Position numbers and translations under genes: made by a program. This document shows, piece by piece, positions 1 through 64,000 of a DNA stretch of 64,000 bases; positions within the stretch are counted from its first letter, which is position 1, and the number at the start of each line of letters is the position of its first letter. The DNA is from Spirosoma oryzicola (GTDB taxonomy: Bacteria; Bacteroidota; Bacteroidia; Cytophagales; Spirosomataceae). The notes below the pieces were generated by a model. The model had not been told where the DNA came from, did not search any database, and saw only the letters and a program-made list of their open reading frames with translations. Location of the stretch: the NCBI RefSeq assembly GCF_021233055.1, contig NZ_CP089538.1, positions 1,903,501-1,967,500 on the forward strand, read 5' to 3'.

Positions 1-301
1 AAGCGATCAGGATTTTGCTGTAAAAATCCAGCATCGGCTGAAACTTCGGTGGAAACGACTTGAGATAAGCCGGAACCTTGAATGTACCCGATTGCGGGCT
101 GGTCATAAACCGGCGGTGATAAAGAACCAGAACCGATAAGATACAACCAAATTGAACGTCGACCGTGTAGAGTTTGGTGAATTCGTTGCCAGCTATACCA
201 GCCAGGGAAGAGTAGATGATCATGTGGCCCGTTGAGGAAACCGGCAAGAACTCGGTCAAACCCTCAATGATCGCCAGTGCAATCGCGTGAATTAGCTCCA
301 T
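1..301 (-). CDS. uppP: Undecaprenyl-diphosphatase UppP (BacA family), 5' part only
   Basis: Integral membrane enzyme that dephosphorylates undecaprenyl diphosphate to recycle the lipid carrier for peptidoglycan. Only the first 100 residues lie in the window; the gene runs off the left edge. I translated this by hand from the ATG at 301. The N-terminus starts [20 protein letters not shown] and continues VSSTGH, the hallmark first conserved block of the family ([14 protein letters not shown]). The family is usually about 260-280 residues, so roughly 60% is missing. It follows ftsX and a DUF3098 gene on the same strand, an arrangement I know from many Bacteroidota, so one transcript is likely. 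The bases between it and the DUF3098 gene (302-396) hold no gene. Confidence 0.95.
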
Positions 302-396
302 ATATATTTAATTGTTCATCGATAACGGTTTGCCCTGAACAGCCGTCAGAAACAATCGGTTATCGATGAACCGTTCCGGCGAACCGGCATAAACAG

Positions 397-738
397 TTAT
401 ACCTTTGGCCGGCTAAGGATGGCGAAAAATTCAAGAACGAAGCCACTCATAACCACGATAGGGCCGAGCGTTAGCCCCAGAAAACCGAAGCCAAATTCTT
501 CTTTATCGAGGCTCATGATGAAAAAACCTGCCAGGATAACCGCGATACCCGCCAGCATCAGTACGTAGTTCTGCCGACCGAAAGGCAGGGCAGCCGAAGC
601 CGTTTCCCGATGGCTGGTTTCCGAAATCGGCTTCCGCAACGGCGCTGGTTTTGCTACCGGCGTAGTGCTAATCGGTGCTTTTTGGGCTGGTTCTTCGCGT
701 GTCAGCGTAGCCGAGCCATATTGTTTGTCTTTTGCCAT
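397..738 (-). CDS. DUF3098 small membrane protein
   Basis: Function unknown. The 113-residue product has a disordered, Lys/Pro-rich N-terminal half and two hydrophobic segments in the C-terminal half (YVLMLAGIAVILAGFFIM, then LGPIVVMSGFVLEFFAIL), with the LPFG-x-x-NY and LAPI/LGPIV-like blocks typical of DUF3098. The frame is open upstream to 810, but the ATG at 738 (MAKDKQYG) is the better start because Bacteroidota homologues begin with a short MA-K-rich stretch and the extra 24 residues look non-conserved. It lies between ftsX (100 bp upstream) and uppP (95 bp downstream) on the same strand, so a role in envelope or division biology is possible, but that is only inference from context. Confidence 0.85.
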   Translation of the reverse strand: MAKDKQYGSATLTREEPAQKAPISTTPVAKPAPLRKPISETSHRETASAALPFGRQNYVLMLAGIAVILAGFFIMSLDKEEFGFGFLGLTLGPIVVMSGFVLEFFAILSRPKV

Positions 739-837
739 GTTCGTAAGTCCGTTATACTGTTTGTGTAACTTTAAAACAGGTCTCTGGGTTGTGTTTTGTT
801 GTGGCAACAAACCAGAAACCTAAACTACAACTGCTGA

Positions 838-1719
838 TCAATACAGTTCATCCAGCGTCAGGCCCAGATAGCGGTTAACCGCCTGGAAGGTACTGAGAAA
901 ACCAATCAGAACACCAAGTCCTACGATTCCTGCCAGCAGAAACGTTAACTTTTCGACATCCTGAAACATAGCCAGTTCGGGCAGATTGTGAATGGCGATC
1001 TGCAACCCAACCAGCAGAAGCACTACCGCAACAATACCGGCTATAAAGCCCTGCCAGATGCCACGACCCAGAAAGGGCCGCGTTATAAAACCGTTTGTGG
1101 CACCGACTAGTTGCATACTCCGAATGAGCATGCGTTGCGAGTGCAAGGCCAACCGGATCGTGTTATTCATCAGTAGAACAATGATCAGCAGCAAAATCAA
1201 GGCAAAGGCCGACATAACCGCATAAATCTTGGTAATGTTGCGGTTGATGTTATCGACCAGATTTTCCTGATAAACAACTTCAAAGACACCATCGATACTT
1301 TCCAGATCCTGCTTTACCTGTTGCAGCTTAGCTTCTTCAAAATACTCTTCCGTTAGCTTGATCCGATAGCTGTCACGCAGTGGATTTTCGCCCAGAAACT
1401 TCGAAAAATCTTCTTTGGTTTCGGCGATAAACTCTTTGGCGGCAACATCCTTCGGAACAAAGTTTAATTGCGCTGTTCCATTCGTTTTCAAAAGATAAGG
1501 CTTCTCCGCTATCGTTTGCGACAGTTTTGTCAGCTTCGTATCGCTAAGCCCTTTATCGAGAAATGCCCGCATCTCATAGTTTTCGCGGATGTAGGTCACG
1601 ACCCGTTTCGACTGGATCGCCAGCATACCGCAGAATCCAATCAAAAATAAAGCCAGCGTCAGGCTAAACAAAATCATGCCGCTGGGATACATACCTACTT
1701 TTTTCTTTGTACGAGCCAT
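838..1719 (-). CDS. ftsX: Cell division ABC transporter permease FtsX
   Basis: Membrane subunit of the FtsEX complex, which couples septal ring assembly to activation of peptidoglycan hydrolases. The 293 residues fit the family: a cytoplasmic N-terminus rich in lysine, one transmembrane segment at about 15-35, an extracytoplasmic domain at about 40-160, then three transmembrane segments at about 163-185, 225-246 and 257-278. The permease block IRSMQLVGATNGFITRPFLGRGIWQG is the recognisable FtsX signature. No ftsE is in the window, as is common in Bacteroidota where ftsE sits elsewhere. It heads the ftsX-DUF3098-uppP run; a -7 promoter element lies about 20 bp upstream of the ATG. Confidence 0.93.
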   Translation of the reverse strand: MARTKKKVGMYPSGMILFSLTLALFLIGFCGMLAIQSKRVVTYIRENYEMRAFLDKGLSDTKLTKLSQTIAEKPYLLKTNGTAQLNFVPKDVAAKEFIAETKEDFSKFLGENPLRDSYRIKLTEEYFEEAKLQQVKQDLESIDGVFEVVYQENLVDNINRNITKIYAVMSAFALILLLIIVLLMNNTIRLALHSQRMLIRSMQLVGATNGFITRPFLGRGIWQGFIAGIVAVVLLLVGLQIAIHNLPELAMFQDVEKLTFLLAGIVGLGVLIGFLSTFQAVNRYLGLTLDELY

Positions 1720-1740
1720 TCAGGGTTCGTGTTATTGAGA

Positions 1741-1748
1741 CAAAAATA
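1741..1748 (-). promoter_or_regulatory. Bacteroidota-type -7 element for ftsX
   Basis: On the minus strand this reads TATTTTTG, a match to TAnnTTTG. It would start transcription near 1736, about 17 nt before the ftsX ATG at 1719. The matching -33 TTG is off-distance (TTG at 1772-1774, spacing 23 instead of about 19), so the call rests mainly on the -7 element and position. Confidence 0.45.
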
Positions 1749-1849
1749 ACGCTTTAGGCGGGTGGACGGCCCAATTTAAGAAAATTTAAGGGATGTTGAA
1801 CACGAGCATCTCAATAGGAGGCAAATGACAACGTTCCCTGCAAAGCGCC

Positions 1850-3394
1850 TTACTTCCAGATTGGCTCCACCGAGCGGATCAGCACGGATCGTAGGCCCTC
1901 CCCAAAAAACTCAATGCCGCGACTATCTGACTTTGGAAAGATTTGGTTCGTCAGGGTTACCTCCCCATTGTTTCCAAATACTTCTATCGACGAGCGGTCT
2001 ACCCAAATCTGTAACGAAATTCGGCCATTCTGTGGTTTAAGCGGGGCCGTAAATCGTCCGGGAAATTCTTTCTTGAAACCAACATGCCCCGAGCGACTAC
2101 GGTCAACATAGAGTTGCTGGCTTGCCGGGTCATAACCGATGACGGTTTCTTCGCCTTTCCCCTGCGCAGCTTCTTCCTTTTTCACGCGAACACCCACCCC
2201 GGTCTTGGCCGCTTCTAGCTCAAGCTGTAGCCAGTAGGTATCGCTTGAAAGGCTATTGCTGGCCAGACTTTGATTGAGTTGGGCTACGTCGGTGCCCGTC
2301 CATTGAAAGGTAGGGCCAAGCAGCGGTTTCAGCTCCTGAATCGGTTGCTGGCGTAACTCATAGCGATTGACGGGAGCCGGAACTTTCACCAGACGCAGTT
2401 CGCGCGGTAAGGTCATCGCGCCACGGAATGGGGTTGTTGGAACATCATTCGCGTATTGCAGATTGTTCATCCAGCCAATGCTAATAGCACCCCGGTTACC
2501 GCGTCTTGGCAGGTTGTTGAACGTAATGGCTGCGTAATAGTCCTTTCCCCAATCGACGTAGCGAAGCTCGCCCGGCTTGGATTCATTGATAAACGTTGAT
2601 CCGTTGAACTGACCTACGTAATACTGCATTCCCGATCCGCCAGCCGGACCGTTGTTGCCCATCGATAGCATCAGTACCCATTTTCGCTCCATCGTGCCAT
2701 CGACCGGGACTTCTACCAGGTCCGGACACTCCCAGATACTGGCTGGGCTGTCGTTCGCGGTAAATTCCCCGGCTTTGGTCCATTCTTTCAGATTAGACGA
2801 CTTATAGAACAAGGCTTTTTTGTCGGTAGGCAACAACACGATCATGACCCAATGTTGGGAAGGCTCGTGCCAGAAAACCTTTGGATCACGAAAGTCTTTC
2901 CGTTTAAGGTCGATAATCGGATTACGGGTATATTTAATCCAGGTGCGGCCTTTGTCCAGACTATACGCAATGTGCTGACTCTGATTATCCTGACGCGCTC
3001 CGGTATAAATAGCTACCATCGGTACGCGTCCGTCCTGCCCAAAACCACTTGTGTTCGTTTTGTCGATAACGCAGCTACCCGAATAAATCATGGTTGCACC
3101 TTCTTCGGGAATAGCCGGAGGAAGCTCTTGCCAATGAACCAGATCACGACTGATGGCATGCCCCCAGGTCATATGCCCCCACTGGTTGCCAAACGGATTG
3201 TGTTGGTAAAATAAATGATATTCTCCGTCGTAATAGACCAGGCCATTCGGATCATTGATCCAGTTTGTTCGGGAAGAAAAGTGATATTGCGGGCGGTAAG
3301 GTTGCTTATAGGTTGTATCGACCGTTATTCGCTGGGCCAGCAAAGTAGAAGTCATCAAACCGAAAGCGAGCAATACCACAAGGGTACGAGTCAT
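1850..3394 (-). CDS. Exported GH32 fructan hydrolase (levanase/inulinase/invertase type)
   Basis: Glycoside hydrolase family 32 enzyme, expected to release fructose from fructans or sucrose. Residues 1-20 (MTRTLVVLLAFGLMTSTLLA) form a Sec signal peptide. The three GH32 catalytic motifs are present: WINDPNG at 45-51 (nucleophile D48), RDP at 169-171 (transition-state stabiliser) and EC at 222-223 (acid/base E222). A five-bladed propeller is followed by a C-terminal beta-sandwich ending in RSSIEVFGNNGEVTLT, a typical GH32 C-terminal motif. At 514 residues it has the length of single-domain exo-acting fructanases. It stands alone, with no SusCD pair or fructokinase next to it, so the exact substrate cannot be given. 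Confidence 0.93.
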   Translation of the reverse strand: MTRTLVVLLAFGLMTSTLLAQRITVDTTYKQPYRPQYHFSSRTNWINDPNGLVYYDGEYHLFYQHNPFGNQWGHMTWGHAISRDLVHWQELPPAIPEEGATMIYSGSCVIDKTNTSGFGQDGRVPMVAIYTGARQDNQSQHIAYSLDKGRTWIKYTRNPIIDLKRKDFRDPKVFWHEPSQHWVMIVLLPTDKKALFYKSSNLKEWTKAGEFTANDSPASIWECPDLVEVPVDGTMERKWVLMLSMGNNGPAGGSGMQYYVGQFNGSTFINESKPGELRYVDWGKDYYAAITFNNLPRRGNRGAISIGWMNNLQYANDVPTTPFRGAMTLPRELRLVKVPAPVNRYELRQQPIQELKPLLGPTFQWTGTDVAQLNQSLASNSLSSDTYWLQLELEAAKTGVGVRVKKEEAAQGKGEETVIGYDPASQQLYVDRSRSGHVGFKKEFPGRFTAPLKPQNGRISLQIWVDRSSIEVFGNNGEVTLTNQIFPKSDSRGIEFFGEGLRSVLIRSVEPIWK

Positions 3395-3496
3395 AAATAG
3401 TTTACGTCAACAGGTCATTCGTATAATAATTCAGTAAGTTGGTAAGTATTTTTCGCTTATCGTATGCTAACTTATCAACTGGCTGCATTATTCGCA

Positions 3497-4456
3497 TTAA
3501 AATAATTCGCGGGCGATTTTCAGGATATTATCGGCTTTCCCCATCGTGTAGAAGTGCATAACGGGAGCCCCATAGGCGATTAACTCGCGGCACTGCTGAA
3601 CACTCCACTCGATACCGACCTGCCGCGCCTGCTGATCGTTTTCACAGTTTTCAATGGCTTTGACGAGATCTTGAGGCATTTCGAGATGAAAAATTTTGGG
3701 CAGGATCTGAAGCTGTTTGCGTGTACTGATTGGCTTTAGGCCCGGAATGATCGGCACCGTGATGCCTTCCTGACGGCAGCGCTCCACGAAGTCAAAGTAC
3801 TTCTGATTATCAAAAAACATCTGGGTCACGATGTAATCCGCGCCCTTGTCGATCTTCTGCTTCAAGTACTGAAAATCCGTATCGTGATCGGCTGCTTCGA
3901 AATGTTTTTCGGGATAAGCCGCCACGCCGATGCAGAAATTGCTGGCCGCCAGCGGAGTATCTTCTTCGTGCAGATAGATGCCCTGGTTCATATTCGCGAC
4001 CTGTTCGACGAGTTCGCTGGCATACGAATAGCCGTTGTCCTTAGCCTTGAAGGTCGTGAAGGGCTTAGCCGGGTCGCCCCGGAGCACCAGCGCGTTGTCG
4101 ATACCCAGGTAATGCAGATCGATCAGGAAATCTTCGGTTTCTTCGCGCGTAAAGCCGCCACAAAGCACATGCGGTACCGGGTCAACACCAAACCGGTGCA
4201 TAATTGCCGAACAAATACCGACAGTGCCGGGCCGTTTGCGCGTCACAATTTTCTGAATGGTGCCGTCGGGTAGGGGACGCTCGATGTATTCTTCGCGATG
4301 GTAGGTAACGTCAACAAAAGGAGGTTTGAACTCCATCAACGGTTCAATGTTGTCGAGCAGACTCTTTAGGTTGTCACCTTTGATCGGCGGAATTACTTCA
4401 ATTGAGAAAATCGGTTTGCCGTTGGCGGCTTGTATGTGATCGGTAATTTTAGTCAT
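3497..4456 (-). CDS. metF: Methylenetetrahydrofolate reductase MetF
   Basis: Flavoprotein that reduces 5,10-methylene-THF to 5-methyl-THF for methionine synthesis in the cytoplasm. The 319-residue length suits the bacterial MetF barrel. Visible signatures are FSIEVIPPIKG near the N-terminus (equivalent of the catalytic-Glu FEFFPP block), VDVTYHREEY, the NALVLRGDPAK substrate-binding loop, GVAAYPEKH, and GADYIVTQMFFDNQKYFDFVERC. It is monocistronic in appearance: the GH32 gene lies 102 bp downstream and a PAP2 gene 93 bp upstream, all on the minus strand. No riboswitch structure was recognised in the short upstream gap. Confidence 0.96.
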   Translation of the reverse strand: MTKITDHIQAANGKPIFSIEVIPPIKGDNLKSLLDNIEPLMEFKPPFVDVTYHREEYIERPLPDGTIQKIVTRKRPGTVGICSAIMHRFGVDPVPHVLCGGFTREETEDFLIDLHYLGIDNALVLRGDPAKPFTTFKAKDNGYSYASELVEQVANMNQGIYLHEEDTPLAASNFCIGVAAYPEKHFEAADHDTDFQYLKQKIDKGADYIVTQMFFDNQKYFDFVERCRQEGITVPIIPGLKPISTRKQLQILPKIFHLEMPQDLVKAIENCENDQQARQVGIEWSVQQCRELIAYGAPVMHFYTMGKADNILKIARELF

Positions 4457-4549
4457 TCAACAAATCGATTGCTTACCCCTTATTTTGTATATCGCTGGAG
4501 ACCGCTTAGGTAAACGACTACCACGAACTGCGACAGCAAGCTTGTCCAC

Positions 4550-5434
4550 CTATCGCGAAAACACCAGCAACCGTGCGTTAATTCCAGTAGCGAAACCGTT
4601 GTTCCAAGGCTGTACATGGAGTCGTTGGCTTAATGTGAATTGCCTTTTGACTTCGTGTAATTTGGGAATCCCCCAACCCGCAACGGACCCAAACAAAGCA
4701 CCAACCAGGATGTCACTCGGAAAGTGATACCCGGCTTCATACCGCATCAGGCTGGTTGTCGAAGCCAGTCCGAGCATCACAACCCAGACAACAGGCTTTA
4801 GTTTCGAATTCGGATAAAAATGCCGGAACATCTCAGACGCGAAGACAGCGGATGCAAAAGCGGTTCCGGCATGCCCCGAAAAAAAGGATTGTCTGCCGTT
4901 CGGAGCCAGTTTTGGGTCGAGGGGAGCGTCGGGATTGTACACGTAAGGACGTGTTCGCAAGGCGATGTTCTTAACCGTTTGCTGGATGAGTGTTGGTAAA
5001 GCGAGGACTTCAATGTACATCAGGGGTACCGTCGCCCAGTTCTTGTGGCGAAACAGGGTCGGTACGGCAATCAGACCGGTTGCCACAAAATTGGCGGTCA
5101 GCGTCTGATCGCTCAGCTGAAACGCGCCAGGTGACCACTTGTACGTCGCCCCCCGGTCGAAAGCATTGACCTGACTGCGATCAAATTGGCCTAGATCACC
5201 GACGCTAAACGGCTGAACCTGTTGTTCCAAAAGAAGTGAGGAAACGCCCGCAACACCAACTAATCCCATCAATGTAGCGTCCGTTTTCCAGCTAAGTCGG
5301 TACGGATTTGGCCGGAGCCGTGTTGTCGATAGGGAAAGCGTATCCTGTGCCTGCGTAACGGATAGCTGCACGAGAAACAGGACGGAAAAAACGATACGGG
5401 TGGTTCTCAACGGGAAACGGTATTTACGACGCAA
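4550..5434 (-). CDS. PAP2-family membrane-associated phosphatase (copy 1)
   Basis: Type 2 phosphatidic acid phosphatase-like protein, expected to dephosphorylate lipid phosphates or diphosphates at the cell envelope. A cleavable signal or membrane anchor is seen in the first 29 residues (RTTRIVFSVLFLVQLSVTQAQ). The PAP2 signature is complete: RTRPYVYN (the K-x6-RP-like motif), QSFFSGHAGTAFA (P/FSGH) and RYEAGYHFPSDILVGALFGS (R-x5-H-x3-D). It has 294 residues and is a tandem paralogue of the next upstream gene, separated by only 2 bp, with the same order of motifs and the shared string KLKPVVW. The pair follows an AddA-like helicase gene on the same strand, but I see no functional tie to it. 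Confidence 0.88.
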   Translation of the reverse strand: MRRKYRFPLRTTRIVFSVLFLVQLSVTQAQDTLSLSTTRLRPNPYRLSWKTDATLMGLVGVAGVSSLLLEQQVQPFSVGDLGQFDRSQVNAFDRGATYKWSPGAFQLSDQTLTANFVATGLIAVPTLFRHKNWATVPLMYIEVLALPTLIQQTVKNIALRTRPYVYNPDAPLDPKLAPNGRQSFFSGHAGTAFASAVFASEMFRHFYPNSKLKPVVWVVMLGLASTTSLMRYEAGYHFPSDILVGALFGSVAGWGIPKLHEVKRQFTLSQRLHVQPWNNGFATGINARLLVFSR

Positions 5435-5436
5435 AG

Positions 5437-6339
5437 TTACGGATAAAGCCGAGACCTTGAATGAAACTGAAAGCGGGTGTACAAGCCCGTCGATGAACCG
5501 TTCGTCCAGGGCTGAATGTCGAACCGACGTCCTACCTTACCCCGGTTCTTTACTTCGTGTAATTTCGGAATGGCCCAGCCTACCAACGAGCCAAAGGCCG
5601 CGCCAGCCAGCAAATCCGTGTAATAGTGGCGACCGCTTTCGTACCGCATAACGCAGGTGGCTGTGGCCAATCCGAGCGTACCCGCCCAGACGACGGGCTT
5701 TAGTTTTGAATACGGAAAATAGTGCCGGAATACTTCGCTCGTAAAAACGGCAGTGGCAAAGGCGGTGGTGGCATGTCCCGAAAAAAACGATTGCCGGGCA
5801 TCGCGGTTGAGTTTTCGTTCGAGCGGTACGTCCGGGTTAAAGACGAAAGGGCGGGGACGTTGGGAAAGTGCTTTGACGGTACTCTCAACGCCGTTAGCCA
5901 GCAACAACGTTTCGATGTACATGATCCCCAGCGTTTTTACATCCTGGCGCATCGGCTTAAGCCCCAGCGTTAGCAAAGCGGGCAGCGCAACGTTAGTGTA
6001 CAGCGTAATGTCGCTTGCCTTGGCAATGGATGGGTTCCAGTTGGCTGTCGCGGGGCGATCAAAGGCGTTAATGTTGTTTCGGTCCAGTGCCGCTACCTGA
6101 TCCGGCGTAAGCGGGTCAACCGCTTTGTCGAGTAGTACCGATACGCCGTAAGTGACTACCCCGGCCCCCAGTAGGCCAAGTTCCCGGCCGGATTTAAGCT
6201 CATACGGTGAGTCGGCATACTCTGTATTGAGTAGGCGTGGACTGGTAAACTGCGCCGTGCTGACCAGCGACTGAATGGTTAACCAAAGGAATAAGACCGA
6301 AGATGAATGACGGAAACGTAATCGCATATTTTTTACCAT
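5437..6339 (-). CDS. PAP2-family membrane-associated phosphatase (copy 2)
   Basis: Paralogue of the neighbouring downstream gene. The 300-residue product has an N-terminal signal segment (SSSVLFLWLTIQSLVSTAQ), then an integral domain with SQRPRPFVFNPD, QSFFSGHATTAFA and RYESGRHYYTDLLAGAAFGS, all three PAP2 phosphatase motifs. The ATG at 6339 shares one base with the stop codon of the helicase gene (TAATG), which suggests translational coupling; an internal ATG five codons later is an alternative start. Substrate is unknown; undecaprenyl diphosphate or lipid-A-type phosphates are the usual possibilities for this family. Confidence 0.87.
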   Translation of the reverse strand: MVKNMRLRFRHSSSVLFLWLTIQSLVSTAQFTSPRLLNTEYADSPYELKSGRELGLLGAGVVTYGVSVLLDKAVDPLTPDQVAALDRNNINAFDRPATANWNPSIAKASDITLYTNVALPALLTLGLKPMRQDVKTLGIMYIETLLLANGVESTVKALSQRPRPFVFNPDVPLERKLNRDARQSFFSGHATTAFATAVFTSEVFRHYFPYSKLKPVVWAGTLGLATATCVMRYESGRHYYTDLLAGAAFGSLVGWAIPKLHEVKNRGKVGRRFDIQPWTNGSSTGLYTRFQFHSRSRLYP

Positions 6340-9300
6340 TAAACTACCCGTACTACTTGAGGTTCGTCTGCTAAGTAAACCAATCGGCCCTCCACCTCAG
6401 GAAAGCCCATGTCACGGTAAAGACTCGTAAAATATTTCAACGAACCGGTGGGGTCTGACTCCTGATCAGGAGCTGATTCCGGCGCTGGCAGCGATTCGTA
6501 CTGAACCAGCACGACATGACCGTCGGGATAATGAACCACACGATGCGGTGCGCCATGAACGCGTTTCTTACTCAGAATACTCCGGTCGGTATCAATGCGC
6601 AGTGTCGAATCGAACAAGGCCGACAAGGTCGGGTGTGATACAACCGCCGTTAGTACCTGCTTCAAATCCGCGCATTCGGCGTTACGGACGAGTCCCTCGC
6701 TGACGAGCTGCCGGAGTGTTTTATCGATGCTCTCCGGTCCTTTTATCAGGCTCAGAGCCGCACAGAGTTTGCGGTCGCGTTCGCGGGTTCGCTCAAATGT
6801 AGCCACGTCAAACACCCGATCCGCCTGCCGACGAAGTTGCAGATCCTGACCACGGTGCCCGCTAATGACATCATCCAGCACAATCTCATCGATTACCTCC
6901 TCGGTTTTCTGGTGCGAGAAAGCATCGGCGCACAAACTGATTTCGTAGCTCAGTTGCCCATCCTGCCAGGCACAGCCGCAGTTACGCGCTATTTCACTAT
7001 CCCGCAAAAAAGCGTGTAACCAATGACTGATGGTATTGGGCTGCCCCTTGCCAAAATCTTTGGCCTCGCTGATGATGTACAACCGGTCGGTTGGGCGCGT
7101 AAAGGCGACGTAGAGCAAGTTCATGTTTTCCAGAAACGTGCGCGTCAACTCTTCTTCGTACTGGGCGGCAATCGCGTCGGGAGCACCGCGTAATTTACTC
7201 GTCGTGTTGGCCGGGGCCGACAGTAGTCGGGCGAGCTGCCCGGAACCGCTTTCATGGGTCAGCATGTCGGTTCGAATCGCTGTTAGGTCAAGCCAGATCG
7301 TGCTGTCGTTGATGGGTTCGACTTTCCAGTTGGCAAACGGAATGATGACAACCGGAAATTCGAGTCCTTTCGACCGGTGAACCGTCTGGATACTGACGGC
7401 ATTACGCGCGTTTCCTTCCACTGATACTTTCTGCCGAACCCCTTCCCAATACACCAGAAAATCGCTCAGGTGACCGCTCCGTTTCTGATTAAACGTGAGC
7501 ACTTCATCCAGAAAGCGAAACAGGAACGGATTGTGATCGGCCTGGCTGAACAGATTGAACTGAGCCGTCAGTCGTTCAGCTAGTTCGTAGGGGTTGAGTT
7601 GGCCCAGTGCGTACGGGTCGAGCGGATAACCCTGATCGGTCAGGTACGTGTATACGCCCATCGCGTCGCCTTCGGCCACGAGTCGTAGCTCTTCGGTCAG
7701 TGCGTCGTCCGGGAAGATGCCGCGTACCACCCGGTGAAAAAGATACAGCAATTCGTAGCGCAGTAACTTCTGATCGGGCTGTTGCAACAGTTGCATCAGC
7801 GTGACAATCCACTTCACCGGGTCCGAAAATTCCAGTGACAGCGAATCGGCTGATACCAGCGGAATTCGCCGGGCGTTTAACTCATTCGCCAGCGCTTTCG
7901 CATGGACTTTTTTGCGGCATAAAATAGCAATGTCGCCGTAGCTGTACCCATCCGCCAACGCCTGTTCCAAATGCCTGATGGTCTGATCGAGCATGAGCGT
8001 CGTCAGGTCGGCGTCGTCCTCTTCGTTTTTGGCAACGAAGTCGATCTGAACATGCCCTGCCTGCCGCGCTTTGGGCTGAGGTTTCTGGTGGAATAATTTC
8101 TCGGTGTCGAAAACGTCGGCCAGTTTCGGATGCTGGTGTTCAAACTTGCGGGCCGTAAATTCGAAAAAATCGTTGTTAAACCGGACAATTGGCTCGGCAC
8201 TGCGCCAGTTGGTATCGAGCATTTCGTCCTGCAAATGCCCGTCGAGCATATCGATCCGGTCTGCGGTCCAGGAGCCGGGGTTGTGCGCCTGCTTGAGTCC
8301 TTCCAGATCTTTCCGGTGCAGGGCCACGATCTGATCCATGTCGCCCCCCCGGAAGCGGTAAATGGCTTGTTTGCCATCGCCAACGGCCAGGTTGAAATGG
8401 TCGCCACCCAGCGCGTTTTCGATCAGCGGTAGCAGGTTCGCGAATTGCAGCCGCGATGTATCCTGAAACTCGTCGATCAGGATGTGATTGTATTTCGTGC
8501 CCAGCCGTTCGTACAGGAACGGCACCGGCTCCGAAGCGACAATGTTGAGAATTTTCTTATTGAATTCCGAAATGTGCACGCGTCCATCCTTGCGCAGCAG
8601 ATCGTCAAACTCAATCCGCATCTGTTTCAGAAGCGCCAGTTTCTGGAGGTGCGGCAGCAGGCAGTCGAACAAGGTTAGCTGCTGGCCGTTGTCGTCCCGA
8701 ATTGTGTTGATCTGAACCAGGCAGTCGCACAAATCAGCCGCCATGCCGTCGATGATCGCTTGCACCGGTTTGGGCGCTTTTTTTCCGTACCAATCGCCGT
8801 TGTTGATGGCATTGTGCACCCGCGTTCCGGCTTCTTTCTTGGCGTTACCTTCGGCAATCGCTTTCAAATAACCGCCTACCCCGCTGGCTCCGTAGCTGAA
8901 ATCCGTTTCGTTGAGACCCGCACCGGTGATGAGTTGCCAGGCTCGTTGACCATGTCCGACAATACTGGCTTCGATCTGTTGATTGTAGTTGAGTAGCTGC
9001 GTTCGAATGGTTCGCAAAGCGCTGGGCGACAATTCCTGAGCCGCATTGACCGCTTCGTAAAACTGATCGGACGTCAGGTTTTTGCCAAACTCTTTCAGCA
9101 GTTCCGGTAGCTGGTTCCAGCTTTTGCCCTCGGCGGCTGTATGCGTGTAGTACTCGCTTAAAATGGTCGTAATCTCGTCCATCTCGTCGGTGCCTGCCTT
9201 TTCAATGAGGTTATCGATTGCCAGCTCGAGCACTTCGTCGGTATCAAGCTCTACCTCAAACGAGTAAGGAAAGCCCAGCTCGTCGGTAAACGCCATCACG

Positions 9301-9674
9301 ACGCGCTGCGTAAACGAGTCGATGGTCGTGACACTAAAATCAGCGTAGCGGTGCAGGATCGTTCTGAATACCGACGCGGCTTTCTGGCGCAGGCTGGCTT
9401 TGGCCACATCGAACGCGTCCGTGTTCGGCGCAACACCGTGTAATTCCGTAGTCAGCTCATCCAGCAGCGTAAGTTCTTTTCCACCGGCAATGTCGGATAG
9501 GCGTTCAAGAATACGGTTCTTCATCTCATTGGCAGCCGCGTTCGTAAAGGTTACCGCCAGAATATGCCGGAAATAGCCATCCGACCCATCCGGCCGGAGC
9601 GCCAGTTTGAGGTATTCTTTGGTGAGCGTGTACGTTTTGCCCGATCCAGCCGAAGAACTATAAATCTTGAACAT
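6339..9674 (-). CDS. UvrD/Rep-family helicase, AddA/RecB-like, with degenerate C-terminal nuclease region
   Basis: Superfamily 1A helicase of the AddA/RecB type used by Bacteroidota for double-strand-break end processing. Motifs in order: Walker A SSSAGSGKT at 6-14, TFTNAAANEMKNRI at about 46-58, LIDEFQDTSRLQ at about 400, VGDGKQAIYRFRGGD at about 430, SIQTVHRSKGLEFPVVI at about 765 and LLYVAFTRPTDRLYI at about 855. At 1111 residues it is long enough to include a C-terminal PD-(D/E)XK nuclease domain, and the last 72 residues align by eye with that domain, but the expected PDRV...VDFK/VDYK residues read PHRV...VQYE. So the helicase looks intact while the nuclease is probably dead. No AddB partner is in the window. 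It is followed at a 1-base overlap by PAP2 genes. Confidence 0.93.
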   Translation of the reverse strand: MFKIYSSSAGSGKTYTLTKEYLKLALRPDGSDGYFRHILAVTFTNAAANEMKNRILERLSDIAGGKELTLLDELTTELHGVAPNTDAFDVAKASLRQKAASVFRTILHRYADFSVTTIDSFTQRVVMAFTDELGFPYSFEVELDTDEVLELAIDNLIEKAGTDEMDEITTILSEYYTHTAAEGKSWNQLPELLKEFGKNLTSDQFYEAVNAAQELSPSALRTIRTQLLNYNQQIEASIVGHGQRAWQLITGAGLNETDFSYGASGVGGYLKAIAEGNAKKEAGTRVHNAINNGDWYGKKAPKPVQAIIDGMAADLCDCLVQINTIRDDNGQQLTLFDCLLPHLQKLALLKQMRIEFDDLLRKDGRVHISEFNKKILNIVASEPVPFLYERLGTKYNHILIDEFQDTSRLQFANLLPLIENALGGDHFNLAVGDGKQAIYRFRGGDMDQIVALHRKDLEGLKQAHNPGSWTADRIDMLDGHLQDEMLDTNWRSAEPIVRFNNDFFEFTARKFEHQHPKLADVFDTEKLFHQKPQPKARQAGHVQIDFVAKNEEDDADLTTLMLDQTIRHLEQALADGYSYGDIAILCRKKVHAKALANELNARRIPLVSADSLSLEFSDPVKWIVTLMQLLQQPDQKLLRYELLYLFHRVVRGIFPDDALTEELRLVAEGDAMGVYTYLTDQGYPLDPYALGQLNPYELAERLTAQFNLFSQADHNPFLFRFLDEVLTFNQKRSGHLSDFLVYWEGVRQKVSVEGNARNAVSIQTVHRSKGLEFPVVIIPFANWKVEPINDSTIWLDLTAIRTDMLTHESGSGQLARLLSAPANTTSKLRGAPDAIAAQYEEELTRTFLENMNLLYVAFTRPTDRLYIISEAKDFGKGQPNTISHWLHAFLRDSEIARNCGCAWQDGQLSYEISLCADAFSHQKTEEVIDEIVLDDVISGHRGQDLQLRRQADRVFDVATFERTRERDRKLCAALSLIKGPESIDKTLRQLVSEGLVRNAECADLKQVLTAVVSHPTLSALFDSTLRIDTDRSILSKKRVHGAPHRVVHYPDGHVVLVQYESLPAPESAPDQESDPTGSLKYFTSLYRDMGFPEVEGRLVYLADEPQVVRVV

Positions 9675-9721
9675 ACCCGTGCGTAGAGAGACCAGACTGC
9701 CAATGCTCGCTACTATTGCTG

Positions 9722-10252
9722 TTAAAAGTTATACCGCAGCCCTAAGCCTGTGTTGAGGTTCAGGAAAAACGGAGCCTGGAGCAACTCAACGTAAACGCCG
9801 GTTTCCAGAAAAAACGAATACGGCTTGCCGGTGGGGAAAAATTCCAGTCCGCCGATGCCCGAACCGCCCAGCGAGAGTGCATTTTCGTACTCGCCGTTAA
9901 GTCGGGGTGGGTAGTACCGTCGCGTGTTGACCTGACCACCGAAGCCATAATAACCGCGTATGCTTTCGCTCTTAGTCAGCGCCTTATGCCAAAGATAATG
10001 ACCCTGAATGGCTAGCCCAACGCTTTTGTACTCGCCCGCGCGGTAGCTCCGCTTGGTGCCGTACAAACCGCCGTAGGTGCCAATGTTGAGATCGAAAGCG
10101 TGGTTTTCGCTAAAATATTTTCGGACGTTGATGCCGGATGGCTCGCCAACGCGGAAGCCCACCGCCCAGTTGTTGTACTGCGCCTGCGCCTGGTTTGGGA
10201 TGAGTGCCCAGCCAAACAAAAGGAATGCTACAAGAAGAAGTGATTTTCTCAT
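9722..10252 (-). CDS. Small outer-membrane beta-barrel protein
   Basis: Exported protein of 176 residues with a clear signal peptide ending AQAQ at about residue 25 (KSLLLVAFLLFGWALIPNQAQAQ). The rest has alternating aromatic/hydrophobic strands typical of an 8-stranded outer-membrane barrel (GVGFRVGEPSGINVRKYF-like start, EFFPTGKPYSFFLETGVYVEL, terminal LNTGLGLRYNF). The final aromatic residue F is the classic barrel-assembly signal. No enzyme motif is present; function unknown. It begins 15 bp after hisC and lies 47 bp before the helicase gene on the same strand, so it probably belongs to the same transcript, though a functional link to histidine synthesis is unlikely. Confidence 0.8.
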   Translation of the reverse strand: MRKSLLLVAFLLFGWALIPNQAQAQYNNWAVGFRVGEPSGINVRKYFSENHAFDLNIGTYGGLYGTKRSYRAGEYKSVGLAIQGHYLWHKALTKSESIRGYYGFGGQVNTRRYYPPRLNGEYENALSLGGSGIGGLEFFPTGKPYSFFLETGVYVELLQAPFFLNLNTGLGLRYNF

Positions 10253-10267
10253 CGACAGTAAATCGAG

Positions 10268-11407
10268 TTAGGGAGTTGATACGAACTCAGGTTTGGTAGC
10301 ATCTTCACCCGTGCCTAAAGACGCGTCTGCACCACTCACGTGTGCCTGAGACGAACGGGGCATCTGCCGAAGCGTATCGACAAACCGCTCGTTTTCGGCG
10401 CGGGTTCCGATAGAGATGCGTAGACAACCGTCGCAGAGTTTTACTTTTGAGCGATCCCGGACGATCACCTGCTGCTCGATCAGGTACTCAAATGTTTGTT
10501 TGGCATCCTCAAACTGAACCAGCAAAAAGTTTGCGTCGGACGGGTGAATAACCTGTACGAAGGGCAAAGAACGCAGAATTTCGGCTAAATTGGTTCGCTC
10601 CGTCAAAATAGTTGTAACCATTTCGTCTTTTTCGGCTTCACGGTCGAGCGCTTCGAGTGCCAGGGTCTGCGTAGGAGCCGAGATGTTGTAAGGTGGCTTG
10701 ATCTTGTTCATGATTCCGATCAATTCTTCCGAAGCAAAACACATGCCTAAGCGCAGCGCTGCCAATCCCCAGGCTTTCGAGAAGGTCTGTAAAACCACCA
10801 GGTTGGGGTATTGGTCCAGTTGATTCGTCCACGAGGGGGTATCGGCGAAGTCGATGTACGCTTCGTCCACAATCACCAGCGAGTGGTCGGCGGCCTCAAG
10901 AATCGTGCGGATTGCCTCTTCCTGAAGCAGATTGCCCGACGGATTGTTAGGCGAACAGAGCCAGATTAGTTTTGTATTCGCGTTGATGGCTTTCAATACC
11001 GCATCTGTATCAACCTGAAAAGCAGGCGTTAGCGGGACTTTGATAAGCGCAACATCATTGATATTGGCCGACACTTCGTACATGCCGTAGGTAGGCGGCA
11101 TAATCAGAATGTTGTCTTTCCCCGGCGTGCAGGTCGCTCGTACCAGCAGGTCAATCGGTTCGTCGGAGCCATTTCCCAGAAAGATCTGTTCAGGCCGAAC
11201 GCCTTTGATTGGAGCCAATTTTTGTTTGATGGCCCACTGGTGCGGATCAGGATAGCGGTTATAGTCACCTTCGGGCGTTGCCGAGCCCAGCGGGTTTTCG
11301 TTGGCATCCAGAAAAACGCCTTCTTTACCGGTATATTCATCGCGGGCCGACGAGTAAGGCGTTATACCCAGGATGTGAGGACGCAGGAGATTCGTGAGTG
11401 TAAACAT
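10268..11407 (-). CDS. hisC: Histidinol-phosphate aminotransferase HisC
   Basis: PLP-dependent enzyme that makes L-histidinol phosphate from imidazole acetol phosphate and glutamate. The 379-residue product shows the fold-type I class II signatures: PYSSARDEYTG, FLDANENPLGS, FLGNGSDEPIDLL, WLCSPNNPSGN, VIVDEAYIDF, and the PLP lysine in QTFSKAWGLAALRLG. I chose the ATG at 11407 (MFTLTNLLRPHI) over the longer frame from 11470 because the latter would overlap the deformylase gene by about 40 bp and adds 21 unlikely residues. The C-terminus carries about 30 extra Ser/Gly/Ala-rich residues. It is separated from hisD and hisG by two unrelated genes and a palindromic repeat. Confidence 0.94.
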   Translation of the reverse strand: MFTLTNLLRPHILGITPYSSARDEYTGKEGVFLDANENPLGSATPEGDYNRYPDPHQWAIKQKLAPIKGVRPEQIFLGNGSDEPIDLLVRATCTPGKDNILIMPPTYGMYEVSANINDVALIKVPLTPAFQVDTDAVLKAINANTKLIWLCSPNNPSGNLLQEEAIRTILEAADHSLVIVDEAYIDFADTPSWTNQLDQYPNLVVLQTFSKAWGLAALRLGMCFASEELIGIMNKIKPPYNISAPTQTLALEALDREAEKDEMVTTILTERTNLAEILRSLPFVQVIHPSDANFLLVQFEDAKQTFEYLIEQQVIVRDRSKVKLCDGCLRISIGTRAENERFVDTLRQMPRSSQAHVSGADASLGTGEDATKPEFVSTP

Positions 11408-11429
11408 GTAGCTAGGTACTAAATAGCGG

Positions 11430-11927
11430 TTAAATAGGCGTTGGTCGCCACCGGAACGACTGGTTATCAATGGCGCGCATCGTGCAAAGAACGCCGTTCA
11501 GATGATCGTATTCGTGTTGAATCAATTCGGATAAGCCCCAGTCGGTAACGTCCCAGGTGTGCGGTTGCCAGTGCTCATCCCGATACGACAACGTTAGCGT
11601 ACGGTGTCGGCGTACGTGCACCAGTAAGTTTGGGAAACTCATACAATCATCCCAAAGTTCATCTGTTTCATCGCTGACGGTTACCAGTTCGGGGTTAATG
11701 ATGACCTGGGGAAGGTCTACATTTAAGTAGATCAGCCGTTTCATGATACCAAGTTGCGGAGCGGCAATACCCCGCCCGAACTGGTATTTGGCCCGAATTT
11801 CTTCCATTACCGCGTGTAGATCGGTAACCCAGCCGTTTACCAAGGGTAGTTCCGATTCCAGAACGGGGGCGCAGCTTTCGTACAAGCGCGGGTCGCCTAA
11901 CAACAGCAGGTCGTCGAGGTGCTTCAT
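11430..11927 (-). CDS. def: Peptide deformylase-like protein with a variant motif 2
   Basis: Metallo-hydrolase of the polypeptide deformylase family (165 residues). Motif 1 GRGIAAPQ at 51-58 and motif 3 HEYDH at 138-142 are intact, giving both zinc/iron histidines and the catalytic Glu. Motif 2, normally EGCLS, reads DDCMS at 93-97, keeping the metal-binding Cys. All catalytic ligands are therefore present, but the substrate-shaping residues differ, so it may be a second, specialised deformylase rather than the housekeeping one. The start codon overlaps the stop of the upstream aminotransferase gene (ATGA), and hisC follows 22 bp later, so the three genes are probably co-transcribed. Confidence 0.82.
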   Translation of the reverse strand: MKHLDDLLLLGDPRLYESCAPVLESELPLVNGWVTDLHAVMEEIRAKYQFGRGIAAPQLGIMKRLIYLNVDLPQVIINPELVTVSDETDELWDDCMSFPNLLVHVRRHRTLTLSYRDEHWQPHTWDVTDWGLSELIQHEYDHLNGVLCTMRAIDNQSFRWRPTPI

Positions 11928-13108
11928 GCCAGTATTCGTGTCAGCGCGTCAACCAGCGTGGTGATTTCTTCCTCGGTGTTGAAATAGTGGGGCGAAATGC
12001 GCAGCGCTGCCGTTGTTATACCTTTTCGGTCGTAGTCCAGAATGGCCGAACCGTGATCACTGAGTGAGGTATTGATGCGCTCGGCCAGCAAGGCACTTTT
12101 CAGGTCTGCCGCCGGTTTTCGTTCGCTGGAGAGCGTAATGATACTGGCTAGTCGTTCGCCTTCATCCAGCAGCCGTACATCCGGTAGCTGACGTAGCCGA
12201 TTGCACAAGTTTTCCCGTAAAGTGGTATTGCGACGAGCGATGGCTTCAAGGCCAACTGACAAGGCGTAGCGATTCGCTTCGGCGGCACCTTGCAGGAGCG
12301 CATGGGGAAACTCCCAATATTCAAATCGCTGGGCCGTTGGCAGAAGCTGATACGAATCGGCAGACTCCCAGACCGCACCGCGCAGATCAACGAATAGCGG
12401 AGCGAGTTGGCTGGACAGGACCTTGTCAGAGACGTACAAAAAGCCTACACCGCGTGGTCCCCGCAGAAATTTTCGGCACGTCGCCGTTAGGAAATCGCAA
12501 TGAATCTGGTTTACGTCGAGGGGGAGTTGACCTACTGACTGACAGGCATCGACCAGATACAAAACGTCAGCTTCCCGACAAAGCTGTCCGATGGCTTCAA
12601 CGGGCTGAATTAGACCGGAGTTGGTTGGTATGTGCGTAACCGCTACCAGCCTCGGACGAAGTGCCTTGATCTTGCTGGCTATATCCTCGACCGAAACGCC
12701 ACCCGCCGGGCTATCCTCCGCCCGAACGATGTTGACGCCTAATCGCTTCTGCAACGATAGAAACGCCAGTTGATTCGACACGTAGTCGTTGACCGTTGTC
12801 AGAATCACATCCCCCCGCTCGAACGGAATTGACGACAAAGCCCGCGCGTAGGCATCCGTGGCATTGGCGGTAGCGGCAATGTGTTCGGCGGTCGTATTGA
12901 GCAGGTCAGCCGTCGAGGTGTAAAACTGCTGCGTGGCGTCTTGCCGCAACTGGGCCGCTTCATAACCGCCGATCTCTGATTCCAGCGTTAGATGACTGGT
13001 AATCGCATCGATAACCGGTTGGGGCATAAGCGACGCTCCGGCATTGTTAAAATGTACGACATGCCGGGTTCCGGGGGTATCGTTTCGAAGCGTAAGGAGG
13101 TCAATCAT
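11924..13108 (-). CDS. Class V aminotransferase-fold PLP enzyme (cysteine desulfurase/kynureninase-like)
   Basis: PLP-dependent protein of fold type I, aminotransferase class V. It begins with the HFNNAGASLMP block seen in this class, has YLVDACQSVGQLPLDV for the PLP-binding Asp and Gln region, and the lysine in TATCRKFLRGPRGVGFLYV for the Schiff base. I used the ATG at 13108 (MIDLLTLRND, 394 residues); the frame extends only to a TTG four codons earlier. The C-terminal ISPHYFNTEEEITTLVDALTRIL is typical. The exact reaction is not clear: no cysteine loop of the IscS type could be pinned down. It overlaps the deformylase gene by 4 bp and heads the minus-strand cluster that includes hisC. Confidence 0.85.
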   Translation of the reverse strand: MIDLLTLRNDTPGTRHVVHFNNAGASLMPQPVIDAITSHLTLESEIGGYEAAQLRQDATQQFYTSTADLLNTTAEHIAATANATDAYARALSSIPFERGDVILTTVNDYVSNQLAFLSLQKRLGVNIVRAEDSPAGGVSVEDIASKIKALRPRLVAVTHIPTNSGLIQPVEAIGQLCREADVLYLVDACQSVGQLPLDVNQIHCDFLTATCRKFLRGPRGVGFLYVSDKVLSSQLAPLFVDLRGAVWESADSYQLLPTAQRFEYWEFPHALLQGAAEANRYALSVGLEAIARRNTTLRENLCNRLRQLPDVRLLDEGERLASIITLSSERKPAADLKSALLAERINTSLSDHGSAILDYDRKGITTAALRISPHYFNTEEEITTLVDALTRILA

Positions 13109-13164
13109 AAGCGGAGGCAACTATCGGTACTGTACTTCGGGATTTTTGTTGTCTGTGGTGAGTG

Positions 13165-13227
13165 GTGTCGGTTTCTCAAAACCGACACGGATTGCTGACG
13201 CGATGTGTCGGTTTTGAGAAACCGACA
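13165..13227. repeat. Paired palindromic repeat unit A (REP/BIME-like)
   Basis: Two short perfect hairpins in opposite orientation between hisD and the class V aminotransferase gene. Element 1 (13165-13188) has 10-bp arms around a CTCA loop; element 2 (13206-13227) has 9-bp arms TGTCGGTTT/AAACCGACA around TGAG, the complement of CTCA. Centres are 40 bp apart. A related pair is found at 44254-44327 with changed stem bases but the same loops. This pattern fits a REP/BIME-like intergenic family; a transcription terminator role is possible but there is no T-run. Confidence 0.75.
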
Positions 13228-13321
13228 TCACCATAGAAGGACATCAGATTGGAGCAAATCCAACATTTCGGACAATACTAGTACGCATCCCCTGCACCAC
13301 ATTGCTGCTGGACAACAAAAA

Positions 13322-14611
13322 CTAGGTCATCTTTTCTTCCAGCAGACTGGCAAGGCGCAGGCTTACGGCCCGCTTGTGCGCATCGAGTGATTCGGCTTCG
13401 GCCATGGCTTCAACCACCGGCCCTAGCTTCTGCAAACCTTCCGGACTAATGTGCTGCACCGTAATTTTCTTGACGAAGCTGTCCAGTGAGACACCACTGT
13501 AGGCGCGGGCAAAACCGTTGGTGGGCAGGGTGTGGTTCGTACCCGATGCGTAATCGCCTGCTGATTCGGGCGTGTAATTACCGAGAAAAATCGATCCCGC
13601 ATTCGTGATCCGTTCGGCTACCTCTTCGGCGTTTTCAACACTCAGGATCAGGTGCTCGGCGGCATAGGCATTGAGTAGGTCAATGGCTTCCTGCTGGGTT
13701 TCGACCAAAATAGTTTTGCTGTTTTCCAGCGATTTAGCCGCCAGTTCCTGACGGGGAAGCTTGCCCAGTTGCGTGGGCAGGGCCAGATTAACCAGTTCAA
13801 CCAGCCGTTTGCTGGTCGAAACCAACAATACCTGGCTGTCGCTGCCGTGTTCAGCCTGCGAGAGCAGATCGGCGGCTACAAAGGCGGGAACCGCCGAATC
13901 GTCAGCGTAAACCGCTACCTCACTTGGTCCGGCGGGCATATCGATAGCAACTCCTTCTTTGGCAACGAGCATCTTAGCCGCCGTGACGTACTGGTTACCC
14001 GGTCCAAAAATCTTGTATACTTGCGGTACCGACTCCGTTCCGTACGCCATAGCCGCAATGGCCTGTGCTCCACCGATGCGGAATACCTTGGTGACGCCGA
14101 CGAGTTTAGCCGCAAAGTAGATAGCTGGGTGGTTGCTGGGTGTACACAATACCACCTCGCGGCAACCGGCCAGTTGAGCCGGAATGCCCAACATCAGCAC
14201 CGTGCTAAATAACGGAGCCGTACCACCCGGAATGTAAAGGCCCACTTTTTCGATACCAACGCTCCGACGCCAGCACACGACACCCGGCATGGTTTCAACT
14301 TTTTCAATCGGCTGTTTTTGCCGTTCGTGAAACAACCGTATGTTTTGGTAAGCCTGGTGAATGGCTGCCTTTAATTCATCACTCAACTGTGATTCGGCGG
14401 CCTCGATTTCCGTTGCCGGAACGTCCAGACCACTCGTTGATAAGTCCACTTTGTCAAACTTCTGGGCCAGTTCGATCAAGGCGGCATCGCCCCCGGTACG
14501 TACCTGGGAGAGAATAGGAGCAACAGCCGCTTCGATTTGCTGCGTTGACTGTACGGGTCTGGCCAGTAAGGCGGGCCATTCGATGCGGTCGGGAAAAGAA
14601 ATGATGTTCAT
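13322..14611 (-). CDS. hisD: Histidinol dehydrogenase HisD
   Basis: Zinc enzyme that oxidises L-histidinol to L-histidine in two NAD-dependent steps. The 429 residues match the family. Visible signatures include VCWRRSVGIEKVGLYIPGGTAPL, the GPGNQYVTAAKMLV block, IDMPAGPSEVAVYAD, SQAEHGSDSQ (zinc Gln/His), the catalytic AAEHLIL and SAGDYASGTNHTLPTNGFAR. It lies 71 bp downstream of hisG on the minus strand and is expected to be on the same message, under control of the leader upstream of hisG. The next gene is not hisC, which lies about 2 kb further downstream. Confidence 0.97.
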   Translation of the reverse strand: MNIISFPDRIEWPALLARPVQSTQQIEAAVAPILSQVRTGGDAALIELAQKFDKVDLSTSGLDVPATEIEAAESQLSDELKAAIHQAYQNIRLFHERQKQPIEKVETMPGVVCWRRSVGIEKVGLYIPGGTAPLFSTVLMLGIPAQLAGCREVVLCTPSNHPAIYFAAKLVGVTKVFRIGGAQAIAAMAYGTESVPQVYKIFGPGNQYVTAAKMLVAKEGVAIDMPAGPSEVAVYADDSAVPAFVAADLLSQAEHGSDSQVLLVSTSKRLVELVNLALPTQLGKLPRQELAAKSLENSKTILVETQQEAIDLLNAYAAEHLILSVENAEEVAERITNAGSIFLGNYTPESAGDYASGTNHTLPTNGFARAYSGVSLDSFVKKITVQHISPEGLQKLGPVVEAMAEAESLDAHKRAVSLRLASLLEEKMT

Positions 14612-14682
14612 CTGCTTCGAAAAACAAGGTATACAAACAAGAACACGACGGTCTCGGGTCGTTGTTTTACGCTTGTTCGGTC

Positions 14683-15543
14683 TTAGTAAATCATTTTTTC
14701 AATCGGGATCACCAGAATTCCTTCCGCACCAGCGGTTCGGATGGCTTCGATATTTTCCCAGAACTCGTTTTCGTTCAACACCGAATGAACGGAGCTCCAG
14801 CCCTCAGTGGCCAGTGGGGTTACAGTCGGGCTTCGCATACCGGGCAACAAAGCCGTAATCGTGTCGAGTGCGTGGTTTGGTGCGTTCAGAACGATGTATT
14901 TGTTGTTCTTGGCCGCTTGCACCGCTTTGATGCGGAACAATAGTTTATCGACCAGCGCTTGCTTATCCTCATCCAGTTCAGCACGGGCAATCAGAATGGC
15001 TTCGGAGCGGAAAATGGTTTCTACTTCTTTCAAGCCGTTGCTCAGAAGCGTGCTGCCCGAACTAACAATGTCGCAAACGGCTTCGGCCAGGCCAATGCTC
15101 GGCGCGATCTCGACCGACCCGCTGATCTCGTGAATTTCAGCCTTTACACCTTGACCAGCCAGGTAATTGCCAAGTAAATTCGGGTACGATGTGGCAATAT
15201 TCTTACCGTTCAGACTCTCAATCCCCGTCCAGTCGCTGCCGCGCGAAATGGCAATCGACAGGCGGCACTTGGAAAAACCTAACTTATGAATGGTTTGTAC
15301 CGGGCGGCCCGTTTCGACGGCCACGTTCTCACCAACGATGCCTAAATCAGCAACGCCGTCTTCGACATAACCGGGAATATCGTCGTCGCGCAGGAACAGA
15401 AACTCAGCGGGAAAGTTCGACGAAACAGATTTGAGTTTGCCGGTGCCGTAGTCGAAACGGATGCCACACTCTTTAAAAAGCTGGTACGAATCTTCGCTCA
15501 GCCGACCGGATTTTTGTAAGGCAATGCGTAATACAGAAGACAT
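14683..15543 (-). CDS. hisG: ATP phosphoribosyltransferase HisG (long form)
   Basis: First enzyme of histidine synthesis, joining ATP and PRPP. The 286-residue length is that of the long, homohexameric form with a C-terminal ACT-like regulatory domain that binds histidine, so no HisZ is needed. Visible signatures are IALQKSGRLSEDSYQLF, DIPGYVEDGVADLGIVGEN, ATSYPNLLGNYL, EISGSVEIAPSIGLAEAVCDIVSSGSTL (PRPP loop) and the C-terminal NHALDTITALLPGMRSPTVTPL of the regulatory domain. It is the first structural gene behind a promoter at 15793-15823 and a roughly 240-nt leader that holds a His-rich short reading frame. Confidence 0.97.
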   Translation of the reverse strand: MSSVLRIALQKSGRLSEDSYQLFKECGIRFDYGTGKLKSVSSNFPAEFLFLRDDDIPGYVEDGVADLGIVGENVAVETGRPVQTIHKLGFSKCRLSIAISRGSDWTGIESLNGKNIATSYPNLLGNYLAGQGVKAEIHEISGSVEIAPSIGLAEAVCDIVSSGSTLLSNGLKEVETIFRSEAILIARAELDEDKQALVDKLLFRIKAVQAAKNNKYIVLNAPNHALDTITALLPGMRSPTVTPLATEGWSSVHSVLNENEFWENIEAIRTAGAEGILVIPIEKMIY

Positions 15544-15724
15544 TACTGGATGTATGCTAGACGATTTGGGTTGTATTGCAAAATAAATACCCTACTTCGT
15601 TGGTTGTGGGACTTAAACCAATGACGGACAAGTGATTTGTCTGACTTAGGTTGAAACAAGGGGTAAAAGTACGGGAAAACGGTGGACCAACAGGCGGTTA
15701 GTCGCGGAATTGACCAACGACAGC

Positions 15725-15787
15725 CTAGCAGCCGTGCGGATGGCGACGATGTCGAAAAGGAGAGAGTGTTGCCTGTTGGGAAATCAT
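15725..15787 (-). CDS. Putative his operon leader peptide (20 residues)
   Basis: Short frame read by hand on the minus strand, starting ATG at 15785-15787 and ending TAG at 15725-15727. Its C-terminal half is FRHRRHPHGC: three His codons (CAT, CAT, CAC) within six codons. It sits between the predicted promoter (-7 ends at 15793) and hisG (start 15543), which is where an attenuation leader would be. Codons 3-6 overlap one arm (15771-15779) of a 9-bp inverted repeat whose partner (15687-15695) lies between the leader stop and hisG. By distance from the -7 element, transcription would start about one base before the ATG, so the peptide may be translated from a leaderless or nearly leaderless mRNA. 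No strong U-run terminator was seen. Confidence 0.6.
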   Translation of the reverse strand: MISQQATLSPFRHRRHPHGC

Positions 15788-15792
15788 GGACG

Positions 15793-15823
15793 CAAAAGTA
15801 AAGGTACGCCACGAAACGAGCAA
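15793..15823 (-). promoter_or_regulatory. Promoter of the hisG-hisD operon
   Basis: On the minus strand TTG (15823-15821), a 20-bp spacer and TACTTTTG (15800-15793), a near-consensus Bacteroidota promoter (TTG-N19-TAnnTTTG). The predicted start is near 15788, leaving a leader of about 240 nt before hisG. Confidence 0.7.
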
Positions 15824-15902
15824 GACTTTTGATCTAACATTACTACGAGACGATCTGCTACGGATCTAACTTTTTGATTGCTTTTATTAGTGGTAATTAA
15901 TT

Positions 15903-15942
15903 TTTGAAATGTGTAAGTTTTCGTTATCTTTGTTTGAAATGT
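15903..15942 (+). promoter_or_regulatory. higBA promoter with overlapping 30-bp-spaced direct repeat
   Basis: TTG at 15904-15906, an 18-bp spacer and TATCTTTG at 15925-15932 match the Bacteroidota promoter, with a predicted start near 15937 and a 59-nt untranslated leader. The 10-mer TTTGAAATGT occurs at 15903-15912, covering the -33 element, and again at 15933-15942, covering the start site. The 30-bp period is three helical turns, so the repeats could be a HigA operator. Confidence 0.65.
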
Positions 15943-15995
15943 TATCGCTATCGGCCCGCGATGACCATGTGTTATAAAAACAGACAGGAACGAAC

Positions 15996-16289
15996 ATGGT
16001 AATTGTAAGCCGAAAAGTTATCCGGGAATATGCGATCATGAATTCACAATCGACCGAAGCACTCAATGAATGGTATTTGAAAACAAAAGCTGCCGATTGG
16101 GGTAATCTAGCTGATGTAAAAAACACCTTTAATTCAGTCGATTATGTTGGTAATGATAACTACGTGTTCAATATAAAAGGCAACCAGTACCGTCTGATCG
16201 TTCGTATTATTTTCCCAGTTCGTACTGTGTTCATACGTTTTATCGGTACTCATGCGGAGTACGATAAAATAAATGCTTCATCTGTTTAA
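15996..16289 (+). CDS. higB: HigB-family toxin (type II toxin-antitoxin)
   Basis: Small RelE-superfamily ribosome-dependent mRNA interferase of the HigB type, 97 residues. The N-terminal MVIVSRKVIREYAIMN followed by ALNEWYLKTKAADWGNLADVKNTF, then NDNYVFNIKGNQYRLIVRIIFPVRTVFIRFIGTHAEYDKI, is the full family pattern, including the basic and tyrosine residues near the C-terminus (RFIGTHAEYD). The toxin gene comes first and the antitoxin second, the order typical of higBA. The stop is 26 bp before the HigA start. The region has visibly lower GC than the flanking his and helicase genes, consistent with horizontal acquisition. Confidence 0.9.
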   Translation: MVIVSRKVIREYAIMNSQSTEALNEWYLKTKAADWGNLADVKNTFNSVDYVGNDNYVFNIKGNQYRLIVRIIFPVRTVFIRFIGTHAEYDKINASSV

Positions 16290-16315
16290 ATGAAATCTTT
16301 TACGAAGAAGCGACT

Positions 16316-16687
16316 ATGATTCTAACCATAGAAACACCTCATGACTATGAGCAGGTTATGGAGGTGATCGAAACACAGTTAGCGAAAGGTTCGGCCAACA
16401 TGACCGAAACCGATCTGGCTGAATTGCAACGCCTTTCACTATTAGCCGAACACTATGAAGAGGAGCATTACCCAATGCCTGTTGAGCCAGCTACATTGCC
16501 GGAAATGATTCGACTACGAATGTTTCAGGAGAATCTTAAACAGCGCGATACGGCTAGAGTTCTAGGTATTACTGAAACGCGACTTTCGGAGGTCCTGGCC
16601 GGGAAACGTAAGGTGAATATGGACTTAGCAAAGCGCTTATATGATAAGCTTCATATCAGAGCCGATTACATCTTGAAAATGGCCTAA
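16316..16687 (+). CDS. higA: HigA-family antitoxin, HTH transcriptional regulator
   Basis: Antitoxin partner of the preceding toxin, 123 residues. The N-terminal acidic, helical part (IETPHDYEQVMEVIETQLAKG through EEEHYPMPVEPATLPEM) resembles HigA proteins of the long type, and the C-terminal part holds an XRE-like helix-turn-helix: QRDTARVLGITETRLSEVLAGKRKVNMDLAKRLYDKL. It should bind HigB and repress the shared promoter at 15903-15942. A terminator-like hairpin at 16735-16764 follows 48 bp after the stop codon. Confidence 0.9.
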   Translation: MILTIETPHDYEQVMEVIETQLAKGSANMTETDLAELQRLSLLAEHYEEEHYPMPVEPATLPEMIRLRMFQENLKQRDTARVLGITETRLSEVLAGKRKVNMDLAKRLYDKLHIRADYILKMA

Positions 16688-16708
16688 TAATCTTATCAGG
16701 CTTTTCGT

Positions 16709-16716
16709 TATATTTG
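16709..16716 (+). promoter_or_regulatory. -7 element upstream of the DEAD-box helicase gene
   Basis: TATATTTG matches TAnnTTTG; no TTG lies at the right distance upstream, so only the -7 is supported. The predicted start near 16721 gives a 64-nt leader containing the hairpin at 16735-16758. Confidence 0.45.
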
Positions 16717-16734
16717 TTACAAATCAAGCGGTTT

Positions 16735-16764
16735 GCTGACCGGGAACGCAAGGTCAGCTGTTTT
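16735..16764 (+). terminator. Terminator-like hairpin between higA and the DEAD-box gene
   Basis: GCTGACC (16735-16741) pairs perfectly with GGTCAGC (16752-16758) around a 10-nt loop, followed by TGTTTTTC. It can end higBA transcription. Because a -7 element lies upstream of it, it may also sit in the leader of the helicase mRNA and act as an attenuator. Confidence 0.6.
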
Positions 16765-16784
16765 TCACCTTCACGAGCTGTACC

Positions 16785-18323
16785 TTGACATTTCAGGAAT
16801 TTAATCTTCACGACGACCTGTTGGCCGGCGTGGATGCTATGAACTACTTACAGGCCACGCCCATCCAGGAAATGGCCATCCCAAAAATCCTTGCGGGGCA
16901 GGACCTCATCGCCAGTGCGCAGACGGGTACCGGCAAAACAGCGGCTTACTTAATCCCGCTCCTCGACCGGATTTCTCACGCGGAGCACGATCATACGAGC
17001 ACGCTTATTCTGGTGCCTACCCGTGAACTGGCTAAGCAGATCGACGAGCAGGTCGAAGGTTTTGGTTACTTCGTTCAGGTCAACAGCACGGCGATCTACG
17101 GCGGAGGAAAGGGCGACGACTGGGATAAACAGCGCAAAGCCCTCGAAACGGGTGCTGATATTATCATTGCCACGCCGGGCCGTCTGATTGCGCACATGCA
17201 GCTCGGCTACGTCAGCTTTGACAAAATAGATTATCTGGTGCTGGATGAAGCCGATAAAATGCTGGACATGGGCTTCTCGGACGATATTCTGAACATTGTC
17301 AATAAACTACCGACCAAGCGGCAGACGTTGCTTTTCTCGGCGACGATGCCTAATAAGATTCGGGAGTTTTCGCAGCGCATTCTGAAAGATCCCGAAGAGA
17401 TTCGATTGGCTGTCTCCAAGCCAGCCGCGGGCATCGATCAGCAGTTTTACATGGCGTATGATAACCAGAAACTACCCTTGCTGGCGCACCTGATCAAGAA
17501 CAGCGCGACGCCCGTGCAGAGCATGGTTCTGTTTACTTCGCGCAAGTCCGAAGTAAACGGCATTGTTCGGGCGTTGAGTAAGCTCGGCTACGAGTCGCGG
17601 GGCATCAGCTCGGATCTGGATCAGGATGAACGCGAAATTGTCCTGCGCGATTTCAAAAATAAGGCGTTTCCGATTCTGGTGGCTACCGATGTGTTGTCGC
17701 GCGGTATCGATATTGATAACCTGACGCACGTTGTTAATTACGATATTCCCCGTGATGCCGAAGATTATGTGCACCGGATTGGCCGGACAGCGCGGGCGGC
17801 TACAACGGGCACGGCGATCACGTTTATCAGCGATCAGGAGCAGAAACGGATTGTCAGTATTGAAAAGCTCATTGAGCGGGAAGTTGAAAAACGATCGATC
17901 ACGGAGGAATTGGGTATGGGTAAATCACCCCTATTTGAGCCTCGGCGATTTGGTGGAAGAGACCATCGGGGCGATGGTGGTCGCGGAAGTAGCCGTAACA
18001 ATAAGTCGGGTCGAAAAAATAATCACGCCAGAAGCCGGGATGCGCAGCAACCGTCTGAGGCCATCGCTACACCAGTAGGCGACCAGCCCGCTGACAAAAC
18101 GGCGAAGCCGCCCCGTAGAAAGCCCAAGCCTCGTCCCGTTGCCCCAGCCGGTGATCCATCAACGAATCTTTCGGCTGAAGCTACTGAATCGGTATCCCCG
18201 GTTGTTGCAGAAGGACAGGCTGCTGATAAACCCAAACGACGCAAAAAACGTCGGCGTGGACCGAAAGGTGAAAAACCGGAGGGCACAGCGCAGTCTACGG
18301 CTCCTGTTTCGACCGTAGAATAA
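16785..18323 (+). CDS. DEAD-box RNA helicase (RhlE/CsdA-like) with basic C-terminal tail
   Basis: ATP-dependent RNA helicase acting in RNA decay or ribosome assembly. It begins with TTG at 16785; homologues I know start M-x-F-x-x-FNL, which matches MTFQEFNLHDDL, so TTG is the likely true start. Motifs are complete: Q-motif ATPIQEMAIP, Walker A ASAQTGTGKTAAY, PTRELAKQ, TPGRL, LDEADKMLDMGF (DEAD), LLFSATMP (SAT), LVATDVLSRGIDID and HRIGRTARA. After about residue 385 comes a roughly 125-residue low-complexity tail rich in Arg, Lys, Gly, Pro and Ala with KRRKKRRRGPKG, typical of an RNA-binding extension. A rho-independent terminator follows at 18348-18377. Confidence 0.94.
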   Translation: MTFQEFNLHDDLLAGVDAMNYLQATPIQEMAIPKILAGQDLIASAQTGTGKTAAYLIPLLDRISHAEHDHTSTLILVPTRELAKQIDEQVEGFGYFVQVNSTAIYGGGKGDDWDKQRKALETGADIIIATPGRLIAHMQLGYVSFDKIDYLVLDEADKMLDMGFSDDILNIVNKLPTKRQTLLFSATMPNKIREFSQRILKDPEEIRLAVSKPAAGIDQQFYMAYDNQKLPLLAHLIKNSATPVQSMVLFTSRKSEVNGIVRALSKLGYESRGISSDLDQDEREIVLRDFKNKAFPILVATDVLSRGIDIDNLTHVVNYDIPRDAEDYVHRIGRTARAATTGTAITFISDQEQKRIVSIEKLIEREVEKRSITEELGMGKSPLFEPRRFGGRDHRGDGGRGSSRNNKSGRKNNHARSRDAQQPSEAIATPVGDQPADKTAKPPRRKPKPRPVAPAGDPSTNLSAEATESVSPVVAEGQAADKPKRRKKRRRGPKGEKPEGTAQSTAPVSTVE

Positions 18324-18347
18324 GTAATAAAGGTACTGAATGCCGAT

Positions 18348-18377
18348 AAGCAGGGAGACTACTCTCTGCTTTTTTTG
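18348..18377 (+). terminator. Rho-independent terminator of the DEAD-box gene
   Basis: AAGCAGGGAG (18348-18357) pairs with CTCTCTGCTT (18362-18371) with one G-T wobble and a 4-nt loop, followed by a run of T to 18376. Confidence 0.85.
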
Positions 18378-18667
18378 TGCACTTCAGGCTAGTAGTGAAC
18401 CGCTTACAACAGGTTTGCCACGTACCAAATGTTGCGAGCAGAACGGGTTATCACAAATACTAACAGGCTGGTAAGGTTTAGACCGAATAAGGTAAGGTCT
18501 TCCTACCGAAATTAGCGCAGTAAATCAATCGCCGATACGCAATGAGCAAAGCTAGATATGGGGTTAACGCTCCATGAGCTGCTTGTTTAACGGATCACCT
18601 AAAGGTCGATTTTGCAATGATTTACACGTTCCGACAGTACCGCTTAGGGTAAAACAATTAATTATCA
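18378..18667. other. Intergenic stretch without recognised features
   Basis: About 290 bp between the helicase terminator and the next gene. I see no match to the TAnnTTTG promoter, no strong hairpin and no convincing reading frame, although the promoter for the exported DUF4965 gene must lie here or close by. Confidence 0.4.
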
Positions 18668-21187
18668 ATGCAAGCCAACAATCTATTCCGCTCAACCTGT
18701 GCTGTAATCGCTTCCCTGCTTATCAACGGAGCACAGGCGCAGTCGCTGCGGCCACCTGCTTACCCGCTGGTAACGCACGATCCTTACTTCAGCGTATGGA
18801 GTAACACCGACAAACTGACGGATTCGCCCACGCGCCACTGGACCGGTAAGCCGCAATCCCTCGAAGGTATTATTCGGGTTGATGGTAAGGTATACCAGTT
18901 TCTGGGAGCTGTTCCAACCACCTACCAAGCCATTCTGCCAACCGGTGAACTAAAACCGTACACGGCTTTATACACGACCAAAAATCCGGGATCAGGTTGG
19001 GAAAAGCCCGATTTTGACGCGAAAGGCTGGACATCGGCACTAGGTCCGTTCGGTGACACGCCCGAAGCAAAAACCCGGTGGGTCAATAGCGACACGATGA
19101 AGGATGGTATCTACGTTCGCCGTGAGTTTACGTACGATGGAAAAGCGAATCCTGCTAAGCTGCTGTTATCGCTGAATCACGACGATGATGTTGACATTTA
19201 CCTAAACGGCACAAAAATTCTGTCTAAGGCGGATTACGTCAGCGAATACGTTCTGTTGCCGTTGTCGGCAGAAGGGCAGAAAGCACTAAAAACGGGTAAA
19301 AACGTGCTGGCGGTCCATTGTGTCAGTCCACGCGGTGGGTCATTTGTTGATGTTGGTATTGTCAACCCGATAACGTCATCGGCGATAACGACGGCTACGC
19401 AAACGGCTGTCAACGTGTCGGCCACCCAAACCGAGTACACCTTTACGGCGGGTCCGGTTGGACTGACGGTCAACTTTCTGTCGCCCCTGCTCTTGGATGA
19501 ACTTGACGTTGCCGCCCGCCCGGTGACTTACGTTAAGTTTACGGCGAAATCGAGCGATGGCAAGCCTCATTCGGTGCAGGTTCTTTTTAGTGAATCGGCT
19601 ACCATTGCGACAAACAATGCCGGACAGACCGTGACGGCGAAGGCTGGGCAGACGTCAGGAGTTACGTATCAGATGGTCGGTACCCAGGAACAGCCGGTAC
19701 TACAGAAAAAAGGCGATAACATCCGTATTGACTGGGGATACGCGTACCTGGCCCTACCACAGGCATCGACGGGTAGCCGAACCGCATCGGGTGAAGCCAC
19801 CGCGATGAAGCAGGCCTTTACGGCGAATGGACAACTGCCGACTGCAACCCCCAAAGCCGGTGCCGAACCGGCACAAACGATGGCAATGGCCGCTGTGCTC
19901 GATCTGGGCAACGTGAAGCAGGCAACGGCAAAGCACCTGATGCTGGCCTACGACGACTTATATTCGGTACAGTATTTTGGGCAAAACCTGCGGGCCTGGT
20001 GGCGTCGGGATGGGAAGACAACGATGCCGGATCTGCTGCAAATGGCGGAGAAAGAGTACGACAGACTACAGAAGAAATGCACGGATTTTGACGCCAAAGT
20101 ACGGGCTGATGCCGAAAAAGCAGGCGGAAAAGAGTACGCTGATCTGTGCGTTCTGGCGTATCGTCAGGCCATATCGGCTCATAAGATTGTGGCTGGTCCA
20201 AGTGCTGCGGGCAAGGAGGCTCCCGTGCTGTTTTTCTCGAAGGAGAATTTCTCAAACGGCTCAATTGGTACGGTGGATATAACGTACCCGTCGGCTCCGC
20301 TATTCCTGTTGTATAGTAACGAACTGGCCAAGGGATTACTACGCTTTATTTTCGATTACAGCGAATCGGGCCGGTGGAAAAAAGATTTTCCGGCGCATGA
20401 CGTTGGAACGTACCCACTGGCGAACGGACAGACGTACGGCGAAGACATGCCAGTCGAAGAAGCGGGCAATATGATGATTATAACAGCCGCTGTCGCTCAG
20501 ATCGACGGTAAGCCTGATTTTGCTCGCGAGCATTGGCCGACGCTGACCAAATGGGCCGGGTTCCTGAAGCGCGATGGCTTCGATCCAACGAATCAGCTCT
20601 GTACCGACGACTTTGCAGGACATCTGGCCCGTAACGCTAATTTATCGGCGAAAGCGATTGTGGGCATTGCCTGTTACGCGAAAATGGCGCAGATGATGGG
20701 CGACCAGAAAACAGCGGATGAACATTTTACTCTGGCGCGTGAGCTGGCCCGCAAATGGATGCAACTCGATGGGGAGGGAGATCACTATGCGCTCACGTTC
20801 GACAAAACGCCCGGTAGCTGGAGCCAGAAGTACAACATCGTCTGGGATAAACTTCTAGACTTAAACGTTTTCCCGGCTGAGGTAGCGCAGAAAGAAATTG
20901 CCTTCTACCTGAAGCACCAGAACACGTACGGATTGCCACTCGACAGTCGCAAAACCTACACCAAATCGGACTGGATTATGTGGACGGCTACGCTGGCTGA
21001 TTCCGACCAGGATTTCCAGGCGTTAATTAAACCAATCTGGAAATTTGCCAACGAAACGCCGTCGCGCGTACCCCTTTCCGACTGGCACGAAACGACCGAT
21101 GCCAAGCAGGTTGGTTTTCAGGCTCGCTCGGTCGTTGGCGGATATTATATCAAACTGCTGGAAGATCGCTTAAAGAGCAAGAAGTAG
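18668..21187 (+). CDS. Exported DUF4964/DUF5127/DUF4965/DUF1793 protein (glutaminase A-like)
   Basis: Large exported protein of the family often labelled glutaminase A after fungal homologues; its true substrate in Bacteroidota is unproven. Residues 1-24 form a signal peptide ending AQAQS. The domain order is a short DUF4964-like start (LRPPAYPLVTHDPYFSVWSNTDKLTDSPTRHWTG), then DUF5127-type beta-sandwich and an (alpha/alpha)6 domain (DUF4965 with YADLCVLAYRQAISAHKI, and DUF1793 with LKRDGFDPTNQLCTDDFAGHLARNANLSAKAIVGI). Between the first two lies an extra block at about 95-235 (GWEKPDFDAKGWTSALGPFG ... VRREFTYDG ... LNHDDDVDIYLNGTKI) resembling a galactose-binding jelly-roll insert. 839 residues. 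A long terminator follows. Its acidic triad region is intact as far as can be seen. Confidence 0.88.
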   Translation: MQANNLFRSTCAVIASLLINGAQAQSLRPPAYPLVTHDPYFSVWSNTDKLTDSPTRHWTGKPQSLEGIIRVDGKVYQFLGAVPTTYQAILPTGELKPYTALYTTKNPGSGWEKPDFDAKGWTSALGPFGDTPEAKTRWVNSDTMKDGIYVRREFTYDGKANPAKLLLSLNHDDDVDIYLNGTKILSKADYVSEYVLLPLSAEGQKALKTGKNVLAVHCVSPRGGSFVDVGIVNPITSSAITTATQTAVNVSATQTEYTFTAGPVGLTVNFLSPLLLDELDVAARPVTYVKFTAKSSDGKPHSVQVLFSESATIATNNAGQTVTAKAGQTSGVTYQMVGTQEQPVLQKKGDNIRIDWGYAYLALPQASTGSRTASGEATAMKQAFTANGQLPTATPKAGAEPAQTMAMAAVLDLGNVKQATAKHLMLAYDDLYSVQYFGQNLRAWWRRDGKTTMPDLLQMAEKEYDRLQKKCTDFDAKVRADAEKAGGKEYADLCVLAYRQAISAHKIVAGPSAAGKEAPVLFFSKENFSNGSIGTVDITYPSAPLFLLYSNELAKGLLRFIFDYSESGRWKKDFPAHDVGTYPLANGQTYGEDMPVEEAGNMMIITAAVAQIDGKPDFAREHWPTLTKWAGFLKRDGFDPTNQLCTDDFAGHLARNANLSAKAIVGIACYAKMAQMMGDQKTADEHFTLARELARKWMQLDGEGDHYALTFDKTPGSWSQKYNIVWDKLLDLNVFPAEVAQKEIAFYLKHQNTYGLPLDSRKTYTKSDWIMWTATLADSDQDFQALIKPIWKFANETPSRVPLSDWHETTDAKQVGFQARSVVGGYYIKLLEDRLKSKK

Positions 21188-21264
21188 CGAGGCAACGGAT
21201 TGGAGTCCGGGCGAAACCTAAGCTTGGTGGCGGGCTGTGCTCAAGGACGAAAGTCAAATGCCGA

Positions 21265-21312
21265 AAAAAGGGGGTTAACAAAACAAATGCTTGTTTTGTT
21301 AACCCCCTTTTT
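21265..21312 (+). terminator. Strong terminator after the DUF4965 gene
   Basis: A perfect 22-bp stem (21265-21286 with 21291-21312) around the 4-nt loop ATGC; the right arm ends in TTTTT. Unusually long for a terminator; no gene converges on it. Confidence 0.85.
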
Positions 21313-21644
21313 GGTCAATAATTGGTGGTGAAATTCGTTTAGTGAATTATAATTCTAACGATATAGATCACAATTGACGCTTGAATAATGCACGTATAAG
21401 TTGGACTTAAATTATATTATTGTTAATTTTAGTGATGAAAAAAAGAGTATAGGGTAAACCCTATATTTCTAAACAGTTGGGTTTTTACTATTCTCTACGC
21501 CGGGCGTTAATCCTACTTTTGATAAACAAAGTTCTATTTGTTGCTGAGAGGAGGAACGGTACTATCATTTTTAATAGGTCAGCAATACGAATCAAACTAC
21601 ACATAGCTGTTTTCCTTTGCGTCTACTAGTACACAAAAAAATTA
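21313..21644. promoter_or_regulatory. AT-rich control region of the two-component/SusCD locus
   Basis: This 330-bp AT-rich stretch holds an 18-bp palindrome TATAGGGT-AA-ACCCTATA at 21448-21465, a -7 element TACTTTTG at 21514-21521 (no good -33), and an inverted repeat TTGCTGA (21541-21547)/TCAGCAA (21579-21585) in the predicted leader. The palindrome lies about 70 bp upstream of the predicted start near 21526, a sensible position for a LuxR-type regulator site. No reading frame was found. Confidence 0.5.
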
Positions 21645-22292
21645 ATGATACGAGTACTTATCGCTGATGATCATAACGTGTTTGTTGAGGGCATCGAATC
21701 GCTTGTTTCGGGTTCGCCGGATATAGTGGTGACAGAGCGATGCTACACCGTGCAGTCGGTTATTGAACGGCTGATCCTGACACCAATCGACGTCGTTTTA
21801 TTAGACATTTCGTTTCCGCAGATAGAAGATGGCCTGGGTTTGTGTGAACACATAACGCGTACCTATCCGAATACAAAAGTTGTGGCGCTAACCATGCACG
21901 ACGATGCAAGCCTTATTAAGCGGGTTGTCAAAAAAGGAGCTAAGGGTTATCTGTTGAAGAATACAACCAAGACGGAGTTATTACAGGCTATTCAGACGGT
22001 TCATCAGGAGAAGCAATATTTTAACGATACCATAACGCACATTCTGCTAAACGATAGTCCAAAGGCGCGCAAGTCAACCGCTGGGGTGGGTATAAAGCCT
22101 AATCTGACACCCCGCGAATCGGAAGTGCTCGCCCTGATGGCACAGGGAATGACGACCCAGCAAATGGCTACTCAACTGTTTGTCAGCGCGAAAGCCGTCG
22201 AATTTCACCGGAGTAGTTTACTAATGAAGTTTGGCGTACCCAATACAGCCCTGCTCATTAAGACTGCTATGGAAATGCAATACATTGATTAA
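21645..22292 (+). CDS. LuxR/NarL-family response regulator
   Basis: DNA-binding response regulator of 215 residues. The receiver domain has the acidic pair in IADDH (9-10), the phospho-acceptor D54 in VVLLDISFP, and the conserved lysine in KKGAKGYLLKN. The C-terminal LuxR-type HTH reads LTPRESEVLALMAQGMTTQQMATQLFVSAKAVEFHRSSLLMKFGVPN at about 147-195. It starts 26 bp before the sensor kinase gene, so the pair is one operon, and it lies directly upstream of the SusCD cluster that it may control. An 18-bp palindrome upstream could be its own binding site. Confidence 0.94.
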   Translation: MIRVLIADDHNVFVEGIESLVSGSPDIVVTERCYTVQSVIERLILTPIDVVLLDISFPQIEDGLGLCEHITRTYPNTKVVALTMHDDASLIKRVVKKGAKGYLLKNTTKTELLQAIQTVHQEKQYFNDTITHILLNDSPKARKSTAGVGIKPNLTPRESEVLALMAQGMTTQQMATQLFVSAKAVEFHRSSLLMKFGVPNTALLIKTAMEMQYID

Positions 22293-22318
22293 TAGCTGCT
22301 GGTTGTCGAAATAGATTA

Positions 22319-24097
22319 ATGAAGGTTCATTTTACGCGCTTGATACTTCCTTTTTGGTGGATTGCGGCTTTGTTGCTCGTTGGAGTAAGTGGCCGCTTCC
22401 AGCCGGTTAAGGCTGTGTCGGAATCAGCGTCGATTGACAGCTTGAAAAACCAGATTAAGCGCCAGGTCAACGACAAAAAATATGAGCAGGTTGCCAAGTC
22501 GTACGAGCAATTGGGGTGGCAGTACCATCAACGGTACGGGTACAACAAGTACACAATCGATTCGTACTTCAATAGCCTGAAATACTACAGCTTAGCCGAC
22601 GATTCATTAGGTTACTACAACGAACACATTGTCATTGGCGATTACTACACCCATGATTATTTCATGCAGCCGTACGCCGATAAATACCTGCGGAAAGCGC
22701 AGTCCTATTTTGAGCGAACCCACAACATGCCTAAAGTCATCGAGTGCAGACTGGGGCTTGCCAACATCGCTCAGAACAAAAATCCGATACCACGTAACCT
22801 AATTACACAATTGCGCGAAGCCGAACGGTTAAGTGTTCAGTACAAACAGGCATACTCGCAGGCCTATGCGCAAAATTTGCTGGCGAACACGTATTCACGG
22901 TTGAAGCAACCCGACTCCGCTGACTATTTCGCCAGTAAAAGTTTGGTGTTATCGACACGATTGAAAATTAACTGGTTGATAGCCTTAGATCATTTTTATC
23001 TGGGCCTTGTCAAACAGTTCAGAGATCAATCGAAAGAAGCGATTGAAGCGTACCAGAGAAGTTTTAAAATCGCCAGGACCGAAAACAACATAGCCATGCT
23101 TCGGGAGTTGTCGCGGCATACGGCAGACAGTTACTCACGCATCGGGGATTACAAAAACGCCTATGAAGCTTCCTTAAAAGCGCTTGATTTTGAGCATCAG
23201 TTTTATTCATCCGAACAAACGAAAAGCATTCGTTTGCAGGAGTTGGACAGTCAGATCAAAACATTGGCCGTAGAAAAACAATTGGCGGAACAGCAGAGCC
23301 AGCACCAGCGGGTTCTCAATTCAATGCTGGCGGTTGGGCTACTAATCAGTGTATTAGGTGTTGGTGCCTTGATCTATCTGCGTCGTCAGCAAAAGTTGAT
23401 TGCCCACCAGCAAACCGTTATTGCGCAACAGCAGATTCGCCAGCTGGAGTTGAAATCGCTGCGGGCAATGATCGAAGGGCAGGAGGGAGAACGCAGTCGT
23501 ATTGCCCGTGACTTGCACGATGGTCTGGGTATTCAGTTGTCTCGTATCAAGTTGTTTGTCGAAGCGCACCAGGAGCAGTTACCCTTGTCCGTTAAGGAGC
23601 CGTTAAACCAGTTTTTAGATGAAGCCTGTACCGAAACTCGATTAATATCCAATGACCTCCGTCCGTATGCCTTGTCTACGTTTGGCCTGATTCCGGCGCT
23701 AGAAGATCTGGTTCAAAAGTTAAACCTTGTCAATCAGACCAAGCTCGTGCTGGAACATTACGGCGAAGTACCCGCGCTGGATGATGAAGCCTCGGTTATG
23801 ATCTACCGGGTCGTGCAGGAGTTGCTGAACAATGCGCTCAAACACGCCAGTGCGCAGACTATTACGGTGCAACTCATGGCCAGTGATGAAACAACGCTGA
23901 TCAGTGTTGATGACGACGGGCAGGGTGGAGACTTTGAAAATACCCCATTAAAAGGCAATGGCATCGCCAATATCAAATCGCGTATAGCGTACCTCGGTGG
24001 GCAGGTTATGTGGCAGAGTGAGCCCGGTAAAGGAACCTCTGTGATGATTTCGCTGCCCGTTCATAGACAAGCTCAACCAATACTATCCAGTGCGTAA
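22319..24097 (+). CDS. TPR-containing sensor histidine kinase (HisKA_3 type)
   Basis: Membrane sensor of 592 residues. The order is a signal/anchor (1-30, LILPFWWIAALLLVGVSG), tetratricopeptide-like helical repeats in the periplasmic part (about 40-310), a coiled segment, one transmembrane helix at about 333-352 (LAVGLLISVLGVGALIYL), a coiled linker, HisKA_3 dimerisation domain with phospho-accepting His in SRIARDLHDGLGIQLSRIK (about 393-410), and HATPase_c with ELLNNALKHA, SVDDDGQGGDF and GNGIANIKSRIAYLGG. It should phosphorylate the response regulator encoded 26 bp upstream. The ligand is unknown; the next genes are SusC and SusD, which suggests a glycan or metabolic signal. Confidence 0.93.
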   Translation: MKVHFTRLILPFWWIAALLLVGVSGRFQPVKAVSESASIDSLKNQIKRQVNDKKYEQVAKSYEQLGWQYHQRYGYNKYTIDSYFNSLKYYSLADDSLGYYNEHIVIGDYYTHDYFMQPYADKYLRKAQSYFERTHNMPKVIECRLGLANIAQNKNPIPRNLITQLREAERLSVQYKQAYSQAYAQNLLANTYSRLKQPDSADYFASKSLVLSTRLKINWLIALDHFYLGLVKQFRDQSKEAIEAYQRSFKIARTENNIAMLRELSRHTADSYSRIGDYKNAYEASLKALDFEHQFYSSEQTKSIRLQELDSQIKTLAVEKQLAEQQSQHQRVLNSMLAVGLLISVLGVGALIYLRRQQKLIAHQQTVIAQQQIRQLELKSLRAMIEGQEGERSRIARDLHDGLGIQLSRIKLFVEAHQEQLPLSVKEPLNQFLDEACTETRLISNDLRPYALSTFGLIPALEDLVQKLNLVNQTKLVLEHYGEVPALDDEASVMIYRVVQELLNNALKHASAQTITVQLMASDETTLISVDDDGQGGDFENTPLKGNGIANIKSRIAYLGGQVMWQSEPGKGTSVMISLPVHRQAQPILSSA

Positions 24098-24190
24098 ATC
24101 TTCCAATTAACTGTAAAACTGTTCAGGGATAGCACAATGCAGGTATTTAACCTACTACGTCTACATCCTTAATTCCATTTAACTTTTCGT

Positions 24191-27100
24191 ATGATCAAAC
24201 ATGTGCTTTCAGGCGTGTTCGTCCTGAGTAGTTGGCTTACTGTCTCTGCTCAAGACCGAACCATCAGCAGAATGGCCCTCGACAAAAATCGATCGGTTCT
24301 GGCTACTACCAAAGATGCCAAAGCGGGCATCAACAACGCATCGGACGTAAAGGCGCTCATCAAAGGGGTCGTTTCGGACGAAAAAGGCAATACGTTACCC
24401 GGTGCAACTGTGTCAGTGAAAGGTACGCAGCTTGGTACCACAACCGACGCAGAAGGGCGTTTCTCGATCAATATGCCCGCTGGTTCCAAAATACTGGTTT
24501 TCTCGTTTATCGGGATGAAAACGCAGGAAGTTGAAGTCGGCACGCGCACGACGCTGAACATTACACTGGCAACCGGCGATCAGTCGCTGGACGAAGTCGT
24601 GGTGATCGGGTATGGTACGGCAAAACGGTCGGACGTTACATCGTCCATCACAACGGTCAAAGCGGCTGAGCTAAAAGATATTCCGGCGGCTGGTGTTGAC
24701 CAACTTCTCCAGGGCAAAGCGGCTGGTGTAACTGTAACCAGCAACGGCGGACAGCCCGGCGGTGGTGTATCGGTTAAAGTACGTGGTGTTACGTCCATCA
24801 ACAGCAACGACCCCTTGTTTGTAATCGACGGGGTGCCTTTTGTCAATGGGAACACTTCGGCGAGTTCGGGCTATGCGGGTCTGGGCGGTGGTGATGGACA
24901 AACCGGCAACAGCGTCATGGCGATGCTGAACCCGAACGACATCGAATCCATCGACGTGTTGAAAGATGCGTCGGCGCAGGCCATCTACGGTTCTCAGGCG
25001 GCCAACGGGGTTATTCTGGTTACGACCAAAAAAGGTAAGCAGGGCGAAGGTAAGATCAACTACGAAATGTACACGGGCGTTTCGGAAGTAGCGCGTCGGA
25101 TGGATCTGATGAACCTGCGCGATTTTGCCCGCTATCAAAATGAAGTGCTGCCGATTATCGGGAATCCGGTCGCTGACGAATTCAAGAACCCCGATTTGTT
25201 AGGAACGGGTACGGATTGGCAGGAAGCTATGTTCCAGCGCGGAGCGATCAACAACCACCAGCTAAGCTTTTCGGGTGGCCGCGACAAGACGACGTACTAC
25301 CTGTCGCTGAACTACTTCGACAACAAAGGGATTCTGCTTGGTTCGGATTTCAAACGGTACGCATCACGTTTCAGCCTGGATACGCAGTTGAAAAACTGGG
25401 TTAAAGTCGGCTTGAGTGCCAACGTCTCGCGCAGCATTCAGAACGTCTCGCTGGCCGATGCCGCCGAAGGAACCATCTGGTGGGGTGCATCGACCAGCCC
25501 GCTGATTCCCGTCAAAAATCTGGATGGCTCCTGGGGCGGTGGTCAAACCGTTGGTGGTGTCCAATACAACAACGCTAACTTGGTGGGCAACAGCCAGTAC
25601 CGGGGCAATACCAAAACGACGAATACTGTTTTTGGTAGTCTGTACGCTGAACTGCAACTAACCAAGGATCTGTCGTTGCGGAATGAGCTGTCGTATTCGT
25701 TGGGGCAGGACAACAACGTGGCGTTTCAGAAAGCCGGAAACGTAGGGGGCACATCGTTCCGGAGTAAACTGATTGATTCGCGGTCGGACAGCTATTACTA
25801 CTCGATTACCAATTACCTGAACTATAACAAGTACATCAACAAACACGGTTTTCAGGCAACGTTGGGCCATCAGGCGCAAAACTCGTACTACCAGTCGATT
25901 TCGGGTACCAAAGTCGATTTGCAGGCCAACATCTTTGACCTGAACACTGGTAGCGCCGACCAGACTACCTGGGGCTTGGGTGGTGGTAAAGGCCAGTGGG
26001 CAATGGAATCGTATTTTGCCCGGGCTAATTACACCTACGATGATCGCTTCTCGCTGTCGGCTAGTTTCCGCGCCGATGGTTCGTCAAACTTCGGTCCGAA
26101 CAATCGGTGGGGTTATTTCCCCGGTGTGTCGGCTGGCTGGACCCTTTCGAACGAGAAATTCATGAAAGGCGACATTTCGAAAGTGCTGAGCTACGCAAAA
26201 CTTCGCCTAGGCTACGGGATCGTAGGTAACCAGAACTTCCCCGGTGGTGCGCCAAACCCGGCTTACGTAGGAGCTGTGCAGTTTTTCTCGGGTCCGGTCG
26301 GTTTCGGCTCATCGAACATGATTAACGGGATTCCAAACCCAAATCTGAAATGGGAGTCGGTAAAAACGGCCAACGCCGGTGTTGATCTGGGCTTCCTGAA
26401 TGGCCGGGTCGACGCGACGATCGATGTGTACCGGAAAGTAACCTCCGACATGATTATTTTCCTGACGGGGCCAAACCTGATCGGCGTGGGCGACCAGTGG
26501 GACGATCTCAAAGCACCGCTAGGCAATGCTGGTCAGATGACCAATACCGGAGTTGATATTGGTCTGACAACTACGAATATCAAGAAAGGCAATTTCAGCT
26601 GGAAGTCGAACGTCGTATTTACGCAGTTCACCAACCGCTACGAAAAAGCCGCTAGTGCCGCTTCTGCGCTTGATGGGAAAGTGTATTACAACAACTACCT
26701 GGTTACGCACACCACACCGGGCCGTCCGGTAGGTTCATTCTGGGGATTGGTAACGGACGGTTTGTTTCGTACGCAGGCGGATCTGGACGCCAGCCTTCCT
26801 CAGTTCGGGTATAAAGTAAACACCAACGAAACCTGGCTGGGCGACATTCGCTACAAAGACATCAACGGCGATGGAAAAATTGACGCGCAGGATCTTACCT
26901 TCATCGGTAGCCCGCTGCCGAAATTCACCTGGGGCTTTACCAACACTTTGAACTACGGTGATTTCGACTTTTCGTTGTTCTTCCAGGGTAGCCAGGGGGC
27001 CAAAGCGTTCAACTTCCTACGCTGGCAGTTGGAAGGACTAAACAACGCCTATACCAACCAGCTGAAAACGGTGACGGATCGCTATACTGAGTCGAACCCG

Positions 27101-27418
27101 AACGGGTCGCTGCCGCGCTTCACAAACACCAACAAAAACAACATAGCGATGTCGGATCGCTACGTGGAAGATGCGTCGTACGCTCGTATTCAGAATATTA
27201 CGCTGGGCTACCGGCTGCCGAAAAACTTGTTGAACAAAGTGAAGGTGTCTAATCTGCGCGTCTACGGTTCGATTCAGAACCTGAAAACATTCACCAAGTA
27301 TTCGGGCTACGATCCAGAGATCGGTGCGTTTAACAACAGCATCAAACTGATGAACGTAGATACGGGCCACTATCCAAACCCACGCACGTTTACCGTAGGT
27401 GCCAATCTACAATTCTAA
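24191..27418 (+). CDS. SusC-like TonB-dependent outer-membrane transporter
   Basis: TonB-dependent transporter of the SusC/RagA family, 1075 residues, importing oligosaccharides across the outer membrane. After a signal peptide (ending TVSAQ, residue 21) come a 35-residue linker, a CarboxypepD_reg-like domain (IKGVVSDEKGNTLPGATVSVKG ... GRFSINMPAG at about 57-130), the TonB box/plug (DEVVVIGYGTAKRSDVTSSITTV; LQGKAAGVTVTSNGGQPGGGVSVKVRG; DVLKDASAQAIYGSQAANGVILVTTKKG) and a 22-strand barrel ending TFTVGANLQF. No STN domain is seen, so it is probably not an anti-sigma signalling type, which fits with regulation by the upstream two-component system. SusD follows after a strong hairpin. Confidence 0.96.
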   Translation: MIKHVLSGVFVLSSWLTVSAQDRTISRMALDKNRSVLATTKDAKAGINNASDVKALIKGVVSDEKGNTLPGATVSVKGTQLGTTTDAEGRFSINMPAGSKILVFSFIGMKTQEVEVGTRTTLNITLATGDQSLDEVVVIGYGTAKRSDVTSSITTVKAAELKDIPAAGVDQLLQGKAAGVTVTSNGGQPGGGVSVKVRGVTSINSNDPLFVIDGVPFVNGNTSASSGYAGLGGGDGQTGNSVMAMLNPNDIESIDVLKDASAQAIYGSQAANGVILVTTKKGKQGEGKINYEMYTGVSEVARRMDLMNLRDFARYQNEVLPIIGNPVADEFKNPDLLGTGTDWQEAMFQRGAINNHQLSFSGGRDKTTYYLSLNYFDNKGILLGSDFKRYASRFSLDTQLKNWVKVGLSANVSRSIQNVSLADAAEGTIWWGASTSPLIPVKNLDGSWGGGQTVGGVQYNNANLVGNSQYRGNTKTTNTVFGSLYAELQLTKDLSLRNELSYSLGQDNNVAFQKAGNVGGTSFRSKLIDSRSDSYYYSITNYLNYNKYINKHGFQATLGHQAQNSYYQSISGTKVDLQANIFDLNTGSADQTTWGLGGGKGQWAMESYFARANYTYDDRFSLSASFRADGSSNFGPNNRWGYFPGVSAGWTLSNEKFMKGDISKVLSYAKLRLGYGIVGNQNFPGGAPNPAYVGAVQFFSGPVGFGSSNMINGIPNPNLKWESVKTANAGVDLGFLNGRVDATIDVYRKVTSDMIIFLTGPNLIGVGDQWDDLKAPLGNAGQMTNTGVDIGLTTTNIKKGNFSWKSNVVFTQFTNRYEKAASAASALDGKVYYNNYLVTHTTPGRPVGSFWGLVTDGLFRTQADLDASLPQFGYKVNTNETWLGDIRYKDINGDGKIDAQDLTFIGSPLPKFTWGFTNTLNYGDFDFSLFFQGSQGAKAFNFLRWQLEGLNNAYTNQLKTVTDRYTESNPNGSLPRFTNTNKNNIAMSDRYVEDASYARIQNITLGYRLPKNLLNKVKVSNLRVYGSIQNLKTFTKYSGYDPEIGAFNNSIKLMNVDTGHYPNPRTFTVGANLQF

Positions 27419-27423
27419 CATTC

Positions 27424-27478
27424 GTTGGTGAATGAACGGTTGAGCGAACAATGCCACTCAATCGTTCATTCACCCAAC
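27424..27478 (+). repeat. Long stem-loop between susC and susD genes
   Basis: GGTGAATGAACGGTTGAG (27427-27444) pairs with its complement at 27457-27474 with one G-T wobble, giving an 18-bp stem and 12-nt loop; with a one-base bulge it extends three more pairs to 27424/27478. It begins 6 bp after the susC stop codon and 17 bp before the susD start. No T-run follows, so it is more likely an RNA-stability element or partial terminator than a full stop. Confidence 0.7.
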
Positions 27479-27494
27479 CACTCAATACAAGATT

Positions 27495-29063
27495 ATGAAA
27501 CTAAAGCCATTATATGCCCTGATGCTTCCGGCCGCTTTGTTGTCTTCGTGTTCGAAAGACTTCATTGATCGACCTTCGCTGTCAGGCACCACAACCGGAA
27601 ATTATTACAACAATGCCGACGAGGTACGGTCGGCGACTAGTACGCTGTATAGCGGCTTGCCCTGGCGTAACTACGAGAGCCGGGCGCAGGATGCGATTGG
27701 TGACGTGATGGCGGGTAACATGTTTACCTATACCGACGTTGAATACCTGAACTTCACCGTTTCCGGAGCTTCCGAACGGGTTGGAGCCGCCTGGAGTGCG
27801 TTTTACAAGATCATTGGCTATGCCAACGTAATGATCAAAACGTTCGAAGAAAAGAAAGCAGCGGGTGGTGGCGCGGCTTATCTGGACCCCGCCATTGCGG
27901 AATGCCACTTTATTCGGGGTGCCGTTTATTTCTACATCGCCCGCACCTGGGGAGCGGCTCCAATCATTACCGATCCGGGTGAAACCGCCTTGTCGGGTAA
28001 CTTCAATATTCCGCGTTATCTGCAAAAAGACGTGCTTCGGTTTGCGCTGGAAGAATTGAAACTAGCCGAAGCAAGCTTGCCCGAGTCTGATGCTGCCGGA
28101 CGGTTGACGAAGTATTCGGCGAAGGGAATGATGGCGAAGCTGTATCTCTACAGCAAAGATTACGCGAACGCAAAAGCAAAGGCCGAAGAGGTAATCAATT
28201 CAGGTCGATACAGCCTGGTGAGCGATTACAACGGCATGTTCACCAAAATGAGCATGAACAACAACGCGGAGTCGCTTTTTTCGATTCAGCATCAGTTGTC
28301 GGGTGATCCCTGGGGAACCGGTAATCTGAAGAATGCCGACCGGGGTGCGGGAAACCTTCGCACGGCCGAAGCGGATGCGTGGGAAATGTACGTTCCATCG
28401 CTTGATATCCTGAAAGAATACGAGTTCGGTGATCTGCGTCGGAAATGGTCGGTGATGGAACACGGCTGGACGAACCCAAACTGGAAGCCCCAGCGTGTCA
28501 ACGCGCCGAAGTATAATGCGTTTATGGCGAATGGGTTTAAATACGACACGCTGCAACCAACCGAAGACGGTGGTATCCTGAACGCTACCCGCTCCAACAT
28601 CGCCAAGTACTTTGCTGGTCCCGGTAAGAGCTTTGGCGGAGATCCGGTGCTTGGCCAGAATTCGGGCAATAATGTTGTGCTGCTGCGTTACGCCGACGTC
28701 CTACTGATTTACGCCGAAGCGACGCTGGCAGGTGGGCAGTCAACGAGTGATGCGAAAGCACTTGACGCGTTGAATAAAGTACGGACCCGCGCGGGCTTAT
28801 CGCCCAGAACGTCGTTTACACTGGACGATATTTTGCACGAGCGCCGGGTTGAGTTTGCGTTCGAAGGTGATTACTGGTACGACATTCAGCGTCAGGGATT
28901 TGCAAAGGCAAAAGCGATGATCGAAAAACAGAACCGGGGCACCGTTACCGGGGCCAACTACATCACCAACTTTACGGAAGACAAGATGTATTTGCCAATC
29001 CCTGCCGGCGAAATCGTACAGGACCCGGAGCTGAGTAAAGAGCCTGTTCCGTACTACAAGTAA
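27495..29063 (+). CDS. SusD-like surface glycan-binding lipoprotein
   Basis: Outer-membrane lipoprotein partner of SusC (522 residues), acting as a lid over the transporter and binding glycan. The N-terminus MKLKPLYALMLPAALLSSCSKDF is a lipoprotein signal with lipobox LSSC and acylated Cys at about residue 19. TPR-like helices follow (YFYIARTWGAAPIITDPGE, the strongly conserved SusD block; AKLYLYSKDYANAKAKAEEVINSGRYSL) and the C-terminal LLIYAEATLAGG ... ALDALNKVRTRAGL ... ILHERRVEFAFEGDYWYDIQRQG pattern is a family signature. The gene is part of the SusCD-TIG-GH26 run. Confidence 0.96.
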   Translation: MKLKPLYALMLPAALLSSCSKDFIDRPSLSGTTTGNYYNNADEVRSATSTLYSGLPWRNYESRAQDAIGDVMAGNMFTYTDVEYLNFTVSGASERVGAAWSAFYKIIGYANVMIKTFEEKKAAGGGAAYLDPAIAECHFIRGAVYFYIARTWGAAPIITDPGETALSGNFNIPRYLQKDVLRFALEELKLAEASLPESDAAGRLTKYSAKGMMAKLYLYSKDYANAKAKAEEVINSGRYSLVSDYNGMFTKMSMNNNAESLFSIQHQLSGDPWGTGNLKNADRGAGNLRTAEADAWEMYVPSLDILKEYEFGDLRRKWSVMEHGWTNPNWKPQRVNAPKYNAFMANGFKYDTLQPTEDGGILNATRSNIAKYFAGPGKSFGGDPVLGQNSGNNVVLLRYADVLLIYAEATLAGGQSTSDAKALDALNKVRTRAGLSPRTSFTLDDILHERRVEFAFEGDYWYDIQRQGFAKAKAMIEKQNRGTVTGANYITNFTEDKMYLPIPAGEIVQDPELSKEPVPYYK

Positions 29064-29106
29064 TTCGGTCAACGTCTCACGTAGCTGATACCAACGAAAT
29101 AATCAA

Positions 29107-30198
29107 ATGAAAATCAATAGATTCAATCGAATAGCAGGCTTGTCTTTCCTAACGGTGCTGACCGGTTTTGTGATTAGTTCCTGCGAAAAAGATACCGACG
29201 GAAGCCCGCAGATTGGTCCGGGTAACCCGGTTGCAACGGCCCTTTCTCCTGATTCGGCCTCTGGCGGAACGGTTATCACCCTGACAGGTACCGGCCTTGG
29301 CGACATACGCAGCATTATGTTCGACAAGCAGAACGTAGCCGCCGGTTTCCAGCCTACGCTGAATACCGACAACGCCATTATTTTCCGGGTACCGACCGAG
29401 GTAGTGGGTGGTACCCAGAACATTGTGTTTACCAACAGCGCGGGACGAACGCTGACCGTACCGTTCAAAGCACTGGCTTATCCGACGGTTTCGGACGTGT
29501 CGAATTACAACTTCTCCGCAGGAACCGAGATCACGCTTACCGGAAACAACCTGAGCGATGTAAGTTCGGTGATGCTTTCCGACTCGGTTCGGGGAATCGC
29601 CGATCCGGTGACGATTGTGTCTAAAGACCAAAAGCAACTGGTTGTTAAAATGCCTTCGTCTAAACTGAGCCGCGCCACGCTGGCCATCGTGAACAGCACG
29701 GGACGGATTCGCACCAAGCAGGAATTTGTGAACATCGACCAGTCGTACCAGATTTTTACCGATGCGTACGGCGATGGTTTCCAGGATGGTTCATGGGGCG
29801 ACGCGGCTGCCGTATCGACCAAGGAATTTAAGTCAGGCAAAGCGTCGATTGGTAAGAACTTCCAGAAAGGCAACTGGCACCTGATCGCTTTTGCAAACTG
29901 GTCATCGGCCCTTGCGTACTCCGCTGATTACACCTACGTAACTGGCTGGATCAAAGGCGGATCTGCTGATTATTCGCTCTACCTGACAACGGATGCTGGT
30001 AAAGGCGGGTTTGGTGATTTCAACGATAAAAATAAGATCGATGTGAAAGCCGGAACCTGGACGTACTTCAAGCTTAAACTTTCTGACATTGATTTTTGGG
30101 TAGCTGGTAAAAAATTGAGCCAGGTAGGGTTCCGGATTCAGGGACCGAACAACCAGGATGAAACGTTCTACTTCGACGACATCATGTTGGTTAAATAA
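29107..30198 (+). CDS. IPT/TIG-domain surface glycan-binding lipoprotein
   Basis: Lipoprotein of 363 residues encoded 43 bp after susD, the usual place for a surface glycan-binding protein (SusE/SGBP role). The lipobox is GFVISSC, Cys about residue 26. Two IPT/TIG immunoglobulin-like repeats follow: ATALSPDSASGGTVITLTGTGLGDIRSIMF and YPTVSDVSNYNFSAGTEITLTGNNLSDVSSVML. The C-terminal 150 residues (YQIFTDAYGDGFQDGSWGDAA to DETFYFDDIMLVK) look like a beta-jelly-roll carbohydrate-binding module, with the DDI-x-LV ending seen in such modules. Substrate cannot be read from sequence; the GH26 neighbour suggests mannan. Confidence 0.87.
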   Translation: MKINRFNRIAGLSFLTVLTGFVISSCEKDTDGSPQIGPGNPVATALSPDSASGGTVITLTGTGLGDIRSIMFDKQNVAAGFQPTLNTDNAIIFRVPTEVVGGTQNIVFTNSAGRTLTVPFKALAYPTVSDVSNYNFSAGTEITLTGNNLSDVSSVMLSDSVRGIADPVTIVSKDQKQLVVKMPSSKLSRATLAIVNSTGRIRTKQEFVNIDQSYQIFTDAYGDGFQDGSWGDAAAVSTKEFKSGKASIGKNFQKGNWHLIAFANWSSALAYSADYTYVTGWIKGGSADYSLYLTTDAGKGGFGDFNDKNKIDVKAGTWTYFKLKLSDIDFWVAGKKLSQVGFRIQGPNNQDETFYFDDIMLVK

Positions 30199-30214
30199 AT
30201 AAAAACGATACAGG

Positions 30215-30242
30215 TAAGAGGCAGGGTAAAACTTGCCTCTTA
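30215..30242 (+). terminator. Weak hairpin after the TIG gene
   Basis: TAAGAGGCA (30215-30223) pairs with TGCCTCTTA (30234-30242) around a 10-nt loop. There is no T-run, so termination would be partial at best. Confidence 0.4.
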
Positions 30243-30367
30243 TGCTGTAAATCCCTTCCATTCGATTCGCCTACTTCGCAGCCCGAATCACTACGAATCC
30301 GTTACTGATACATACCGCCAAAGTTGTATTCTACAGCTTTCCAGCTACCCTTTTGCCTTTTTATTTC

Positions 30368-31951
30368 ATGTTTATGCCCAGCGGTTTACGTACGTTGTTC
30401 CGGCAAACGCGTATCCTTTTGCTACTGTTATTCTTCGCCGATAATGCGACTATATCTGCCGCCAGTTCGAATCTAGCCAACGTTTCAGCGACTCGCAACG
30501 CTGTCTACGAATCATTGGGTGTTGTTCCGTTGGTAAATGGGCGGGCCGAGGCTGAACATGGTGAGATGACTGGTGTTGACGTCTCCTCTGTCAATCCCGG
30601 CTTTTCGGGAACCGGCTACGTAACGGGTTTCGTCAATCCGACGGCCAAGTTAAGCCTGACGTTCAGGGCATCGGCAGGTCTGTATGAATTAGCCATCGGT
30701 TACGCATCTCCCCGTGGTGACAAAGGCGTTGACTTTCAGGTGAATGACGAGAAGGGCAGCGGCAAGCTCCGGCAAACGTCAACTGGTTTTGGGTCAAGCA
30801 ATTTCGGTAAGGTGCTGTTACACGATGGTCTGAACACCATTACGATTTATCGCGGCTGGGGTTTTTTCGATGTTGACTACATTCAACTGACGCCGACCAC
30901 GATCATCGTACCCGTTAAACCACCTAATCAGCTCGTCGATGCCCAGGCTACACCATCAACGAAGGGTCTGTTCTCATTTTTGATTGACCAGTACGGCCGT
31001 AAAGTTATCTCGGGCCAGCAGGATGACATTGAGTACGTTCTGGAAAAAACCGGCAAAGAGTCTGCCATTGGTTCGTTCGATCTCATGGATTACTCGCTGA
31101 CGCGTGTTCGGCAGGGTGTCAAACCCCTACGGACAAGCGAAGCCATGATTGACTGGGCCAAAAAGGGGGATGGCAGAGGTATTGTCAGTCTGCTCTGGCA
31201 CTGGAACGCGCCTGCCGACCTGATCAACGAGGCTCCCAATAAGCTATGGTGGCGCGGTTTTTATACGGAGGCCTCCACATTCGACATAGCCTCGGTGCTA
31301 GCTGATAAGAAAGGCGAACGGTATGGGCTTCTGCTCAAAGACATTGACGCCATTGCCGAGCAGTTGAAGAAATTTCAGGCTGCCGATGTGCCGGTCCTGT
31401 GGCGACCGCTGCACGAAGCACCCGGCGGCTGGTTCTGGTGGGGAGCCAAAGGAGCCGGGCCGTTCAAAGAACTCTGGCAGATCGTCTATGACCGACTTAC
31501 CAGGTACCATCAGTTGCACAATTTGATTTGGGTGTATACGGGCACCGACACGTTTAACAACGACTGGTATCCTGGCGATCAATATGTTGATGTGGTCGGT
31601 CTGGATATTTATACCGATGCAACGGCGAACATGAGCGGCAACTGGGCCAGTGCGCAGGCGCAGTTGAACGGCAAAAAACTCGTCGCCTTGTCAGAAACAG
31701 GCAATCTGCCTGATCCCCGCAAAATGCGCGGCTTTGGCACCCGATGGTCCTGGTTGTCGGTCTGGACGGGAGCGGATTACATCAAAAAGCAACCGCTTGA
31801 TCGACTAAAAGCCTTATTTACGGATGAAGATGTCATCACCCGCGACGAACTCCCCAACTGGCGGCTCCCCGTCAGCGTGGGCAGCGGTTTGATTAAGCCC
31901 AATTCTACAGGTATCGATAAGAAAGCGGCTACAGACCGTCGTTCTGACTAA
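30368..31951 (+). CDS. Exported GH26 endo-beta-mannanase-like enzyme with N-terminal CBM35-like module
   Basis: Glycoside hydrolase family 26, most often beta-1,4-mannanase (xylanase or lichenase variants exist). I chose the ATG at 30368; the frame opens with a TTG five codons earlier. Residues 1-32 form a signal peptide (TLFRQTRILLLLLFFADNATISA). A CBM35/CBM6-like module (about 50-175; RAEAEHGEMTG ... GLYELAIGY ... GFFDVDYIQLTPT) precedes the GH26 barrel (KGLFSFLIDQYGRKVISGQQDD; LLWHWNAP). The acid/base is E350 in WRPLHEAPGGWFWWG and the nucleophile E443 in VALSETGN. It is 527 residues. A perfect terminator follows. Together with SusCD and the TIG protein this makes a small polysaccharide utilisation locus. 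Confidence 0.92.
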   Translation: MFMPSGLRTLFRQTRILLLLLFFADNATISAASSNLANVSATRNAVYESLGVVPLVNGRAEAEHGEMTGVDVSSVNPGFSGTGYVTGFVNPTAKLSLTFRASAGLYELAIGYASPRGDKGVDFQVNDEKGSGKLRQTSTGFGSSNFGKVLLHDGLNTITIYRGWGFFDVDYIQLTPTTIIVPVKPPNQLVDAQATPSTKGLFSFLIDQYGRKVISGQQDDIEYVLEKTGKESAIGSFDLMDYSLTRVRQGVKPLRTSEAMIDWAKKGDGRGIVSLLWHWNAPADLINEAPNKLWWRGFYTEASTFDIASVLADKKGERYGLLLKDIDAIAEQLKKFQAADVPVLWRPLHEAPGGWFWWGAKGAGPFKELWQIVYDRLTRYHQLHNLIWVYTGTDTFNNDWYPGDQYVDVVGLDIYTDATANMSGNWASAQAQLNGKKLVALSETGNLPDPRKMRGFGTRWSWLSVWTGADYIKKQPLDRLKALFTDEDVITRDELPNWRLPVSVGSGLIKPNSTGIDKKAATDRRSD

Positions 31952-31987
31952 TACGTACCTTACTCACCAATAGAGAGCTGGTTGTTT

Positions 31988-32026
31988 AATGAGCAGGTAG
32001 AAAGTTACCTGCTCATTTTTGTTTTG
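31988..32026 (+). terminator. Terminator of the GH26 gene
   Basis: A 12-bp perfect stem (31988-31999 with 32006-32017, arms AATGAGCAGGTA/TACCTGCTCATT) and 6-nt loop followed by TTTTTGTTTT. The cyclase gene converges from the right, ending at 32034. Confidence 0.9.
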
Positions 32027-32033
32027 ATACACG

Positions 32034-32801
32034 TCACTCATCCAGTAGGGCGACTACGCGTGCCGGAGCTGCCGACGCCCCAATGATGTTGAGTGGAAAA
32101 ACACAAACTTTAAAACCAAAGGGTGGCAACGCGTCCAGGTTGACAAGCTGCTCCATATGGCAGTATTCCTGTTCGCGGCCAACCAGATGAGCCTGCCAGA
32201 ATAACTCCGAATCACCGCTTAGCTTGGCTTGTTTAATCATGTACGGAAGCGGTAAGTCCCAACCCCACTGATCGATACCCATGACTTTGATGCCCTGATC
32301 AATTAGCCAGCGTGTAGCGTCGGGGCTCATGCCGGTTCCTTTTTCTGGAAATTCTTTGGTACCGTTCAGCTTGTCGCGACCCGTACGTATCAAAACAATC
32401 ATCGCGGGTTTAAGGGTTGCGCCCGTCTTCTGAAGCGCATGCTGTAGGTCATCTACCGTGATCGCATCGAAATCCGCTTTGTGGCTCATGTCGATAACAA
32501 CGCCGTCGCCGTAACACCAGTCCAGTGGTATCTGATCAATTGTTTTGGCTGGTTGGCCAGCTACGGTAGGAGCGTAATGCCAGGGCGCGTCGATGTGCGT
32601 AGTCGAATGAACGCCCATTGACTGAATCGTGTCGTCGGCCCAGCCAACGAAATCCTTGGGAAACAAGCGAAAGGGAAGGCCCAGCAGTCGGATAAGCCAT
32701 TTGGCCTGACGGTGTGGTTTGTGTTTGATTTTGACCCGCATAAACCACGGGTCGCTGGAATTGTAACGAATCGGTTTGGAAAGGTCGATAATGCGTGGCA
32801 T
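32034..32801 (-). CDS. Cyclase-family metal-dependent hydrolase (kynurenine formamidase-like)
   Basis: Member of the cyclase family (PF04199), which includes bacterial kynurenine formamidase KynB and other zinc/manganese amidohydrolases. The metal site motif is HSTTHIDAPWHY, a match to H-x-x-T-H-x-D-x-P-x-H, starting near residue 65. The product is 255 residues with no signal peptide, so cytoplasmic. The stretch GIDQWGWDLPLPYMIKQAKLSGDSELFWQAHLVGREQEYCHMEQLVNLDALPPFGFKV is the family's C-terminal part. Neighbours give no pathway: the mannan locus ends to its left and a BNR-repeat gene diverges to its right. Substrate unknown. Confidence 0.88.
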   Translation of the reverse strand: MPRIIDLSKPIRYNSSDPWFMRVKIKHKPHRQAKWLIRLLGLPFRLFPKDFVGWADDTIQSMGVHSTTHIDAPWHYAPTVAGQPAKTIDQIPLDWCYGDGVVIDMSHKADFDAITVDDLQHALQKTGATLKPAMIVLIRTGRDKLNGTKEFPEKGTGMSPDATRWLIDQGIKVMGIDQWGWDLPLPYMIKQAKLSGDSELFWQAHLVGREQEYCHMEQLVNLDALPPFGFKVCVFPLNIIGASAAPARVVALLDE

Positions 32802-32972
32802 AAAGAAGGGGCTGTACTATGGATGGTATAAAGGTAGGATAACCTCCGAATATGTTCGCGACAGCGCACTCAAAACGCGTAGTCTGACTACGGACGTAAC
32901 CGCGTAGTTCGGGTAGAAGCGGTTGACCGTATCGCTTTATAAAAGCTAGTACTGGTTTAACCTCTTTTCCGA

Positions 32973-34424
32973 ATGATACGTATAAGCCTGACCGTATTTT
33001 GCCTGCTTACAGCGCTCACGAATTACGCGCAGACACTAAACCAAAAAGCGAGTGGATACCATGGTATCTGGTACTTTATCGGACCCACCAAAAATGAGTA
33101 TGCCTACAAGTACAGCGGAGGATTGGGCACGTATCCGGCTAATCACTATCCTTTTTCGGTTTATGCGTCGGCTGTGAACCGGACGTTTTTCTGCTACGGT
33201 GGCGTCACGGATTCGTCTTCGCGCGATCTGTGTCACATGGTTGGTTATTATGATCACAAAACGGGGCTGGTCTCCCGGCCTACGCTGCTGCTGAAAAAAG
33301 GCACAGACGACGCGCACGACAATCCGGTTATTCAGCTCGATGAACAGGGCTACGTCTGGGTGTTTTCTACCTCGCATGGTACCGAACGACCGTCATTTAT
33401 TCATCGGAGCCGTAAGCCATACGACATAAGTCAATTCGAGTCGATTCCGGCTACGCGTCTTGACAATAAAGGGCAACGGATTCCATTCGACAACTTTTCG
33501 TACCTGCAAACCTATTACCAGCCGGGACAAGGATTCCTTAATTTGATGACCCACTATGACCGCGATGTGCTAGTTTACGGGGCTAATAAACCCCGTCGGA
33601 CCATCTCGTTTATCACAAGTCCGGACGGCACGACCTGGTCGGCCTGGCAGGATTTGGCGATTATCGAAGAAGGGCACTATCAGACGAGCGGGCAATGGAA
33701 AAACAAAGTAGGTAGCGCTTTCAATTACCACCCAAACACCAAAGTTGGCGCTGGACTGGATTATCGCACGAATGTGTACTATATCGAAACGGACGATTTT
33801 GGCAAAACTTGGCACACCGCTGGCGGTGAATCGCTTAAACTGCCATTGGCGGAGGTCAATAATCCGGCTTTGGTGAAGGACTATAAATCCCTGGGGCTGA
33901 ATGCGTACATCAGCGATGTCAATTATGATGGGGCCGGGCGACCGATTATTCTGTACATCACCAGCAAAGGCCCCGAACCCGGTCCTGCCAACGGGCCCTT
34001 CGGCTGGCACATTGCGCACTGGACGGGGAGCCAATGGGGTATCTACGACGTGACTCAGTCGGACCATAATTACGATATGGGATCCCTTTATGTCGAAGGC
34101 AATACCTGGCGAATTATCGGTCCCGCCGAAGCCGGTCCGCAGCCCTACGGTACAGGTGGCAATCTGGTGTTGCTGGAAAGCCGCGATGGGGGGAAAAGCT
34201 GGAAGTCGGCGAAAGCCATTACGGCCAGTACCGTTAGGAATCAAACCTATCCCCGTCGTCCGGTTGCCGTGCATCCTGATTTTTACGCGTTCTGGGCCGA
34301 TGGAAATGCTCGTCAACCATCCGCGTCGTTTTTGTATTTCTGTAATCAGGCTGGCGACGTTTTTCAGTTACCAGCCGTGATGAAAGCCGATCTTGAGAAG
34401 CCTATTCCGGTCAACAAGAAGTAA
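32973..34424 (+). CDS. Exported BNR-repeat (BNR_4-type) beta-propeller protein
   Basis: Secreted protein of 483 residues with signal peptide MIRISLTVFCLLTALTNYAQ. The body shows BNR/Asp-box repeats (S-x-D-x-G-x-T/S-W): TSPDGTTWSAWQD, ETDDFGKTWHTAG and ESRDGGKSWKSAK, so a sialidase-like beta-propeller. The GYHGIWYFIGPTKNEYAYKYSGG and HDNPVIQLDEQGYVWVFSTSHG blocks are those of the BNR_4 family, whose members are often near polysaccharide lyases or are lyases themselves. I cannot assign an activity. The last four codons and stop lie inside the left arm of a perfect 34-bp inverted repeat shared with the convergent peptidase gene. Confidence 0.8.
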   Translation: MIRISLTVFCLLTALTNYAQTLNQKASGYHGIWYFIGPTKNEYAYKYSGGLGTYPANHYPFSVYASAVNRTFFCYGGVTDSSSRDLCHMVGYYDHKTGLVSRPTLLLKKGTDDAHDNPVIQLDEQGYVWVFSTSHGTERPSFIHRSRKPYDISQFESIPATRLDNKGQRIPFDNFSYLQTYYQPGQGFLNLMTHYDRDVLVYGANKPRRTISFITSPDGTTWSAWQDLAIIEEGHYQTSGQWKNKVGSAFNYHPNTKVGAGLDYRTNVYYIETDDFGKTWHTAGGESLKLPLAEVNNPALVKDYKSLGLNAYISDVNYDGAGRPIILYITSKGPEPGPANGPFGWHIAHWTGSQWGIYDVTQSDHNYDMGSLYVEGNTWRIIGPAEAGPQPYGTGGNLVLLESRDGGKSWKSAKAITASTVRNQTYPRRPVAVHPDFYAFWADGNARQPSASFLYFCNQAGDVFQLPAVMKADLEKPIPVNKK

Positions 34425-34488
34425 GGTATAGAAGCACGAAAAGCGGGCATAAGTCCGCTTTTCGTGCTTCTATACCTTACTTCTTGTT
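34413..34488. terminator. Perfect 34-bp inverted repeat bridging two convergent genes (bidirectional terminator)
   Basis: The left arm 34413-34446 and the right arm 34455-34488 are exact complements over 34 bp, with an 8-nt loop GCATAAGT. The core AGCACGAAAAGCGG/CCGCTTTTCGTGCT can terminate both transcripts. The outer part includes the last four codons and stop of the BNR gene (AACAAGAAGTAA) and the first two bases of the peptidase stop codon, beyond what a terminator needs. Confidence 0.85.
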
Positions 34489-37051
34489 AGTTACCAACCA
34501 TAAAGACGGCGTTACCGAAAAGTAGTTTGCCGTTGTACCAGAAGCCCCGGAAAAGTGGGTCATCCGCGAGGTAAACGATACTGCCGCGACCGTAATTCTG
34601 AACGCCCATCATCAGCGTATTTTTCAGTTTGTCCTTCGCGTTCTTACCCGAGAAACCAGCCACGTAATTGTCGGTTTTCAGGTAACCAACGTTCCAGCCA
34701 TCTTTCAGAAAATCGAAATTGAACGTGTTCTGCACGAGCGTGTAATAACCACCACTCAAGCCAAAACCCAGCGGGTGCGTCGTGTCGATGTTGACGCGGT
34801 AGATGCTACCCGGCGTTTCGTCGGAGATCGCTACCCGTTCGCGGTCGCCGTACACCTTTAGTGAGTCGGCGGGATTACCTTTTCCTTTGTCTTTATCCTT
34901 ACCGCTCTTGTCTTCTTTTTCTTTCAGATCGAAGCCGTCCTTGCCCGCCAGAAACGACGTAGCCCGTTCCAGGGCGATAAGTTTACCACCGGCCCGTACC
35001 CATTCTTTAATGGCCAACAAATTTTTGTCGTTCAGGAAACGGGCGTAGTTGTAATTCGTCGGTAAGATCAGCACGTCCAGCTTGTTCCATTCAACGTTGC
35101 CCAGTGTGTTGCCATCCAGCAGTGAAATCGGATAATTCAGCTCCTGGTCGAAGAAATGCCAGATTTCCCCCGCCGATGGGGGAGGGGTACCGTCACCAAT
35201 GACAAGTCCTACGCGCGGGGCTTTCAGGCCCGTAACAAAATCAGAACCGAAGTCGGAGCCTTTCGTTACAAAACCGGTCTGTACAGGCGTAAGGTCAGCG
35301 CCAACTTTGGCGGCTTCGGCCCGGACCAGCGCATCGAGACGATCACCGAATCGTTCGTTACCCGCCCGCGTTACGATGAGCGTTCCCGATGGGTACGTTT
35401 TGTTATCTAACTCGAACGGCTTTTCGGCGGCTCTAACCCGAACTTTCTGTTTCAATAGACCCGCCAGCAGTTGCACCGCCGGTAGCGACTGCCACTGCGC
35501 GATGTAGGCGTACGGCTTCGTAACCGTGCTTGAAGAAGGCTTGCTGGACGCTGCGGGTTGAGTACTCGAAGGCGTAAGTTTTGTCGTCAGACCATACGTT
35601 TGCAGCCCGAACGCGTACGGCAACGACCAGGCTGTAATGTCGTAAGTTGCCGAATCTTCCAAAGCAGAGTTGGGTTCAAACAGAATCTTGAGTAGCGTTG
35701 ATTTGGGCTGATACGAACTGATAACCATATCCTCAGCGGCTACGGCAACACTCTTTTCGTTTTTCTGACTTGTGTAGTTAAAACCGTTCAGGGTTTGCGC
35801 TTTCCCGGCGTAACCATAGGTGATTTTATTACGATCCAGCAGTTGTTGTAGTGCCTTCAGGCGGCCAGCGTCGCCATTCGCTTTAACGACGTAGCTTTTG
35901 TAAGGGCCAATCGGCGAGTTGCGCGATTTGTCGAAAAACTGACCGAACTCTTTTACTACTTCCGCCGGACGATCGGCCACCGATTCAAGCGTAGCAATAC
36001 TGGCTACGTAGTGGTGATCGATCCGCTGGCGAAGGGTTAGCGTATCACCGTCTTTTCTCTCGATTGCCAGGCCCGCGCGGGTGTTACCGCCCTGCTCGTA
36101 GGTCATCCCAATAGCTCCGTTATAAGTCGGATAGGTATCGCCGTAGCTTGGATAAAATAAATCAAAGCGTTCGCGGGTGTAATACAGCCAGCCGTTTTTA
36201 TCGAAGTAGCGACTGCAATACTGACCAATGGTCTGCTGAAATTGACGCTGGAATGGCGTGATATCTTCGTGGTACGGCTTAGCCGACGGCGCAAAATAAT
36301 ATGGACTTTCGACGCCCATTTCGTGGAAATCACCGTGCAGATGGGGCATCCACTGCTGATAGAGTGCCATACGCTGCTGCGTAATCTCCTGAGTTTGCCA
36401 GGCCCAGTCGCGGTTCGGATCGAATAGATAGTGGGTATAGCGACCACCCGGCCAGGGTTCGTTGTGTTCGCGGGCAAACGGCGTTGGGTCTGGGTTCTGA
36501 CCCAGCATCTGGTTGTACCAGTTTACGTACCGGTCATGCCCGTCGGGATTTAAACCCGGATCGAGGATTACGACCGTTGTATTCATAATTTTCTGCGAAA
36601 CCGGGTCAGATGTATCGAGCAAGCGGTACAATACTTCCATGAACGCTTCTGAGCTGACAGCCTCGTTGCCGTGAACGTTATAGCTAAGCCACGCAATTGG
36701 CGGTTGTGAGGCACTCGACGGCTGACCATCGACCATACCAATGCGTTTGAGGTTGTTTGTCCGAATCTCCTCGAGACGAGCCAGATTTGCTTCTGAAGCA
36801 ACGGCAACCGCCATTAGCTGACGGCCTTCATAGGTTGTGCCGTAAGGAAGCAATTTGACCCGGGATGGCATCTGTCGGGCAATTTGTTCTGCATACGCAA
36901 TAACACGGTGGTGAGGACTGAATCGTTCGCCAATCTTGTAGCCAAGAAATTGAGCGGGTGAATCTGGACGAGAGGAAGTAGTGCTGGTTGTTTGCGATGA
37001 AGCCGATAGCGACGCAACCAACAGGCCGACCAGCAACAAAAGATGTTTCAT
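34487..37051 (-). CDS. Exported M14-family zinc carboxypeptidase with large C-terminal region
   Basis: Peptidase M14 of 854 residues. The start at 37051 (MKHLLLLVGLLVASLSASSQ) gives a clean signal peptide; the frame runs open to 37189 but that would start upstream of the likely promoter at 37085-37092. The zinc site HGNE at 127-130 (H127, E130) with the third ligand in HLHGDFHEMG, the NPDGHDRYVNW specificity loop and the catalytic Glu in GMTYEQGG are all visible. The C-terminal half (about 480-854) carries PRVGLVIGDGTPP, WNKLDVLILPTNYNYARF and IKEWVRAGGKLIALERA, resembling a class I glutamine-amidotransferase-like fold common in Bacteroidota M14 proteins. It shares a terminator palindrome with the BNR gene. 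Confidence 0.9.
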   Translation of the reverse strand: MKHLLLLVGLLVASLSASSQTTSTTSSRPDSPAQFLGYKIGERFSPHHRVIAYAEQIARQMPSRVKLLPYGTTYEGRQLMAVAVASEANLARLEEIRTNNLKRIGMVDGQPSSASQPPIAWLSYNVHGNEAVSSEAFMEVLYRLLDTSDPVSQKIMNTTVVILDPGLNPDGHDRYVNWYNQMLGQNPDPTPFAREHNEPWPGGRYTHYLFDPNRDWAWQTQEITQQRMALYQQWMPHLHGDFHEMGVESPYYFAPSAKPYHEDITPFQRQFQQTIGQYCSRYFDKNGWLYYTRERFDLFYPSYGDTYPTYNGAIGMTYEQGGNTRAGLAIERKDGDTLTLRQRIDHHYVASIATLESVADRPAEVVKEFGQFFDKSRNSPIGPYKSYVVKANGDAGRLKALQQLLDRNKITYGYAGKAQTLNGFNYTSQKNEKSVAVAAEDMVISSYQPKSTLLKILFEPNSALEDSATYDITAWSLPYAFGLQTYGLTTKLTPSSTQPAASSKPSSSTVTKPYAYIAQWQSLPAVQLLAGLLKQKVRVRAAEKPFELDNKTYPSGTLIVTRAGNERFGDRLDALVRAEAAKVGADLTPVQTGFVTKGSDFGSDFVTGLKAPRVGLVIGDGTPPPSAGEIWHFFDQELNYPISLLDGNTLGNVEWNKLDVLILPTNYNYARFLNDKNLLAIKEWVRAGGKLIALERATSFLAGKDGFDLKEKEDKSGKDKDKGKGNPADSLKVYGDRERVAISDETPGSIYRVNIDTTHPLGFGLSGGYYTLVQNTFNFDFLKDGWNVGYLKTDNYVAGFSGKNAKDKLKNTLMMGVQNYGRGSIVYLADDPLFRGFWYNGKLLFGNAVFMVGN

Positions 37052-37084
37052 GAAGGCGAAAAAAATTTTAAAAGCTAACACCCT

Positions 37085-37092
37085 CAAAAATA
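37085..37092 (-). promoter_or_regulatory. -7 element of the M14 peptidase gene
   Basis: On the minus strand TATTTTTG. A start near 37080 gives a 29-nt leader to the ATG at 37051. The -33 element is not clear. Confidence 0.45.
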
Positions 37093-37143
37093 GCACTAAA
37101 TCGCTGAGAGACGTTTTTTTTGAAAAAATTTTAGGGCCACCTA

Positions 37144-37173
37144 TTGCATTATCAAAATATAGCCCTACTTTTG
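37144..37173 (+). promoter_or_regulatory. Consensus promoter of tRNA-Glu
   Basis: TTG at 37144-37146, exactly 19 bp, then TACTTTTG at 37166-37173, a perfect TTG-N19-TAnnTTTG. The start is expected near 37178, about 55 nt before the mature tRNA. Confidence 0.9.
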
Positions 37174-37232
37174 CATCACGATTCGACAACGAAGTAGCGG
37201 TAACGCAAAAAGTTGGGTCTTGGACACAAGAT

Positions 37233-37304
37233 GGCCGATTCGTCTAGCGGTTAGGACATCGCCCTTTCACGGCGGTAACACGGGTTCGATTCCCGTATCG
37301 GTCA
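37233..37304 (+). tRNA. tRNA-Glu (anticodon TTC)
   Basis: Read by eye as a full cloverleaf of 72 nt. The acceptor stem GGCCGAT pairs with ATCGGTC (one G-T), the discriminator is A, the D arm contains TCTAGCGGTTAGGA, the anticodon stem TCGCC/GGCGG encloses the loop CTTTCAC with anticodon TTC, and the T arm is CGGGTTCGATTCCCG. CCA is not encoded: the next bases after the discriminator are CTAA. It is a single gene with its own promoter and terminator. Confidence 0.97.
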
Positions 37305-37329
37305 CTAACGAGCAACGATGTTGCGCAAG

Positions 37330-37360
37330 AACCCTGAAAACATTGTTTTCAGGGTTTTTT
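37330..37360 (+). terminator. Terminator of tRNA-Glu
   Basis: Perfect 12-bp stem AACCCTGAAAAC/GTTTTCAGGGTT (37330-37341, 37345-37356) with a 3-nt loop, followed by TTTTTT. Confidence 0.92.
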
Positions 37361-37416
37361 GTTTAAATTATGTCTGTGCTACCGATTTTGAGAACATAGT
37401 GGTACAGAAAAAGCGT

Positions 37417-38013
37417 CTAGTGATCCCAGCGCAGGCCAGCTACCCTGAATTTAACCTGGTGCGTACCCTGGCTGTTGAACCCAATAGTGACGACCATCTC
37501 TTTGGCCGTTTTTAGCTGACGAATCAATTTTTGCTCGGCATCGAAGAAAATGATATTGGCCCTACCGTTTTCGGCTCCCGAAAAGAAGTACGAAACTGGC
37601 GATCCGTTGTCAAAACGAATTTGGGCGTTTCCCCCCTGAAAACTTCGGTTAAACTGACCTTTCGATACTTCCAGGTAAACCGTTGTGCCTGTGCTGCGCT
37701 TGCGAATGGTCAAGGTGCCGACCGAGCCACCGGCATAAGGAAAAGCAAAGTCAAGCACGTTGGACGAAACAACCGACGCTTTGTAGACCGGATTATTCGT
37801 GTTGTCTGTTGTTCGTTCGTAATGCCATGTACCAGCCCCGGCGGTCAGCGCATTTTTTGTAGGCTGTTTTTCGGGCAGCGTCTCCCTGGTCCGTATCGGA
37901 CCCGAATCGATTGTCGTCTGAACACTATCCGTGGGGGTCTGCGGGGGCGATTGTTTTTTTGTCGAGCAATTAATAGCCGTTAAAAGCCAAACCAAATAAA
38001 GCGTTCTTTTCAT
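37417..38013 (-). CDS. Hypothetical lipoprotein
   Basis: 198-residue protein with a lipoprotein signal: MKRTLYLVWLLTAINCSTKK, lipobox TAINC with Cys16. A Pro/Thr/Gln-rich linker follows (QSPPQTPTDSVQTTIDSGP), then a beta-rich domain (WHYERTTDNTNNPVYKASVVSS, PYAGGSVGTLTIRKRSTGTTVYLEVSKG, ending VTIGFNSQGTHQVKFRVAGLRW). The body resembles small Bacteroidota and proteobacterial envelope proteins that test for a fixed response of a beta sandwich to a ligand, but I do not recognise a named family. It stands alone, convergent with the tRNA gene. Confidence 0.72.
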   Translation of the reverse strand: MKRTLYLVWLLTAINCSTKKQSPPQTPTDSVQTTIDSGPIRTRETLPEKQPTKNALTAGAGTWHYERTTDNTNNPVYKASVVSSNVLDFAFPYAGGSVGTLTIRKRSTGTTVYLEVSKGQFNRSFQGGNAQIRFDNGSPVSYFFSGAENGRANIIFFDAEQKLIRQLKTAKEMVVTIGFNSQGTHQVKFRVAGLRWDH

Positions 38014-38364
38014 CGCTGCTTGCCATCAGGAAATCGTGACCTGATAGTCACTAAACGCAAGATGTGGGTTTCTGACGAATAGTTTAGCTGGTTTCTCTAA
38101 AACTAATTGTTGTCGGTGACCATCTGCGTGGAATGAACCGAAAAGCACGGAACCTAAAGCGTGCTGTAAACTGTCGAAATACTTCGCTGTCATTCATATT
38201 GGTAGCTGTCCAGAAGCGTACGGAAACTGTCCGTTTGTGGACAAGCTATGAACGGCAGAAATCGGGCAAATGGCCGCTCTGAACACCTAGAAGCACTATT
38301 CGTACTTTGGCAAGGCATTTGTTTAGCAAAGTATAAGTAAATGCAGACGTAGCCGTTTGACCCG
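38014..38364. promoter_or_regulatory. Control region upstream of the PadR gene
   Basis: This 351-bp gap holds no gene. Two inverted repeats stand out: TGTCC-N6-GGACA at 38228-38243, with a third TGTCC at 38207-38211 (21 bp, two helical turns, away), and TACTTTG-N17-CAAAGTA at 38303-38333, centred 47 bp before the PadR start codon. Either could be an operator for the PadR protein; the second overlaps where a promoter is expected. Confidence 0.4.
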
Positions 38365-38691
38365 ATGGGAAGACCGTACTTAGGTGAATTTGAAGAGTTG
38401 GTTTTACTGACCGTAGCGGTGTTGCAAGGCGATGCGTATGGCGTTACAATTGCCGCTGAATTGAAATTGCGTACCAGTCGAACAATCAGCCTTAGTGGCG
38501 TACACATTGCCTTGTATCGGCTGGAGGAAAAAGGGTTTGTAGGTTCGGAATTGGGTGGGGCAACCACCACTCGGGGAGGACGCCGAAAGCGCCTGTTTAC
38601 GATCACATCGGCGGGTAAGGAAACGCTGAGTGAGATGCGCAATGTACGCAATCAACTGTGGGATTCTATTCCTAACCCTTCGCTGACGTAG
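38365..38691 (+). CDS. PadR-family transcriptional regulator
   Basis: Winged-helix regulator of 108 residues. The PadR pattern is clear: LGEFEELVLLTVAVLQGDAYGVTIAAEL (helices 1-2), SLSGVHIALYRLEEKGFVGSELGG (recognition helix and start of the wing), then GGRRKRLFTITSAGKETLSEM. It has only the short C-terminal helix of the small PadR class. Its gene ends 3 bp before that of a large permease with an N-terminal permease-prefix region, a pairing that I know from Cytophagales and Acidobacteria, so it most likely regulates that transporter and itself. Confidence 0.93.
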   Translation: MGRPYLGEFEELVLLTVAVLQGDAYGVTIAAELKLRTSRTISLSGVHIALYRLEEKGFVGSELGGATTTRGGRRKRLFTITSAGKETLSEMRNVRNQLWDSIPNPSLT

Positions 38692-38694
38692 ATT

Positions 38695-41460
38695 ATGGAT
38701 GATAAGCTGCCAACTCCTCCGGCCTGGGCCGATCGCTTACTTAAATGGGTGTGCCCGCCCGAACTGCTGGAAGAACTGCTAGGTGATCTGCACGAGCAGT
38801 TTGCCGATCAGGTAATAGCGGTTGGCGAGCAAAAGGCGCGACAGGATTATCTGCTCGAAGTGATCAAGTTTGTTCGTCCCTACTTCATTCGGCAACGGGC
38901 TGTCCAACTTTTAACGCAAAAAACGACGCTACCCGATTCCTTAACGACGGCTAACAACATAAGCAATAGATCGATCCACTCTCAGCACAAAGCAAGTGAT
39001 TACCCAAGACCTCTTTTAGTAAGCCCCGATATGCTACGCAATTATTTGAAAATCGCCTTCCGTACTCTTTGGAAGAGTAAAGGCTACGCGGCTATCAATG
39101 TGGTTGGACTGTCCGTTGCCTTCTGCATCTGTTCCTTTCTGTTTCTGACGGCCTACCTGCAACTGACGTTTGATCAGTTTCATCAGGACAGCGACCGGAT
39201 TTTTCAGGCGTATCTTTTTTCGAATGACCCCCAAAAAGTGAGCAGGACGGGTACTTTGCCGCTGCCGCTGATGCCCGCCCTGAAAGCCGATTATCCAGAA
39301 ATTGAAGCCGCCACCCGGCTGGTAACAGGTCGGAAGAGTCTGGTCGAAGTGAAGGGCAGGTATTTCGACAAGCTGGTCTCGATGACCGATCCCGATTTTT
39401 TGAAAATCTTTTCGTTTCCACTCATCAAAGGCAATCGGGCAAACGCGCTCAATAACCTGAGTAGTATCGTGCTCAGCGAAAGCATGGCCAGGGCAGCCTT
39501 CGGTACCGAAGATCCCATTGGTAAGCCCGTAAAAGTCGGTAGTGACAACACCGTTAAACAATACATTGTCAGCGGTGTGATCCGTGATGCACCTTACAAT
39601 TCATCGATTCGGTACGATGCGTTGGTCCGGGTGGAGAACGCACCCAGCTACCAAACCGAAAAAGAAAATTGGAGCGCTTTTTTTCATCCCGTATTCGTCA
39701 AATTGCCCGCCCGCGTTGATCCAACTACGTTGGAGGAGCGATTGAAGCCGTTTACGCAAAAATACTTTCCGGGCAATCTGGAAGAGCTTGTCAAGAAGGG
39801 AGCCAAGCCCGACCAACGGGGCGATATAATGGCTGTTCGGCTGCAAAAACTAACCAACGTTCATTTTGACCGTGACATATCGAACGGGCGAGGAGCACCA
39901 ATAGCCGTTGTTTATGTGCTGTTAGGCATCGCTTTTTTTATTCTGTTGATTGCCTGTATCAACTTCATCAACCTGAACATTGCCCGGTCGTTTACCCGCG
40001 CTCGTGAGGTGGGCGTGCGTAAGTCGTTAGGCGCGCTGAAAAATCAACTTTTTGTGCAGATCGGCGGAGAGGCTACCTTGATTTGTCTGATCGGCTTTCT
40101 GGTTGGTCTGCTGCTTACTTACCTGCTTTTCCCGCAATTTAACGCTACGTTCGACTCCCGACTGTCGTTCGATTACCTGCTTCAACCGGGTTTTGTCGCG
40201 CTGATGCTGAGCGTTTTTATTCTGGTAGCGTTGGTAGCGGGCGGTTACCCGGCTTGGCAAATGACCAAGTTCAACGCAGTGGAGGTACTGAAAGGAAAAA
40301 TCTCCATGAAACGTCCCGGCATCTTGCGGAACTCACTCATCGTTACCCAGTTTGCCATGTCCTGTCTGCTGGCTTGCTGTACCATCATTGCCGCTCAGCA
40401 AGTTGATTATCTGCGAACAAGGCCACTCGGCTTTCAGAAAGAACAGGTGATCAGCATTCCGGTTGGCAATCAGGTCAATGGGCGTCAGGTGTTACAACGC
40501 TTGCGAAACAAACTGGCTACCGACCCGGCTGTGCTGGCGGTTACTGGTACGGGCGTCAATTTGGGGCAGGGAAAAGATCGTGTCAGTTCGCGGTCAACGA
40601 TTGGATTTACCTACAAAGGCAAAAAGATCGCTACGGATTGGCTGCTGGTTGACTACGATTATGTCAAAACGTTGAACATCAGGATGCTATCGGGTCGGGA
40701 TTTTAACCGGGCTTATGCCGCCGACTCCGTGGATCGGGTGGTCGTTACGGAAAGTTTGGCCAAGCAACTTGGAGAGACTAATCCCGTCGGAACTTATTTC
40801 CGGGATGATGAAGACACGACGGGGGCCAAGTCGCAGATTATAGGCGTCGTTGCTGACTTTCACCTGTATTCGGTTGCTGACGAAAAGAACCCGATTATGA
40901 TGCACGTTTCGCATTCGGAGCCCATTCACTACATTTTTGTTCGCGTGTCGGAGTCGAGTTTGGCGGTGGCAATGGATAAACTGAAAAGCGTCTGGAACGA
41001 AGTCGCTCCGCAGGCCGAATTTATGGGCTCGTTCCTGGACGAAAACGTGGATGCGTGGTATCAGAATGAAGAAATGCTTTCCCGGCTGTTCAGCCTGGCC
41101 TCGGGCATTGCCATCCTATTGTCCTGTCTGGGGTTGTTCGCTATAGCCCTGATGGCGATTGAGCAGCGAACCAAGGAAATCGGCATCCGGAAAGTGATGG
41201 GAGCCAGCATCCCCAGCCTGATTGTGGTACTCTCGCAGGATTTTGTCAAGCTGGTGATCATTGCGTTGGCTATTTCTACACCGATAGCCTGGCTGGGTAT
41301 GCAGTCCTGGCTTACTAATTACACGGAGCACGTTGCCATAAGCGTGTGGGTTTTCGTTCTGGTTGGTCTTGGGGCTGTGCTCATTGCGCTGGCAACAATA
41401 AGTATTCATAGCGTTAAGGCGGCATTGATGAATCCGGTGAAAAGTCTACGCAGCGAATAA
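38695..41460 (+). CDS. FtsX/MacB-type ABC transporter permease with N-terminal permease-prefix domain
   Basis: Membrane protein of 921 residues. The first 85 residues (PPAWADRLLKWVCPPELLEELLGDLHEQF ... ARQDYLLEVIKFVRPYF) match the permease prefix domain found next to PadR genes. After a linker, two copies of the MacB_PCD plus FtsX unit follow: first TM at about 135-155 (INVVGLSVAFCICSFLFLTAYL), FtsX block at about 400-520 with REVGVRKSLGALKNQLF, second unit with TM near 550 and the C-terminal block KEIGIRKVMGASIPSLIVVLSQDFVKLVIIAL. The total is eight to nine membrane segments. No ATPase gene is nearby, so it must borrow a MacB-like ATPase from elsewhere or act without one. Substrate unknown. 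Confidence 0.93.
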   Translation: MDDKLPTPPAWADRLLKWVCPPELLEELLGDLHEQFADQVIAVGEQKARQDYLLEVIKFVRPYFIRQRAVQLLTQKTTLPDSLTTANNISNRSIHSQHKASDYPRPLLVSPDMLRNYLKIAFRTLWKSKGYAAINVVGLSVAFCICSFLFLTAYLQLTFDQFHQDSDRIFQAYLFSNDPQKVSRTGTLPLPLMPALKADYPEIEAATRLVTGRKSLVEVKGRYFDKLVSMTDPDFLKIFSFPLIKGNRANALNNLSSIVLSESMARAAFGTEDPIGKPVKVGSDNTVKQYIVSGVIRDAPYNSSIRYDALVRVENAPSYQTEKENWSAFFHPVFVKLPARVDPTTLEERLKPFTQKYFPGNLEELVKKGAKPDQRGDIMAVRLQKLTNVHFDRDISNGRGAPIAVVYVLLGIAFFILLIACINFINLNIARSFTRAREVGVRKSLGALKNQLFVQIGGEATLICLIGFLVGLLLTYLLFPQFNATFDSRLSFDYLLQPGFVALMLSVFILVALVAGGYPAWQMTKFNAVEVLKGKISMKRPGILRNSLIVTQFAMSCLLACCTIIAAQQVDYLRTRPLGFQKEQVISIPVGNQVNGRQVLQRLRNKLATDPAVLAVTGTGVNLGQGKDRVSSRSTIGFTYKGKKIATDWLLVDYDYVKTLNIRMLSGRDFNRAYAADSVDRVVVTESLAKQLGETNPVGTYFRDDEDTTGAKSQIIGVVADFHLYSVADEKNPIMMHVSHSEPIHYIFVRVSESSLAVAMDKLKSVWNEVAPQAEFMGSFLDENVDAWYQNEEMLSRLFSLASGIAILLSCLGLFAIALMAIEQRTKEIGIRKVMGASIPSLIVVLSQDFVKLVIIALAISTPIAWLGMQSWLTNYTEHVAISVWVFVLVGLGAVLIALATISIHSVKAALMNPVKSLRSE

Positions 41461-41473
41461 ATTGTACGTACCC

Positions 41474-41839
41474 ATGAAAATGAAACTGTGTTGTTTGCTG
41501 CTACTCGTCAGCTCCCTGTCAATGGCCCAGGGGCCTACCTCGTCAACCTTGAGAACGCGCATCAGCGATGACCAGCAAACGCTCTCGATTCAAATCGATG
41601 GAAATAAAGCGGGCCGAAGAATCCATTACGACGAGTCGTTTGCTGTAACAGGTAAGAACGAGCTGCAAAAAGAAGTACTTAAATACTGGGCCTTCGAGTC
41701 GCAGGGAATCACGGTACCGTTCAGCCAGATACCGTACTTACTTTTCTCGGCGGCTAGCTTGGTTGTGGCCGTCAGCATCCTCATAGTCACGCGCTTCCGG
41801 CGGTCTCGGAAATCGCTCGACGGCTTATTGACGAAGTAG
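41474..41839 (+). CDS. Small exported protein with one C-terminal membrane helix
   Basis: 121 residues from the ATG at 41474; the frame extends four codons up to a TTG. It has a signal peptide (MKMKLCCLLLLVSSLSMAQG), a short hydrophilic region (ISDDQQTLSIQIDGNKAGRRIHYDESF) and a transmembrane helix near the end (YLLFSAASLVVAVSILIVTRF) followed by basic residues. No family was recognised. It lies 13 bp after the permease gene, so co-transcription and an accessory role are likely, but that is inference. Confidence 0.7.
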   Translation: MKMKLCCLLLLVSSLSMAQGPTSSTLRTRISDDQQTLSIQIDGNKAGRRIHYDESFAVTGKNELQKEVLKYWAFESQGITVPFSQIPYLLFSAASLVVAVSILIVTRFRRSRKSLDGLLTK

Positions 41840-41890
41840 CAGTAAGAGCGTACGAGAGTTTTCTTTTGGGTATACGCTAAACCTATACTC

Positions 41891-44236
41891 ATGAAAAGTA
41901 AGCTCTCAACAGTAGGTCTGATTGCTTTGTCGATGCTGGCAGTAACGTGCCGGGTAGCCCAGAAAACCGCCACCACGGCTACCGAATCGACCGCGCAGCA
42001 AGTAGATACCGTACCGGCTTTTACGGCCAATCCGTCGCCCACGCAGTTAACGCCCGAACAAAGCCTTCGCTCGTTTCGAGTGCCCAAAGGCTACCACATG
42101 GAGTTGGTCGCCAGTGATCCGATGATCAAAGAGCCCGTTGCTATTGCCTGGGACGGAAATGCCCGAATGTATGTAGCGGAGATGGACACCTACATGCAGG
42201 ACGTGGACGGCTCTAACGAGCATACGCCGGTAAGCCGGATCATGCTGCTGGAAGACACGGACAATGACGGAAAAATGGACAAAAGTTCGGTGTTCATCGA
42301 TAAGCTGCTGTTGCCGAGAATGATCCTGTGCGTTGGTCACGAATTGCTGGTCAACGAAACCGACACCTACGACATTCATAGCTATAAAGATACCAACGGC
42401 GACGGCGTTGCCGATGCGAAAAAGACCGTTTTTCAGCTCGGGAAAAAAGCACCCGGCAATCTGGAACACCAGCGAAGCGGTCTGGACTGGAACCTGGACA
42501 ACTGGATTTACGTAACCGTCGATCCGGTACGGTTTCGGTACACGAACGGTATGCTAAAAGCGGATACGATGCCGAGCGGCTCAAACGGGCAGTGGGGACT
42601 TACGCACGATAACTATGGACGTCTGTTCTTTTCGCGGGCGGGCGCTGAGGTTCCCGCATCCGGTTTTCAGATCAATCCCGCGTACGGCGGTCTTGAGTTT
42701 CCAGACCAATACAATGAAGAGTTCAGCGCGGTATGGCCGATTATGGCCACGCCCGACATTCAGGGTGGGTTGCGTCGGCTACGGCTCCCCGATAGTACGC
42801 TCAACCATTTCACGGCCAGCAACGGTCAATCCATTTTTCGGGGCGATAAACTCCCGGCTGATCTGGTTGGCGACTACTTGGTTGGCGAACCCGTTGCCCG
42901 AATCATCCGACGGGCTAAGGTCATTAACACGAACGGAAAACTACGATTAGAGAACGCGTATAAACAGCAGGAATTTATTGCCTCGACCGACATGAACTTC
43001 CGTCCGGTCAACACGTACACGGGCCCCGATGGCTGTCTGTACATCGTAGACATGAACCGGGGCATCATTCAGGAGTCGCAGTGGACGCCAAAGGGCAGTT
43101 ACTTGCGCCCACAGATTCAGCGGTTAGGACTGGATAAAAATATTCAGCACGGACGTATCTACCGACTGGTCTATGATGGCATGAAACCGGGTCCCCAGCC
43201 GCACATGCTCGATGAGTCCGTTGCTAAGCTGGTTACGTACCTCGATCATCCGAATGGCTGGTGGCGCGACAATGCACAAAAGCAACTCGTAATCGCAGGC
43301 GACAAATCAATCGTGCCCGTTCTGAAACAGATCGCCGTCGGGCAGCAAGGCTCTCTCAACCAGAAACCTTCGGTGTTGGGACGACTCCACGCTTTGTGGA
43401 CGCTGGAAGGGTTAGACGCAATCGATAAAGATATTCTGTTTACCATGATGAAAGACAGCGACCCGCAGCTTAGACGAGCCGCTGTCTGGATTGGTGAGCG
43501 GTACGTAAAGCAAAACGACGAGCAGGTATTGGAGAAGCTGAACGAACTTAAAAATGACCCAAGCTACGACGTTCGTACCCAAATCATTTTGTCGACGCAT
43601 ACCAGCACGTCGGCAAAAGCCAAGACGCTAGCCAGTGACATTGTGGAGCAGAGTACCAGCAACGAAATGCTCGTTAGTGCAAAGAAAAGTCTGCTTAAGA
43701 ATGACGATGTAAAGACGTATGGTTTGCGGCTTGGCCGTCTTGAGGCCGCCGACCGTAAACTGGTGATGGCGGGAGCCAATACATTTAAAACACTCTGCGC
43801 TACCTGCCACGGACCGGATGGCAAAGGGATGGCCATTGGTGGGAGCAGTATGGTTGCACCACCGTTGTTCGGTTCCAAGCGCATTGTCGGCGAAAAAGAA
43901 GACGTGATCAAAATTCTGCTCCACGGTCTGCAAGGGCCGGTTGACGACAAAAACTACCCGGACGTTATGCCGTCGATGGGGGCCAATGACGACGAATGGA
44001 TAGCCTCCGTACTGAGCTACATCCGCTACGAGTTTGGCTACACCGGCAATTTCCCGCCTAGTCCGCCACCCGCAGGGCCACGGCCTACGAACGCAGAAGG
44101 AATTCCGCTGGATGTGCTCAAACGACGCAACTTCAAACCCTTCGTTCAACCCGAAGACGTCAAAAAGATTCGGCAGGAAACAAATGGACGAACTAAAGCC
44201 TGGACATTAGCCGAGATCGAAAAAGCAGGACAGTAG
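41891..44236 (+). CDS. PVC-type membrane-bound dehydrogenase lipoprotein with C-terminal cytochrome c domain
   Basis: Envelope lipoprotein of 781 residues. The lipobox is SMLAVTC (Cys about 20). Residues about 55-440 form a propeller of the sugar-dehydrogenase/DUF7133 type (PKGYHMELVASDPMIKEPVAIAWDGNARMYVAEMDTYMQDVDG; NETDTYDIHSYKDTNGDGVAD; NLEHQRSGLDWNLDNWIYVTVD). A HEAT-repeat part follows (LRRAAVWIGERYV), then a c-type heme site CATCHG at about 636 in TLCATCHGPDGKGMAIGGSSMVAPPL with the distal Met in VMPSMG. It probably oxidises a carbohydrate-type substrate and hands electrons to the respiratory chain. The exact substrate is unknown. A palindromic repeat pair lies directly after it. Confidence 0.9.
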   Translation: MKSKLSTVGLIALSMLAVTCRVAQKTATTATESTAQQVDTVPAFTANPSPTQLTPEQSLRSFRVPKGYHMELVASDPMIKEPVAIAWDGNARMYVAEMDTYMQDVDGSNEHTPVSRIMLLEDTDNDGKMDKSSVFIDKLLLPRMILCVGHELLVNETDTYDIHSYKDTNGDGVADAKKTVFQLGKKAPGNLEHQRSGLDWNLDNWIYVTVDPVRFRYTNGMLKADTMPSGSNGQWGLTHDNYGRLFFSRAGAEVPASGFQINPAYGGLEFPDQYNEEFSAVWPIMATPDIQGGLRRLRLPDSTLNHFTASNGQSIFRGDKLPADLVGDYLVGEPVARIIRRAKVINTNGKLRLENAYKQQEFIASTDMNFRPVNTYTGPDGCLYIVDMNRGIIQESQWTPKGSYLRPQIQRLGLDKNIQHGRIYRLVYDGMKPGPQPHMLDESVAKLVTYLDHPNGWWRDNAQKQLVIAGDKSIVPVLKQIAVGQQGSLNQKPSVLGRLHALWTLEGLDAIDKDILFTMMKDSDPQLRRAAVWIGERYVKQNDEQVLEKLNELKNDPSYDVRTQIILSTHTSTSAKAKTLASDIVEQSTSNEMLVSAKKSLLKNDDVKTYGLRLGRLEAADRKLVMAGANTFKTLCATCHGPDGKGMAIGGSSMVAPPLFGSKRIVGEKEDVIKILLHGLQGPVDDKNYPDVMPSMGANDDEWIASVLSYIRYEFGYTGNFPPSPPPAGPRPTNAEGIPLDVLKRRNFKPFVQPEDVKKIRQETNGRTKAWTLAEIEKAGQ

Positions 44237-44253
44237 CGCTGTCAATCTTCTGG

Positions 44254-44327
44254 GATGTCGGGTTCTCAAACCCGACATCACGAGATCAAAGCAATTTGTG
44301 GTGTCAGGTTTGAGAACCTGACACCAC
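44254..44327. repeat. Paired palindromic repeat unit B (REP/BIME-like)
   Basis: Two hairpins in opposite orientation in the 100-bp gap before the esterase gene. Element 1 (44254-44279): 11-bp arms GATGTCGGGTT/AACCCGACATC with loop CTCA. Element 2 (44298-44327): 13-bp arms GTGGTGTCAGGTT/AACCTGACACCAC with loop TGAG. Centres are 46 bp apart. Same loops and order as the unit at 13165-13227, with compensating changes in the stems. Confidence 0.78.
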
Positions 44328-44339
44328 TTTAGTTTGGCA

Positions 44340-45530
44340 ATGACTATACCTAAATCACGTATGTACATCCGAATTCTTACCACACTGATTAGTCTTACGT
44401 GGGCTTGGCAACTTAGCGCCCAGCCAAATCCCGATCGCCCTGACTTATGCCAGGGCGCTTATTATACCGAAGCGCAGGGAGCGGAGGCTTTACGAACGTT
44501 TGCCAGTACCTACCACGACCGAACAAGTTGGGAAGCGCGTTCCCACCAAATTCGCCAGGGACTTCGGGAGGGAATGGACTTGCCAACGAAACCTTTGTTT
44601 GCACCCCTTCGTCCGATTCGCCACAGCCTCAGGAAGATGGATGGGTATACGGTCGAAAACGTAGCGTTCGAAAGCTTACCGGGCATTTACGTGACGGGCA
44701 ATTTGTATCGGCCCCTTAAGGCTACGGGCAAATCGGCGGGTGTTCTGTGCCCACACGGACACACAGCCAACCAAGACGCCCGGTTTTTGGAGCAGGCGCA
44801 GCAACGGTGTGCGACGCTGGCCCGGATGGGAGCCGTGGTATTTATCTACGACATGCTCGGCTATGGTGATTCAAAACAGTGTTCGCATAAGATTCCAAAG
44901 GCGCTGAAGCTACAAACGCTGAACGGATTACGCGCCCTGGATTTTCTAACCAGTTTACCCGAAGTCGACACAGACCGGATCGGTGTATCTGGTGAATCGG
45001 GTGGAGGAACACAAACGTTTTTGCTCACGGCGCTTGATTCGAGGGTAAAGGTTTCTGTACCGGTTGTGATGGTCTCCGCGCATTTTTTCGGCGGTTGCGT
45101 CTGCGAGAGTGGTATGCCCATTCACAAGCGTCCTACACACCAGACCAGCAATGTAGAAATTGCCGGGTTGGCCGCCCCGCGCCCTATGCTGCTGGTATCG
45201 GACGGAAAAGACTGGACAAAAAATACGCCTACTGTCGAGTTCCCATACATCCGTACTATCTACGAATTCTACGGGGCTACGGACAAACTCGAAAACGTCC
45301 ACTTACCGGACGAAGGACATGATTATGGCCCTAGCAAGCGCATGGCTGCTTATCGGTTCCTGGCAAAGCACCTGAAACTAGACCTAAACCGAGTGCTGAA
45401 AGACGGTCAGATTGACGAAAAGCGGAATACATTACTCGATCCAAACGCTCTGCGGGTGTTTAACGATGCTTTTCCTCAGCCCAATTCTGCTGTTGTCGGT
45501 GATGAAGCAGTGATGACCCTGCTAAAATAA
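44340..45530 (+). CDS. Exported alpha/beta-hydrolase (acetyl xylan esterase-like)
   Basis: Secreted hydrolase of about 396 residues; I used ATG 44340, with ATG 44361 (MYIRILTTLISL) also possible and giving the cleaner signal peptide ending LSAQ. The fold elements are SAGVLCPHGHTANQD (oxyanion region), VVFIYDMLGYGDS, the nucleophile in GVSGESGGGTQTFLL (near residue 220), an Asp region in PMLLVSDGKDWTKNTP and the catalytic His in LPDEGHDYGPSKR. This is the pattern of the acetyl-xylan-esterase/cinnamoyl-esterase-like family common in Bacteroidota. The preceding gene is a periplasmic dehydrogenase; the two may act on the same sugar derivative, which is inference. Confidence 0.87.
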   Translation: MTIPKSRMYIRILTTLISLTWAWQLSAQPNPDRPDLCQGAYYTEAQGAEALRTFASTYHDRTSWEARSHQIRQGLREGMDLPTKPLFAPLRPIRHSLRKMDGYTVENVAFESLPGIYVTGNLYRPLKATGKSAGVLCPHGHTANQDARFLEQAQQRCATLARMGAVVFIYDMLGYGDSKQCSHKIPKALKLQTLNGLRALDFLTSLPEVDTDRIGVSGESGGGTQTFLLTALDSRVKVSVPVVMVSAHFFGGCVCESGMPIHKRPTHQTSNVEIAGLAAPRPMLLVSDGKDWTKNTPTVEFPYIRTIYEFYGATDKLENVHLPDEGHDYGPSKRMAAYRFLAKHLKLDLNRVLKDGQIDEKRNTLLDPNALRVFNDAFPQPNSAVVGDEAVMTLLK

Positions 45531-45759
45531 ACCGATAGTTACGTGGTGTTACTTTACTGTTAATCCTTCGCGCTGCTTGGCATAGGCTTGGCGGGCACAT
45601 TGTTGCACTATTGTATCTATACTCTACAGAACTTGTGGAAAAATAGAAACAATTGTATCACCTTCAAATAGGTAAGTTGCAGACTATCAGCGGTTGGCAT
45701 GGAATTGGTACATTGAGGGACAAAACAATAAACTAACTAACCTTAAAACCAGTAGCATT

Positions 45760-46494
45760 ATGGCAACGTTTGGAGAACGCATCGCTAATTTCTTTGGAGG
45801 TAATGATTCAGCCACACAAGAAGGTCTTCATGGCCTGTTCGTTACCGAACTAAAAAACATATATTATGCTGAAAAGCAAGCCGTGGACGCGCTAGGCGAA
45901 CAAGCTGATGCATCTACGACTGACGAAGTACGCAGTGCCTTCCTGCAACACCAGGACGAAACCCGGAATCAGGTGACTCGACTGGAGCAAGTCTTCAACA
46001 GCATCGGAGTTGATGTAGAAGAAGGAGCGTGTGCTGCGATTGACGGATTGGCCGACGACGCACAGTTGGTCGTATCAAATACCGAATCCGGTTCGCTGAC
46101 ACGTGACGCTGGTCTGATCATCGCCGGTCAGAAAATCGAGCACCACGAAATCGCTGCGTACGGTTCTGCTGTTACGTTGGCACAGGTGCTTGGCTATACT
46201 GAAGCCGCTCGACTGCTTGAACAGACGCTGGACGAAGAGAAAAATACGGACAAAAAACTAACCGCGTTGGCAGAGTCGTTTATCAACAGCCGAGCCGCGT
46301 CGGAAAGTGACAATGATTCGTACCGGAACGATAACGATCGTGACGACTACAGCCAGGGTGGCGTGGTTAGTCCAGACGGTACGCGTTACTCAGACAGCTC
46401 GTACGGTAGCACGACTTCGACCGGCTCTGGTTATACCAACTCAGGAACAGGATACACCTCCAATGGACCAATCGGTGGTACATCGGGTATCTAA
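45760..46494 (+). CDS. DUF892 ferritin-like protein (YciE/YciF family)
   Basis: Four-helix, ferritin-like protein of the YciE/YciF family, associated with general stress. The ATG at 45760 (MATFGERIANFFGG) is the natural start; the longer frame from 45694 adds 22 residues lacking homology. The core runs LHGLFVTELKNIYYAEKQAVDAL, FLQHQDETRNQVTRLEQVFN, AGLIIAGQKIEHHEIAAYGSAVTLAQVLG and LLEQTLDEEKNTDKKLTALAESF, with metal-ligand Glu/His residues in E-x6-Y, H-x2-E and E-x2-H positions. After about residue 168 comes a Ser/Asp/Gly/Tyr-rich disordered tail of about 75 residues. A terminator is shared with the convergent acidic protein gene. Confidence 0.92.
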   Translation: MATFGERIANFFGGNDSATQEGLHGLFVTELKNIYYAEKQAVDALGEQADASTTDEVRSAFLQHQDETRNQVTRLEQVFNSIGVDVEEGACAAIDGLADDAQLVVSNTESGSLTRDAGLIIAGQKIEHHEIAAYGSAVTLAQVLGYTEAARLLEQTLDEEKNTDKKLTALAESFINSRAASESDNDSYRNDNDRDDYSQGGVVSPDGTRYSDSSYGSTTSTGSGYTNSGTGYTSNGPIGGTSGI

Positions 46495-46507
46495 CCAGAC
46501 AAGTAAT

Positions 46508-46539
46508 AAAAAAGGCCCTTCCAACGAAGGGCCTTTTTT
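46508..46539. terminator. Bidirectional terminator
   Basis: Perfect 13-bp stem AAAAAAGGCCCTT/AAGGGCCTTTTTT (46508-46520, 46527-46539), 6-nt loop; A-run on one side and T-run on the other, so it can serve both convergent genes. Confidence 0.93.
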
Positions 46540-46564
46540 ATGCCATATAGTAGGCAGAAATAGA

Positions 46565-46885
46565 CTAGTTTGAATAGTCGGTCTCTTCGGGATCGTCTTC
46601 CGTACCGTCGTTGTTACCGAGGGTATCACCGTTTCCGTAGTTAGAATAATCGGCTTCCATGTTGGGACTACCCGAAACGGCACCCATACCATCGTTGCCT
46701 GTTGCAGCTTCCTCTTCGTCGGTTGGGGTTGTCGGCACCGAATGGGCATCTCCAGATAGATCAGTTGGATCATACTCTTGGTTCAGCATTGTGCTTTGGT
46801 CGGGTGCTTGTACAGGGCCGCCTGTATCGGGAGTAAATGTTTGTCCCTGTTCGTTCAGCATAGCATCCTGATTCGTGTTTTCCAT
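46565..46885 (-). CDS. Small acidic disordered protein, unknown function
   Basis: 106 residues, rich in Asp, Glu, Asn, Gly, Thr and Ser, with no hydrophobic core, no signal and no Cys. Tandem-like words recur (DATML/AMLNEQ ... TMLNQEY; DYSNYGNGD ... TDYSN). The start ATG at 46883-46885 and a terminator on its own strand at 46508-46539 support a true gene, and its composition resembles the tail of the facing DUF892 protein. No family recognised; a stress or desiccation role is guesswork. Confidence 0.6.
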   Translation of the reverse strand: MENTNQDAMLNEQGQTFTPDTGGPVQAPDQSTMLNQEYDPTDLSGDAHSVPTTPTDEEEAATGNDGMGAVSGSPNMEADYSNYGNGDTLGNNDGTEDDPEETDYSN

Positions 46886-46963
46886 ATAGTTGAGCGATAA
46901 AATGAATTACGCTCAACTACCAACGGAGAACATCGGTGGATAGTTGAGCGTACTGAACCTTAA

Positions 46964-47404
46964 TTAACCTCTTGTAAATACTTCCCAAAGTCGATTGTAC
47001 AGTTTACCCGCATAGCTTGTAATATCGTGATGAGACGCGTGAATGGTAAACGCTGTGAACGAAGTTGCCGACGATGAAAGCGGCTCGATCCGAACAGTCC
47101 GACCAGTAGTCCAACGTCCTGCCAGTCGCCGGACAGAACCGGTTAAGCGTATACCCGCGTCGGTTAAATCGACCTGACAGGTTTCAGGATAATGGGCAGA
47201 CGCTAACTCCTGCGAGAAGCGCTGTAACTTACTGGCATCAAACCACGATAAGGTGGGAATGTGCAGCAGATTTGTTTTGCGATCTTTACGCAAGAGGAGA
47301 CGTAAAGAAAGTAATGATTTTCCCGTAGCCGTTTTAGGCACAACCTGTAAGTCGAGTACTTCCAGGGGAGCCGTTTCGAATGCGGTAGCAACTTCAATAT
47401 TCAT
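46964..47404 (-). CDS. Hypothetical protein
   Basis: 146 residues with mixed alpha/beta character and no signal peptide or membrane segment. Features are a basic stretch (LRLLLRKDRKTNLLHIPTL), a likely strand-rich middle (TCQVDLTDAGIRLTGSVRRLAGRWTTGRTVRIEPL) and a helical C-terminus (HHDITSYAGKLYNRLWEVF). I do not recognise the family. A -7 element TACCTTTG on the same strand at 47445-47452 lies 41 bp upstream and supports expression. It follows an SDR gene on the same strand. Confidence 0.65.
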   Translation of the reverse strand: MNIEVATAFETAPLEVLDLQVVPKTATGKSLLSLRLLLRKDRKTNLLHIPTLSWFDASKLQRFSQELASAHYPETCQVDLTDAGIRLTGSVRRLAGRWTTGRTVRIEPLSSSATSFTAFTIHASHHDITSYAGKLYNRLWEVFTRG

Positions 47405-47444
47405 GGGGTGTGATGCTGAAAAAAAGTGTAAGGTGTAAACCTGA

Positions 47445-47452
47445 CAAAGGTA
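47445..47452 (-). promoter_or_regulatory. -7 element upstream of the 146-residue protein gene
   Basis: Minus strand TACCTTTG, matching TAnnTTTG. No proper -33 TTG was found. Confidence 0.4.
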
Positions 47453-47470
47453 CAGGATGTTTTGCCTTCT

Positions 47471-48220
47471 TTACACGTAGATCATCTTCCGGGTGATCCC
47501 ACCGTCCACTATAAAGTTCTGACCGGTAATAAAATTATTTTCCGGTGCAATCAGGAACAGAATCATGCGGGCAATATCATCGGCCTGACCGACCCGGCCC
47601 GCCGGATGCTGGGCGTGGTCTTCGGGACGCAGCTCCTCCGATTTTGCCTTGGCTTTCTTTTTCAACGCCGACACATCAATCCAGCCCGGACTAATGGCAT
47701 TGACGCGTATATCGGGTCCTAAGCTAACAGCCAGTGCGTGAGTCAGCGATAGAATACCTCCTTTGCTGGCTGTGTAAGGAAACGTGTCGGGTTCCGACTG
47801 AAACGCCCGTGTTGAGCCCATATTGATAATGCTGCCTTTTTGTAGGGCCAGGTATGGGGCTACGTGTTTGGCGCAAAGGAAGGCTCCGGTCAGGTTCGTA
47901 CCGATGACGCGGTTCCATTCATCAAGCGTTAATTTGTCGAGCGACTTTTCAATCATTATAGCCGCATTGTTGATCAACGTGTCGATCTGCCCGAAATGCG
48001 AGAAGGTTTGTTCGGCGGCTTTACGCACGTTTACTTCGCTGGACACGTCGCAGGAGACAAATAGAATTTGGGCTGAAGAGGCTTTAAACGCTTCGCGGAG
48101 TTCAGCCAGCGCATCGGTATCGGCCTCCCAAATAGCCACGCGGTAGCCATGCGTGAGCAAATACTGTGTGACAACTCGGCCAATTCCCTGACCACCCCCG
48201 GTAATAATAGCTGTTTTCAT
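47471..48220 (-). CDS. Short-chain dehydrogenase/reductase (SDR)
   Basis: Classical SDR oxidoreductase of 249 residues, cytoplasmic. The dinucleotide motif TGGGQGIG is at about 7-14, LINNAAIM is the NNAG motif, the catalytic set is Ser in INMGSTRAF, and YTASKGG (YxxxK). The C-terminal VNAISPGWIDV and RMILFLIAPENNFITGQNFIVDGGITRKM are standard. I start at 48220 (MKTAIITGGG) since the 10 residues before it look spurious. NAD versus NADP cannot be told with certainty; the Glu-Ala-Asp at the end of strand 2 (AIWEADTDAL) suggests NAD. Substrate unknown. It diverges from a histone-deacetylase-like gene. Confidence 0.92.
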   Translation of the reverse strand: MKTAIITGGGQGIGRVVTQYLLTHGYRVAIWEADTDALAELREAFKASSAQILFVSCDVSSEVNVRKAAEQTFSHFGQIDTLINNAAIMIEKSLDKLTLDEWNRVIGTNLTGAFLCAKHVAPYLALQKGSIINMGSTRAFQSEPDTFPYTASKGGILSLTHALAVSLGPDIRVNAISPGWIDVSALKKKAKAKSEELRPEDHAQHPAGRVGQADDIARMILFLIAPENNFITGQNFIVDGGITRKMIYV

Positions 48221-48330
48221 AGAAGTTGGATGAACTCTAGAAACGCTCAAACTACTCGGATTGGTAACACAATCAATCGATGTTGGGTTAAGTAAGCCGT
48301 ATCCTTATCAAACGGGACACGTATACGTAC

Positions 48331-49233
48331 ATGCTTCAAATTGCCTTTTCGCCCGTTTATCGGCTTCGATTACCTGAGGGTCACCGCTTTCCAATGCTTA
48401 AGTACGAATTAATCCACGAACAGTTGCTTTATGAGGGCACTTGTACGGATAACAATTTTTTTGCCCCCGCGCCCGTTGACGACCGCTGGGTCTTGGGCGT
48501 ACACACATCGGACTACGTGGAGGCACTGAAAACAGGAACGCTGGCACCCGCTATGGTGCGTCGGATTGGCTTTCCGCTTACGCCCGAACTAATCGAGCGC
48601 GAATGGATCATTACGCAGGGAACGATTGACTGTACGCAGATTGCTTACCGGGATGGCGTTGCTATGAACATTGCCGGTGGAACACACCATGCTTTCCCGG
48701 ATCGGGGAGAAGGTTTTTGTATGCTCAACGATGTTGGGGTTGCGGCCCATTACCTGCTGGAAACGAATCAGGCCCGAAAAATACTGGTCATCGATCTGGA
48801 TGTGCACCAGGGCAATGGTACCGCCGTGATGTTTCAGCAGGAGCCACGCGTATTTACGTTCAGCATGCATGGCAAAGATAACTATCCGCTCCGGAAAGAA
48901 CAGTCTGATCTGGATGTTGAACTGGCGACGGGTACCGCCGACGAATTCTATCTGAATACACTCTACGATAGCTTACCTGCACTGATTCGGCGCGAACAGC
49001 CTGATTTTTTGTTCTACGTATCCGGAGTGGATATTCTGGCGTCGGATCGGTTGGGTAAGTTGGGGGTAAGCCGGGAGGGTTGTAAGACACGTGATGTGTT
49101 TGTGTTTGAACAGGCCATGCATTTTGGTCTGCCCATTACGGTGTCAATGGGAGGAGGCTATTCACCCCGCCTGACGGATATTGTTGAAGCGCACTGCAAT
49201 ACATTTCGGGTAGCAGCTGACCGATTCTTTTAA
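48331..49233 (+). CDS. Histone deacetylase-family (AcuC/acetylpolyamine amidohydrolase-like) hydrolase
   Basis: Zinc-dependent deacetylase of the arginase/deacetylase fold, 300 residues, cytoplasmic. The expected motifs are present: VHTSDYVEAL, the tandem His in IAGGTHHAFPDRGEGFCMLNDVGVAA, zinc ligands in VIDLDVHQGNGTA, and the C-terminal SMGGGYSP (GGGY with Tyr replaced context normal). In bacteria such enzymes act on acetylated small molecules, polyamines or proteins such as acetyl-CoA synthetase. No acs or acu genes are nearby. The divergent SDR suggests no firm pathway. Confidence 0.9.
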   Translation: MLQIAFSPVYRLRLPEGHRFPMLKYELIHEQLLYEGTCTDNNFFAPAPVDDRWVLGVHTSDYVEALKTGTLAPAMVRRIGFPLTPELIEREWIITQGTIDCTQIAYRDGVAMNIAGGTHHAFPDRGEGFCMLNDVGVAAHYLLETNQARKILVIDLDVHQGNGTAVMFQQEPRVFTFSMHGKDNYPLRKEQSDLDVELATGTADEFYLNTLYDSLPALIRREQPDFLFYVSGVDILASDRLGKLGVSREGCKTRDVFVFEQAMHFGLPITVSMGGGYSPRLTDIVEAHCNTFRVAADRFF

Positions 49234-49235
49234 CA

Positions 49236-49267
49236 AAAAATGGTCGTCCTGCGTGACCAAGACGACC
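49236..49267 (-). terminator. Terminator-like hairpin for the LuxR regulator gene
   Basis: GGTCGTC (49242-49248) pairs with GACGACC (49261-49267) around a 12-nt loop. An A-run precedes it on the plus strand, so on the minus strand the hairpin is followed by TTTTTTG, suited to the minus-strand regulator gene. Confidence 0.65.
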
Positions 49268-49372
49268 CGTGTTGTTAGATTGAGTAACCGACCGGTGTGG
49301 ATAAAAACTAAGCAAAGCTACTCCACATAGATTAGGTAGACAATACCCAAATCCGGGTATATTTCCCGTGTC

Positions 49373-50023
49373 CTACAAGCCCATTTCTATCGCAAAACGT
49401 ACCAGATCGGCTACGGTACTAATGCCGAGTTTGGCGTGAATGTTTTTCCGATGGGTATCAACCGTATGCTGGCTCAGGTGGATTTTTTCGGCTATTTGGG
49501 GGCTACTCAGTCCCGATTTGATATGACGGATAATCTCTACTTCGCGGGGTGACAACCGGTATTTTTTCAGAAAAATATCATCGGTATGATTGCTGAATTG
49601 TTTCTCGTCGGCGAGTTTGGGATCAAAATAAAGGGTACCCGCTGCCACGGACCGAATGGCCGTCACCAGTTCTTCCTTACTCGATGTTTTTAGCATATAG
49701 CCAGAAGCGCCTGCTTTGCGGAAGTCGTCAATATACCGACTCTCGCCGTACATGCTTAACACTAGAATGCGTTGCGGTCCAAGAGTCGCTGTGAGTTGAC
49801 GAGTGAGATCGAGGCCATCAATTTCGGGCATATTGAAATCAATGATCAGCACATCCGGACGACGTTGTAACACCTGGGCAATGGCTTCGCGGCTGTGGTA
49901 AATCTGGCCCACGACCGTAATAACAGGGTCGTCAGCCAGCATCAGGTTTAAGCCATCGTTGAACAGACGATGGTCATCAATAATCAAGACGTTAATGGGA
50001 GGCTGATCCGGCGGCTGCATCAT
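49373..50023 (-). CDS. LuxR/NarL-family response regulator
   Basis: DNA-binding response regulator. From the ATG at 50023 (MMQPPDQPPINVLIIDDHRLF) it has 216 residues; the longer frame to 50059 overlaps more of the kinase gene and is less likely. Receiver: acidic pair in IIDDH, phospho-acceptor D62 in LIIDFNMPEIDG, Lys in GASGYMLKTSSKEEL. LuxR HTH: LSPREVEIIRHIKSGLSSPQIAEKIHLSQHTVDTHRKNIHAKLGI. The start lies inside the 3' end of the kinase gene (32-bp overlap), so translation is probably coupled. Confidence 0.94.
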   Translation of the reverse strand: MMQPPDQPPINVLIIDDHRLFNDGLNLMLADDPVITVVGQIYHSREAIAQVLQRRPDVLIIDFNMPEIDGLDLTRQLTATLGPQRILVLSMYGESRYIDDFRKAGASGYMLKTSSKEELVTAIRSVAAGTLYFDPKLADEKQFSNHTDDIFLKKYRLSPREVEIIRHIKSGLSSPQIAEKIHLSQHTVDTHRKNIHAKLGISTVADLVRFAIEMGL

Positions 50024-53000
50024 AAGGAACGTCGAGCATGACAGTGTAACTCTGAGCATTGCTGTCGGTGCTTAACACGGCCTGCAAGTACTCGGCCCGA
50101 TAAGTTATGTTTTTTTGACCGATTCCTGCTGATTCCTGCTTAGAAAAAGTAGTGTTTAGTCGATTATCGCCCAGTGGAGTTTCAACAAGTATATTCAACT
50201 GCTTACTATGATAACCCAATTGTACGATAGCGAGCCCTTCGCCACCGTGTTTCAAGGCATTCTGAATTAACTCGGCAATAATTCGGTAGAGAACCAGTTC
50301 ACGCTCAGGATTTAGCCGATGAATCTCACCGAAAAGAATAAATTCGAAGGTGGTGTTGGATGAGCGGTTTGCCCGGTCTACCAGGTGCGAGATAATATCG
50401 GGTAGCGCATATTTTTCGAACTCGATGGGCATCAGATCGTGGGTGATGAGTCTGAGGTCATTACTGGCTTTATCCAGCATTGCGTAAGCCCTGGCTACTT
50501 CGGGTATCTGAGCGGCCACGGCAACCCGGTCTTGGGCCAGGCCCAATAAGCCTTTAATAGCGGACAGTGTATTCCCCACATCGTCATGCAGATCGCGGGC
50601 AATACGTCCGCGCTCCGCTTCCTGCGTTGCCAGCGTATTCTGGAGAAGCCGTTGTTGCTGAGTAAATTTTCGGCGGTTGTAGCGGGTTATCGAGTATGTG
50701 ACAGCCAAGGCGATGAGGAATCCACTGGATAACCAGAACCACCACCGTAACCAAAAGGGAGGCTTGATATTGATCTGCAACCGGGTGATCGGTGTCGGCT
50801 GTCCGCGTGCATCGATGGCTCGTACCTGAAAAACGTAGTCGCCGGGCGACAGATCCGCGTATCGTACCTGGTTGGCGTCAACGAGTGGCACCCAATCCTC
50901 ATCGACTTCCGACAACCGGTATGAAAATTGACTTTTGCCCTGACTCAAGTAATCCAGTGCCGCTAGTCCGATTGAAAAAGTGTTTTGCTTATGGGAAAGG
51001 TTTAGGACCTGCGTTTCCCCAACGAATGTATCAGTTTGATACGGCTGATCATTGACCTCAAAGCGCACGATGCGTACGGGTACGCTGGCTTTGTAGCTAT
51101 CCAGTTGGTCGGGCGTAAATCGATCCAAACCGTGTACGCCACCAAAATAGAACGTACCGTCTGAGCCAATTAGGGCAGCATGGCTGTTGTATTCCCGCCC
51201 TTTCGTTGAGACGACCGGACTGGCTATTCCTTCATTCGGAAAAAATTTAGCCAGTCCGTTGTTTGTACTGAGCCAGAATCGCCCTTTACGGTCGGGTAGC
51301 AAACAGTACACTACGTCGTCGGGTAAGCCGTCACGCACAGTATAAGTATGAACCGCTTTTCGGGTGATTGGATCAAAGCGAACTAATCCACGGTCGGTAC
51401 AAAGCCATAAACACCGACGAACGGTGTCCGGGTAAAAGGCCATAATGTTATAACCCGGCAAGGTTATGTACTGCCGCACCAACTGATCGTGCTCATAGCG
51501 GTAAACAACCAGATCCTGATCACGACGGGCTGTATACAGCAGATTGGTTGCCGGATCAAAATACAGAGAACCAAAGTAGGTTCCATCAGCATCGACGCGG
51601 GCAAGAGGCTTAAGGTTGGGACTGAGCAGAAACAAGCCGCCATAAGTTGCCATCACAAACCGGCCATCGGGCAGTTCGCAAAGTCCCCGCGCGAATTGAC
51701 AGTCAGAGTCGTTGCAGAGGGGATTAGGAATATCAACGAACCGGTCCTTTTTGGGACCATACTGAAGCAGACCCTGTAAATTAGCAACCAACAACCGTCC
51801 ATCGCGCGTGCGTAGGATGTGCCGAACATTGCCCTCGGTGGTGACGCCCTGCTTTGCGGTGTAAGCCTTCATGGAACCCGTAGTAGAGTTGTAATAACGG
51901 ATACCGCCGTCGATAGTGCCGATCCAGATAGTACCACGCTGATCTTCGCTCATACCTCGGATCGGGTGATTATTCAGATCGGTGGTATCCGTCGGATCAT
52001 CAGCGATCGTTTCGACCATGTACGCATTGGGATATATGACGTCAATACCAAACGGATCACTGTTAGTCCAGACCAACCCCAGGTTATCGACGTACACTTC
52101 CGCTACTTGATTGGTTAGCAGCGCACCTACCTTCGGTCCACCAGGAGTTATTTCTCGTAGCAAGCGCATCGAGTCGGGGTTGTAGAGCCATACTCCCGAT
52201 CCGGAAGCGCCTAACCACCAGCGACCCTGCGCGTCTTCGTCCATGCTGACAAAGCGATACAGTGAAGTACCTGACCGCAAAGGATGATGGCGAATTAGTC
52301 GGGTAAGGGTGGCATCAAACTCAAAAATTCCCTGTGCGCCAGCCAGGCAGTAGTTGCCGTAGTGAGGCCCTCGGACGTGACAACGGTGAATCGAGTGAAA
52401 TAAAATTCCTTTCGTGGAAGGAGATGCGCGTTTGTTCTGGATAGGCTGATCGGTGGGGCTGCCCGTCAGGAATGTTTTGAGTTCGTGAGTCTGGTAGTTG
52501 TAGCGGGCAAATCCGGTGGGCAAGAGGTAGATCAGCGTTTTTTGAGTGGGTTGTAGATCGATCCATTCAGTGCTGATGCTAAACTTGGGTTTCACAGACG
52601 GATGAATACTCGTTTTACGCCCGGTACGGTAATTCAACTTCATAATCCCTTCCTGATTACTGGCGTACCAAACGGTCGAATCATCGGCAAAGAATGGTTC
52701 CTGGAGAGCGGACAGTCGTCGTCCCTGCCGATCCGTAGCGTAGATTCGTCGGAAAGTATTCGTTCGCCGGATGTATTGATTCAGGCATTCTTCAGTGCCT
52801 ATCCATAAGTCGCCGGAAGGTGCTTCGACAATGCCCCGAACCTCACCCTTGCCAATCGTCGTCGAATCCTGATCGTTAAAACGGTAAGCGGTAAATTGAG
52901 TACCGTCAAAACGATTAAGCCCGTTCTGCGTACTGATCCACATAAAGCCACGTGAATCTTTTATGATGTAGTAACAAGACCCCTGAGAAAGTCCGTCGGC

Positions 53001-53084
53001 AGTAGTAAGATGACGGACATAGAAAGGACGTTGCGCCCGTGCCAACTGAGTTGAGACAAGTAAGCAGAAGAACAGCCAGCGCAT
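49992..53084 (-). CDS. Two-component sensor kinase with propeller (Reg_prop/Y_Y_Y) sensor and HisKA_3 domain
   Basis: Sensor kinase of 1030 residues. Signal peptide MRWLFFCLLVSTQLARAQ. The periplasmic part is a repeated Reg_prop propeller (GLSQGSCYYIIKDSRGFMWISTQNGLNRFDG, GIVEAPSGDLWIGTEECLNQY, GMSEDQRGTIWIGTIDGGIRYY, CLLPDRKGRFWLSTNNGLAKF), then a Y_Y_Y domain (FSYRLSEVDEDWVPL ... YVFQVRAIDARG). One transmembrane helix at about 775-795, then HisKA_3 with RGRIARDLHDDVGNTLSAIKG (His near 830) and a HATPase (ELIQNALKHGGEGLAIVQLGY). Unlike classical HTCS it lacks a fused receiver/AraC domain; the LuxR regulator overlapping its end is the partner. The HATPase C-terminus looks short. Confidence 0.93.
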   Translation of the reverse strand: MRWLFFCLLVSTQLARAQRPFYVRHLTTADGLSQGSCYYIIKDSRGFMWISTQNGLNRFDGTQFTAYRFNDQDSTTIGKGEVRGIVEAPSGDLWIGTEECLNQYIRRTNTFRRIYATDRQGRRLSALQEPFFADDSTVWYASNQEGIMKLNYRTGRKTSIHPSVKPKFSISTEWIDLQPTQKTLIYLLPTGFARYNYQTHELKTFLTGSPTDQPIQNKRASPSTKGILFHSIHRCHVRGPHYGNYCLAGAQGIFEFDATLTRLIRHHPLRSGTSLYRFVSMDEDAQGRWWLGASGSGVWLYNPDSMRLLREITPGGPKVGALLTNQVAEVYVDNLGLVWTNSDPFGIDVIYPNAYMVETIADDPTDTTDLNNHPIRGMSEDQRGTIWIGTIDGGIRYYNSTTGSMKAYTAKQGVTTEGNVRHILRTRDGRLLVANLQGLLQYGPKKDRFVDIPNPLCNDSDCQFARGLCELPDGRFVMATYGGLFLLSPNLKPLARVDADGTYFGSLYFDPATNLLYTARRDQDLVVYRYEHDQLVRQYITLPGYNIMAFYPDTVRRCLWLCTDRGLVRFDPITRKAVHTYTVRDGLPDDVVYCLLPDRKGRFWLSTNNGLAKFFPNEGIASPVVSTKGREYNSHAALIGSDGTFYFGGVHGLDRFTPDQLDSYKASVPVRIVRFEVNDQPYQTDTFVGETQVLNLSHKQNTFSIGLAALDYLSQGKSQFSYRLSEVDEDWVPLVDANQVRYADLSPGDYVFQVRAIDARGQPTPITRLQINIKPPFWLRWWFWLSSGFLIALAVTYSITRYNRRKFTQQQRLLQNTLATQEAERGRIARDLHDDVGNTLSAIKGLLGLAQDRVAVAAQIPEVARAYAMLDKASNDLRLITHDLMPIEFEKYALPDIISHLVDRANRSSNTTFEFILFGEIHRLNPERELVLYRIIAELIQNALKHGGEGLAIVQLGYHSKQLNILVETPLGDNRLNTTFSKQESAGIGQKNITYRAEYLQAVLSTDSNAQSYTVMLDVPYDAAAGSASH

Positions 53085-53362
53085 ACCAGAAAGAGAAAGT
53101 AAGTTTAAATCTACGCGACAATCTCCACTTGTAAACTATCAGGGTATCAGTATTTCGCAGGAAGAAGCCACTTCTAGATCTGTAAAAGCGGCAACAACCC
53201 GATTTTCTTGTTGAGCGTTTCGGTTTTGGCTGATTATGTATTCAAACTAGATTCAGTCGTATCTTGCCACACGAAGCAATCGAACCGTACAGCACATCGG
53301 GTTGGTCGTTGACAATATCTAACGCAAAACGAGTTCGTTCACAAACCGTTCTGCATGACTCT

Positions 53363-54124
53363 ATGAAGCAAAATATCGTTAAAACGCGGCTTAAAAACAA
53401 CCAGCCAGTGCTGGGTATTCTTTCGAACAGTACCGACCCAACGGTTGCCGAACTCTGTGGTTTTTCGGGGCTGGATTTTTACATGATCGACGGTGAGCAC
53501 AGCCCAGTCACAACGGCGCAGGTGCAGGACATTGTACGAGCTTGTGAGGTGAGTGGTATTACGCCCCTGGCCCGTGTTCGCAGCAACGATTCCAAACTTA
53601 TTTTACAGTATCTGGATGCCGGTGTCATGGGAATCATGATGCCGGGTGTTAACTCGGTAGCGCAGGCCGAGGCTCTGGTGCAAGCCGTAAAATACCCGCC
53701 GATGGGTAGCAGGGGCTTTGGACCTGCGCGGGCTTCGGATTATTTGCTGGGTACGATGAACCAGGGTGAATACGTCGAATTTTCCAATGAGCAAACGTTG
53801 GTGCTGCCGCAGATTGAAGATCGGGAAGCGATTGATAACCTCGACGATCTGCTGACGGTCGAAGGAATAGATGGTTTTGTAATCGGACCGCGCGATCTGG
53901 CTATGTCGATGGGCTATTATGATGGTCCCGGTCATGACGAGGTTAAGCGGACGATTGCGGGCGTTGTCGAAAAGATTCGTAAAGCCGGATTAATCGCTGG
54001 GACCACATCCGCAACGGGTGATCAGGCCCGGGCGCTGATTGATCGTGGGGTACTGTTTTGCCTGAATTCGTTTGCGGGGCTGCTCAAGTCAGCAACGACC
54101 GATTTCATGAAAGGTCGTGAGTAA
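53363..54124 (+). CDS. HpcH/HpaI-family class II aldolase
   Basis: Metal-dependent aldolase of the HpcH/HpaI family (253 residues), such as 2-keto-3-deoxy-L-rhamnonate or 4-hydroxy-2-oxoheptanedioate aldolase. I start at the ATG at 53363 (MKQNIVKTRLKNNQPVLG); upstream residues in the frame are not family-like. Motifs: IDGEHSPVTTAQ (base/metal region), ARVRSNDSKLILQYLDAGVMGIMMPGVNS, PPMGSRGFGPARASDY, LVLPQIEDREAIDNLDDLL and GPRDLAMSMGY. It lies alone, divergent from the large sensor kinase. The substrate is not determined. Confidence 0.92.
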   Translation: MKQNIVKTRLKNNQPVLGILSNSTDPTVAELCGFSGLDFYMIDGEHSPVTTAQVQDIVRACEVSGITPLARVRSNDSKLILQYLDAGVMGIMMPGVNSVAQAEALVQAVKYPPMGSRGFGPARASDYLLGTMNQGEYVEFSNEQTLVLPQIEDREAIDNLDDLLTVEGIDGFVIGPRDLAMSMGYYDGPGHDEVKRTIAGVVEKIRKAGLIAGTTSATGDQARALIDRGVLFCLNSFAGLLKSATTDFMKGRE

Positions 54125-54359
54125 CAATCGAGGATTTAATCGTCATTCTTGGCAGAAACACTGCCGAAATAGGCACAACTCGATTAAACGCAGGGAACCA
54201 GTTCACAAGTACTCATCCGTCATTTGATAAAGTCAGAACTAGGACATATAAATGATTAAATAGAAAGCAATTTGTAGGGATTCGGTAAAATAAGGTAGTC
54301 TTAAACCTTTCAGATAACTGGCAGTTAATAACCAGCACGAGACAAAACTGAATTGCCTG

Positions 54360-55577
54360 ATGAACAAAACCGACGAAAAGGATCAAGCTGTACACCTGCC
54401 GCCGGTCTATAATAATGCACAGAAGCACGCCGTGTTTCCTAATGTTTCGCAGGATGAAAAGGCTCGCTTTAATTTTCTGACCGCCTTACAACAGCACCTT
54501 GCTTCGACGGTTGAGTTAGGGAATAAAGCAGCTTTCGACAAACGGGTGAAACCCCAGTCGCTGGCGCGTACCGGTCGGGATTTTAAAACGCCGGAGGAGG
54601 TAGGGGAGGCCATGAGCCAGGACCTGTATTACCAGATGTGGTGCGCTTTACAGCGGTCCGCTCAGGAGATGATTCAGCAGGCAGGTCGTTCGGTGGTGTT
54701 GCGCCAGATTGAGAACTTGGTCGAAAAAGTTAAACAATACAACGCGCAGCGTCCCGAAACCCTCAGCCTTGATCCCTCATTGGCGATTCCTCACTATTTA
54801 ACCCGCGTCGATCACCAGTGCATGCCCGGCGGTTACCATACCGAATACATCGCCGATGATGTGACGAATGCCGCTGTAGAGGAGATTACGGGATCACTGG
54901 AAATTGGTAAGGGAAGCGGTCTGTTATCCGATGGAAAGGGATATGCCGTCGTTGACTGGTTAAAAAAGAACTACCCTGATTTCAAGCCCAAACGAATTCT
55001 TGACATTGGTTGTGGTATAGGTAATAATACGTTGCCGTTGGCTGTTGGTTATCCTGAGGCTGAGGTCGTAGGCATTGATGCAAGCGCAGTAGCATTACGG
55101 TATGCTCATGCACGCGCAACGGCCCTAAAAACACCAAATGTTCGGTTTGTTCAGGCCAATGCTGAAACATTACCCGTTGATAACGGTTCATTCGATTGGG
55201 TCCAGTCAACCATGTTTCTTCACACAACGTCGGCTAGTGCTATAAACGCTGTCGTTCGCGAAACGTATCGGGTGTTGACTAGCGGTGGGCTAATGTTACA
55301 TCTCTGTCCAGCACCCTACCCACCCGGAACATCGTTATTCGAACAGTTTATGGGCAACTGGGAAACCTTCAATAACAACGAACCTTTTCTAGGAGTTGTG
55401 CATAAAATGGATCAAGTAGAGTGGATGAAATCGGCTGGTTTTCTAGAACGGAATTTACTCCAGTTTGGGCTATCAGTTGCCAGTAATAATGACAACAAAA
55501 GTCAGTCGTTAGTTGATCATTCATATGGACATGGGGTCCTGACTACGCAAAATGCATTTGGTGCCTGGAAAGAATAA
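54360..55577 (+). CDS. Class I SAM-dependent methyltransferase with N-terminal helical domain
   Basis: Cytoplasmic methyltransferase of 405 residues. The first 190 residues are helical and lack a clear domain (FNFLTALQQHLASTVELGNKAAF; DLYYQMWCALQRSAQEMIQQAGRSVVLRQIENLVEKVKQYNAQRPETLSLDP). The Rossmann part starts with RILDIGCGIGNNTLPLAVGYPEAEVVGIDAS (SAM site, motif I), RFVQANAETLPVDNGSFDWVQSTMFLHTT (motif II/IV) and YRVLTSGGLMLHLCPAPYPPG. Similar Bacteroidota and cyanobacterial methyltransferases act on small molecules or natural products. It is followed 68 bp downstream by a small helical protein on the same strand that may be its partner. Confidence 0.88.
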   Translation: MNKTDEKDQAVHLPPVYNNAQKHAVFPNVSQDEKARFNFLTALQQHLASTVELGNKAAFDKRVKPQSLARTGRDFKTPEEVGEAMSQDLYYQMWCALQRSAQEMIQQAGRSVVLRQIENLVEKVKQYNAQRPETLSLDPSLAIPHYLTRVDHQCMPGGYHTEYIADDVTNAAVEEITGSLEIGKGSGLLSDGKGYAVVDWLKKNYPDFKPKRILDIGCGIGNNTLPLAVGYPEAEVVGIDASAVALRYAHARATALKTPNVRFVQANAETLPVDNGSFDWVQSTMFLHTTSASAINAVVRETYRVLTSGGLMLHLCPAPYPPGTSLFEQFMGNWETFNNNEPFLGVVHKMDQVEWMKSAGFLERNLLQFGLSVASNNDNKSQSLVDHSYGHGVLTTQNAFGAWKE

Positions 55578-55645
55578 ATTCTAGGGATTATATAAATTGA
55601 TCGTGATTTATATAGTAGCCTACACTACAATCATAACCTGTAATT

Positions 55646-56005
55646 ATGATTAATGACATTCTGCTTTCGAACAATAAAGCAAAAGGCCAGCGGCCCTATT
55701 TTTTTGGTGATAAATCGGTTGAGCGGGTTTTAAATATTACAATGGCGGTTGCTGGTGAATTAGCCGTTACGCGCGAACGTTTAGACACCCTGGAACAATT
55801 GTTAATTACAAAAGAAATAATTACTAAAGATGAAATTGAATCATTTCAGCCAACGCCTGAGCACGCAAAAATGCGGCAACGCTGGCATACGGAGTACGTA
55901 GCCCGTATCCTTCGTATCGTGCAACAGGAACTGGAAGCTATCCAACAACCGGCCGAAAACGATCGAAATATGGAAGAAATCCTAGAAGAATTGGGAAGAA
56001 GCTAG
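55646..56005 (+). CDS. Small helical protein downstream of the methyltransferase
   Basis: 119 residues, predominantly helical: RVLNITMAVAGELAVTRERLDTLEQLLITKEIITKDEIESF, then HAKMRQRWHTEYVARILRIVQQELEAI, ending in an acidic helix (MEEILEELGR). No signal peptide or catalytic motif. The pattern is that of a subunit or accessory protein that packs on a helical partner. Adjacent to the methyltransferase gene and on the same strand; a functional link is inference. No family was recognised. Confidence 0.65.
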   Translation: MINDILLSNNKAKGQRPYFFGDKSVERVLNITMAVAGELAVTRERLDTLEQLLITKEIITKDEIESFQPTPEHAKMRQRWHTEYVARILRIVQQELEAIQQPAENDRNMEEILEELGRS

Positions 56006-56537
56006 GAAATTAAAAGTTATACGAAACCTTTTGTTGGGTAATTAGCAGTTAATACCTATACTTGACGGTCAATATAATTTGACTGTACGTAGCGAAGAAC
56101 CGCTTTATTTCGACGGGTAAACATGGTTAGGTAGACTAAGAAAGTAGCGTAACCAACTGTAGCTTTTACTGAAACCTTTCCAGACTTTTTTTATTTTTTC
56201 CAACGAAAAACTTGCAAAAGGAATCCTGTAGCAAGAAGTTGACTAAAAGACTTTTGGACGATCAGTGCTTAGCAATGAGCTTCGTCTTTTTTGGAAAAAA
56301 ATAGGCTCGTTTACTAGAATTGACCGTCTTTGTAATAAAGTTATCCTAGTTTTGCGTGGCAAAAGAAGCGGTAAACCGTATGAGGGCCATTGACCGAAAC
56401 TAACAAGAAAAGTACTTGATGAACAAAAAGTAAAATGAGTTAGTCAAGTAATTTGACCGTTCCATAAGTTTCTTTAGTGGCTTTTGGTAGAATTAAAGTT
56501 TAGTTTGAAACATTGCGTCAAAATTAATTACGTACCT
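56006..56537. promoter_or_regulatory. AT-rich 532-bp control region with repeated TTGACSG sites
   Basis: No gene was seen. A -7 element TAGTTTTG lies at 56347-56354 (no clear -33). The word TTGACCG or its near-form recurs: TTGACGGTCAA (a palindrome) at 56062-56072, TTGACTGT at 56079-56086, TTGACCGT at 56320-56327, TTGACCG at 56390-56396, TTGACCGT at 56453-56460. These may be binding sites for one regulator of the following large gene. Confidence 0.4.
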
Positions 56538-58565
56538 ATGCGAACATTTATCCAACGACACCCCCTGCGGATGCTGGCTGGACTCGTGTTGCTGAGTTTT
56601 GCTGCCCCTTACGGCACACAGGCCCAACAGGCCGACACTGTTCGGACTACTTCTCCGACAACGACAAATCAATCTTATCCACGCGAGAATATCTATCGCT
56701 TAGGGAAAGGAGTTTATACCGATACATTACGTCGAGATGAATTCAAAGCCCAAGCTAGCGATGTTGCCGAGTTGGACGATTGTGACACAACTTTCCAGAC
56801 GTTCGTGTTGGTACGCAGACTCTCACCCTGGCGTATCGGTTTGTTTGCTGGTCCCAACTTCGCTTATTGCGGTACTTGGGAGAACACGTTCGGACCAACC
56901 AAGCGGGATAATACATTGTACAACGGTGCTGGTTTCAACATCACGGCCAATGTAGACTATTTCTTCACGCCTGCTACCCGTCGGCTGCGTTTTGGCGTAG
57001 GAACGGCGTTTGGTTACCAGAATTACATCACTCGCAGTATCTACCGCGATTATTTGTATGGTCTGGCTGCGGCCCGCACACCAAGCGTCGGTCGTGATCA
57101 AGTAACAATCAACCAACGGGCTTCTGAAGATATGTTCCTAACGGTTGGGCCGGTGCTGACGTTTACCATCGCCCGGAGCCGCAAGAACCCAGATGCAACG
57201 ACGTTTATTGAAGCAGGTGCACGCGGAGGTTTGTTCCGTACGGAAGCCGCTACGATTGCCGCCTTCATCCCGTCGCAGGGTGGTGTGATCCAAAGCGGAC
57301 CGCTTGTAACGGGTGGTAGCCTGATTCGCTCGGTAAATCCAAGCTCTAACCTATACCACTTAGGTGCTATCGGTAACCTGGCGATCTTCTTCCCGATTGG
57401 TCGTAACAACTGGAACATCGGTATTCAGGGACAAGGGTTCATCACCAAGCTTAACTACCTGATCGTTAATGGTCAGCAAGATCTGCTGTATGAATTCAAA
57501 CGGACTCACGGTGGATTCAGCGCTGGCTTGGCCGTTCGTAAAGGATTTGTTCAGAAGAAGCTTATCCCAAAAACACCAACGGTTTGCCCAACTTGCGACT
57601 CTATCCCAGAGCTTCGTGTGCAGTTCAATGGCAACTCGCTTAAAGGTGTATCGCTTGCTTACGTTGACAGCACAAACGCGCAACAACAGCCACCCGTTAA
57701 TACGTCAGCAACGGCTCCCGTTATTAGCTGGCGCAGCACAACCCCGAATCCGAAAAACGAAACCTTCACCGCTCGTCTGTACTACCGTCCGGATTCTGTA
57801 GTGGCTGGTGCATCGGATCAGGTAATTGCTCAACTGGAGAACACGACAGATACAACATTGACGTTCCCAACGACCTACTTCTCGAACGGTCAGGTGAACC
57901 CAGGTTTCTACTATGTAACGGTTCACAACCGTCAAACAGCTAAGTGTGGTACCTGTATGAGTGAGGTTGCAACAACAAGCTTCTCGGTGGTTCGTCCGAA
58001 GAGAGACGTAGTCGAGTGCGAATACCGTCACCGTCTGGAACGTCTGGAAGTATACTACCGGACTCCATACACTCGTGAAGTTGCTAACGTTTGTTACTGT
58101 AACGGTACGATCACTTCGGTTGGTGACACAGTTACTCGCCTACGCTACCGTGGTCTGAACCGTCGTCTGGCAACCAGCGCTATCGAATTTGATACAAACA
58201 CGGTTATCCTGAACCTGCGTGATCTGCCAGGTGATCTAGCTCAACAGCTACAAGCTGAGAAAGCTAAAATCGAAAGCGGTAACGCGATTCGTTACAAAGG
58301 CCGTCGGGTACGCCCACAAGTTCAGTACTTCCGCGCAGTGTTCACGGTTACGAAGCTTCCATGCAACGGTCAGCCTGAACAACCAGTGGGTAGCTTCAAC
58401 ACGACGATTAGCGACAACAGCTACTCGATCACTGACCTGAAGCCGCTGACAGATGCTCAGAAAGCGAAACTGTTGACACCACCTGCTCCAGCTAAAAAGA
58501 AAGCGACTCGTCGCCGGGCTGGTAACAGCGGTCGTCGTTCAGACGTAATGTTCGGAGTAGAATAA
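56538..58565 (+). CDS. Exported envelope protein with CxxC motifs, function unknown
   Basis: 675 residues from ATG 56538, with a signal peptide (MRTFIQRHPLRMLAGLVLLS ... GTQAQQ). The N-terminal half looks like an outer-membrane beta-barrel (WRIGLFAGPNFAYCGTWEN; GAGFNITANVDYFFTPATRRLRFGVGTAFGYQNYI; HLGAIGNLAIFFPIGRNNWNIGIQGQGFITKLNYL). The second half is a soluble beta-rich region with cysteine motifs CPTC, CGTC and CYC (VCPTCDSIPELRV; AKCGTCMSEVATTSF; VCYCNGTITSVGD) and a basic tail (APAKKKATRRRAGNSGRRSD). Codon use in the C-terminal third shifts to CGT, CTG and AAC-rich forms, unlike its neighbours, as for a highly expressed gene. No family was recognised. Confidence 0.78.
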   Translation: MRTFIQRHPLRMLAGLVLLSFAAPYGTQAQQADTVRTTSPTTTNQSYPRENIYRLGKGVYTDTLRRDEFKAQASDVAELDDCDTTFQTFVLVRRLSPWRIGLFAGPNFAYCGTWENTFGPTKRDNTLYNGAGFNITANVDYFFTPATRRLRFGVGTAFGYQNYITRSIYRDYLYGLAAARTPSVGRDQVTINQRASEDMFLTVGPVLTFTIARSRKNPDATTFIEAGARGGLFRTEAATIAAFIPSQGGVIQSGPLVTGGSLIRSVNPSSNLYHLGAIGNLAIFFPIGRNNWNIGIQGQGFITKLNYLIVNGQQDLLYEFKRTHGGFSAGLAVRKGFVQKKLIPKTPTVCPTCDSIPELRVQFNGNSLKGVSLAYVDSTNAQQQPPVNTSATAPVISWRSTTPNPKNETFTARLYYRPDSVVAGASDQVIAQLENTTDTTLTFPTTYFSNGQVNPGFYYVTVHNRQTAKCGTCMSEVATTSFSVVRPKRDVVECEYRHRLERLEVYYRTPYTREVANVCYCNGTITSVGDTVTRLRYRGLNRRLATSAIEFDTNTVILNLRDLPGDLAQQLQAEKAKIESGNAIRYKGRRVRPQVQYFRAVFTVTKLPCNGQPEQPVGSFNTTISDNSYSITDLKPLTDAQKAKLLTPPAPAKKKATRRRAGNSGRRSDVMFGVE

Positions 58566-58587
58566 TCTGATCTGAACAACACAATAC

Positions 58588-58625
58588 AAAAAAGCCGGGA
58601 GCCAACGCTTCCGGCTTTTTTGTGT
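58588..58625 (+). terminator. Terminator of the CxxC envelope-protein gene
   Basis: AAAAAAGCCGG (58588-58598) pairs with CCGGCTTTTTT (58611-58621), 11 bp, 12-nt loop, ending in a T-run. Confidence 0.9.
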
Positions 58626-58684
58626 ATAAAAATGATTCTTCAGTAAAGGACAACGTTACTAAAAATGGCTACCTAGTGATCAGA

Positions 58685-58746
58685 ATAGGCTGCGACTGCT
58701 TACGGCTTCATTCTATACGCTGAGGCCGTAAGCAGTCGCAGCCTAT
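58685..58746. repeat. Perfect 22-bp inverted repeat
   Basis: The left arm 58685-58706 and the right arm 58725-58746 are exact complements, with an 18-nt spacer. There is no T-run and the terminator of the neighbouring gene is separate, so this is not an obvious terminator. Outside it lie 118 bp of plain sequence before the transglutaminase gene ends. Confidence 0.7.
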
Positions 58747-58864
58747 CGCTGTTGAAACAAGAGTAGTAGGAAATCAATTAAAGAATGCCTCTTATGATAT
58801 CAAGCAAATTGACACCTAATCAAGACCATTGATCGGCATTCTTCTAAGTTCTCTTGTTAGTAGC

Positions 58865-59884
58865 TTAGTTTTTAACCACCGTAAACGAGGCAATTCCTTC
58901 GTATGATTTTACCCGCTCCATACGGGGGCCTTTAGGCTTTGCAAAAACGTAGAGTGTTGAGTTACCTCGTTGCGCGACCGGAACAGTAAGTTCATACTTG
59001 TTGCCTGATCTGCGTACAAAAACCGGCACATGCGAAGCGGTTGAACCTCCCTGACGACCAATCGAGCACATGAACTCAACGTCTTTATCGTTTTGCAACG
59101 ACAGCGTTAAGCCGTCACTAGCTCGCATCAAACCCGACTTGGGAAAGTCAGAATCGAAACCTAAGCGGAAGTAAGCGTCGTAAATTTTAGGGAACAGATC
59201 GAATTGCTTTTTGCTAACAAGTGGATCGAGAAGTTGCCAGCGTGTATCTGTTGGGAAATGGTTGGCCGCAAAAGCAACGGGTTCAGTCAGAAAAAAGAAA
59301 TCATTGGGCTGTACTTTCCCGTCAGGACCGGGCTTTGCAGTTGTTTGCGCCCAGGCAAGGTCTAGCAGGTACCAGTCGCCATCAAGCTGAACGGCATTCC
59401 ATTCGTGATCTACGCGTTGAGTAGGCTGACCGGCTTCGCTGTCATTCGTTCGTGAGTAGCCTTTGATGTTAGCGACCTGAATCCCTGTTTGATTTAACAG
59501 ATGCTTGAACAGCAAAGCAAAGCCAGTACATACTGCTTTCCGACTCCGCAATACGCGGTTTGCATAATCAACCTCGGAAGAGTAGCGCTGACCACTGAAT
59601 GCCGATTCGTCATACCGGATATGTGAAGTAATCCAGGCATATACCGAACGGGCTTTTGCCAGATCCGTTCGAGCGGGTGACGTGAGGTACTCGCTAAGCG
59701 TCGTTAAGTTTTTAGCTGCCGACTCAGGTGCACTACGAGCATAGTTGTCAATCGTGCTGTAGTCGATTTCTACAAACTTCGAAGGGCGTGGAATATCCGG
59801 CCCGGTCTGAGTTGGAAAAGTAAGCGCTGTGCTGAAAGATAAAAGAAAAAAAAGTAATATAGGGCTTCCTGTGTAGTTTCGCAT
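58865..59884 (-). CDS. Exported transglutaminase-like (cysteine protease-fold) protein
   Basis: 339 residues from ATG 59884 (MRNYTGSPILLFFLLSFSTALTF, a signal peptide). The transglutaminase core is present: VCTGFALLFKHLLNQTGIQV (catalytic Cys), QRVDHEWNAVQLDGDWYLLDLAWA (His and Asp), giving a full Cys-His-Asp triad. The upstream part (ARSVYAWITSHIRYDESAF) matches the helix-turn before the Cys. In bacteria this fold often means a protease or peptidase rather than a cross-linker. The next gene on the plus strand starts only 33 bp away in divergent orientation. Confidence 0.88.
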   Translation of the reverse strand: MRNYTGSPILLFFLLSFSTALTFPTQTGPDIPRPSKFVEIDYSTIDNYARSAPESAAKNLTTLSEYLTSPARTDLAKARSVYAWITSHIRYDESAFSGQRYSSEVDYANRVLRSRKAVCTGFALLFKHLLNQTGIQVANIKGYSRTNDSEAGQPTQRVDHEWNAVQLDGDWYLLDLAWAQTTAKPGPDGKVQPNDFFFLTEPVAFAANHFPTDTRWQLLDPLVSKKQFDLFPKIYDAYFRLGFDSDFPKSGLMRASDGLTLSLQNDKDVEFMCSIGRQGGSTASHVPVFVRRSGNKYELTVPVAQRGNSTLYVFAKPKGPRMERVKSYEGIASFTVVKN

Positions 59885-59917
59885 TCCTCGGTTCTGTCTC
59901 ACAATCTGATAACACAA

Positions 59918-60424
59918 ATGCGAAGATTTTTATTGCTACTTGTCCTGTATTGCTTTATGACACCTTCTGATGCACAACCACAACCCAGTCACGCAAGCGC
60001 GGTAGCCGTTGATGCAACCATGCATACGTACTCTGTTCGGCTACGGCCGGGACAGGATTTAAAGAAAGAGTTGGACGCGCTCGTGCAAAATCAGCGAATC
60101 GGTGCAGGAGCCATTCTGACCTGCGTTGGTAGCCTAACCCATGTGAAGCTTCGTTTAGCGAATCAGGAAAGCTTTACCGAGTGGCAGGGGCACTTTGAGA
60201 TAGTGTCGCTTGTCGGAACGTTATCCGCCAATGGGAGTCATGTTCATTTGTCGGTGTCAGACTCAACGGGCCGTACGCTCGGAGGGCATTTGGTGGAAGG
60301 CTGTAAGATTTATACGACTGCTGAGTTGGTAATTGGAGTTATGCCTGATCTGGATTACGTTCGGGAGCCTGATCCAACCTTTGGCTACCGTGAGTTAGTC
60401 GTTCGAAAGCGTAAACGAAAATAA
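59918..60424 (+). CDS. PPC/DUF296-domain protein with a predicted signal peptide
   Basis: 168 residues. Residues 1-20 (MRRFLLLLVLYCFMTPSDAQ) look like a signal peptide, followed by a PPC (plant and prokaryote conserved, DUF296) domain: TYSVRLRPGQDLKKELDALVQNQRIGAGAILTCVGSLTHVKLRL, EIVSLVGTLSANGSHVHLSVSDSTGRTLGGHLVEGCKIYTTAELVIGVMP. The conserved GSHVHLS...GGHL histidines of the family are present and can bind a metal. The export signal is unusual for PPC proteins, most of which are cytoplasmic. A terminator hairpin follows at 60441-60468. Confidence 0.88.
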   Translation: MRRFLLLLVLYCFMTPSDAQPQPSHASAVAVDATMHTYSVRLRPGQDLKKELDALVQNQRIGAGAILTCVGSLTHVKLRLANQESFTEWQGHFEIVSLVGTLSANGSHVHLSVSDSTGRTLGGHLVEGCKIYTTAELVIGVMPDLDYVREPDPTFGYRELVVRKRKRK

Positions 60425-60440
60425 GGCTGTCTATAAAAAA

Positions 60441-60468
60441 CAAAAGCCACCCGGTAGGATGGCTTTTG
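60441..60468. terminator. Bidirectional terminator
   Basis: CAAAAGCCA (60441-60449) pairs with TGGCTTTTG (60460-60468) around a 10-nt loop between two convergent genes; A-rich to the left, T-rich arm to the right. Confidence 0.8.
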
Positions 60469-60486
60469 GTGTATAGTAGAAATAAC

Positions 60487-61083
60487 TTAGTTGCGCTTAC
60501 TCATTTCGTCACGAATCTTGGCGGCACGCTCGTATTCTTCGTTGCCAAGCGCTTCTTCAAGCATGCGCTGTAGCTCTTCAGAAGAAGCATTTTTCAACTG
60601 ATCGCCAAACGACCGGGCGGTCGAACGACTGGATGAGCGAACCAACTCTTCCTGCTCTTCTTCTTCGTCATTCGAGCTGGCCGTGATACCTGCTTCCGAC
60701 AGGATCGATTCATTGGTGTAAATCGGTACATCAAAGCGAATACCTATAGCAATAGCGTCGGATGGACGAGCGTCAATAACGGATTCCCGAACACCGTCAA
60801 AGCAAACGATCTTAGCAAAGAATATACCTTCGCGCAAATCAGAAATGACGATTTCTCGTACCGTAAACTTGAATTGTTCGGCAAATTGCTTGAACAAGTC
60901 GTGCGTCATTGGCCGATTCGGTACAATCTTTTCGATCTCGATGGCAATTGCTTGAGCCTCAAACATGCCGATAATAATTGGTAGCCGACGGTTACCGTAT
61001 TCTTCTCCCAATACCAGTGCAAACGAACCCGATTGCGACTGACTGGGCGATAGTCCTAATATTTCCAGTTTAATCTTGTCCAC
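60487..61083 (-). CDS. DUF151 bifunctional-nuclease-family protein with C-terminal UVR motif
   Basis: 198 residues, cytoplasmic. The DUF151 domain spans about 1-125 (KIKLEILGLSPSQSQSGSFALVLGEEYGNRRLPIIIGMFEAQAIAIEIEK; PMTHDLFKQFAEQFKFTVREIVISDLREGIFFAKIV; VIDARPSDAIAIGIRFDVPIYTNESIL). A linker rich in Glu and Ser follows, then a UvrB/UvrC-type motif (EELQRMLEEALGNEEYERAAKIRDEMSKR), the usual architecture in Bacteroidota. Biochemical role is uncertain (nuclease activity has been reported for plant homologues). It lies downstream of etfA on the same strand, 110 bp apart, with short tandem repeats between them. Confidence 0.93.
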   Translation of the reverse strand: MDKIKLEILGLSPSQSQSGSFALVLGEEYGNRRLPIIIGMFEAQAIAIEIEKIVPNRPMTHDLFKQFAEQFKFTVREIVISDLREGIFFAKIVCFDGVRESVIDARPSDAIAIGIRFDVPIYTNESILSEAGITASSNDEEEEQEELVRSSSRSTARSFGDQLKNASSEELQRMLEEALGNEEYERAAKIRDEMSKRN

Positions 61084-61193
61084 GGCGCGAATTTAGCAAT
61101 TTTTAGTCGTCAGTCGTTAGTCAACAGGCGTCAGTAATCGTAAGTTTTTAATAAAAAAACGGCTTCCAACGACTATTTTCCAACGACTCCGGA

Positions 61194-62156
61194 CTATAAA
61201 GCCTTCACCGCTTTTGTCAGACGTGGCAATACGTCGAAAACGTCGCCGACGATGCCATAATCAGCTGATTTAAAAAACGGTGCATCAGGGTCTTTGTTAA
61301 TAACAACAATTACCTTCGAGGAGTTTACTCCTGCCAGATGTTGTATAGCACCGGAAATCCCACAGGCGATGTAAAGATTTGGACTAATCTTTAAGCCTGT
61401 CTGACCGACGTGTTCAGAATGGGGACGCCAATCCAAATCGGACACGGGTTTTGAGCAAGCAGTTGCCGCATGAAGTGTGTTGGCTAACTCCTCGACAATA
61501 CCCCAGTTTTCCGGGCCTTTTAAACCTCTGCCCGCCGATACAACTAGATCCGCTTCGGGTAAAAGCACGTCGCCAGATGCTTTCTCAGTACTTTTCACCG
61601 AAATTACAAAATCGGCATCGCTTAGTGAAGGATTAAAAGCCTCAACAGGAGCCGTTGCCTCAGATTCTACAGGAGAAACCGTATTTTTCTTGATTGCCAG
61701 GATTTTAACGTCGGCTTTCAGGTCGTTGTACGCGAACGCTTTGCCCGTATAGATACTGCTTTTAACCCGAAATCCATTCGAAAGATCGGGTAGCTCGATT
61801 ACGTTAGCGGCCAAGCCTGCTTTTAATTTACCCGCTAGTCGTGCCGTCATCGCATCAGCTAATGAGGATTTGGCCAGCACGATTACTTTTGAACCCTCCT
61901 GTTGAGCTGCCGCAGCGACGGCTGTAGCATAGGCCATTCCGTTGGGTTCGTTCAGTTTTGCATCTGCCGCATGCAGCACTTTGCCCGCACCAAAGCGGCC
62001 CGCTGACGCCAGTTCGCTGTCGTCAGCCTGACCAATGACAATAGCCGTTGCTTGCGTTCCTAGCTTTTCGGCAACTTGAGCACCGTAGAAAATAGCTTCC
62101 TGAGACGACTTTCTGATTTTGCCTTCGTCTAATTCGGCGAATATGAGAACAGACAT
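61194..62156 (-). CDS. etfA: Electron transfer flavoprotein subunit alpha EtfA
   Basis: FAD-binding subunit of ETF, which takes electrons from acyl-CoA and other dehydrogenases to the respiratory chain. From ATG 62156 (MSVLIFAELDEGKI) the product has 320 residues; the frame open to 62198 adds 14 residues that do not fit. The FAD-binding C-terminal domain is typical: VSAGRGLKGPENWGIVEELANTLHAATACSKPVSDLDWRPHSEHVGQTGLKISPNLYIACGISGAIQHLAGVNSSKVIVVINKDPDAPFF. It follows etfB with 77 bp between them, in the same operon. Confidence 0.97.
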   Translation of the reverse strand: MSVLIFAELDEGKIRKSSQEAIFYGAQVAEKLGTQATAIVIGQADDSELASAGRFGAGKVLHAADAKLNEPNGMAYATAVAAAAQQEGSKVIVLAKSSLADAMTARLAGKLKAGLAANVIELPDLSNGFRVKSSIYTGKAFAYNDLKADVKILAIKKNTVSPVESEATAPVEAFNPSLSDADFVISVKSTEKASGDVLLPEADLVVSAGRGLKGPENWGIVEELANTLHAATACSKPVSDLDWRPHSEHVGQTGLKISPNLYIACGISGAIQHLAGVNSSKVIVVINKDPDAPFFKSADYGIVGDVFDVLPRLTKAVKAL

Positions 62157-62233
62157 AAATCTTGATTTTTTAGTGTAAGGGTTTCGCTTTATCGACATTT
62201 TCAGTAAACCACTGGATATCGATAAGTCGAATA

Positions 62234-62971
62234 CTAAATTACTTTTGCTTCGTTGTGGAGCAGCTGAATTAGCGTTTCGGCTTCCTCGGCCTTGATCATC
62301 TTTACAGCGCCACGGGGAGCTGGTAATTCGTAACTGGCAACGGTCGTTAGTTTGTCCGTACCCGTTGGTTCAACGAGTTTAAGGGGCTTTGTCCGGGCGG
62401 TCATAATACCACGCATATTCGGAATTTTCCATTCGGCGATGGGTTCCTGACAGCCTAATATCAACGGTAATTTAGCTTCCAGTTGCTCTTTCCCCCCTTC
62501 AATTTCGCGAGTGATTTTTGCTGTATCACCGTCTATGTCGAGCTGCATTACGGGTGATATGGAGGGGAGGCCAAGCATTTCGCCAACAATACCGTGAACC
62601 TGACCACCGTTGTAGTCGATAGACTCACGACCCATCAGGATCAAATCGTAGCTGTTTTCTTTGGCGATGGCCGCAATCTGCTCAGCAACGAAATAAGCGT
62701 CGGTTGGTTCGGCGTTTACCCGAATGGCATCGTCAGCTCCGATCGCCAGACACTTACGAATGACAGGCTCGGCATCGGCTTCGCCTACATTGAGTACTGT
62801 TACGGAGGCTCCTGTTTTCTCTTTTAATTCGACCGCCCTAGCCAGTGCATAGTCATCGTAGGGGCCAGTAATAAATGTCACCCCTGCCTTGTTCAGCTTC
62901 GTATTGTTATCCGTAAAGGCAATCTTGGTAGTGGTGTCGGGCACACTCGTCACGCACACTAAAATTTTCAT
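62234..62971 (-). CDS. etfB: Electron transfer flavoprotein subunit beta EtfB
   Basis: Beta subunit of ETF (245 residues), binding AMP and pairing with EtfA. It begins MKILVCVTSVPDTTTKIAF and contains GVTFITGPYDDYALARAVELKEK, AYFVAEQIAAIAKENSYDLILMGRESIDYNGGQVHGIVGEMLGLPSISPVMQLDI and REIEGGKEQLEAKLPLILGCQEPIAEWKIPNMRGIMTARTKPL, the conserved EtfB blocks. It heads the etfB-etfA run on the minus strand and diverges from a small TPR gene. Confidence 0.97.
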   Translation of the reverse strand: MKILVCVTSVPDTTTKIAFTDNNTKLNKAGVTFITGPYDDYALARAVELKEKTGASVTVLNVGEADAEPVIRKCLAIGADDAIRVNAEPTDAYFVAEQIAAIAKENSYDLILMGRESIDYNGGQVHGIVGEMLGLPSISPVMQLDIDGDTAKITREIEGGKEQLEAKLPLILGCQEPIAEWKIPNMRGIMTARTKPLKLVEPTGTDKLTTVASYELPAPRGAVKMIKAEEAETLIQLLHNEAKVI

Positions 62972-63102
62972 GCTTATTGGGGTTTTGTTTGCGTAATCCG
63001 GTAAATCAAGGCATTTAACCTAATTGCGTACGTCAAGCACACCACATTGATAGAAGTCAAATCCTTAACTTGGCGGCTAAATTACAAACTGTCTTAAATA
63101 AA

Positions 63103-63118
63103 AGTATGCAAGCATACT
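63103..63118. promoter_or_regulatory. 16-bp palindrome between etfB and the TPR gene
   Basis: AGTATGC-AA-GCATACT, arms perfect over 7 bp, followed by ATTTTTT. It lies 16 bp before the TPR gene start and 132 bp from the etfB start, so it could be an operator for either direction. Confidence 0.35.
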
Positions 63119-63133
63119 ATTTTTTATCAGCAA

Positions 63134-63463
63134 ATGAATAACGAACGTATCCAACAATTAATTCGATTTGTACAGGAAGAACCCAACGAGCCGTTCAATG
63201 TTTACGCGTTGGCTATGGAGTTTTTGGCTAGTCAGCCTGAGCAGGCTAGTATTTATTTTAATCAGTTACTAACTGAACACCCGGATTATTTGCCAACGTA
63301 TTATCACGCAGCAGCGCTGTACGCTAATCTCAATGAGCGTAGTAAGGCCGCCGATTTGTACGAAAAAGGCATAGAGCTGGCGCGCGTGCAGAAAAATCAG
63401 AAGACGCTTCTAGAGTTGCAACGAGCTAAGCAGGCGTTCGAGGATGATGAGGATGAATGGTAG
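63134..63463 (+). CDS. Small tetratricopeptide-repeat protein
   Basis: 109 residues with at least two TPR-like helical pairs: NVYALAMEFLASQPEQASIYFNQLLTEHPDYLPTYYHAAALYANLNERSKAADLYEKGIELARVQKNQKTLLELQRAKQAF, ending in an acidic tail DDEDEW. No signal peptide. Likely a protein-protein interaction module; similar small TPR proteins are common in Bacteroidota genomes. It diverges from etfB. Confidence 0.82.
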   Translation: MNNERIQQLIRFVQEEPNEPFNVYALAMEFLASQPEQASIYFNQLLTEHPDYLPTYYHAAALYANLNERSKAADLYEKGIELARVQKNQKTLLELQRAKQAFEDDEDEW

Positions 63464-63511
63464 TCTCCTGCCAGCGAATCGATAGCTGGACGGTAGCCTT
63501 TGCGCAAGACG

Positions 63512-64000
63512 TTACCGGCGTTGTTTCTTCTGCTGAACATACTCCTGCTTAAACAGCACAGGTACAACTGCTTGTTCAGGAACGGTATAGGTCATGGCCA
63601 GATAAGTAGCGTTGGCCAGCTTAGGTACGTAGACAAAACCGCGTACGGATTCACCGGGAGCTAGCGTATTTGCGCGCAGTGCCAATTCACGCCAACGATA
63701 CTCTTCATAATCGTAGCGTTGCATCCGATCGGCGAAAGTGCTGTGATCAATAGCGCGCTTAACGGCAATACCCTGGTAAGCCAGGTAATGCGCAGCTTGT
63801 TTGTTCGCGTATTCATGGTATGAACGGCTGTTGCTCGATGAGGATACGTCGGAAGCGATAGCTGCTACCATCAAAACGGTGTTGAAAATTTTCGCCCGTT
63901 TCAAGCGCTTCTCTTCCTGTTTTCGTTTCAGCTTGACACGTCCGGCTTCGTAGTTTGGATCGGCAGCGGATCGTTGTAAAACAAGCGCCGTGTTGGTAGG
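63512..64000 (-). CDS. Unknown protein, 5' end beyond the window
   Basis: Open on the minus strand from the right edge to the stop at 63512-63514. I extended it past the 63904 TTG by hand: the frame continues upstream with no stop through the window edge, reading TNTALVLQRSAADPNYEAGR, then a basic run KRKQEEKRLKRAKI and a helix AKIFNTVLMVAAIASDVSSS. The C-terminal half is ALRANTLAPGESVRGFVYVPKLANATYLAMTYTVPEQAVVPVLFKQEYVQQKKQRR, which looks like a beta-rich domain of an exported or membrane-anchored protein. About 162 residues are visible. No family was recognised. Confidence 0.65.
   Translation of the reverse strand, partial: PTNTALVLQRSAADPNYEAGRVKLKRKQEEKRLKRAKIFNTVLMVAAIASDVSSSSNSRSYHEYANKQAAHYLAYQGIAVKRAIDHSTFADRMQRYDYEEYRWRELALRANTLAPGESVRGFVYVPKLANATYLAMTYTVPEQAVVPVLFKQEYVQQKKQRR

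Follow-up and report, generated by a model that had tools for sequence, protein, structure and literature searches.

Upstream of hisG in Spirosoma oryzicola lies a short reading frame rich in histidine codons, which raises the question of whether a leader peptide adjusts histidine synthesis in this bacterium and how it could act on the transcript. The window, the whole 64-kb stretch of DNA that was analysed, carries the locus on its minus strand. The hisG gene encodes ATP phosphoribosyltransferase (14683..15543, minus strand; TIGR00070 and TIGR03455), and the closest named relatives of its product are Spirosoma records at 89-94% identity, one Spirosomataceae bin included. Downstream of it, on the same strand, come hisD (histidinol dehydrogenase, 13322..14611, minus strand; TIGR00069), a class-V aminotransferase gene, a peptide-deformylase-like frame, and hisC (histidinol-phosphate transaminase, 10268..11470, minus strand; TIGR01141). 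The two frames between hisD and hisC (11430-13120, minus strand), the aminotransferase being SufS/EgtE-like, both score below curated cut-offs.

The leader peptide frame, MISQQATLSPFRHRRHPHGC followed by a stop codon, occupies 15725..15787 (minus strand) and runs for 20 codons from an ATG at 15787. Its His codons are codons 13, 16, and 18 and belong to a control stretch reading R-H-R-R-H-P-H (CGA CAT CGT CGC CAT CCG CAC; 15734..15754, minus strand). An earlier note on this DNA described this frame, about 180 nt between it and hisG, and a promoter consisting of TTG, 20 nt, and a box, all of which are found as described. The first promoter, P1, has a -33 element TTG (15821..15823, minus strand) 20 nt 5′ of a -7 box, TACTTTTG (15793..15800, minus strand), which fits the Bacteroidota form TAnnTTTG and whose first T lies 13 nt before the leader ATG. 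The leader stop is 181 nt from the hisG ATG at 15543.

The enterobacterial hisL attenuator (Rfam His_leader) combines a short His-rich leader, in which the position of the ribosome serves as the sensor, with a terminator that the mechanism needs. The Spirosoma leader shares with hisL a short His-rich frame 5′ of hisG and, presumably, the use of ribosome position as sensor. It differs in its interspersed Arg codons, its leaderless-looking start, a promoter box behind the leader, and the lack of both a detectable intrinsic terminator and an Rfam match. The earlier note proposed attenuation of the hisL type; its observation is confirmed and its interpretation is partly supported.

The frame is conserved across the genus. 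The genus sample comprises 36 genomes, 35 of which have a HisG match (G028 has none), and the leader or a relative of it stands 5′ of hisG in 34 of these 35. A search with a sequence model of this leader gave matches in 34 genomes, in each of them at hisG, while the hisG of G024 has no leader; a weak extra match in G003 (L317) is not leader-like. Counted by distinct upstream regions, the conserved core is present in 34/35, one of the 34 (L018) being truncated by a contig end. The genus consensus is MISQRATHSPFRHRRHHRGC, its control codons read R-H-R-R-H-H-R, and CGA-CAT at codons 12-13 is found in all 25 distinct 20-codon leaders. One lineage (L031, L099, L100) keeps a single His codon, with a leader ending in CFRHRR and the stop. 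Conservation of frame and His codons, which the earlier note set as a check, holds for the most part.

The ratio dN/dS, calculated over the 25 distinct leaders of 20 codons, is 0.37 for the reading frame and rises to 1.33 and 1.16 when the frame is shifted; the calculation excluded leaders that are longer or shorter (L009, L017, L021, L023, L031, L099, L100) and the truncated L018. In a wider set, short ATG frames with at least three His in eight residues occur in 46/186 distinct hisG upstream regions, against 2.7 in Markov shuffles, and frames with at least four in 23/186, against 0.1 expected; these regions are the last 300 nt before hisG and are weighted to one family, hence not independent. 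A chance frame is ruled out by this excess together with the dN/dS values. Conservation of CGACATCGTCG as a hairpin was considered and rejected: by inspection the pairing is broken in L011, L023, and L031, and Runella lacks it, which makes a coding role the more probable cause of the sequence's conservation. As judged from these alignments, the 20-codon frame encodes a true histidine leader peptide, kin to the His leaders that precede hisG across the class of Bacteroidota, and it is under purifying selection that is strongest at the N-terminus. Its tie to hisG, as the earlier note had it, is upheld.

The N-terminal constraint invites another reading. Codons 2-11 have a dN/dS of 0.28 in the 25 hisG leaders, against 0.71 for codons 2-7 in 19 leaders of the hisH operon described below, and a peptide that is itself functional would fit this, whether as a sequence-specific arrest peptide or as a trans-acting small protein such as the leader peptide reported from Sinorhizobium (PMC7298713). 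We regard this as very unlikely, since within the genus the leader is strictly linked to hisG, its His codons suit sensing in cis, and the N-terminal codons may be kept as RNA or start-region sequence. The leader probably works as a His sensor.

The start of the leader message is unusual. A box of the form TAnnTTT[GA] lies 12-13 nt 5′ of the leader ATG in 32/33 genus loci, which places the ATG 4-5 nt behind the box; L023 carries TACCTTCG at this position. TTG at the P1 spacing is less general (12/33 loci). The sequence TAnnTTTG is the published -7 consensus of Bacteroidota (PMC7366714). The same source puts 5′ UTRs shorter than 10 nt at ~3.7% in B. thetaiotaomicron, which would make a leaderless leader unusual, in that species at least. 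The start looks leaderless, as the earlier note suggested, and the message perhaps is so, with a 5′ end near the ATG that is predicted from box spacing only.

The terminator that a hisL-type mechanism needs does not appear. Terminator-like sites between the leader stop and hisG occur in 8/32 genus loci against 7.2 expected, which is the chance level, and the folds of eight genus subclades contain no shared terminator; the earlier remark that no U-run terminator is obvious thus stands. In Runella, a hairpin with a U-run lies between leader and hisG in 6/9 loci against 1.7 expected, and three classical relatives have a terminator-like site in 3/3 against 0.1. At gathering score, the Rfam His_leader and T-box models both fail to match anywhere in the window, whose sole match at that score is a tRNA; a His_leader match is also lacking in 15500-16320 when E values up to 10 are admitted. 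T-box elements are reported as absent from 7 Bacteroidetes/Chlorobi genomes (PMC2494555). Rfam matches in L039 and L043 are mostly to unrelated microRNA families and are taken as chance. Sub-threshold Thr_leader matches in L216 and L219 overlie leader-plus-terminator regions.

The proposed switch fares no better. The arms CCAACAGGC inside the leader (15771..15779, minus strand) and GCCTGTTGG 3′ of it (15687..15695, minus strand) are present, but their pairing is not conserved. The 5′ bases of the leader pair with the stretch behind the stop at p<0.05 over shuffles in only 2/33 genus loci, namely the window’s species and, through other letters, L023; the median p over the 33 loci, 0.19, speaks for the earlier note. 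By inspection, one pair of the arms is broken in the sister loci L004 and L005. The second GTTGG that was thought to compete for pairing exists, two bases from where it had been placed (15718-15714), and opens a hairpin GTTGGTC-AATTCCGC-GACTAAC (15697..15718, minus strand) that belongs to the fold of the window’s species and is partly kept in L004 and L005. Attenuation by alternative pairing of the hisL type is therefore not borne out, the arms being unconserved and the required terminator not above chance, and by sequence the hisG leader falls outside the classical his attenuators on both terminator and switch.

Another complementarity, also in favour of the earlier note, joins AACGGG in codons 4-6 of the leader to CCCGTT in the spacer of P2, a second promoter-like site described below. 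It is paired in 135/198 cells, against 117 (sd 4) in shuffles, a value reached by 0/2000, and all six pairs form in 8 loci against 6.0 expected, which 11.7% of shuffles reach; kinship among the sequences inflates this test. As an antiterminator the complementarity is only suggestive, and each of its two sides has other grounds for conservation.

HP1, a possible hairpin ACGGCT-GCTA-GGCTGT (15720..15735, minus strand), contains the leader stop codon. Single sequences beat shuffles in 2/32 genus loci, with a group mean of 11.9 against 10.2, and 71.3% of cells pair against 69.5% when shuffled. Five pairs are changed on both sides against 2.6 in shuffles, a number that 2/500 shuffles reach and that kinship among the sequences inflates. 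Slid registers do nearly as well, with five double-change pairs at -1 and a covariation score of 0.221 at +3 against 0.216. HP1 is absent in Runella. In other Cytophagales, the hairpin at the corresponding position pairs in 97% of cells with 10 double changes against 0.5; the underlying alignment was fitted to the model, omits L189, which has no match, and includes two reverse-strand self-matches of the palindromic hairpin. The evidence for HP1 is mixed and weak in the genus and strong for its counterpart in other Cytophagales.

P2, a second promoter-like site, lies between leader and hisG and consists of CCGTTTTCCCG and the box TACTTTTA (15664..15682, minus strand; box 15671-15664). The earlier note overlooked it, as it did the possible HP1 hairpin and the second His leader, which hisH has elsewhere in the genome. 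Counted from the first base of the leader stop codon, a TAnnTTTR box starts 26-80 nt further on in 34/34 genus loci, and in the form TAnnTTTG in 32/33 against 6.5% in shuffles, the exception being the window’s species, in which the last base is A instead of G. L018 was left out of the 32/33 count, as of the arm-pairing and AACGGG/CCCGTT tests. Behind the leader stop, TAnnTTTG is found in 30/31 loci of the genus, 4/10 of Runella, 0/3 of genera g18 and g29, and 2/2 of the rest of the family; outside the family it occurs in 0/13 order and 2/35 class loci.

The T-tract of P2 bears on a reading in which a classical intrinsic attenuator persists, made of weak terminators that differ among lineages and whose U-run is at once the T-tract of P2. 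Besides the Runella count, an argument for it comes from inspection of two sequences, L007 and L020, in which a compensated hairpin (ACTGC..GCAGT against ACTAC..GTAGT) precedes CCCGTTTTT and adjoins an HP1 that has also changed (GTGGC/GCCAC against GTGAC/GTCAC). This reading is unlikely. The genus count of terminator-like sites stays at chance, the P2 box of L027 and L028 starts 26 nt past the first stop-codon base and leaves scant room for a second hairpin, and a T-tract also precedes hisG in leaderless genera, as if it were part of a promoter.

The T-tract and box of P2 indeed resemble the hisG promoter of these genera, in which TAnnTTTG lies at most 60 nt from hisG in 15/15 loci from four genera without a leader. 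Larkinella, Fibrella, and Rudanella have only the proximal promoter at hisG, and P1 and the leader of Spirosoma could accordingly be a relic, decaying towards that state since P2 took over. The loss of the leader in G024 and the lineage with a single His codon agree with such decay, which is nonetheless decidedly unlikely, given that the frame is under purifying selection and that P1 and CGA-CAT are retained almost genus-wide.

On balance we lean towards a hisG His leader that is read from P1 and senses His-tRNA, with an output other than intrinsic termination and with P2 as a basal bypass. The transcript from P1 would carry the leader, perhaps translated from a leaderless message. When charged His-tRNA is scarce, the ribosome would stall on R-H-R-R-H-H, just 5′ of the stop codon and the possible hairpin, and the ribosome's position would alter the fate of the P1 transcript, raising the share that extends into hisG. 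HP1 would be free to form when the ribosome has halted at the first His codons, and would be melted by a ribosome at the stop codon. P2 would provide a histidine-blind basal message, and through it a large part of the hisG mRNA may bypass the leader.

Since no intrinsic terminator is seen, the output must come about in another way; the simplest candidate is Rho-dependent termination within the pyrimidine-rich sequence that follows the leader. The RNA from leader stop to P2 contains 33% C, 32% U, 22% G, and 12% A, compared with 26% A, 24% C, 22% G, and 29% U before trpE, and rho is present in the window’s genome. A plain Rho model does not on its own yield the right sign, in that it does not explain why stalling would aid read-through. 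The single-His lineage, the leaderless G024, the weak HP1 of the genus, and its absence from Runella also count against the proposed explanation. A more detailed version is tentative at best: a terminator-less sensor on a leaderless message, in which Arg/His stalling by the stop hairpin might set Rho access or RNA polymerase traffic over P2, with the conserved N-terminus participating, beside a textbook attenuator at hisH. The open frame that contains rho (G000:C1:3314545-3316821, plus strand) is 797 codons long, compared with 415 positions in the family model.

The stretch between P2 and hisG holds a possible hairpin GACAA-ATCAC-TTGTC (15627..15641, minus strand), where other subclades fold otherwise. 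Structure in this stretch (window 15544-15660, minus strand; also L007/L020 and L010/L012/L014) exceeds shuffles in two subclades, b and c, at z below -4 (-4.75 from two sequences and -4.23 from three), and has a z of -1.4 in the window’s subclade.

A second his operon of the same genome begins with hisH and has a His leader of its own. The leader (L369, G000:C1, directly upstream of 35999) reads MTLAIAIHRHHHSER and a stop and sits directly behind TATTTTTG; a terminator hairpin CCCGG..CCGGGCTTTTTTT is present in the region, and AAAGCCCGGTTCTGCCAATGAGCCGGGCTTTTTTT follows shortly before hisH (identified by TIGR01855). Extra matches of the hisG leader model in G001, G014, and G021 are to such a second leader; in G021 it is followed by hisH, hisA, and hisF with other genes interspersed. 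The two leaders share a TAnnTTTG box directly 5′ of the ATG and, in four species, the start MISQ, and the hisH leader has comparable control codons, HRHHH. The hisH leader differs in having a terminator hairpin, a possible antiterminator, and a single TAnnTTTG box, the only one within 420 nt before hisH in the window’s genome.

A His leader frame is found in 26/30 genus hisH loci. The terminator motif occurs in 27/28 loci with a leader-length frame, followed by at least five T in 16/27. In all 27 loci, 6-8 bases just past the leader stop complement the first arm and loop of the terminator and form a candidate antiterminator, which in L375, where the frame has one His, pairs through other letters. 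Against shuffles, 0/27 loci reach p<0.05 when G-U pairs are allowed (median p 0.31), and 27/27 do so with Watson-Crick pairs only, in a test run after the first; the complement is nearly invariant, which makes covariation uninformative. From these features, the hisH operon looks like the carrier of a complete textbook His attenuator, its antiterminator being a candidate. Among the four genera without a hisG leader, 9/18 hisH loci show, by reading, a His leader directly behind the box. A distant HisH homologue at 40% identity (G000:C3:173051-173650, minus strand) is a second glutamine-amidotransferase-like gene.

His leaders precede hisG well beyond the genus. Runella has FFRHHHHHAC, and genera g18 and g29 have RHRHHH and HLHRH. 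His frames were found in 1/15 loci of the four leaderless family genera (that one, L045, looks like chance), in 2/46 loci of the rest of the family, in 13/40 order loci outside the family, and in 35/36 class loci outside the order (L318-L353), the class count admitting GTG and TTG starts and including at least one frame, L342, that looks like chance. The order loci were sampled from 101 and the class loci from 99 matching genomes. Many class loci resemble Spirosoma in leader position and His codons and add terminator hairpins of the GGCTTACC..GGTAAGCC kind with a U-run, a crude GC-plus-T5 count giving 26/35.

Leaders of other Cytophagales families end in HHFHHSS and the stop, with a hairpin round the stop codon. 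A covariance model of this hairpin matches in 49/291 order genomes, once each, with hisG 66-179 nt behind it on the same strand in 30/30 fetched loci. These leaders are like that of Spirosoma in having the hairpin right after the His codons and no U-run terminator at a fixed place, and differ in their stronger covarying stem, their ACATATCGCCC-like stretch, and the lack of TAnnTTTG after the leader (0/13 order loci). By eye, C/G-rich segments behind the L224-L253 leaders, near the ACATATCGCCC-like stretch, could pair in two exclusive ways.

This distribution suggests that His attenuation before hisG is common in the class of Bacteroidota. His-attenuator ancestry of the Spirosoma hisG leader is well supported by comparison with these relatives, and the leader looks derived, its peptide kept, its terminator lost, and a bypass promoter gained. 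An order of events that fits begins with an attenuator at hisG; the his genes then come to lie in two clusters, the hisH one having an attenuator too, after which hisG loses its terminator and acquires P2, and some genera finally lose the leader.

Amino-acid operon control in Bacteroidota is little described in the accessible literature, and searches found no paper on a his leader in this group. Candidate attenuators in Bacteroidetes/Chlorobi are reportedly named in the abstract of Vitreschak and co-workers (2004), and for this reason the class-wide part of the present results may already be partly in print. Leader genes have been treated in general (PMC4833913). Control of his genes in Gram-positive bacteria is described as involving the DNA-binding repressor HisR, the T-box, and attenuators with His leader peptides (PMC9413887); as presented there, these attenuators have terminator and antiterminator hairpins, unlike the Spirosoma hisG leader. 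The word leader is absent from the main text of a paper on his genes in the Bacteroidota superphylum (PMC8305728), and the B. thetaiotaomicron transcriptome study notes small leader-peptide-like frames in long 5′ UTRs, with histidine unmentioned in its available text (PMC7366714). One Spirosoma genome offers a matched pair, an apparently complete attenuator at hisH and a terminator-less one that keeps its peptide at hisG, which allows a direct test of how a leader peptide acts without an intrinsic terminator. The pair also informs how attenuators decay into promoters or are bypassed by them.

General amino-acid leaders in the genus were considered and rejected: no leader-like conserved frame precedes trpE or ilvB (30 loci each), and the short box-linked frames at 7/30 trpE and 1/30 ilvB loci include no Trp or branched-chain leader. 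Five of the seven trpE frames share RGVAQPGS, which we provisionally take for a tRNA gene. The trpE model match is below its curated cut-off in all 36 genus genomes, and ilvB is a weaker control because it probably lies inside an operon. Divergent from hisG, a HigB-like toxin gene (PF09907) and an HTH antitoxin-like gene (PF01381) occupy 15996-16687 on the plus strand, and a TATCTTTG box at 15925 accompanies this pair.
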